DNA of 28,430 bases from a virus. A model generated the notes under the pieces. That model was not told where the DNA came from. It did no database searches and saw nothing but the letters and a program-made list of their open reading frames with translations. The stretch covers positions 1 through 28,430 of IMG/VR virus record IMGVR_UViG_3300022591_000053. The stretch is one strand, 5' to 3'. Made by a program: the position numbers and the translations under genes. This document shows positions 1 through 28,430 of this stretch, piece after piece; positions within the stretch are counted from its first letter, which is position 1, and each line of letters begins with the position of its first letter.

Positions 1-93
1 GAAGTGGCCCGGGCGCTGGGTGTTACGCACATGACGGTAAGCCGGGCGCTGGAAAGGATGGATTGGAGCGCAGACGCGAAAGGATGGAAATAG
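1..93 (+). CDS. C-terminal end of a helix-turn-helix protein (partial)
   Basis: The window opens inside a gene whose last 30 codons can be read before a TAG at 91-93. The fragment contains GVTHMTVSRAL, which looks like a helix-turn-helix recognition segment of the kind seen in LacI-type and sigma-like DNA-binding proteins. The role is probably transcriptional or replication-related DNA binding, but the family cannot be named from 30 residues. The first 80 bases are about 64% G+C by my count, clearly richer than the AT-rich phage genes that follow. The stop codon overlaps the start of the next gene (ATG at 84), so the two are probably translated together. The GC shift could mean recent transfer or an assembly junction. 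Confidence 0.55.
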   Translation, partial: EVARALGVTHMTVSRALERMDWSADAKGWK

Positions 94-233
94 AAAAAAT
101 TATTGTTGCTGCTACTGGTTTGGGTTACTTGGTTGTAGGTCTGGCCCAATACTTTAAAGGCTCAACTTCTAATGCTTTGATTTGGTTAGGTTACAGCGCA
201 GCACAAATTGGTCTTTGGATGAATCTTAAATGA
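84..233 (+). CDS. Small two-helix membrane protein, holin-like candidate
   Basis: This 49-residue protein has a short charged start (MEIEK), a hydrophobic stretch at about residues 6-22, a polar turn (YFKGSTSN) and a second hydrophobic stretch at about 30-46, ending in NLK. It therefore looks like a small inner-membrane hairpin. Small hairpin proteins of this type in phages are often holins or other membrane effectors, but no family motif is visible and no endolysin lies beside it here, so holin is only a guess. The ATG sits inside the end of the preceding gene (10-base overlap). An AAAGG directly abuts the ATG, which is too close for a good ribosome site, so coupling is likely. Its stop overlaps the next start in ATGA. 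Confidence 0.6.
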   Translation: MEIEKIIVAATGLGYLVVGLAQYFKGSTSNALIWLGYSAAQIGLWMNLK

Positions 234-559
234 AAGAATACGACCCAAATGATGCGATTGACTTCATATTCAAAACAGCGCCATCGTATGCTCAAGCAAA
301 GGGGCGGTTGGCGGAACTTGAAACTTTTAAAAGTTCTCTTAAGGCGATTAAAATGGCACAAACAGACGAACAAAGTTTGGGCGCTCAAGAACGAGAAGCT
401 TATAGAAGCCAAGACTACCAAGATTTATGCAAAGCTATTGGCGCAGCTACAGAACAAACAGAAGCGCTTAAATGGCAATTAGAAGCCGCAAAAATGAGAT
501 TTGAAGCTTGGCGTACAGAACAAGCTAACAACCGTAATATTGAAAGACTGACTAAATGA
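230..559 (+). CDS. Conserved-type phage hypothetical protein, helical
   Basis: This 109-residue protein is predicted to be almost wholly alpha-helical and highly charged. A motif near the start (NDAIDFIFKTAPSYAQAKGR) resembles small early-region proteins of many podo- and siphoviruses whose function is not known. The later part (about residues 60-105) is rich in Glu, Gln, Lys and Ala and could form a coiled coil, suggesting self-association or binding to a partner. The start codon overlaps the stop of the membrane-protein gene by four bases (ATGA), and its stop overlaps the next start in the same way, so it belongs to a tightly coupled operon of small genes. I assign no function. Confidence 0.75.
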   Translation: MKEYDPNDAIDFIFKTAPSYAQAKGRLAELETFKSSLKAIKMAQTDEQSLGAQEREAYRSQDYQDLCKAIGAATEQTEALKWQLEAAKMRFEAWRTEQANNRNIERLTK

Positions 560-732
560 GTGATTACTCTGAAAACTACCTTAAAATTCAACGACTATTA
601 AAGTCTTATCACAATGCTACGCTTAAATGGGATTATGAAAAAGCCACAAAAATAGCCCATGAATTAGCAGATGAAACTATTAGATTAGAAATAGCTAGTG
701 TTCGTGCATTAAAAGATCAATGGCTTAAGTAA
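556..732 (+). CDS. Small helical hypothetical protein (58 aa)
   Basis: A short frame begins MSDYSENYLKIQRLLKSYHN at ATG 556, overlapping the previous stop in ATGA, and ends with TAA at 730-732, whose last base starts the next ATG. The 58-residue product looks helical and charged with no Cys, signal peptide or membrane segment. I recognise no family. Support for a real gene comes from the four-base overlap on the left, the one-base TAATG overlap on the right, and the way it exactly fills the gap between two other genes. It may work with the neighbouring helical protein, but that is inference. Confidence 0.65.
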   Translation: MSDYSENYLKIQRLLKSYHNATLKWDYEKATKIAHELADETIRLEIASVRALKDQWLK

Positions 733-1172
733 TGGCTTATAAACCATTTAATCAGTTATTGCATGATGCCTGTGATCCACCAGCTAGAATGGCTGTATCC
801 GAATGGATACAAATGAAATGGGGTGGAAAATGTATAGAAAACCCTAATAAATATGCAGTTGATTTAATTGTGCATAAAAATAACAAAAAAGTTGCTTATG
901 CAGAAGTAGAAGTCAGAAATTGGGGTCAAAAGTTTTGCCCTTATGACACGATCCATATAGCCCAGCGAAAAGAAAAGTTATTTAACAATGATTTAAAAAC
1001 TCTTATGTTTGTTGTTACACATGACTTTCAACACGCTTATTGGACTACGGCAGATAAAGTAAAAGCTGCACCATTAATGGAGATACCTAATAAAGCTGTG
1101 GCAAAAGACGAATGGTTCTATGATGTACCAATGGATCAATGGAAGCTGGTAGATTTAACAGAACCTTTTTAA
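732..1172 (+). CDS. Hypothetical protein, possible PD-(D/E)XK nuclease-fold
   Basis: This 146-residue protein contains YAVDLIV (Asp44) followed after a short turn by YAEVEVRNW (Glu58, Glu60). An Asp, then a beta-hairpin and an acidic pair resembles the metal-binding core of the restriction-endonuclease fold (PD-(D/E)XK). The usual Lys after the Glu is replaced here, so activity is uncertain and the fold assignment is an inference. The rest contains several aromatic strands and no membrane segment. The gene starts at a TAATG junction with the preceding small gene and ends at another with the downstream Ref-type nuclease, so nuclease-like functions may be co-translated. It could instead be a non-enzymatic DNA-binding protein. 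Confidence 0.6.
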   Translation: MAYKPFNQLLHDACDPPARMAVSEWIQMKWGGKCIENPNKYAVDLIVHKNNKKVAYAEVEVRNWGQKFCPYDTIHIAQRKEKLFNNDLKTLMFVVTHDFQHAYWTTADKVKAAPLMEIPNKAVAKDEWFYDVPMDQWKLVDLTEPF

Positions 1173-1462
1173 TGACTAAAGATGAAAAGAACGCTCTCAA
1201 TAAGATTGCAGAACTCGGATGTATTTTATGCTCCGAAATCCTTGGGTTTGAAGGCACTCCGGCAGAACTCCATCATGTGCGTAGGTATGGAGCTAAACGG
1301 TCTACATCCCCTATCTTGCCATTATGTCCAGAACCCCATAGGCTCGGAAATGATAGCTTTCACAGATTGGGTATCAACGGTTTTGAAAATAAATGGGGAG
1401 TTAGTTGCGAGAGGCTCTTGGAGCGAGTCCACCAGAAACTTGGAAAAGCAATTGAAGAATGA
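1172..1462 (+). CDS. Ref-family (RecA-dependent) HNH-type nuclease
   Basis: The 96-residue product matches the layout of the recombination enhancement nuclease family typified by phage P1 Ref, whose P1 member cuts DNA at sites where RecA has formed a displacement loop. Visible features are a CxxC pair (Cys17, Cys20), GTPAELHHVRR with the His34-His35 pair, LPLCPEPHR (Cys52, His56) and SFHRLG (His64), then a helical tail (ENKWG). These are the zinc-binding and HNH residues expected. The longer frame from 1139 overlaps the upstream gene; the ATG at 1172 gives a TAATG junction and places the Cys pair correctly. It is shorter than P1 Ref, having only the nuclease part. Its end abuts the convergent SprT gene with no gap. 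Confidence 0.82.
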   Translation: MTKDEKNALNKIAELGCILCSEILGFEGTPAELHHVRRYGAKRSTSPILPLCPEPHRLGNDSFHRLGINGFENKWGVSCERLLERVHQKLGKAIEE

Positions 1463-1810
1463 CTAAAGTTCTAATGGATCAAAACCTAATTCAGACGAAA
1501 TACGGAGCGCTCTATTACGAAACTCCTTATCATGGTGTGTCCATTTTAACGTCTTGTGCCTACTCATGTGTATGCACTCATGGCAAAGAACTCGAATTAC
1601 CGTGTCAAGATGACCGCAACGAGCAGCAGAAATAGTAATAGTATGTTCATGCTTATCTCCATCATCATATAAGTATGTTCCCATCACTTGTGGATCTTTG
1701 TCTACAATAAAATGTACTTGCTCTGGCAATGGCATAATCCAACGGTCAAACGGTTTCATACAGTAAATAGCGCTGTACAAATTGCGTAGGATTGCTGGGG
1801 TAAGCTTCAT
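1463..1810 (-). CDS. SprT-like zinc metallopeptidase
   Basis: This 115-residue minus-strand protein carries the HExxH zincin motif as HECIH (His77, Glu78, His81), followed by WTHHDKEF, in which His93 and Phe97 fit the third-ligand pattern of SprT and Spartan peptidases. The family includes bacterial SprT and eukaryotic Spartan, which digests proteins crosslinked to DNA. The phage protein is smaller, being essentially the catalytic core, with no zinc ribbon or DNA-binding tail. Its ATG shares one base with the stop of the upstream phosphoesterase gene (TAATG on the minus strand), so the pair form one translational unit. Substrate is unknown; DNA-protein crosslink removal or virion processing are both possible. 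Confidence 0.8.
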   Translation of the reverse strand: MKLTPAILRNLYSAIYCMKPFDRWIMPLPEQVHFIVDKDPQVMGTYLYDDGDKHEHTITISAARCGHLDTVIRVLCHECIHMSRHKTLKWTHHDKEFRNRALRISSELGFDPLEL

Positions 1811-2799
1811 TAGTAATGTATTAATTTGCCACGAAAATCTACAAGCCCTTTGCTTTCGTCAAATACTCTTATTAATTCAGGCTGTAATAAATGGCCCTGC
1901 TCATAAGTCATTAATGCAAATCCACTTGTCCAATCTGTTGGTGAATCTTCGGTATAGTGTACAAATTGCTCGCCCCTAGGATCTGCTAAACAACCAGTTT
2001 GCACACCCCAACGACCATGAGCGTTATAGTCATTATATTGAATAGCGCTTAAATGATGGGTATGACCGCTAATGACATGAGTACCGGCAGCTAATGTATT
2101 GTTTCTGCCGCCTGACCAAGAGCCTTTCCATTTATGCCTAAAAACGGTATTCATAGTGCCAGAATTTTCAACCCAATATGTCCAACATCCTTTCCACATA
2201 GGAAAATGATCTTTAAGGGTAAACCCTTGAACACCTTGATATGAATGTGCGCCACCGTTAGATAAAAATGTTTCGAATCTAGCATCATGGTTGCCAAGAG
2301 TCCAAATCAATTCAGCGCCCTTAGATACAGCCTCAATGCCAGCCATCATCTCTTGACAGCACTCTAATTCTTCTTTAACTGTAGGGGTGTTAGACCAACC
2401 AATTCTAGGGTGTCTGCTTGCCTGACTGCCGTCAAAAGCATCTCCTATGCAAACCACAACCTTGGGTTTAAATTCTTTAATGGTTTCTAATAAAGCTTTA
2501 TAAGCAGTTGTATAAGATACATCGGGCCAAAAATGGCAATCTCCAAACGCTTCAATATGACCTTTTTGTAGTTCTGTACCACGTCTAGCGTGTCCGGCAG
2601 TTTCAAATATCTTTTTGGTTTGATCTAGTCGCTGATCGTTAAAAGCTGTTAATGAAATATTGAGTCTTTGTTCAATTGATCTTCTTCTGTTGTAGACTGC
2701 TCTTTCAGACATACCGTGTTTTTGAGCAAATTTAAGGGCTGAACCAATATTATTCCATTCAGCTATAAACTGGTCATCTGTCAAATAATATTTGTCCAC
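1810..2799 (-). CDS. Calcineurin-like metallophosphoesterase with N-terminal helix-turn-helix
   Basis: The 329-residue protein has a helix-turn-helix-like start (about residues 10-45, GSALKFAQKHGMSERAVYNR) and then a metallophosphoesterase domain. The metal-binding motifs run in family order: GDCH (86-89), GDAFDG (119-124), GNHD (169-172) and GHTHH (245-249). Such enzymes hydrolyse phosphodiesters or phosphomonoesters with two metals; the family includes the Mre11 and SbcD nucleases and lambda phosphatase. The N-terminal DNA-binding module suggests a nucleic acid substrate. The start is GTG with AGGGG six bases upstream; no ATG is available near the N-terminus. It heads the only minus-strand unit and is coupled to the SprT-like gene. 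Confidence 0.85.
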   Translation of the reverse strand: MDKYYLTDDQFIAEWNNIGSALKFAQKHGMSERAVYNRRRSIEQRLNISLTAFNDQRLDQTKKIFETAGHARRGTELQKGHIEAFGDCHFWPDVSYTTAYKALLETIKEFKPKVVVCIGDAFDGSQASRHPRIGWSNTPTVKEELECCQEMMAGIEAVSKGAELIWTLGNHDARFETFLSNGGAHSYQGVQGFTLKDHFPMWKGCWTYWVENSGTMNTVFRHKWKGSWSGGRNNTLAAGTHVISGHTHHLSAIQYNDYNAHGRWGVQTGCLADPRGEQFVHYTEDSPTDWTSGFALMTYEQGHLLQPELIRVFDESKGLVDFRGKLIHY

Positions 2800-2844
2800 T
2801 AAGAACCCCTATAATCTATAAGTAACTGAATACTAACCTAAAAT
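2800..2844. promoter_or_regulatory. Divergent intergenic region with possible promoter
   Basis: These 45 bases separate the minus-strand phosphoesterase unit from the plus-strand VRR-NUC operon, so both transcripts should start here or be read through. A perfect TATAAT lies at 2810-2815 on the plus strand, but no recognisable -35 box is found 16-18 bases upstream. The minus strand has only weak matches. The VRR-NUC gene lacks a clear ribosome site in this gap, which would suit a short leader. The promoter call is tentative. Confidence 0.3.
2806..2810 (-). promoter_or_regulatory. Ribosome binding site setting the GTG start of the phosphoesterase gene
   Basis: AGGGG on the minus strand lies six bases before the GTG at 2799. 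It supports GTG initiation because the next in-frame ATG is Met30, which lies inside the helix-turn-helix segment. Confidence 0.6.
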
Positions 2845-3135
2845 ATGGCATACGCTAAAAAAGTTGATAAAAATCAAGCAGATGTTGTTAAAGCACTACG
2901 AGATTATGGTGCTGACGTATATCTGTTACACATGGTCGGTGGAGGAATCCCTGATTTAATGATTTGCTTTAATGACCAGACTATTTTAATTGAAGTCAAA
3001 GACGGAGAAGATAAAAAGCTCACTCCGCAACAAATTACTCTATTTGCTGGTTGGAAAGGTGGCCCATTACATAGGGTAAATTCCGTGCAAGAAGCCATAG
3101 AAGTGCTAAAATTGTACGAAACGGAGTCTTTATGA
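2845..3135 (+). CDS. VRR-NUC domain nuclease
   Basis: The 96-residue protein is essentially a stand-alone VRR-NUC domain, a branch of the PD-(D/E)XK nucleases. It shows GGGIPDLM (Asp37), then ILIEVKD (Glu50, Lys52), then LTPQQ (Gln62, Gln63), the expected order. Stand-alone phage VRR-NUC proteins can resolve four-way DNA junctions, and the domain is fused in FAN1, a crosslink-repair nuclease. It may resolve replication or recombination intermediates before packaging. The start ATG has no strong ribosome site; a TATAAT lies about 30 bases upstream. Its stop overlaps the DUF5856 start in ATGA, so the two are probably coupled. It begins the plus-strand run that leads towards the terminase genes. 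Confidence 0.85.
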   Translation: MAYAKKVDKNQADVVKALRDYGADVYLLHMVGGGIPDLMICFNDQTILIEVKDGEDKKLTPQQITLFAGWKGGPLHRVNSVQEAIEVLKLYETESL

Positions 3136-3497
3136 ATGAAACTCAAAATGTCGCTATGTTTGCCGCTACTTTATTGCATAGCAGCACTAATACTCACTTT
3201 TTCCATTGGTCTAGTGATTCTTATTCACAACATAAAGCATTAGGCAAATACTACGAAGAAATTATTGAGCTTGTAGATGACTATGTAGAAGCTTACATGG
3301 GTTGTTACGAGCAAATTAAGTCTTTTCCTAGCGTATATCATTTACCAAAAGATCCTCTTAAATACCTAGAATCATTAAAAAGCTTTGTAAACGAAGCTAA
3401 TTCAGATTTACCAAAAGATCAAGAATTGGTCAATATTGTTGCCGAAATTCAACAATTAATTGACTCTACCATCTACAAACTTAAATACCTCAAGTAA
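3132..3497 (+). CDS. DUF5856 family protein, ferritin/Dps-like fold predicted
   Basis: This 121-residue helical protein resembles the DUF5856 family known from T4-like and other phages. The first helix pair contains THFFHWSSDSYSQHKAL (His22, His25, His34) and then YYEEIIELVDDYVEAYMG (Glu42, Glu43, Asp49, Glu53). This His and Glu spacing is reminiscent of ferritin-like or Dps-like proteins, which bind iron and sometimes DNA. Iron binding is an inference from the pattern, not shown. Candidate roles are protection of DNA from oxidative damage or a structural function. The ATG overlaps the VRR-NUC stop and has CGGAG five bases upstream. Confidence 0.75.
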   Translation: MNETQNVAMFAATLLHSSTNTHFFHWSSDSYSQHKALGKYYEEIIELVDDYVEAYMGCYEQIKSFPSVYHLPKDPLKYLESLKSFVNEANSDLPKDQELVNIVAEIQQLIDSTIYKLKYLK

Positions 3498-3506
3498 GGA
3501 AACATC

Positions 3507-3692
3507 ATGCCAATGGATAAAAGCGGTAGCGCACAATCGGTAGGTAAAAATTACAAAACTGAAGTCGCTGCTGGGAAGCCTAAAAAGCAAGCTATTGCTA
3601 TAGCATTAAGCGAAGAACGCAGTCACGCAAAAGGCAAGCGTAAAGCTAAGTTAGAAGAAGCTTATGGCAAATATGTGGAAGAAAACAAATGA
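3507..3692 (+). CDS. Small basic phage protein (61 aa)
   Basis: A 61-residue Lys-rich protein begins MPMDKSGSAQSVGKNYKTEV and contains AAGKPKKQAIAIAL, a pattern common in short proteins of many marine and freshwater phages. It is basic and likely helical in the second half. Its function is not known; binding to nucleic acid is plausible from charge alone. AAGGA at 3496-3500 lies six bases before the ATG and fixes the start. The end overlaps the next gene in ATGA (3689-3692). Confidence 0.75.
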   Translation: MPMDKSGSAQSVGKNYKTEVAAGKPKKQAIAIALSEERSHAKGKRKAKLEEAYGKYVEENK

Positions 3693-3910
3693 AAGCCCAT
3701 TCTTATAAAAAAGAAGATGCTATGTTGCGCCCCCACAAGGAATCAACGCTAGAAAAACAACAGGCTAAACGTCAGAATCAAAAGAAACCACCTGAAGAAA
3801 CTGTGGATAGCAAGTATGACGTAATAGACAAGAAGATCAATCAAAGACTAAAGCGTAAACAAGCATTAGCTGATGCTATGAACAAGATCCACGATCCAGA
3901 CATTGCTTAA
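3689..3910 (+). CDS. Small charged hypothetical protein (73 aa)
   Basis: A 73-residue, very hydrophilic protein rich in Lys, Glu, Asp and Gln, with no Cys and no hydrophobic core long enough for a membrane helix. Two helical segments are likely, one of them KKINQRLKRKQALADAMNKI near the C-terminus. I recognise no family. It overlaps the preceding basic protein by four bases and is followed by a 48-base gap before the terminase genes, so it ends this small-gene run. Its position just before packaging genes is suggestive but does not define a role. Confidence 0.6.
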   Translation: MKAHSYKKEDAMLRPHKESTLEKQQAKRQNQKKPPEETVDSKYDVIDKKINQRLKRKQALADAMNKIHDPDIA

Positions 3911-3958
3911 TAATTTGTAGTATTATAAAAGCCTTATAAATCAATTACTTGAGTTTAT

Positions 3959-4279
3959 ATGACTAATAAAGTAGACGAAACTAGAAAAAAGACAGGTGGT
4001 CGTAAGGCTGGAGTGCCTAATAAGGTCACTCAAGAGGCTCGTGAGGCTGTTAAATCCTTACTTGATGCCAACCTACCTTATCTTCAAGCGTGGCTACAAA
4101 CGACTGCTGATGGGGTCTTTGACGATCAGTCAGGAAAGTGGATAGTTCCACCCAATCCAGGTAAAGCTTGTGACATTGTTCAAAACATGGTTGAGTACGC
4201 TGTTCCTAAACTTGCAAGGACTGAAGTTGTAGGGGATGAGAAAGCACCTCAAAGAATGGTAATCAGTTGGAAGAAGTAA
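3959..4279 (+). CDS. terS: Small terminase-like DNA-binding protein
   Basis: The 106-residue protein opens with KKTGGRKAGVPNKVTQEAR, the basic start typical of DUF5681-like and small-terminase-like phage proteins, followed by a helical region and a conserved-looking Pro-Asn-Pro turn (VPPNPGKA). A small terminase subunit recognises phage DNA and hands it to the large subunit. Evidence here is the basic N-terminus, the size and the direct overlap (13 bases) with the large terminase. GAG five bases before the ATG is a weak ribosome site. The 48-base gap upstream is very AT-rich and could hold a promoter, but I see no convincing box pair. Confidence 0.7.
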   Translation: MTNKVDETRKKTGGRKAGVPNKVTQEAREAVKSLLDANLPYLQAWLQTTADGVFDDQSGKWIVPPNPGKACDIVQNMVEYAVPKLARTEVVGDEKAPQRMVISWKK

Positions 4280-5610
4280 ACATTGAGCTTGATTACAAGC
4301 CAAGGGATGTATTCTTAGATTTCCATGAAAGATCAGAGCGCTGGGCAGTTATCGTAGCCCATAGACGCTGTGGCAAGACCGTCAGTTGTATCAATGAATT
4401 GATATACAAAGCCCTAATTGAGGGCAAAGATGACGCAAGATACGCTTATATTGCACCGTATTACAGCCAAGCTAAGAATGTGGCATGGGACTACTTGCTA
4501 AGATTTAGCCATCCAGTATTGGCAAAGGCCAATCAATCAGAACTATGGGTGGAATTAATAAATGGCGCAAGGATTAGGTTGTTTGGGGCTGATAATGCTG
4601 ACGCTTTAAGTGGCTTATACCTTGATGGGGTTGTTCTAGATGAGTATGCAGATATGCGCCCTCGTATTTGGGGTGAGATTATTCGCCCTTTGTTGGCAGA
4701 CAGACGTGGATGGGCAGTATTTATTGGAACGCCTAAAGGTCACAATGCTTTCTGGGATGTCTATAGCGCAGCCACCAAGGATGACTCTTGGTATGTAAAG
4801 ACGCTTAGAGCAGATCAAACTGACCTCATTGGTGATGAAGAGTTGGCAGACGCTAGAAAGGCTATGACTCCGGATCAGTATGAGCAAGAGTTTTTATGCT
4901 CCTTTGAAGCTGCTATCTTAGGCGCTTATTATGGTCAAGAAATGAGGGCTTTGACTGATAGCAATAGGATCACGCCCATTGAGTATGATCCTCAATTCCC
5001 CTTAGAATCTGCATGGGACTTGGGTTATAGCGATGACACAACCATTTGGACTTACCAGGTAGTGCATGGTGAGGTTAGATTCCTTGATTACCATTCAAGT
5101 AATGGCAAAAGCATACCGTTTTATACAGCGTATATTGCCCAAAAAGAACAAGAATATGGAGCTAAATATAGGACACATTGGCTGCCTCATGACGCTAGAG
5201 CAAAAACATTAGCATCTGGCGGAAAGTCAATAATTGAACAACTTTCTAGTAAAATTGATATAATTTCCATGAAAATAGTGCCAAGTTTGTCACTTCAAGA
5301 CGGAATTCAAGCAACTCGCATGATGTTGTTAAGAACCTGGTTTGATCCAAAGTGCGAAGAAGGCATTGAATGTATTAGGCAGTATCAGCGTGAGTATGAC
5401 GAAGATAAGAAGATATTTAGGGACAAGCCAAGACATGATTGGGCTAGTCACGGATCTGACGCTCTGCGTATGGCTGCGATAGCATGGAAACAAGAAACAA
5501 AAGCTGCTCCCAAGGATAACTCTATCAGGGGCATTAGTGTAGGGCATAATGATGCAACTTTGAACGATCTGTGGGCTTCAACCCCTAGGCCGTCAATCAG
5601 GAGAATTTGA
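4267..5610 (+). CDS. terL: Terminase large subunit
   Basis: This is the DNA-packaging motor, which pumps DNA through the portal and cuts the concatemer. The 447-residue protein has an ATPase domain with Walker A AHRRCGKT (31-38), Walker B VVLDE (122-126) and the coupling motif IGTPKG (153-158), then an RNase H-like nuclease domain with acidic residues at WDLG (Asp251), PHDAR (Asp309) and GSDALR (Asp398). Length and motif spacing are those of complete podovirus large terminases. The start is TTG at 4267: no in-frame ATG lies upstream of the Walker A motif, and the sequence just after it (LDYKPRDVFLDFH) matches the usual N-terminus. No good ribosome site is seen, so translation probably depends on the overlapping upstream gene. 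Confidence 0.95.
   Translation: MEEVNIELDYKPRDVFLDFHERSERWAVIVAHRRCGKTVSCINELIYKALIEGKDDARYAYIAPYYSQAKNVAWDYLLRFSHPVLAKANQSELWVELINGARIRLFGADNADALSGLYLDGVVLDEYADMRPRIWGEIIRPLLADRRGWAVFIGTPKGHNAFWDVYSAATKDDSWYVKTLRADQTDLIGDEELADARKAMTPDQYEQEFLCSFEAAILGAYYGQEMRALTDSNRITPIEYDPQFPLESAWDLGYSDDTTIWTYQVVHGEVRFLDYHSSNGKSIPFYTAYIAQKEQEYGAKYRTHWLPHDARAKTLASGGKSIIEQLSSKIDIISMKIVPSLSLQDGIQATRMMLLRTWFDPKCEEGIECIRQYQREYDEDKKIFRDKPRHDWASHGSDALRMAAIAWKQETKAAPKDNSIRGISVGHNDATLNDLWASTPRPSIRRI
5599..5604 (+). promoter_or_regulatory. Ribosome binding site setting the portal start
   Basis: AGGAGA lies five bases before ATG 5610 but only two before the in-frame TTG at 5607, so ATG 5610 is the better start. Confidence 0.7.
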
Positions 5611-7889
5611 TGGATAGAGATGACGGTATTCACCATTCATACCAAGATTGGTATAACACCATTAAAGCGTATGAACGTGCCTTTAAGCGTTGGGAAAGCC
5701 GGTCAGATAAGATAGTAAAGCGTTACCGTGATGACGCTAAGAATCAAAACAATCCTAATGCACGTTTTAATATCCTATTTTCTAACGTACAAACCATTCA
5801 GCCAGCAGTATTTGCAAGACTGCCACAACCAGACGTAAGCCGTAGATTCCGTGACACAGATCCTGTAGGGCGTGTTGCGTCAATGATGCTAGAACGTGCC
5901 TTAGAGTTTGAGATTGAGCATTACGGTGATTACCTAGCATCCATGAAGAATAGCGTGTTAGATCGTTTATTAGGTGGGCGTGGTACTGCTTGGGTACGTT
6001 ACGAGCCACATATTGTTGCAGAACAAGTTGGTGAGCCTGATGATGGCTTGCAAGTGACTGAAGATGTAGACGAATCAGAAACACCTGGCGGCATGGAAGC
6101 CGAAGATCAAGAGCGTATTGAGTATGAGTGCGCTCCTATTGATTATGTTCATTGGCGTGATTTTGGTCATACCGTAGCTAGAACATGGGAAGAAGTAACT
6201 GCTGTATGGCGTAAGGTTTACATGAATCGCCCAGCATTGGTTGAGCGTTTTGGTGAGCAATTAGGCTATGAGATCCCATTAGATACAAGACCAGAAGAAA
6301 ACCGTAGATCAGAGAAGATGGCTGAAGGCGCTTTCCAAGCTTGTATTTATGAGATTTGGGACAAAGAAACAGGCAAAGTATGTTGGATGTCTATGTCATT
6401 AGGCAAAATGCTTGATGAACGTGATGATCCATTGGAACTTGAGAACTTTTGGCCCTGCCCTAAACCTCTATATTCCAACCTTACTACTGATAATTTAGAG
6501 CCAATCCCTGATTACACGATGTATCAGGATCAAGCTAAAGAGCTAGACACCCTTGCAGACCGTATTGATGGACTAATTAACGCCCTTAAAGTGCGTGGTG
6601 TATATGATGCGTCAGTATCTGAGCTACAACGTCTATTTAGTGAGGGCGAGAACAATGCTCTTATCCCTGTTAAGAACTATATGGCTTTTGCTGAGAAGCA
6701 AGGCTTTAAGGGAACTATTGATTTAATAGATATAACGCCTTTTGCTACTGCTTTGATGACTTGTTATCAAGCAATGGACAATGTTAAGAACCAAATCTAT
6801 GAAATCATGGGAATTGCCGACATTCAAAGGGGTCAAACTGATCCTAATGAAACTCTAGGCGCTCAGATTATCAAGTCAAACAACGCTGCTGGTCGCTTAA
6901 AGACCATGCAACATGACGTTGTAAACTATGCAACCCAACTTTTAAGCCTAAAAGCGCAGATTATTTGCAAGCATTTTACCGATGACACCATTGTTAAGAT
7001 TTCTGGCGCTATGCAAATGTCAGACGCTGACAAACAGCTTATTCCACAAGCTTTAGAACTGCTTAAAGATGAGGCTACTAAGAATTTCCGTATTGAAGTT
7101 AGTTCTGATTCAATGATTTTCCAAGATGAGGAAGCTGAAAAGCAGAATCGTCTAGCTTTCTTGGGTGCAGTAAGCTCATTTATCAACCAATCGTTGCCTG
7201 TTGCTCAATCAGCGCCTGAATTAACCCCATTATTGATGGAAATGCTCAAGTTTGGCGTTACAGCCTTTAAAGCTGGTAAGCAAATGGAAGGTCTTATTGA
7301 CGAAACAGCCGATAGATTCCGTGAACAAGCTAAACAAGCTGAAGGTCAGCCTAAACCACCTCCAATTGAAATCCAAAAAGCTCAAATGGATGCACAATCT
7401 AAGCAAGCTGAGATTAAAGCTCATGCAGACTTTGAAATGCAGAAGCTTCAGGCTGAAATGCAAGCTGAAACCCACAAACAAGAGATGCAAGCCCAAGAAA
7501 GTCAGTTACGCAACCAGCTTGAACATGAACGTGCTATGTCTGAAAGCCAAGCACAAATGGAACTTGAGAAGCTTAAGCTTGATGCTCAAACCAACAAGGA
7601 TTTGCTGGTGACTTACCTCAATAATGCAGCTAAAATAGAAACTACCCGAATTTCTGCTGGATTAGATACTGGTGAGATGGCCTACGCAGATAACGTACAA
7701 CAAGCAAGTATTTTGCAAGACTCTTTAGGATATTCAGATATGAAGAATCACCCATTGCAACCAGCTATTGAAAATATGCAAATGACTAATCAGCAAATGA
7801 CTGAATTGCTTGCTATGTTGCTTGATAAACTTAATAAACCCAAGACCGTGATTCGTGATGAAAACGGTAAAATTGTCGGAGTTCACTAA
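5610..7889 (+). CDS. Portal protein (P22-type, long C-terminal coiled coil)
   Basis: The portal forms the dodecameric ring at one vertex through which DNA is packaged and ejected. The 759-residue length is that of the P22-like portal group. The N-terminal two thirds has the mixed core (YQDWYNTIKAYERAFKRW near the start; a helical region around GIADIQRGQTDPNETLGAQI). Residues from about 590 to 680 are rich in Gln, Glu, Lys and Ala (repeated EMQAE and QAQ patterns) and should form a long helix or barrel extending into the capsid, as in P22. It follows the terminase with a one-base TGATG overlap, the classic packaging order. Confidence 0.9.
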   Translation: MDRDDGIHHSYQDWYNTIKAYERAFKRWESRSDKIVKRYRDDAKNQNNPNARFNILFSNVQTIQPAVFARLPQPDVSRRFRDTDPVGRVASMMLERALEFEIEHYGDYLASMKNSVLDRLLGGRGTAWVRYEPHIVAEQVGEPDDGLQVTEDVDESETPGGMEAEDQERIEYECAPIDYVHWRDFGHTVARTWEEVTAVWRKVYMNRPALVERFGEQLGYEIPLDTRPEENRRSEKMAEGAFQACIYEIWDKETGKVCWMSMSLGKMLDERDDPLELENFWPCPKPLYSNLTTDNLEPIPDYTMYQDQAKELDTLADRIDGLINALKVRGVYDASVSELQRLFSEGENNALIPVKNYMAFAEKQGFKGTIDLIDITPFATALMTCYQAMDNVKNQIYEIMGIADIQRGQTDPNETLGAQIIKSNNAAGRLKTMQHDVVNYATQLLSLKAQIICKHFTDDTIVKISGAMQMSDADKQLIPQALELLKDEATKNFRIEVSSDSMIFQDEEAEKQNRLAFLGAVSSFINQSLPVAQSAPELTPLLMEMLKFGVTAFKAGKQMEGLIDETADRFREQAKQAEGQPKPPPIEIQKAQMDAQSKQAEIKAHADFEMQKLQAEMQAETHKQEMQAQESQLRNQLEHERAMSESQAQMELEKLKLDAQTNKDLLVTYLNNAAKIETTRISAGLDTGEMAYADNVQQASILQDSLGYSDMKNHPLQPAIENMQMTNQQMTELLAMLLDKLNKPKTVIRDENGKIVGVH

Positions 7890-8293
7890 TGGCATCTAAT
7901 CTTAAATACTCAAACGGTACTCGTGATGCCCAGCAAAACGGTCTAATCACCTATGCTGGCTCTGCTGCCATTATTAAACTATATGACGGTACACAACCAG
8001 CTAATGCTAATACTGCGGTTTCTACCCAGGTATTGTTAGTTTCCTTGAATATCTCAGGAACATTTGGTACAGACTCTAACGGTACGATTACTTTAAGTTC
8101 TGTAACTAACGGTACAGCAGTAGCAACTGGCACAGCAGCTTGGTTCAGAATTACTAAATCAGATGGTACAACCGTAGTAATGGATGGATCTGTAGGTACA
8201 GCAAGTGCAGATATGATCCTAAACAATACAAGCATTGCTTCAGGTCAAACTGTCAGCATTTCTAGCGGTACGATTATTAGAGCTAACCAATAA
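7889..8293 (+). CDS. Conserved small beta-rich structural protein
   Basis: A 134-residue, Gly, Ser and Thr-rich protein beginning MASNLKYSNGTRDAQQNG. It has the look of a small beta-sandwich (IIKLYDGTQPANANTAV, then AAWFRITKSDGTTVVMDGSV). Proteins of this type occur in many phages near head and tail genes, usually without assigned function. A virion role, for example a decoration or fibre-attachment protein, is an inference from composition and position. It overlaps the portal stop by one base with CGGAG upstream, and opens the block of adhesion genes. Confidence 0.75.
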   Translation: MASNLKYSNGTRDAQQNGLITYAGSAAIIKLYDGTQPANANTAVSTQVLLVSLNISGTFGTDSNGTITLSSVTNGTAVATGTAAWFRITKSDGTTVVMDGSVGTASADMILNNTSIASGQTVSISSGTIIRANQ

Positions 8294-8302
8294 GGTTAAA
8301 TT

Positions 8303-9463
8303 ATGGCATTAGTCCTTAAAGACCGAGTACAGGAAACGACTACTACCACAGGTACAGGCACACTTACGTTAGGTGGCGCTGTAACTGGGTATCAGTCCTT
8401 TTCTGCGATTGGTAATGCTAATACAACTTACTATGCAATCTATGCTTCTGGCGGATCACAATGGGAAGTAGGAATTGGTACATATACGGCATCAGGGACA
8501 ACCCTAAGTCGTGATACCGTATTGTCATCCAGTAATAGTGGTTCACTAGTCAGTTTTAGCGCTGGCACAAAGAACGTATGGTGCGACTATCCTGCTGGTA
8601 AAGCTGGTTATATTGATACTAATAACACATTAAATGCGCCTGTTTTAGCTACTTCAAGCTATACAAGCACAACGCCAACATTGAGTTTTAATGGATCAAA
8701 TACTGATCTAGCATTAGGCGCTACAGTTTCAGGTTCTTATCTGCAAACAATTATGCAGAATAAAAGTGGAACGGCTGGAGCTTCTACAAACTATGTATTG
8801 AGCAATGATTTAGGTACTGATTCAACCTATTACGGTGAGTTTGGTATGAACTCATCAGTATTTAGTTCAGGCACACCTGCTGATTTCTTTAGTTTAAATA
8901 ATGGTATTTATTATTCAGGACATGACGGTGACATTACTGTTGGTTCTGGCAACGGTAAAAAGACCTTTTTAGCTTGGGGTACAGCAGGCCAATCAGCCCA
9001 CGTTATTAACGCTACAGGCTCTATTGGTCTTAATACTGATATTACTGGTGCTACAAACTATGGTACTTCTGGTCAAGTATTAACTTCTGCTGGATCTTCT
9101 GCAACTCCTACTTGGACTACGCCTGCTGCTGGTACTGTTACTAGCGTTACCGGCACAGCCCCTGTTGTTAGTTCTGGCGGAACAACCCCAGCTATTAGCA
9201 TGGCAGCCGCAACAACATCTGTAAGTGGTTATTTAACTAGCACAGATTGGAATACATTTAACAATAAAACCACATTACCAAGCCAAACAGGTAATGCCAA
9301 TAAGTTCTTAAAGACTGATGGAACAAGCCCATCTTGGTCTACTTTGCCTACCGTTTTGTATGTTCTTTTAAATAGCGGTTCTACTACTAGCGTTCCTGTA
9401 GGAAATGGTTATTTAGGCGTACTTTTAAATAGTGGAACAACCACTAATGTTCCGATTTCTTAA
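8303..9463 (+). CDS. Tail fibre-type structural protein
   Basis: A 386-residue protein with an N-terminal domain (about 1-105, MALVLKDRVQETTTTTGTGT) found in phage fibre proteins, then a Gly, Ser and Thr-rich shaft. Residues from about 275 contain typical fibre motifs (GTVTSVTGTAPVVSSGG; STDWNTFNNK). The C-terminus has two copies of a VLLNSGSTTSVP-type unit. It probably forms a trimeric fibre or a fibre adaptor that recognises the host surface. AAGG lies seven bases before the ATG. It is followed closely by a second, shorter fibre gene, so the receptor-binding structure may be built from several polypeptides. Confidence 0.82.
   Translation: MALVLKDRVQETTTTTGTGTLTLGGAVTGYQSFSAIGNANTTYYAIYASGGSQWEVGIGTYTASGTTLSRDTVLSSSNSGSLVSFSAGTKNVWCDYPAGKAGYIDTNNTLNAPVLATSSYTSTTPTLSFNGSNTDLALGATVSGSYLQTIMQNKSGTAGASTNYVLSNDLGTDSTYYGEFGMNSSVFSSGTPADFFSLNNGIYYSGHDGDITVGSGNGKKTFLAWGTAGQSAHVINATGSIGLNTDITGATNYGTSGQVLTSAGSSATPTWTTPAAGTVTSVTGTAPVVSSGGTTPAISMAAATTSVSGYLTSTDWNTFNNKTTLPSQTGNANKFLKTDGTSPSWSTLPTVLYVLLNSGSTTSVPVGNGYLGVLLNSGTTTNVPIS
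9362..9457 (+). repeat. Two-copy repeat at the end of the fibre gene
   Basis: Two 39-base units (9362-9400 and 9419-9457) encode VLLNSGSTTSVPV and VLLNSGTTTNVPI, separated by GNGYLG. They differ at many third positions, so this is an old duplication kept at protein level. Confidence 0.7.
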
Positions 9464-9473
9464 GGATTAAATT

Positions 9474-10085
9474 ATGACTGCTCGTTTACCACTAGTTATC
9501 GCTGGTACTACCATTGAAGAAATCCAGACAGGTGATATGTACAACTTGGCTGCTGGTAGTGGCCTTCCGCTAACTACAGGCGTAACAGGAACTTTGCCAG
9601 TAGTTAACGGTGGAACAGGTATAACAAGCCTAGGAACAGGCGTAGCCACATGGTTAGGAACACCTAGTTCTGCTAACTTAGCTACTGCAATGACAGACGA
9701 AACAGGCTCTGGATCACTAGTATTTGGCACAAGTCCTACAATTGGTACTGCTGCACTTACAAACCCTACAGTTACAAACTATGTAGAAACCCTATATTCA
9801 GTAACAGGCTCTGCTACTTTGGCCCTAACTAATGGTACTGTGCAAAAAGTCACAACAAGTGGCTCAACAACCATTACTTTGCCATCTTCTGTATCAGGTA
9901 AATCATTTACTGTGATTGTTAGCTACGCAGCAGCAGATTCAATCACTTGGGCAGGTGGTTCTACGTTAAAATGGGCAGGTGGAACAACACCTACACCAAC
10001 ATCCGCAACAGGTAAGATTGACATTTTCAACTTCTACCAAGATGGTACAAATACCTACGGTAGTATCTTTGGACAAAACTACTAA
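9474..10085 (+). CDS. Short tail fibre protein
   Basis: A 203-residue fibre-like protein. The first half carries LPVVNGGTGITSLGTGVATW and ETGSGSLVFGTSPT, motifs typical of trimeric phage fibre shafts. The second half (about 105-203) is a compact beta-rich domain ending GSIFGQNY. It lacks an obvious virion-attachment domain of its own apart from a short start (MTARLPLVIAGTTIEEIQ), so it may assemble onto the neighbouring fibre. AAGGA at 9462-9466 precedes the ATG by seven bases, and the stop overlaps the next start by one base. Confidence 0.75.
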   Translation: MTARLPLVIAGTTIEEIQTGDMYNLAAGSGLPLTTGVTGTLPVVNGGTGITSLGTGVATWLGTPSSANLATAMTDETGSGSLVFGTSPTIGTAALTNPTVTNYVETLYSVTGSATLALTNGTVQKVTTSGSTTITLPSSVSGKSFTVIVSYAAADSITWAGGSTLKWAGGTTPTPTSATGKIDIFNFYQDGTNTYGSIFGQNY

Positions 10086-12466
10086 TGTTTAGCTCTGCAA
10101 CGAAGTCTGCTGCTCAAGGTGGCGGTTATAACGTAACCAAATCATTAAGATTTAGAGCTAGTGCTTCAGCCTATTTAAGTAAGTCGTATTCTGGTGGCGC
10201 TGGTAGCACAACTACTTTTACTATTAGTTGTTGGGTTAAACGTGGCCAATTAAATGCCACAAATGGAACACAATATTTGTTTGCAGCAGGTTCAGGCGCT
10301 AACACTTCTATTGGTTACGGATTAGGAACTGTTTTAGATACTCTTTCAGGAAATCTAAGAGGAACAGGCGGCACAAACTATTTTTACGAAACAAATGCTG
10401 TTTTTCGTGATCCTTCAGCTTGGTATCATGTTGTTTTTGCTATAGATACAACTCAAGCAACTTCAACAAATAGAATGAAATTGTATGTAAATGGTGTTTT
10501 GCAAACATTATTAGTTGCCAACTATCCGCCACAAAATCAAGCATTGCTTGATACAGGCACAAGATATATTGCTTCTGAAGTAAGTAGATATTATTTTGAT
10601 GGCTACATTACAGAACAATATTTTATTGATGGTCAGCAATTAACAGCATCTAGTTTTGGTTCTACAAACGCTACAACAGGCGTATGGCAACCAGCAAAAT
10701 ACACAGGTACATACGGTACTAATGGTTATTATTTACCATTTACAAACACTACTAGCACTACTACATTAGGCTACGATAGCTCTGGCAATAGCAATAACTG
10801 GACTACCAATAACATCAGTTTAACTGCTGGATCAACATACGATTCAATGAATGATGTGCCTACATTGACTAGCGCAACGGTGGCTAATTATTGCACATTA
10901 AATCCTCTTTATTCATCACTTCCTAATGCAACCGTAACTAACGGTAATTTGCAAATTAATTCAACAACTTCTAGCGATAATAGAATTCATGGAACTATAT
11001 CTGTTACATCTGGAAAATGGTATTACGAAACAGGAATAACATCAACAGGTGGAACGCCATTTTATTATTATGTTGGATGGGCAAAAGCTTTTAACCCTAC
11101 ATCATCTACTTATAATAATCTTTATTGGACTTCTTATGAATGGGGTAGTGATGGAGCTAGATTTTCAACATTAAATGGAAGTAGTTCATCAGCTTCTGGA
11201 TCAACATTTACTACAGGAGATGTTCTTGGTATTGCGTTTGATGCTGATGCTGGAACAATTACTTGTTATAAAAATGGCACAAGTTTAGGTGTATATTTTA
11301 CAGGTATAACTGTTGATGCACCTTTTAGACCAGATGTATATACAAACAATGCGTCTGCTTTTTTAAATTTTGGTCAGCGCCCATTTACATACACACCACC
11401 ATCAGGATATGTAGCATTAAATACTTATAATTTGCCTACATCTACTATTGTCAAAGGCAATAAGTATATGGATGCTACTTTGTTTACTTCAAATGGTGGA
11501 GTTCAAACAGTAACAAATGCTGGAGGATTTAAACCAGATTTAATATGGAGTAAATCTAGAAGCACTACTGATGGAAATGATTTAAATGATTCTGTTAGAG
11601 GAGCTTCTAAATATTTAGTTTCATTTAGTGCAGCAGCCGAAGCTACTGATGCAAACTTCATTACAGCGTTCAATTCAAATGGATTTTCAATAGGTACATC
11701 AAACTATTCAAACGGCCAAAGTGTTGTAGGTTGGCAATGGCAAGCTGGAGCAGGATCATCTTCTTCTAATACAAATGGTTCTATTACATCTACAGTAAGC
11801 GTTAATCCTACTGCTGGGTTTAGTGTTGTTACTTATACTGGCACAGGTGTAGTTGGTGGAACGGTTGGTCATGGATTAGGCGCTGCACCTTCTTTAATTA
11901 TTGCAAAATCAAGAACTGTTGCAACAGATTGGATTGTTTACCATAGCGTTTTGGGAATAAATCAATATTTATTGTTAGATTCAACAACAGCAGCAGGTTC
12001 ATTATCAGGAAGTTGGGGGTCATCAAATCCAACCAGCTCTGTATTTGGGGTATTAGCAAATGCTACTGCTGGAAATAACTATTTAGCATCTCCTACAGTT
12101 GCTTATTGCTGGGCGCCTGTACCAGGATTCTCTGCATTTGGTAGTTATACAGGCAATGGTTCTACTGATGGCCCATTTATATACACAGGGTTTAGACCTA
12201 AGTTTTGGATGGCAAAAAGGACAGATGTTGGCGCACCATGGCTTATTTATGATTCTGCAAGAAATACATCCAATGTGGTAAATAACTATTTAATACCTAA
12301 TGCTTCTGATGCTGAAGCAAGTGGATCATCACCAAACGATGTAAATGATTTTTTATCAAACGGATTTAAATTAAGATGTTCTAACGCAGGAGAAAATGCT
12401 TCTGGTGGTACATTTATTTATATGGCATTTGCAGAAAACCCATTCAAAAACGCTTTAGCTCGATAG
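10085..12466 (+). CDS. Large receptor-binding fibre protein with LamG-, SPRY- and DUF7483-like domains
   Basis: At 793 residues this is the largest protein of the adhesion island. The N-terminal part (about 15-200) resembles a LamG/concanavalin-type lectin domain (FTISCWVKRG; AWYHVVFAIDTT; YVNGVLQ; YFDGYITEQYFIDG). Residues about 285-400 resemble a SPRY domain (SGKWYYETGI; GDVLGIAFDADAGTITCYKNG). The C-terminal half matches the DUF7483 pattern (GFKPDLIWSKSR; VVGWQWQAG; GFRPKFWMAKR; ending FIYMAFAENPFKNALAR). Lectin-like modules in this order suggest carbohydrate binding on the host envelope. It starts at a TAATG junction with the short fibre gene. Confidence 0.82.
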   Translation: MFSSATKSAAQGGGYNVTKSLRFRASASAYLSKSYSGGAGSTTTFTISCWVKRGQLNATNGTQYLFAAGSGANTSIGYGLGTVLDTLSGNLRGTGGTNYFYETNAVFRDPSAWYHVVFAIDTTQATSTNRMKLYVNGVLQTLLVANYPPQNQALLDTGTRYIASEVSRYYFDGYITEQYFIDGQQLTASSFGSTNATTGVWQPAKYTGTYGTNGYYLPFTNTTSTTTLGYDSSGNSNNWTTNNISLTAGSTYDSMNDVPTLTSATVANYCTLNPLYSSLPNATVTNGNLQINSTTSSDNRIHGTISVTSGKWYYETGITSTGGTPFYYYVGWAKAFNPTSSTYNNLYWTSYEWGSDGARFSTLNGSSSSASGSTFTTGDVLGIAFDADAGTITCYKNGTSLGVYFTGITVDAPFRPDVYTNNASAFLNFGQRPFTYTPPSGYVALNTYNLPTSTIVKGNKYMDATLFTSNGGVQTVTNAGGFKPDLIWSKSRSTTDGNDLNDSVRGASKYLVSFSAAAEATDANFITAFNSNGFSIGTSNYSNGQSVVGWQWQAGAGSSSSNTNGSITSTVSVNPTAGFSVVTYTGTGVVGGTVGHGLGAAPSLIIAKSRTVATDWIVYHSVLGINQYLLLDSTTAAGSLSGSWGSSNPTSSVFGVLANATAGNNYLASPTVAYCWAPVPGFSAFGSYTGNGSTDGPFIYTGFRPKFWMAKRTDVGAPWLIYDSARNTSNVVNNYLIPNASDAEASGSSPNDVNDFLSNGFKLRCSNAGENASGGTFIYMAFAENPFKNALAR

Positions 12467-12475
12467 GAAAAAATC

Positions 12476-12994
12476 ATGTTTGCACAAGTAATTAACGGTA
12501 TTATTATTCAGCTAATTGCTGCTGGTTCAGAGTTTACTTATGAAGATGTTACATATCCTTCTAACTGGATTCAGCTTGCTACGCCTGAAGAAAAAGCTCA
12601 ATTAGGTATTGTTGATGTAGTTTATGGTACAGCTTTAAACGACCAATACTATTGGGTTAGCGCAGATGCTCCTGTATATAACGAACAAACTAATCAAGTA
12701 GATATTAACTTTACTTGCACAGCTAAAGACCTGCCTGGCGTTCAATCTACAGCTACAAGCCAAGTAAATTCACAGGCTTACAGCACTTTATTGCCTAGCG
12801 ATTGGATGGTAGTTCAGCAAATTGAAAATGGTACACAAGTACCTGCTGAATGGAACGCATGGAGGCAGTCTGTACGCAATACTACAAAAACTGCTGTAGA
12901 TGCTATTGCTGCTGCAACTAACGTAGATCAAGTTGCTTTGGCTGTAGATAACTGTAAGTTTTTACCTGATCCAAACGCTCCTACTCAAGAATAA
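12476..12994 (+). CDS. Tail fibre assembly-type protein
   Basis: A 172-residue protein. The C-terminal half includes LLPSDWMVVQQIENGTQVP and AEWNAWRQSVR, a signature of small proteins encoded just after fibre genes and often classed as fibre-assembly chaperones or DUF4376-like. The N-terminal part (MFAQVINGIIIQLIAAGSEF) suits a small beta domain. The position immediately after the large fibre gene supports a role in its folding or attachment, though a minor virion component is also possible. AGGAA precedes the ATG, and the stop overlaps the next start by one base. Confidence 0.7.
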   Translation: MFAQVINGIIIQLIAAGSEFTYEDVTYPSNWIQLATPEEKAQLGIVDVVYGTALNDQYYWVSADAPVYNEQTNQVDINFTCTAKDLPGVQSTATSQVNSQAYSTLLPSDWMVVQQIENGTQVPAEWNAWRQSVRNTTKTAVDAIAAATNVDQVALAVDNCKFLPDPNAPTQE

Positions 12995-13785
12995 TGTTAG
13001 GGTTTAACCCATTATCGTCAGCGCCAATATCAGACCTTGGCGCATTAGAGGTCATTACTGGGTATATATCCACTACTGATTCTAATGATACGGCTACGCT
13101 TAATGCAACTGCATTGCAGCCTACAGGTACTATAAGCGCAACTGACGGTACGGATACTGCCATTATTACGGCAGCAGACATTGTTTCAGGAAATATATCA
13201 GCTACAGACGGCACAGATACAGCCACTATTAACGGCATAGTAACTGCTGGAACTATTACAGGCGATATAAACGCTACAGATGGTAACGATACAGCTAATT
13301 TACAAGGCGTAGTAACAAGTGGTGCAGATACCCATGATGCTATAACTGCTGACGAATATCGTAGAGCTAAAGCCCTTGATAAACGCATACATAAGGCAGA
13401 ACAAAAGCGTATTGCTGCTGTTAAAGCCCAGGCTGCTAGACGTAGACAGCGCTTTATTGACTCGTTATACCCAGATCAAAAAGCCCCTGATTCATTTTAT
13501 GATCCTCAAAACTTTGACGAACAAGGCAATTTTGTTGCACCGCAAATACTTGATAAAGCACAAAAAGCCAAGATTAAAGTCATCAAGAAAAAGATTCTTA
13601 GCGAAGCTGACCAAGCGGCTATCTATGAGCGTGAAATTGAAAAACTACGCCAAGAACAGCAATTAATAATTCAATCCATTGAAGCAAAAGTTAGACTTGC
13701 TAATTTGCAAATGCAATTGGCAATTATTGAAGCCCAGCGATTAGCTGAATTAGACGATGAGGAAGCACTATTAGCACTCCTATAA
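12994..13785 (+). CDS. Structural protein with tandem Ig-like-style repeats and C-terminal coiled coil
   Basis: The 263-residue protein has two very different halves. Residues about 23-110 carry four repeats of the type GNISATDGTDTATI, each about 21-24 residues, resembling beta-strand repeats of adhesins. Residues about 118-263 are strongly helical, basic then mixed charge, with a likely coiled coil (about 205-255, REIEKLRQEQQLIIQSIEAK). No family is recognised with confidence. A fibre-associated or capsid-surface protein is a reasonable inference from repeat style and neighbours. Its last codons overlap the proposed ATT start of the glycosyltransferase gene. Confidence 0.7.
   Translation: MLGFNPLSSAPISDLGALEVITGYISTTDSNDTATLNATALQPTGTISATDGTDTAIITAADIVSGNISATDGTDTATINGIVTAGTITGDINATDGNDTANLQGVVTSGADTHDAITADEYRRAKALDKRIHKAEQKRIAAVKAQAARRRQRFIDSLYPDQKAPDSFYDPQNFDEQGNFVAPQILDKAQKAKIKVIKKKILSEADQAAIYEREIEKLRQEQQLIIQSIEAKVRLANLQMQLAIIEAQRLAELDDEEALLALL
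13060..13320 (+). repeat. Four tandem coding repeats (63-72 bases each)
   Basis: Units begin at 13060, 13126, 13189 and 13261 and encode GYISTTDSNDTATL, GTISATDGTDTAII, GNISATDGTDTATI and GDINATDGNDTANL. Third-base changes between units show the repeat is maintained at protein level. Confidence 0.75.
13759..13763 (+). promoter_or_regulatory. Ribosome binding site in front of a proposed ATT start
   Basis: GAGGA lies six bases before ATT 13770, within the end of the upstream gene. No ATG, GTG, TTG or CTG occurs in this frame between the stop at 13758-13760 and ATG 13977. Confidence 0.5.
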
Positions 13786-14678
13786 ACCCACACGCAGAAT
13801 ATAAAAGAGCCTACGAGCATCTACACGCTGGTCGTTATGATGCAGGTTTTAGATTATTTGAATACCGGTGGCACAAAGAAGTTCTTGCCAATCAAATAAC
13901 ACCTTATACCCAAAAACCTCCAAAGCCTGCTGTATGGCGTGGTGAATCTCTTTTAGATAAATCTATTGTTATTCAGATGGAACAAGGATTTGGCGACATA
14001 TTTATGTTTGCTAGGTTCTTGCCATTCCTAAAGGTTATGGGCGCTAAAAAGGTAGTCTTATTGACTCAAGGCTCATTACTAGGTGTTTTAGGGCAATTTG
14101 AATGTATAGATGTATTGACTAACCAACCAGAATGTCCTGATGTAACTGAATGTGACTACTGGATTGGCAATATGAGCCTTCCTTACTATATTGCTTGTGC
14201 CACGCCCTATGCAAAATCATTGTTTCCAATAACCACTAAAAAGATAGTTGGTTCAGAAGGCTATATGTATGCAAAACCTTCTAATATTGAACCAAAAATA
14301 GGGGTAAATTGGGCTGCTAGTCGCAACATCCTTTTCCATATTAAGTCTATTCCTGACCACAAAATGTATGAACTTGTAGGTGATAATTGTTATTCTTTAT
14401 CACCTGAACACAATGGCTTTTTCCATCCTTTGCCTGATGATGGCTGGAAAACAGATTGGAGAATCACAGCAAGCCACATGAAGGCTATGAAGGGCATAGT
14501 GACAGTAGATACAGGAACGGCTCATTTAGCAGGCGCATTGGGCGTTAAAACCATTGTATTGTTGCCAAAAGAGGAATACATTTGTTGGCGTTGGAAAAAT
14601 GGTAGCTGGTATGATTCAGTTGTTGCATTGCGTCAAGAAGAATATGATCGTGTACCAGAATTAATAAGGAGAATGTAA
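13770..14678 (+). CDS. TPR-linked glycosyltransferase (GT9/heptosyltransferase-like), probable ATT start
   Basis: From ATT 13770 the product is 302 residues and begins MSTPINPHAEYKRAYEHLHA, followed by GRYDAGFRLFEYRW, a TPR-like helix pair found before this enzyme type. Then come KSIVIQMEQGFGDIFMFARF (first nucleotide-sugar fold) and VDTGTAHLAGALGV (246-259, donor-side motif), with a final WRWKNGSWYDS segment usual in TPR-linked GT9-like proteins. Starting at the first ATG (13977) would delete 69 residues including family-typical sequence. A -1 frameshift from the preceding gene is the alternative, but no slippery heptamer is visible. Likely activity is sugar transfer to a virion protein or host surface glycan. 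It ends in a TAATG junction. Confidence 0.75.
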   Translation: MSTPINPHAEYKRAYEHLHAGRYDAGFRLFEYRWHKEVLANQITPYTQKPPKPAVWRGESLLDKSIVIQMEQGFGDIFMFARFLPFLKVMGAKKVVLLTQGSLLGVLGQFECIDVLTNQPECPDVTECDYWIGNMSLPYYIACATPYAKSLFPITTKKIVGSEGYMYAKPSNIEPKIGVNWAASRNILFHIKSIPDHKMYELVGDNCYSLSPEHNGFFHPLPDDGWKTDWRITASHMKAMKGIVTVDTGTAHLAGALGVKTIVLLPKEEYICWRWKNGSWYDSVVALRQEEYDRVPELIRRM

Positions 14679-15055
14679 TGGTTTGCCCCCAATGTGGCTA
14701 TTCTGAAGGAAATCATGTTTCTAAAAAGTTATCTGATAAAGAATATTTCTTAGAGATTTGGACACCAACAATAGGCGAAGAAGAAGCGCTTAAATCATGG
14801 GAAGAAAAGCAAAAAGCCCCACGTCAAATGACGCACATGGTTCAATCTGACATTGCTGGCTATGTAAGCCAAGTAGATGGCTCTTGGATTGACAGCCGTT
14901 CTAAGCATAGAAATCACCTAAAACAGCACAGAATGATTGAATTAGGAAATGACGTTCCTACGGCCCATAAACCTATTGAATTTGACCGTAAGACCAATGA
15001 AAAAAGAAAGCAGCAAATCGCAGAGTTAGCTTACGCAAAACTCAATTATAGATAA
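14678..15055 (+). CDS. Zinc-ribbon-like conserved phage protein
   Basis: A 125-residue protein beginning MVCPQCGYSEGN. The single CPQCG at residues 3-7 could bind a metal, but a second Cys pair is missing, so a complete zinc ribbon is not evident. The central segment (DIAGYVSQVDGSWIDSRSKH, then HLKQHRMIELGND) is a pattern seen in phage proteins placed between portal and capsid genes. Function is unknown; a morphogenesis role fits the location. It is coupled to the glycosyltransferase gene by a one-base overlap and followed by the scaffold. Confidence 0.72.
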   Translation: MVCPQCGYSEGNHVSKKLSDKEYFLEIWTPTIGEEEALKSWEEKQKAPRQMTHMVQSDIAGYVSQVDGSWIDSRSKHRNHLKQHRMIELGNDVPTAHKPIEFDRKTNEKRKQQIAELAYAKLNYR

Positions 15056-15066
15056 TCCGATAACTT

Positions 15067-15071
15067 GGAGA
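15067..15071 (+). promoter_or_regulatory. Ribosome binding site setting the scaffold start
   Basis: GGAGA lies five bases before ATG 15077 and overlaps the alternative in-frame TTG at 15065, ruling the TTG out as the main start. Confidence 0.7.
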
Positions 15072-15076
15072 TTAAA

Positions 15077-16123
15077 ATGTCAGAAGAAAAACTTGATAGA
15101 CGTGATGCACTAGAAGCAGCTATGGAGGCAGCAGAAAATGACGCACCAGCCCTGGAAAGAAAAGAAGCTAGTGAAGTCGATCATGCCCAGGAGTCCGCTA
15201 AAGATGAAGTTAGCGAGGCAGATCACGAAGAATCTACCGAGATTTCTGCGGAATCTGAATCTGAGGTTGCGAATGAGGAGCAGGAGGCAGCAGAAGAAGC
15301 CAAGCCTATAACTCGCCCAAGCACTTGGAAGAAAGAATATGTCCAAATTTGGGACAAAATGGAAGCCGGAGAACAGATTTCCAAAGATGACTTTGTAAAG
15401 TTTGCTGAATATGCTAATCAGCGTGAATCTGAGTACAAAAAAGGCGTTTCTACTTATAAAATGGAAGCCGATTATGCTAAAGATTTGCGTGATGCTATAG
15501 CCCCATTTGAAAATGAGCTACAAAAGCGCAATTTGCAAGCACCACAATACATAGCTGCATTGGCTAAAGCTGACCAAGTTTTAACCCATGCACCTTATGA
15601 GCAAAAAGTTCAACTATTTCAGCAACTTGCACAAAGTTATGGTATAAACTTAAATAATGGTCAGTCTGCTCCTGTTGATGCTTACCAACAACAATTGATG
15701 AATCAGTTGTATAGGGTAAACCAGGATGTCAGTCAGATAAAAAGCCGTTACGAGCAAGAAGAAACGCAACGGTTGCAAGGTGAGATTCAGAAGTTTAGTA
15801 GTGATGTGGAGCATTACCCACATTTTGAATTGGTTAGGGAAGAAATGGCTCAATTACTTGAGCGAGGACAAGCCCAAGACCTTAAGACTGCTTATACGAA
15901 AGCGATTCGCTTAAATGATGAAGTTTGGGCAAAAGAACAAGATCGACTCTTGTCCGATGCCAGAAAACAAGCATCTAAAGCAACGCAAGTAGCAAAAGCT
16001 AAGGCTGCTGCTGTAAGCCCACGATCAGTTACTCCTAACGGTCAGGTAAACGCAACAGACAAAAAGGACAGACGGTCAATACTTGCCGATCAAATCGGAC
16101 AATCAATGACTGGTCGGGTGTAA
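15077..16123 (+). CDS. Capsid scaffolding protein
   Basis: The 348-residue product has a long acidic, disordered-looking N-terminus (about 1-85, runs of Glu, Asp, Ala and Ser), a conserved helical middle (RPSTWKKEYVQIWDKM and later YEQKVQLFQQLAQSYGINL) and a Lys and Ala-rich tail. This layout and the position immediately before the major capsid gene are those of internal scaffolds, which guide shell assembly and leave before packaging. No protease gene is recognised nearby, so the scaffold may exit intact as in P22. ATG 15077 was chosen over TTG 15065 because of the GGAGA spacing. Confidence 0.85.
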   Translation: MSEEKLDRRDALEAAMEAAENDAPALERKEASEVDHAQESAKDEVSEADHEESTEISAESESEVANEEQEAAEEAKPITRPSTWKKEYVQIWDKMEAGEQISKDDFVKFAEYANQRESEYKKGVSTYKMEADYAKDLRDAIAPFENELQKRNLQAPQYIAALAKADQVLTHAPYEQKVQLFQQLAQSYGINLNNGQSAPVDAYQQQLMNQLYRVNQDVSQIKSRYEQEETQRLQGEIQKFSSDVEHYPHFELVREEMAQLLERGQAQDLKTAYTKAIRLNDEVWAKEQDRLLSDARKQASKATQVAKAKAAAVSPRSVTPNGQVNATDKKDRRSILADQIGQSMTGRV

Positions 16124-16161
16124 TTCGTTCATTTTGAACACATTTTTTAAGGATAAATATC

Positions 16162-17142
16162 ATGGCATTTGCTAACTCAGCAATCACCGATATTATCGCT
16201 ACCACGATTCAAAGTCGTAGCGGTGAATTGGCTGACAACTTAACACAAAACAACGCAATCCTACAAAGATTGAACTCTAAAGGTAATGTACGCAGTTTCT
16301 CAGGCGGTAACGTAATTCTTGAAGAAATCATGTACAACGATCCAAATACTAATAACGCTAATTCTTATAGCGGTTACGAAGTATTGAACATTTCTCCAGA
16401 TAGCCCTATTTCTGCTGCTCAGTACAAGATTTCACAGTACGCTGACTCAGTAACTATGTCTGGTCTAGAAATGTTGCAAAACAGCTCTAAAGAAGCAATC
16501 ATTGACCTTTTAGATGGTCGTATGCAAGTTTCTGAAGCTCGTTTGCTTAACCGTATTTCTGGTGACTTGTACCTTGACGGTACTGGTAACGGTGGTAAGA
16601 ACTTGGATGGTTTGGCTGCTGCTGTTTCAGCTACTCCTACTACAGGTACTTATGGTGGTATTAACCGTGCTAACTGGACTTTCTGGCAGAACGTAGCTAC
16701 AACTGGTACAACTATTACTAGCTCAAACATTTTGGCTAAAATGACTTCTACAGCTATTCAATTAGTTCGTGGAACAGATAAAGCTGACTTGATTGTTGCT
16801 GATAATAACTTCTACTCTTTGTATGTTCAGTCTTTGCAAGCTATCCAACGTATCGCTTCTGAAGAAGCCGGTGCTGCTGGTTTTGCTTCATTGAAGTTCT
16901 ATGGTGGTGGTACATCTGCTGATGTGGTACTAGGTGGTGGTTATGGCTCACAAGCTCCTGCAAATACTATGTATTTCTTGAACACCAACTACATCTTCTT
17001 CCGCCCTCACAAAGAGCGTAATTTTGTACCTATTGGTGGTGAGCGTCAGTCTATTAACCAAGACGCTATTGTTAAGCTGTATGGCTGGGCTGGTAACTTG
17101 ACAACAAGTAACTCATTCCTCCAAGGCATCTTGACTAACTAA
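16162..17142 (+). CDS. Major capsid protein
   Basis: The 326-residue protein is the expected size for an HK97-fold coat subunit of the BPP-1/Bcep22 type of podovirus. Supporting features are the N-terminal helix (MAFANSAITDIIATTIQSRS), an E-loop-like region (FSGGNVILEEIMYND), a long helix region (LLDGRMQVSEARLLNRISGD) with an Asp and Gly-rich turn, and a C-terminal segment containing RPHKERNFVPIGGERQSINQ. Codon choice is more restricted than in neighbours, with frequent GCT, GGT and ACT, as is common for a highly expressed gene. AAGGA at 16149-16153 lies eight bases before the ATG. It follows the scaffold by 38 bases. Confidence 0.9.
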   Translation: MAFANSAITDIIATTIQSRSGELADNLTQNNAILQRLNSKGNVRSFSGGNVILEEIMYNDPNTNNANSYSGYEVLNISPDSPISAAQYKISQYADSVTMSGLEMLQNSSKEAIIDLLDGRMQVSEARLLNRISGDLYLDGTGNGGKNLDGLAAAVSATPTTGTYGGINRANWTFWQNVATTGTTITSSNILAKMTSTAIQLVRGTDKADLIVADNNFYSLYVQSLQAIQRIASEEAGAAGFASLKFYGGGTSADVVLGGGYGSQAPANTMYFLNTNYIFFRPHKERNFVPIGGERQSINQDAIVKLYGWAGNLTTSNSFLQGILTN

Positions 17143-17165
17143 TTGATAAGTAAAGGAAAATTATC

Positions 17166-17462
17166 ATGGCATATACAATTACCCCACTAGCTGGGATTGA
17201 CTTAAGCGATACACAAACTGTTGCAGAACAAGCTACTACAAGTGGTTTGGTAACATTTGGCCCATTAGGTGCAGAAGTATTTGCATCTGATGGTAAGCGT
17301 TATGTTTGGGCTAAAGCTGGCTCAACCATTGCTGCTTCTACTGCAACTTGCTCTATTAACACTACGACTTTCGTAGCAACTGGCGGTGCTGGTACTTATG
17401 CTGGCCCATCAGTAGCTATGGCTTCTGGTGATTATGGCTGGTTTGGTGCAGCTTCTGTTTAA
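17166..17462 (+). CDS. Probable capsid decoration/cement protein
   Basis: A 98-residue, Ala, Gly and Thr-rich protein (MAYTITPLAGIDLSDTQTV; later KRYVWAKAGSTIAAS) with predicted beta structure and no membrane segment. Small proteins encoded directly after the coat gene in this phage group often cement or decorate the shell. That role is inferred from size, composition and position; no motif proves it. AAGGA at 17153-17157 gives an eight-base spacing to the ATG. The strong terminator shortly downstream means capsid and cement messages would share their end. Confidence 0.7.
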   Translation: MAYTITPLAGIDLSDTQTVAEQATTSGLVTFGPLGAEVFASDGKRYVWAKAGSTIAASTATCSINTTTFVATGGAGTYAGPSVAMASGDYGWFGAASV

Positions 17463-17499
17463 TAGGTTATCCCTTTTAAATTGAAAATGTAGTAAAACT

Positions 17500-17533
17500 G
17501 GGACTTCCTCACAAGGGGAGTCCCTTTTCTTTT
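17500..17533 (+). terminator. Rho-independent terminator after the capsid genes
   Basis: A ten-base stem (GGGACTTCCT with GGGGAGTCCC, including two G-T wobbles) closes a five-base loop (CACAA) and is followed by TTTTCTTTT. It lies 37 bases after the decoration gene in the longest intergenic gap of the window. Confidence 0.9.
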
Positions 17534-17567
17534 AACCGTAGTACCTAAACCACTTTAGGAGAATTAA

Positions 17568-18194
17568 ATGGCTATCGAATCTGATGTTGGACACCCAGAT
17601 GCAAGACTTCATGTCACTTTTTACAAAAGAGCATTAGAAATCAAAGACGAAACGGCTGCCCAAGGCAGACCAATCTTCAAAGAGTACGATTTTGTAAAGA
17701 TTTTAGTTCCAGGCGATGCTTTAAATGAGATTGACACCATTGCAAGAGAGGGCCATAAAGAGCGTTTTCCACGCCAATGGGCTGCTTATATCAATAAAGT
17801 AGGTACAGATGAAGGTTTTATTGGCACTCCTTTGTCCCAATGGCCTTTAATTAGCATTTCTCAAGCTGAAGAACTCAAAGGCATTAAATTTCACACAGTA
17901 GAATCTATTGCTCATAGCTCAGATGCCCAATTACAGAAGATTGGCATGATCGCTGGTATGTCCCCCCATACTTTCCGTGATAAAGCCAAAGCTTTCCTTA
18001 ATTTAGCTAATGAATCTGCTGAAATTTCCAAGCGTGAGGAAGAAGTTGCACAGCTAAAGGAAGAAAATGCTAAAATTAGGGCAGAAACTGATGCGAAGCT
18101 GGCTCAAATGCAAGACCAAATGACAGCGATACTTGCGGCAGTTGGTGAGAAGAAACCCAAAACTCGTAAACCAAAAGTCGTAGAGGAAGCCTAA
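17568..18194 (+). CDS. Conserved phage virion-region protein with C-terminal coiled coil
   Basis: The 208-residue protein has a compact N-terminal domain (HVTFYKRALEIKDETAAQGR, then KILVPGDALNEID, RFPRQWAAYINK, GTPLSQWPLISISQAEEL), a helical domain with TVESIAHSSDAQLQKIGM, and a coiled coil at about 150-190 before a basic tail (KKPKTRKPK). The same arrangement is found in many phages next to the capsid gene, with no proven function. The PGD and GTPLxxWP motifs are the most recognisable parts. AGGAG lies six bases before the ATG. It is the first gene after the terminator, so it needs read-through or its own promoter, which I cannot identify. Confidence 0.8.
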   Translation: MAIESDVGHPDARLHVTFYKRALEIKDETAAQGRPIFKEYDFVKILVPGDALNEIDTIAREGHKERFPRQWAAYINKVGTDEGFIGTPLSQWPLISISQAEELKGIKFHTVESIAHSSDAQLQKIGMIAGMSPHTFRDKAKAFLNLANESAEISKREEEVAQLKEENAKIRAETDAKLAQMQDQMTAILAAVGEKKPKTRKPKVVEEA

Positions 18195-18195
18195 T

Positions 18196-19113
18196 ATGTC
18201 ATCAACCATGCTCCAGCTTGTACAGCAAGTTACAGGTGAACTTAACCTTAACGTGCCAAGCGTAGTCGTTGGTAATCAATCGCAAGACGTACAACAGATT
18301 TTAGCTCTGATGAACGCTGCTGGTTACGAATTGACTAAGGAGCATGATTGGCAGGCTCTTGAAAAAGAGTATCGTTTCTATACTCAGTATTTGAATACTA
18401 CAGGCACAACCACTAATGGCGGTTATACCATTAGTAACGTAACCTCCACTAGCGGTACTGTGGCTGTATCAGCATTAGATTCAACATATTCCGTAACAGG
18501 CTATAACGTACCCCAAGATACTTATGTAACTGGCGTATCGGGTACTGATGTAACAGTAGGTCAAAAACTTAGCGGTGCTGGTAATGGAGCTATTTTGTTT
18601 GCAAAGACAGAATATGACCTTCCTGCTGATTTTGAAACTATTACAGACAATACCCATTGGGACAAAACTAAGCATTGGCAAATGTTAGGGCCAGAAGATG
18701 CTCAACAATGGCAATGGTTAAAGTCTGGTTATATTTCAACAGGGCCTCGTGTCCGGTGGCGTATTTTGGGCGGTCAATTCCAAATATGGACTCCAATGAA
18801 TACCCAAGAGTATTTAGGCTTTGAATACCGTTCTAAAGGATGGGCTGAATCTGCTTCAGGTCAAGTAAAAAATAGCTTTACTGCTGACTCAGATACTACA
18901 TTCTTTGATGATCGTGTTATGGTTTTGTATACAAAACTTAAATACTTCCAAATTAAATCATTTGATACTACTGCGCTACAACAAGATTATTCAAGATATT
19001 TGATGATTGCCAAAGCTAACGATAAAGGCTCTGCTACCCTATCGTTTGCCCCATATCCAACCAAGGTGCTTATTGGCTACGCTAATATCCCTGATACTGG
19101 TTATGGTACTTAA
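18196..19113 (+). CDS. Head-tail adaptor / tail-tube-like connector protein
   Basis: A 305-residue protein with a helical start (MSSTMLQLVQQVTGELNLNV, then QDVQQILALMNAAGYELTKE) and the phrase DWQALEKEYRF, which together match the adaptor-type proteins that follow the coat gene in podoviruses (P22 gp4-like or T7 gp11-like role). An inserted beta-rich segment lies at about residues 65-135 (repeated Thr and Gly-Thr), which is longer than a minimal adaptor and may be a surface domain. The C-terminal part (YLGFEYRSKGW; FFDDRVMVLYTKLKYFQIK) is the conserved core. GAGGA precedes the ATG. Its job would be to extend the portal to the tail. Confidence 0.8.
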   Translation: MSSTMLQLVQQVTGELNLNVPSVVVGNQSQDVQQILALMNAAGYELTKEHDWQALEKEYRFYTQYLNTTGTTTNGGYTISNVTSTSGTVAVSALDSTYSVTGYNVPQDTYVTGVSGTDVTVGQKLSGAGNGAILFAKTEYDLPADFETITDNTHWDKTKHWQMLGPEDAQQWQWLKSGYISTGPRVRWRILGGQFQIWTPMNTQEYLGFEYRSKGWAESASGQVKNSFTADSDTTFFDDRVMVLYTKLKYFQIKSFDTTALQQDYSRYLMIAKANDKGSATLSFAPYPTKVLIGYANIPDTGYGT

Positions 19114-19115
19114 TC

Positions 19116-20876
19116 ATGGCAGTAGCAAAGAAGTTTACTGCTAAGACTTCCTCTTTGCCATCACCTATTGGTGGATGGAACGCTAGAGATTCGTTAGCAG
19201 AAATGGCTGCTACAGACGCAGTAACGCTAACTAACTGGTTTCCTACTCCTACTGACGTAACCCTTAGAAAAGGTTATACAAAGTATTCCACAGGCATTAC
19301 AGGTGATGTTAATAGTTTAATGAACTATGCTGGGCCATCAAGTCAAACCTTATTTGCTGCTGCTGGATCAAACATTTATAACTGTAATACTTCTACAGCA
19401 TCTGTAGTTGCTTCAGGGCTTACAAACTCTAAATTTCAGCACGTTAATATCACTACGCCAGGCGGAAGCTTTCTTGTAGCTTGTAATGGTGCTGATGCCG
19501 TACAAATTTATGATGGTACTAATTGGTTTAAAGTAGCCACGACTACTACAGCTCAGACCATTAGTTCTATTACCAATTCAACTACTACTGCAACACTTAC
19601 AACAGCTTCTGCACATGGTTTAGTAACGGGTAATAGAGTTACTATTTCAGGTGCTACAGCAGCCGCTTATAACGGCACTTTTGTTATTACAGTAACTGGA
19701 ACTACAACCTTTACATACACAATGTTAAGCAATCCTGGCGGATCTGCTTCTGTAGTAGGTACATATTCAGTTATTGGTATTACTGGCGTAAACAGTAACA
19801 CATTTGTTAATGTGAATTTGTTTAAAAATAGACTGTATTTCACTCAAATTAATACCCTTAAATGCTGGTATTTAGATGTTAATTCTATTGGTGGTGCTGC
19901 CAATCCGCTTGATTTTGGTTCTATTGCTCGTAATGGTGGCTTTTTGCAAGCCATGGGTACATGGACACTTGATGCTGGTCAAGGTGCTGACGATTACGCA
20001 GTATTTGTAACCAATATGGGCGAAGTTATCGTTTATAACGGTACAGATCCTACTAGTTCAACTACATGGGCTTTAAAAGGCGTTTGGCAACTAGGTCAAA
20101 CCTTTAATCGTAGATGCTTCTTTAAATGGTCTGGGGATCTTTTATTACTTACTCAAGACGGTCTTGTGCCTTTGGCTTCTGCATTGCAATCTAGCCGTTT
20201 AGATCCTAGGGTAAACCTTACAGATAAGATTTACTTTGCTGTTTCTTTAGCAGCATCTAATTATTATGATAATTTTGGCTGGCAAGTTAATTACTTTGCT
20301 GCTGAAAATATGCTCATTTTGAACATTCCAATTAGTGGTGGAACACAGCAATATGTAATGCACACCATTACAAAATCATGGGCTAACTTTACCGGCATTA
20401 ATGCCAATTGCTTTGAAACATCAGGCAAAGCAGGTATGTATTTTGGTTCAAATGGCTTTGTAGGCAAGTTTTATGATGGTTTATCTGACGCTGGCAATAA
20501 CATTACTGCCACATCTCAGCAAGCATATAGCTATTTTGATACACCAGGACAGTTAAAACGCTACACAATGGTTCGCCCTATTCTTCAGTCTAGCGGTGGT
20601 ATTCCAGGCGTTTTAGTAGGTCTAAGCGTGGATTTTGACACCGTAAGCCAATTAGGAGCTGTTTCGTTCAATCCAGGCAATGCTAGTACAGGTAGCTGGG
20701 ATTCTGCCGTATGGGATACGGCTGTATGGGCTGGTGGCCTAGTTACTACAAAAATATGGCAAGGTGTTACAGGCATTGGATTTGCAGCATCTATTAACCT
20801 TAATGTTGCATCGCAAAACATTGAATTGCATTGGGCATCAACCGATTATGTAATGGAAGCAGGTGGTGTTCTTTGA
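19116..20876 (+). CDS. Tail nozzle / packaged-DNA stabilisation-type structural protein
   Basis: The 586-residue protein begins MAVAKKFTAKTSSLPSPIGG followed by WNARDSLAEM, a start seen in a large group of podovirus structural proteins encoded after the adaptor. The middle contains many short beta repeats and WxxxW-like blades (TWALKGVWQLGQTFNRRCFF; GDLLLLTQDGLVPL), which suggests a propeller-like fold, as in P22 gp10 and T7 gp12. A Thr-rich insertion at about 150-215 looks like an Ig-like or fibre-type domain. The likely role is closing the tail tube and retaining DNA. It overlaps the GNAT start by four bases. Confidence 0.72.
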   Translation: MAVAKKFTAKTSSLPSPIGGWNARDSLAEMAATDAVTLTNWFPTPTDVTLRKGYTKYSTGITGDVNSLMNYAGPSSQTLFAAAGSNIYNCNTSTASVVASGLTNSKFQHVNITTPGGSFLVACNGADAVQIYDGTNWFKVATTTTAQTISSITNSTTTATLTTASAHGLVTGNRVTISGATAAAYNGTFVITVTGTTTFTYTMLSNPGGSASVVGTYSVIGITGVNSNTFVNVNLFKNRLYFTQINTLKCWYLDVNSIGGAANPLDFGSIARNGGFLQAMGTWTLDAGQGADDYAVFVTNMGEVIVYNGTDPTSSTTWALKGVWQLGQTFNRRCFFKWSGDLLLLTQDGLVPLASALQSSRLDPRVNLTDKIYFAVSLAASNYYDNFGWQVNYFAAENMLILNIPISGGTQQYVMHTITKSWANFTGINANCFETSGKAGMYFGSNGFVGKFYDGLSDAGNNITATSQQAYSYFDTPGQLKRYTMVRPILQSSGGIPGVLVGLSVDFDTVSQLGAVSFNPGNASTGSWDSAVWDTAVWAGGLVTTKIWQGVTGIGFAASINLNVASQNIELHWASTDYVMEAGGVL

Positions 20877-21304
20877 TTGTTTTTGATAATCAAGAATATC
20901 TATTTGAATGGGCTAGTAAAAGGTTAGATTTACCGTCACAGGCGGCATATTGTATTGGTAACGTAATAGATGATGAACTTAGGGCTGTAGTGGTTTATTG
21001 TGGTTTGGCTGGTAAATCGTGCCAAATCCATATAGCTTCTGAGGGAAGTCATTGGATGAGTAAAGATTTATTATGGGTGGCTTTTGATTACCCTTTTAAT
21101 AAATTGGGACTAAAGGTTATAATAGGCACAATTGCAGGGAATAATGAAAAATCCCTTAGATTGAGCCGACACCTTGGTTTCCAAGAAATAGCAACAATCC
21201 CTGACGCACATGACGAAGGGGATTTAGTGATTTTTGGGATGCGACCTGAGTTTTGTAAATACTTAAAACTTAACGCATCATTAAAGAAACAATTAGGAGT
21301 TTGA
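20873..21304 (+). CDS. GNAT-family acetyltransferase
   Basis: A 143-residue protein with the GNAT core: a central strand region (DLLWVAFDYPFNKLGLKVII), then GTIAGNNEKSLRLSRHLGF (85-103), where the Asn and LGF elements are typical of the acetyl-CoA pocket. GNAT enzymes move an acetyl group from acetyl-CoA to an amine on a protein or small molecule; the substrate cannot be told here. Acetyltransferases of this kind recur between tail and ejection genes in podoviruses. The start is TTG 20873, overlapping the upstream stop (TTGA) with AGGTGG six bases before; the longer frame from 20831 would lie inside the preceding gene and adds no GNAT sequence. Confidence 0.82.
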   Translation: MIVFDNQEYLFEWASKRLDLPSQAAYCIGNVIDDELRAVVVYCGLAGKSCQIHIASEGSHWMSKDLLWVAFDYPFNKLGLKVIIGTIAGNNEKSLRLSRHLGFQEIATIPDAHDEGDLVIFGMRPEFCKYLKLNASLKKQLGV

Positions 21305-21305
21305 C

Positions 21306-22163
21306 ATGGGTGCAGGCAACAACGTATTTAACGGAGCAGTAAACAACGCAGGAGCGCAATTTGCTGGCTCATCTGATCCTTATGTTAAGGCAGCTTTAGC
21401 CACTACTTCTGGCAATATTGCCGGAGCGCAACAAGCAACTGCTGCTAACCGTGTAAATCAAAATACCCCTTATGCAAGCCTTAATTACCAGCAAACAGGT
21501 ACAGATGCTTATGGCAATCCTATTTGGTCAGCTAATCAATCATTAAACCCACAATTTCAAGGTTCATTAAATAACTTATCGCAAAATGTAGCACAAACTA
21601 CACAAAATGCATTTAATCCTACTAATTTACCAAGCACAGGTATTAACCCTGGCGAATCATATTCTGATGCAATTATGCGTAGATTGCAGCCACAGATGGC
21701 TCAGTCTAAGGAAATGAATGATGCACAATTGGCTAATCAAGGTATTGTTCCTGGCACACAAGCTTATGACAATGCAATGCGTACCTTTAATCAACAACAA
21801 AATGACTTGCTTACAAGCGCTCAAATTGGTGGTATTGGTGTAGGTACAACAGCTAATCAACAAGCATTTAACCAACAATTACAGACATATAACAACCCAT
21901 TACAACAATTGGGTGCGTTCCAATCTGCAACAACTCCTGGTTACATTACTCCTTATAACCAAGCTGCTGTATCTGGCCCTGATGTATTGGGTGCTACAGC
22001 TACTTCTAATGCTGCTGCACTTGCACAACAAAATGCTAATTTAGCTCGTACTACCGGCACACAATCTGGTTTATATAATTTAGGGTCTAGCTATTTATTA
22101 GGTGGTGGCGGAACACAACTTGCCAATGGATTAAGTGGTTTAGCCTCATATTTGGGCGGTTAA
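21306..22163 (+). CDS. Putative DNA-ejection (internal virion) protein 1
   Basis: The 285-residue protein is rich in Gln, Asn, Ala and Gly with little charge. It contains TPYASLNYQQTGTDAYGNP, a motif seen in the first of a series of internal or ejection proteins after the nozzle gene in BPP-1-like podoviruses, then helical segments (MRRLQPQMAQSKEMNDAQLA) and a Gly-rich C-terminus. Internal proteins of this kind are injected ahead of DNA and form a channel across the envelope. The role is inferred from order and composition. AGGAG lies six bases before the ATG. Confidence 0.72.
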   Translation: MGAGNNVFNGAVNNAGAQFAGSSDPYVKAALATTSGNIAGAQQATAANRVNQNTPYASLNYQQTGTDAYGNPIWSANQSLNPQFQGSLNNLSQNVAQTTQNAFNPTNLPSTGINPGESYSDAIMRRLQPQMAQSKEMNDAQLANQGIVPGTQAYDNAMRTFNQQQNDLLTSAQIGGIGVGTTANQQAFNQQLQTYNNPLQQLGAFQSATTPGYITPYNQAAVSGPDVLGATATSNAAALAQQNANLARTTGTQSGLYNLGSSYLLGGGGTQLANGLSGLASYLGG

Positions 22164-22169
22164 TTCAAT

Positions 22170-23606
22170 ATGTCTATTGATTCCCTATATCAACAATATT
22201 TGGGTCGTGGTGTAGATCCTTCTGGCGCTGCAACATACGCTGGATGGAGCGATCAGGATATTCAAAATGCCATTATGGGCAGCCCTGAATATGCTCAACA
22301 TCAACAACAATCAGCTCCACAACAACAGCAACAACCACAGCAACCACAACAACAATCTGGCGGTGGTGCTGATATTAATTCTATTTATCAACAGTATTTA
22401 GGGCGTGGCGTAGATCCAAGTGGCGCTGCTACTTATGCTGGCTGGAATCCTCAAGATATTATTAATGCTATCAAAGGCAGTCCTGAGTATGCACAATCTC
22501 ATGGTGGCGGTGGTAGCAATGGAGTTCAAGCCCCTCCTGGCGCAAATCCACAAGATTTAGCTAATCAAGTTTTTTCAGCTTATAAAACTAATTCAAATTA
22601 CGATCAACAACTAAACGAATTAAATAGTTTGGCAAATACTGATCCTGCTGCTTACTATAAAGCTAGGATTGGTTTGATTGGTAATATGATGGGTTGGCAA
22701 TCAGGTCAAAATACAGGCGATAGAAATACTGTATATCAGAATGAACTTAATAGTTATTTGCCAGGCGCTAAAGCAGCAGGACTTTCTGATGCTGAAATTA
22801 ATGCTTTAATTACTCAAAATTCAGCTTCTGCAAATCAACAAAACCAACAAAGAATTGCACAAGATGCAGCTAAAGGTAATGGCTGGGTAAATCAAAATAT
22901 ACCAGGTGGATGGGGTACTGTTGCTGGAGCAGCAGCTCTTGGTCTTGGTGGCGCTGGAGCATTAGGATTGCTTGGAGAAGGGGCTGCATTAGGCGCTGAA
23001 GGCGCTGGCGCAGTAACTCAAGCATTGCCTTATACATCTTCTTTTGATGCTGCTAATCTATTTGCAAATGGAATTACGGATTCAGCTCAATTAGGTGACA
23101 TTTTGGCATCTACTGGAATTGATCCATTTTTAGCTGCTGATATGGGCAACTTAGCTTCCCAAGGATTAAGTGCAGATCAAATTTCACAGATATTAGGCTA
23201 TTCATATACTCCTGCGGAATTAGCTGGAACTGGCATTGATGCTTTAGGAACTGCCGCAGGCGGTAATGCTCTTGCTGATTTATTAAAAAACGCTAAATCC
23301 GTTATAGGTTCTAGCGCACCTTTAATGAAAGCTTTAGGAAAAACTGGTGGCGCTTCTGCACTTGCCGGTGCTTTAAAAAATCCAACAGGTACAACTGGTG
23401 GTACAGCATCAAATGGAATTGGAGCAACTTTTGCACAAGCTAAAGGTAACCAAAATCCATTTAACTTTGGCGCACAAACCCCAGTAGCATCTGCACCACA
23501 AACAAAAGGCGATCCTTTTGCAGCATTAAACGTACAACAAATGACTCCGCAGCAACAATATAATCCGTTGGCTGCTTTATTAAAAGAAGGAATATATCGT
23601 GGCTGA
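22170..23606 (+). CDS. Putative ejection protein with duplicated DUF4214-like module
   Basis: A 478-residue protein starting with two copies of a 41-residue unit (residues 3-43 and 69-109) of the form SLYQQYLGRGVDPSGAATY, which resembles the DUF4214 repeat of surface-associated proteins. The copies are joined by a Gln and Pro-rich linker (about 44-66). A helical middle follows, then a hydrophobic Gly and Ala-rich stretch at about 245-285 (AAALGLGGAGALGLLGEG) that could insert in a membrane, and a Gln-rich tail. This mix fits a protein carried in the virion and injected through the envelope. The ribosome site is weak. It overlaps the next gene by eight bases. Confidence 0.7.
   Translation: MSIDSLYQQYLGRGVDPSGAATYAGWSDQDIQNAIMGSPEYAQHQQQSAPQQQQQPQQPQQQSGGGADINSIYQQYLGRGVDPSGAATYAGWNPQDIINAIKGSPEYAQSHGGGGSNGVQAPPGANPQDLANQVFSAYKTNSNYDQQLNELNSLANTDPAAYYKARIGLIGNMMGWQSGQNTGDRNTVYQNELNSYLPGAKAAGLSDAEINALITQNSASANQQNQQRIAQDAAKGNGWVNQNIPGGWGTVAGAAALGLGGAGALGLLGEGAALGAEGAGAVTQALPYTSSFDAANLFANGITDSAQLGDILASTGIDPFLAADMGNLASQGLSADQISQILGYSYTPAELAGTGIDALGTAAGGNALADLLKNAKSVIGSSAPLMKALGKTGGASALAGALKNPTGTTGGTASNGIGATFAQAKGNQNPFNFGAQTPVASAPQTKGDPFAALNVQQMTPQQQYNPLAALLKEGIYRG
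22176..22298 (+). repeat. DUF4214-like module, copy A
   Basis: A 123-base unit encoding 41 residues. It matches copy B at 35 of 41 residues by direct comparison, while many codons differ at the third base. Confidence 0.85.
22374..22496 (+). repeat. DUF4214-like module, copy B
   Basis: Second 123-base unit, separated from copy A by a Gln-rich linker of 75 bases. Residue differences sit at the ends of helices (for example SD to NP and Met to Lys). Confidence 0.85.
23585..23592 (+). promoter_or_regulatory. Ribosome binding site setting a GTG start
   Basis: AGAAGGAA lies six bases before GTG 23599, inside the end of the preceding gene, and is the reason for accepting the GTG start. Confidence 0.7.
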
Positions 23607-24795
23607 ACCATTTTTAACTGATGCAGCAATTATGGGTTCTTCTCCTGAAGCATCTGATATTCAACGTCAGCGTAAATTAGCTGATCTTTTGACTGCTAAT
23701 GCGTTTAATCAGCCACAAGGTCAAATGATTTCAGGTCATTATGTTCCGCCTTCGTGGACTCAACAATTAGCTCCATTGGTTAGTGGCTTGTCAGGATCTA
23801 TGCTTGGTTCAAATATTGATAAAAAACAAGAAGCTTTGGCTCAACAATTGCGTGGTAAACAAGAAGCTGAAATTGAAAAATATGCGTCATTACAAAATGA
23901 TCCAGCCTCACAATTACGTTTTGGAATGTCTGCAACTAATCCATTGTTAAAAGATTTAGTTAAAAAACGTTTAGAAGGAACTAAATTAGCAAAAGAAGAA
24001 ACTCTTTTTAGAGAAAATATTGGCGGACAAAATACAACACTTGAAGGTAAACCTGATCTTCCAGAAGCAATCAAATATGCCATCAGCATTGGTCAATTGC
24101 CACAAGATCCTAGAACATGGACAGCTCAACAAGCAGCATTAGCTGAACAAATTAATATTAGAAAAGCAAACGCATCAGCAAATAAATTTGATTTTTCTAA
24201 TATGCTTGGTAAAGGTAATATTGGTGAAATTAGTCCAATGCTTAAAGAATCAAAGACTGGCGCTTATGAAGCAATAGATAAAGCTGATGCAGCAAACAAA
24301 ATATTAATTGCTTTAAATTCTGGAAATGCCATTACAGGTCCTGCTGCAAATCAAAGAATTGCTCTTAATCAAGTTGGAACAATGCTTGGTGTAACTGGAT
24401 CAGATAATGATAAAGCTGTTAAAAGTCGTGAAATTATCCAAGGTCTTGCACAATTAACTTTGGCAGGAAGAAAAGGCATGAAAGGTCAAGGCGCTATGGA
24501 TAAGATGGAAGGCGAATTAGCTAATCAAGTTATGTCAGGAAAAATTGATCTTACCCCAGCAGAACTTGCAATGTTAGCTAATGGTGCTAAAAAATCTGCT
24601 AAAAATCAATACAAACAGCACGAAAATATGATGCAAGCATTGCGTCAAGATGAACCACGTTCTGCTAAGTATTTTGAAGTTCCCGTAAATCCAGATATTT
24701 TTGAACCAATGACAGCAAAAGCACCAACAGGCACGTCACAAACCGTCAATGATGCATTAAGCATTATTCGTGGAAATAAACCTGGAGCGCAATAA
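23599..24795 (+). CDS. Putative ejection (internal virion) protein 3
   Basis: The 398-residue protein is helical and rich in Ala, Gln, Lys and Asn, with no membrane segment. The region from about 60 to 110 (DKKQEALAQQLRGKQEAEIEK) is a likely coiled coil. A central helical domain (about 205-330) includes TGPAANQRIALNQVGTMLG and TLAGRKGMKGQGAMDKMEGE. I recognise no catalytic motif. Its place between two other large helical genes of the late block supports a role in the internal core. The start is GTG with a strong ribosome site; the reading frame overlaps the previous gene by eight bases and ends in a TAATG junction with the next. Confidence 0.7.
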   Translation: MAEPFLTDAAIMGSSPEASDIQRQRKLADLLTANAFNQPQGQMISGHYVPPSWTQQLAPLVSGLSGSMLGSNIDKKQEALAQQLRGKQEAEIEKYASLQNDPASQLRFGMSATNPLLKDLVKKRLEGTKLAKEETLFRENIGGQNTTLEGKPDLPEAIKYAISIGQLPQDPRTWTAQQAALAEQINIRKANASANKFDFSNMLGKGNIGEISPMLKESKTGAYEAIDKADAANKILIALNSGNAITGPAANQRIALNQVGTMLGVTGSDNDKAVKSREIIQGLAQLTLAGRKGMKGQGAMDKMEGELANQVMSGKIDLTPAELAMLANGAKKSAKNQYKQHENMMQALRQDEPRSAKYFEVPVNPDIFEPMTAKAPTGTSQTVNDALSIIRGNKPGAQ

Positions 24796-26813
24796 TGGCT
24801 GGAGAATCAGAAGAATTAGCTTCATGGATTGTAAAAAATCCACAACTTAAAGGCACTCCGGAATTTGCTACGGTTGCTAAAGCTTTAGAGGAAACGCTTG
24901 CATCTGAAAAGCTTTCATCTGGCGGTGGTGAATATGCCAACGAAAGTATTTTGTATCCAAAAGAAGAAGTTGGTGTTGGAAGAAAGCTTTTACAAAGCGG
25001 TATAAAAGGTGTTGCTGGTCTTGCTGATTTAGTAGTAGGAGCGCCTGAAAATTATAAAAAGCTTGGGCAATATATTACAACTCCTGGTATGCCAGTTCCA
25101 CAACCTGCTGCTCCAATACAAACTGCTTTAACTCAAAAAGGTATATTAAAGCCTGAAGCTGAATTTAATACTCCTATTGGTCGTGTTGCTGACTTTACAG
25201 CTCAATTAGCCACAAGTGGTGGAATTAATCCTGTATCAGCAGCTCGTTCTTTTACTACAAAACCTTTATTACAGGGCAGCAAAGATTTAGCTAGGCAAAT
25301 GGCTATTACTGGAACACAAGGTTTAGTTGGTGGAAGCACATCAGAAACATTAAAAAGCGCAGGAATTGAAAGTCCTGTTGCTCAATTTTTAGCTACTGGT
25401 GGCGCTATGGGAGCTGCTGGAACTCCTTTTGCGTTGCGTCATACTGCTGCTAGTGTTGCAAATCAAGCAACAAATAAAGTTACAAATGCACAATTAGCGG
25501 AAGCAGAAAAATTAGTAAAACAATCTTATGATTTAGGCGCACCAATTACAGGAGCAGAAGCTTTAGCTAAAGTAACAGGCGCAAGCCCATTAACTAGCGT
25601 ACAACGTATTGTAGAAAATTCTCCGCAAAGCTCTGAAAAAATGGCTACTTTTATGGCTCAACGCCCACAAGCAAATGAGCAAATGATTGCTAATGCTTTG
25701 CGTCAAATTAGCCCAAATCAACCTACTTCAACAACTCCATTGGCTTTGCAAAAAGCAGGTGAAAATTTAATTAGTGGAGCTGAAAAAAGTTTAACTGAAA
25801 ATGTTAAACCATTGTACGAAAAAGCTGGTCGTGTAAACGTATATCCAGCGCCTGCTGTTTTAGGAAATCCAAGAATACAAGATGCAATAGATGAAGTTAC
25901 TAAAACTGCAAAATATGGCGTTAAAGGTATGCCTGCAACTTCATTTGAAACATTAATTGCAGCTAAAAAATACTTAAATGATGAGTATGCAACTCAAATG
26001 AGTGCTGCTACAGGACTTAAAAAAGGTGCTGCTGGCGTTACTCAATCTGCTTTAGATGAATTAAATACCTATCTAAAAGAACAATCACCTGAATATAAAA
26101 AAGGTGCTTATAACTATGAGGTTGCTCAAAAAACTCAATTACAACCATTGCGTGAAGGTTTAGTTGGAAGAATAGCTGAAGGTGAAAAAGCATCTCAAGT
26201 ATTAATGCCTCAAAAGCCTGAAGCGCTTTATCCTGCTGATATTAAACGTGCTGCTGAATTATTGCGTAGAAAAGATCCAAAAGCATTGCCAGATTGGACA
26301 AGTCAAAATCTTGAAACTGTATTTAATGAAACTGCTCAAAATACTCAAGCTGGCCCAAATCAATTTGGTGGGGCTAAATTTGCGTCTACATTGCGAGGCA
26401 ATAAACAACAATCTGAAAATCTTAAAACATTATTAACAGAATCAGCAGGTATGCAAGCTTATCAAGGATTTAATAAAGTTTTAGATGTACTTGAAGCTCA
26501 AGGAACTCGTCAAGGTGGCGGATCTATGACTTCATTTAATCAGCAATTTCAAAAAGAACTTTCAGAAGGTGGCCCATTGGCTGCTGCAAAATTAGTATTT
26601 AAACCGACAGAAGTTGCCACAAAATATGAAGAATGGCAATTAGGTAAAAATACCAATAAACTAGCGCAAATGCTTACAAATCCAGATTCAATTGCTCAAT
26701 TAAAAGAGTTGGCAAGAACAGCTCCTGATTCAGCAAAAGCAAAAGTTTTAGTTAATTCAATACTTGGTGGCTATATATCTACTAAGCCAGAAGTATTACA
26801 GGAGAATAAATAA
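24795..26813 (+). CDS. Putative large ejection (internal virion) protein 4
   Basis: At 672 residues this is the largest of the ejection block. It starts MAGESEELASWIVKNPQLKG, includes Gly and Ala-rich stretches (about 67-80 and 190-212, TGGAMGAAGTPFALRH) that could be amphipathic or membrane-active, and continues as a long helical protein with Lys, Gln and Asn. Phage proteins with this start and layout are usually found as the last internal protein before the fibre gene. No lytic transglycosylase motif is seen, so the protein does not appear to carry its own cell-wall enzyme. GGAG precedes the ATG, which shares one base with the preceding stop. Confidence 0.72.
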   Translation: MAGESEELASWIVKNPQLKGTPEFATVAKALEETLASEKLSSGGGEYANESILYPKEEVGVGRKLLQSGIKGVAGLADLVVGAPENYKKLGQYITTPGMPVPQPAAPIQTALTQKGILKPEAEFNTPIGRVADFTAQLATSGGINPVSAARSFTTKPLLQGSKDLARQMAITGTQGLVGGSTSETLKSAGIESPVAQFLATGGAMGAAGTPFALRHTAASVANQATNKVTNAQLAEAEKLVKQSYDLGAPITGAEALAKVTGASPLTSVQRIVENSPQSSEKMATFMAQRPQANEQMIANALRQISPNQPTSTTPLALQKAGENLISGAEKSLTENVKPLYEKAGRVNVYPAPAVLGNPRIQDAIDEVTKTAKYGVKGMPATSFETLIAAKKYLNDEYATQMSAATGLKKGAAGVTQSALDELNTYLKEQSPEYKKGAYNYEVAQKTQLQPLREGLVGRIAEGEKASQVLMPQKPEALYPADIKRAAELLRRKDPKALPDWTSQNLETVFNETAQNTQAGPNQFGGAKFASTLRGNKQQSENLKTLLTESAGMQAYQGFNKVLDVLEAQGTRQGGGSMTSFNQQFQKELSEGGPLAAAKLVFKPTEVATKYEEWQLGKNTNKLAQMLTNPDSIAQLKELARTAPDSAKAKVLVNSILGGYISTKPEVLQENK

Positions 26814-27631
26814 TGTCACGCAATGGTTCAGGTACATATTCACTACCAAGTGGAAACCCAGTTGTTTCAGGCACAACTATTACATCAACATGGGCTAATA
26901 CAACCCTAAATGATATGGCTAATGCCCTTACCGGATCTTTAGCTAGTGATGGTCAAACTCCTTTAACTGGTAGTTTAAATGCTGGCGGCAATCAAATTAC
27001 CAATGCTGGCGATCCTACTACAGCACAAGCAGTAGCTACTAAAAACTATGTTGATGTGGCTGTTAGTGGCATTGGAAGCACTTATTTAACTAAGGCAAAC
27101 AATTTATCTGATGTAGCAAGCGCTACAACATCTCGTGCAAACTTGGTAGCAGCTAAAAGTGGTTCAAACTCAGATATTACCAATTTAACAGCTCTTGTTA
27201 ATGCTTCTATTTCAGGTAGCGCAACTGCATCAGCTTTGACTACCCCTAATATTGTTGAGCCTGTAACTGTAAACGCTTCAGCGCCTACATCTACAACAAC
27301 TTATGATGTTGCAACACAATCTGTTGTTTATTACACATCTAATAACACAACAAACTTTACGCTTAATATTCGTGGTTCTAGCTCTACATCATTAAATACA
27401 TTGTTGGCTACAGGACAATCCGTAACATTGACTTTGATGGTTACTAATGGAACTACTGCTTATTATCCAAATACCATTCAAATTGATGGCACAACTGTAA
27501 CTGTTAAATGGCAAAATGCTACAGCTATTTCTGCTGGCAACCCTAGCTGCATAGACGTATATTGTTTTGCTGTTATTAAAACTGGATCTGCCGCTTATAC
27601 CGTAATCGGCTCACAAAGTAAGTTCGCATAA
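26813..27631 (+). CDS. Tail fibre protein with phage-fibre N-terminal domain
   Basis: The 272-residue protein begins MSRNGSGTYSLPSGNPVVSG and continues with STWANTTLNDMANAL and DGQTPLTGSLNAGGNQITN, the widespread N-terminal pattern of podovirus fibres that bind the virion. KNYVD at about residue 79 marks the usual junction to the shaft. The C-terminal part (about 150-272) is a beta-rich domain with a Cys and an ending GSQSKFA. It probably forms the fibre or its base, and the next gene may provide the distal adhesin. AGGAG precedes the ATG at a TAATG junction. Confidence 0.85.
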   Translation: MSRNGSGTYSLPSGNPVVSGTTITSTWANTTLNDMANALTGSLASDGQTPLTGSLNAGGNQITNAGDPTTAQAVATKNYVDVAVSGIGSTYLTKANNLSDVASATTSRANLVAAKSGSNSDITNLTALVNASISGSATASALTTPNIVEPVTVNASAPTSTTTYDVATQSVVYYTSNNTTNFTLNIRGSSSTSLNTLLATGQSVTLTLMVTNGTTAYYPNTIQIDGTTVTVKWQNATAISAGNPSCIDVYCFAVIKTGSAAYTVIGSQSKFA

Positions 27632-28293
27632 TGCCTATTATTGCTATTGTTGGCGCTGCTTCAGGCGCTTCTTTTGGTTTATGTAATGGGTCTAATAGCC
27701 CTACTAATACTGTTGCGCCTGTAGTTAGCGGAACTGCATCTACTGGAAGCACATTATCCTGTACAACAGGTACATGGGTAAATAGTCCTACTAGCTATTC
27801 ATATCAATGGCAACGTAACAATACTACCAATATTGGTGGTGCAACATCTAGCACATACTTGTTAGTGTCAGGTGATGTAGGATCAACCATTAATTGCCGT
27901 GTAACAGCTACAAATGCTTTTGGTAGTTCTACAGCCAATTCCAATTCTACAAGTACTGTTGTTGTAGGCAATTACACAGCAACTTATTTATTAGTTGGAG
28001 GCGGTGGCGGTGGTAGTGGTTCAGGATCTGGATTTTCTGGTGGCAATGGCGGAGGCGCATCCGGAGGATCGGGCGGAAATGGCAACAATGGAACTAATGG
28101 TCTTGGAGGCGGTGGTGGTGGAGCTAGTTCAGGCGGCATATTTAATGGCGGATCAGGAGGCTCTGGTTGCGTAATTATTCGTGTACCAACTGCTCGTTAT
28201 TCTGGTACATATAGTGGTTCTGCAACCGTTACAACAGTAAGTACGGATACAGTTTTAAAATGGACAAGTGGCTCATGGAGCTACACAGCTTAA
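27631..28293 (+). CDS. Ig-like and glycine-rich adhesin
   Basis: A 220-residue protein with an Ig-like domain at about 25-112 (APVVSGTASTGSTLSCTTG; YSYQWQRNNTTNIGG; INCRVTATNAFGSS) followed by a glycine-rich block at about 122-180 and a short beta end (CVIIRVPTARYSGTYSG; KWTSGSWSYTA). Ig-like domains on phage proteins often bind surface sugars, and glycine-rich blocks resemble the receptor-binding parts of some fibres and adhesins. The start (MPIIAIVGAASGASFG) is hydrophobic but lacks the charge of a signal peptide. It follows the fibre with a one-base overlap, so it is probably the tip or a partner of that fibre. Confidence 0.75.
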   Translation: MPIIAIVGAASGASFGLCNGSNSPTNTVAPVVSGTASTGSTLSCTTGTWVNSPTSYSYQWQRNNTTNIGGATSSTYLLVSGDVGSTINCRVTATNAFGSSTANSNSTSTVVVGNYTATYLLVGGGGGGSGSGSGFSGGNGGGASGGSGGNGNNGTNGLGGGGGGASSGGIFNGGSGGSGCVIIRVPTARYSGTYSGSATVTTVSTDTVLKWTSGSWSYTA

Positions 28294-28302
28294 AGGAAAA
28301 TT

Positions 28303-28430
28303 ATGTTTATTGTTACTTGGTTATTTGACAAAATTGGTTATATGCCAAAGGTTACTGTAGATACTTCATGGCCTTTTCCTGCTGTACATAAACCTAATAA
28401 AGCTCATGAATTTGAAGTTCCTCCGAAGGC
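28303..28430 (+). CDS. N-terminal part of a small protein (cut by window end)
   Basis: AAAGGAAAATT before ATG 28303 gives a good ribosome site. The 42 readable codons encode MFIVTWLFDKIGYMPKVTVD and then a Pro and Phe-rich segment (SWPFPAVHKP). The short N-terminal hydrophobic stretch is too short to be a sure membrane anchor. I recognise no family with confidence. By position, after the fibre locus, it may belong to a lysis or accessory group, but nothing in the visible part proves that. Confidence 0.6.
   Translation, partial: MFIVTWLFDKIGYMPKVTVDTSWPFPAVHKPNKAHEFEVPPK

Follow-up and report, generated by a model that had tools for sequence, protein, structure and literature searches.

The putative glycosyltransferase (GT) gene of an uncultivated tailed phage very probably initiates at an AUU codon, position 13770 of the window, with a GAGG Shine-Dalgarno (SD) sequence placed inside the upstream gene, and comparison of related loci suggests that this start arose through a single relocation from an ATGA overlap. 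The window is the whole stretch of DNA that was analysed, a 28.4 kb virus record (28,430 nt) attributed to a tailed phage by its terminase, portal, major head and tail-protein profiles; its relatives make up a large family of uncultivated viruses of bacteria, mostly from freshwater. The GT gene is located between an upstream repeat-rich gene (12994-13785) and the run of genes that leads up to the one for the major head protein (16162-17142). As the upstream gene ends at the TAA at 13783-13785, it shares 16 nt with the GT gene, in frames that differ by -1. The features on which the argument relies are as follows.

12994..13785, + strand: upstream gene, an open reading frame (ORF); repeat-containing and probably tail-fibre-associated, with a charged C-terminal part and the end LDDEEALLALL
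13759..13762, + strand: Shine-Dalgarno sequence GAGG, within the upstream gene and 7 nt before the ATT
13769..13773, + strand: pentamer TATTA around the start codon; TATTA in 179 of 180 relatives and TATTT in one, with the same pentamer in E. coli infC
13770..13772, + strand: predicted ATT start codon of the GT gene; ATT in 180/180 overlap-type relatives
13770..14678, + strand: GT gene, 302 aa, with its TAA stop at 14676-14678
13782..13784, + strand: ATA codon aligned with the ATG that starts the GT gene in the sister clade (ATGA overlap)
13783..13785, + strand: TAA stop of the upstream gene, as read in the window sequence
14678..15055, + strand: next gene; its ATG overlaps the GT stop (TAATG) and its protein begins MVCPQCGYSEG

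The GT frame is open from 13761, immediately after an in-frame TGA at 13758-13760, and its earliest ATG, GTG or TTG is the ATG at 13977 (Met70), 69 codons from the ATT, with no in-frame CTG before Met70. The first-pass annotation had stated that no ATG, GTG, TTG or CTG lies between this TGA and ATG 13977 and that GAGGA stands six bases before ATT 13770; the sequence reads exactly so, with GAGGA at 13759-13763 and seven bases between GAGG itself and the ATT. Its proposal that the gene starts at the ATT is supported by the conserved codon, the conserved GAGG, an ATG in one relative displaced out of the overlap (L062) and the canonical start of a sister clade. RNA structure at the start gave a z-score of -0.17 with no notable difference in accessibility, and no stable or conserved structure was found there, so that regulation beyond the weak codon is unsupported. 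Among the matches listed, homology extends well ahead of the first canonical start in none of the other conserved + strand genes of the window, and the GT gene appears to be the only such ATT-start case in the window. The upstream gene has no match in Pfam or PHROG, and its fibre role is thus inferred from position and repeats; the C-terminal tail of its protein, DDEE..LLLL, is kept across relatives. Elsewhere in the window, a metallophosphoesterase gene occupies the - strand at 1810-2799 amid plus-strand genes, and in the ORF at 20831-21304 the first TTG seems too early, with the homology of several relatives beginning about 18 codons in and the true start probably further downstream.

Relatives were gathered from IMG/VR by related-locus searches, an unbiased DNA motif scan and whole records, and all of them are metagenomic contigs without a known host. 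The 238 non-redundant loci comprise 180 with the ATT and no nearby canonical start, 47 with a canonical start, seven with both, one with neither and three that are cut off. The locus with neither (L080) is a rearranged contig from which the usual upstream gene has been lost and in which no start codon is evident. None of the 180 ATT-class relatives has an ATG, GTG or TTG 18 or more codons ahead of the conserved GF motif, and in all of them ATT stands at the codon homologous to 13770. The possibility that a sequencing error had removed a real upstream ATG fails in the face of 180 distinct sequences with ATT. Every ATT-clade relative keeping the overlap has the codon, and on this comparative evidence the ATT is neither chance nor a sequencing error. 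In the L102 record, the GT gene is in two overlapping pieces in different frames, from a frameshift or an assembly error.

Conservation extends to the immediate context of the codon. The tetramer TATT is found in 180/180 of these relatives, followed by A in 179 and by T in one (L147), so that A(+4) is not strictly required. GAGG is present in 175 of the 180, at 7 nt from the ATT in 152 and at 4 nt in 23, and the other five have GAGA. Glu codons in the window are GAA in 292 instances vs GAG in 85, and the 23 sequences with GAA first place GAG one codon later, which indicates that the SD is kept by codon choice. Annotated phage records gave just distant TPR-GT9 matches (25-28% identity) and no near match, and there is thus no annotated relative with a known host. 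The genome contigs searched returned distant or fragmentary matches alone (Ramlibacter, Rhodobacter and a Mucilaginibacter contig), from which no host is inferred, and the homologue in marine virus AG-345-E08 is too distant for placing its start.

Within the upstream frame, the A of the ATT is a third codon position and the TT are positions one and two of a Leu codon. Across the third positions of the upstream gene from -48 to +22, substitutions mapped on a 153-gene tree number 0 at both the A of the ATT and A(+4) and 5-38 at each of the remaining 22 of the 24 third positions examined. The tree set was defined by TATTA; this choice cannot explain the invariance because merely four complete loci were omitted at that stage (L141 with TATTA, L147 with TATTT, L062 with ATG, and L080). 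Under random synonymous recoding of the upstream gene, ATT survives in 26% and ATTA in 16% of cases, with the observed contexts at 93/93, and the anti-SD duplex energy is -6.05 as observed vs an average of -2.57 for the recodings. As counterpoints, T(-1) taken by itself can be accounted for by the hydrophobic tail of the upstream protein, and A(+4) also fits a preference for Thr, Ser, Asn or Ile as the second residue.

The sister clade (L321 and relatives) has the same gene order and upstream tail (LDDEES.LMLL), and its GT starts at an ATG overlapping the upstream stop (TTATGACACC). The junction in this clade reads CTTTTATGACACC with upstream stop TGA, and that of the window reads CTCCTATAAACCC with stop TAA; the sister ATG aligns gap-free, codon for codon, with the window ATA at 13782, 12 nt (four codons) from the ATT. 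Among sister-type junctions the upstream stop is TGA, forming ATGA, in 35/35, with GAGG in 7/35 and TATTA in 6/35. In the ATT clade (n=180) the stop is TAA in 136, TAG in 44 and TGA in 0, and the codon at the position of the sister's ATG is TTA in 65, GTA in 54, ATA in 40 and CTA in 21. The differences between the clades are significant in Fisher tests that were not corrected for relatedness. In the absence of the ATGA start the ATT and GAGG are fixed; in its presence they vary freely, with CTATTA, CTACTA and ATACTG found in the sister clade at the ATT-equivalent position. In members further removed, the start is GTGA (L294) or ATG (L333).

The same comparison bears on whether ribosomes might instead reinitiate at the NTA codon overlapping the upstream stop, the window's ATA 13782 and homologue of the sister ATG. 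Such reinitiation would use the very position of the sister-clade start, and weak initiation at ATA is known from infC and ccpN of S. aureus (PMC13009471). However, the codon is not conserved in the ATT clade, whereas the ATT and GAGG are, and the conserved GAGG lies about 19 nt upstream, too far to serve it; reinitiation at this codon is considered very unlikely.

In the protein tree, the ATT loci form one clade (SH-aLRT 99) with L062 nested within as ATG, representing one loss of the ATT. Since the tree is rooted by a very distant sequence, the direction of the start change is likely but unproven. The GT gene of L062 is displaced about 40 nt beyond the upstream stop, out of the overlap, and there ATG occupies the same codon as the ATT elsewhere in the clade (ATG AGT TCT AAC TTA AAT vs ATT AGC TCT AAT ACT TTA AAT in L052). 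A 13-codon ORF (GTG ACT ACT ... GAG TTC TAA) with its own good SD, AAGGAG, precedes the GT gene at 1356-1400 of L062; its end is overlapped by the GT ATG and it looks like a coupling leader. L062 also belongs to a subgroup with L295, L372, L438 and L448 that has a common motif after the upstream stop (TAAAGGAGAA.GCG...) and a GT ATG further downstream, and it seems that in L062 an ATT-clade GT gene was received into an L295-type context by recombination.

A -1 ribosomal frameshift from the upstream gene would yield a fibre-glycosyltransferase fusion with no independent GT start. The geometry permits it: relative to the upstream gene the GT frame lies at -1, and since it is open from 13761, slippage anywhere from there to 13785 would fuse the two genes. 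The earlier annotation had raised this fusion while seeing no slippery heptamer, an absence that extends to the relatives, as an X XXY YYZ heptamer occurs in 0/153 of them. Frameshifting needs neither a conserved GAGG nor an invariant ATT, and L062 and the sister clade have separate ATG-started genes, so that this route is regarded as highly unlikely.

Initiation could also take place at the third-frame ATG 13757, either followed by a shift of +1 into the GT frame or as a mini-ORF feeding reinitiation at the ATT. An ATG is found at -13 or -16 in 179/180 relatives; nevertheless, L141 is without it and keeps the ATT and GAGG, the ATG follows from conserved Asp-Asp-Glu codons with GAT making up 74% of Asp codons, no slip site is apparent, and the mini-ORF ends at a TAG adjoining the ATT in one subgroup only. 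Use of this ATG is judged extremely unlikely. As an observation on the codon itself, ATG 13757-13759 overlaps the GT-frame TGA (GATGA), which probably reflects nothing more than the Asp-Asp-Glu codons, although GACGAC was never observed there.

A start at Met70 (13977), which would leave the preceding 69 codons out of the protein, has in its favour that it is the first canonical start codon in frame and that Met70 is invariant in a 39-member alignment, and is virtually ruled out by purifying selection on codons 12-68, by the structural elements that the 69 codons encode and by canonical-start relatives, which begin at the N-terminus and not at Met70. Pairwise dN/dS over codons 12-68 has a median of 0.10 (1,409 pairs), with variation mostly at third positions, and by this measure the stretch before Met70 is coding and under purifying selection. 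An AlphaFold2 model built from 39 relatives (pLDDT 89.8) places a TPR-like helix pair at residues 7-34 and the first Rossmann strand of a GT-B fold at 65-69. As both precede Met70 in the model, a protein started at 13977 would lack the helix pair and that strand. The first-pass annotation had described these codons as typical of TPR-linked glycosyltransferases; homologues beginning at the equivalent of 13977 would have refuted its proposal, and none does, with Met70 falling just behind the first Rossmann strand.

The GT protein passes the Pfam cut-off for Glyco_transf_9 (PF01075) narrowly, with 23.6 bits vs 22 over a short stretch (234-267); L294 also passes, and L062 and L321 do not. A PDB sequence profile search gave no match. 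Foldseek searches with the model retrieved WaaC, TibC and a GT9 of Veillonella, and the best PDB matches (WaaC, TibC and 3tov) are distant, with E 1.5e-5, TM of about 0.5 and 10-14% identity. The model is thus that of a putative GT-B, GT9-like fold, closest, though distantly, to the family GT9 heptosyltransferases, with transfer activity inferred. The mature N-terminus is probably (M)STPINPHAEYK, where Met as the first residue is inferred, and GT produced from the native junction is expected to begin with STPINPHAEYK or MSTPINPHAEYK. Gene callers limited to ATG, GTG and TTG would trim 12-70 residues from the GT in the ATT clade. Among public viral models, the nearest (A0A6J7WM20) has a length of only 250 aa and aligns over 249 columns, as a truncation of this kind might produce.

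In the proposed mechanism, initiation at AUU 13770 would most likely be by fMet-tRNA; in the absence of expression data, initiation in vivo is inferred. The GAGG 7 nt upstream would position the 30S subunit at the AUU, where fMet-tRNA would pair with A1 and U2 and tolerate U3 with the aid of the SD, as deduced from known AUU starts; the initiator tRNA loop may pair additionally with U(-1) and A(+4). Because the start is inside the last codons of the upstream gene, GT initiation is inferred to be probably also coupled to upstream translation. Historically, the ancestor would have used the ATGA overlap, which the sister clade retains, until the upstream stop changed from TGA to TAA or TAG and destroyed the overlapping ATG (to ATA in the window); initiation would then have shifted by 12-15 nt in the upstream direction, to a pre-existing ATT within two Leu codons, reinforced by GAGG. 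The ATT may not have become ATG because ATG followed by A reads TGA in the upstream frame, which would cut off the conserved hydrophobic tail of the upstream protein. The overlap may in this way lock in the ATT, a suggestion that depends on a codon-table argument and one natural exception (L062).

A weak start would keep the amount of enzyme far below that of the structural proteins of the same operon, the yield being inferred; with the gene placed among structural genes, such a low dose is a plausible, likewise inferred, benefit. An AUU start should also make the GT sensitive to IF3, by inference from infC, sigR and cvfC1. A more far-reaching interpretation, which remains doubtful, is that the conserved UAUUA constitutes a recognition rule for AUU starts and that the clade evolved a stable GAGG-N7-UAUUA module fixing a low enzyme dose. 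Pairing of U(-1) with A37 and of A(+4) with U33 in the initiator tRNA loop would then offset the U-C mismatch at the third base, and, if the rule is true, an AUU module can evolve inside another gene, within a structural-protein operon.

The relocated AUU start can be set against several known systems. The E. coli infC gene, encoding IF3, resembles the GT in its AUU start, purine-rich SD and identical pentamer TATTA (ggTATTAaag); it is a bacterial gene under autogenous IF3 control, whereas the phage gene encodes an enzyme, lies in an overlap and is without known feedback. In E. coli pcnB the AUU is likewise preceded by U (ctATTttt; TATTT) with GAGG upstream, but this gene is bacterial, is not inside an overlapping upstream gene and has T at +4. 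Phage T4 gene 26 contains an internal AUU start and thus shares AUU initiation in a phage. There, however, the AUU is the internal start of a shorter product, in one gene of one phage, whereas the GT, a separate gene, would have it as its only start throughout a clade; a literature search for phage AUU starts found none beyond the systems compared here. The ATGA start/stop overlaps of polycistronic phage genes, represented by the sister clade, have the same gene pair, upstream tail and translational overlap as the ATT clade and differ in having the ATG on the upstream TGA stop, with GAGG and TATTA not conserved.

In Staphylococcus, the AUU of cvfC1 and the AUA of ccpN are natural starts of host genes that were shown experimentally and have an extended SD (PMC13009471), and S. 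aureus AUU and AUA starts give about 10% of the AUG reporter yield in poor medium (PMC13009471). The GT shares with them a conserved non-canonical start and a conserved SD, but has a plain GAGG and comparative evidence only, as opposed to an extended SD and experiment. In Streptomyces, the GTC start of sigR is repressed by IF3 and the weak start keeps the product low (PMC5472188). AUU and AUA starts are disfavoured by IF3 (PMC5472188; PMC10158994). Like the GT, sigR has a conserved weak start misannotated by gene callers; unlike the GT, its start is GTC rather than ATT and its function, in the ratio of sigma to anti-sigma, is known.

Natural AUU starts described in bacteria are few, and the searched literature shows no clade-wide phage case. 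The ATG sister clade, the displaced ATG member and the 180 variants in which ATT and GAGG alone are held fixed act as natural controls, which makes the ATT clade a ready test bed for AUU function, its persistence and the constraint that overlap places on starts. AUU starts as such are already known (infC, pcnB, cvfC1), as is a conserved AUU with a conserved SD in Staphylococcus; what appears to be new is an AUU that serves a phage gene of its own as the only start, is kept throughout a clade and lies inside an overlapping gene, with its apparent relocation from ATGA visible in relatives.
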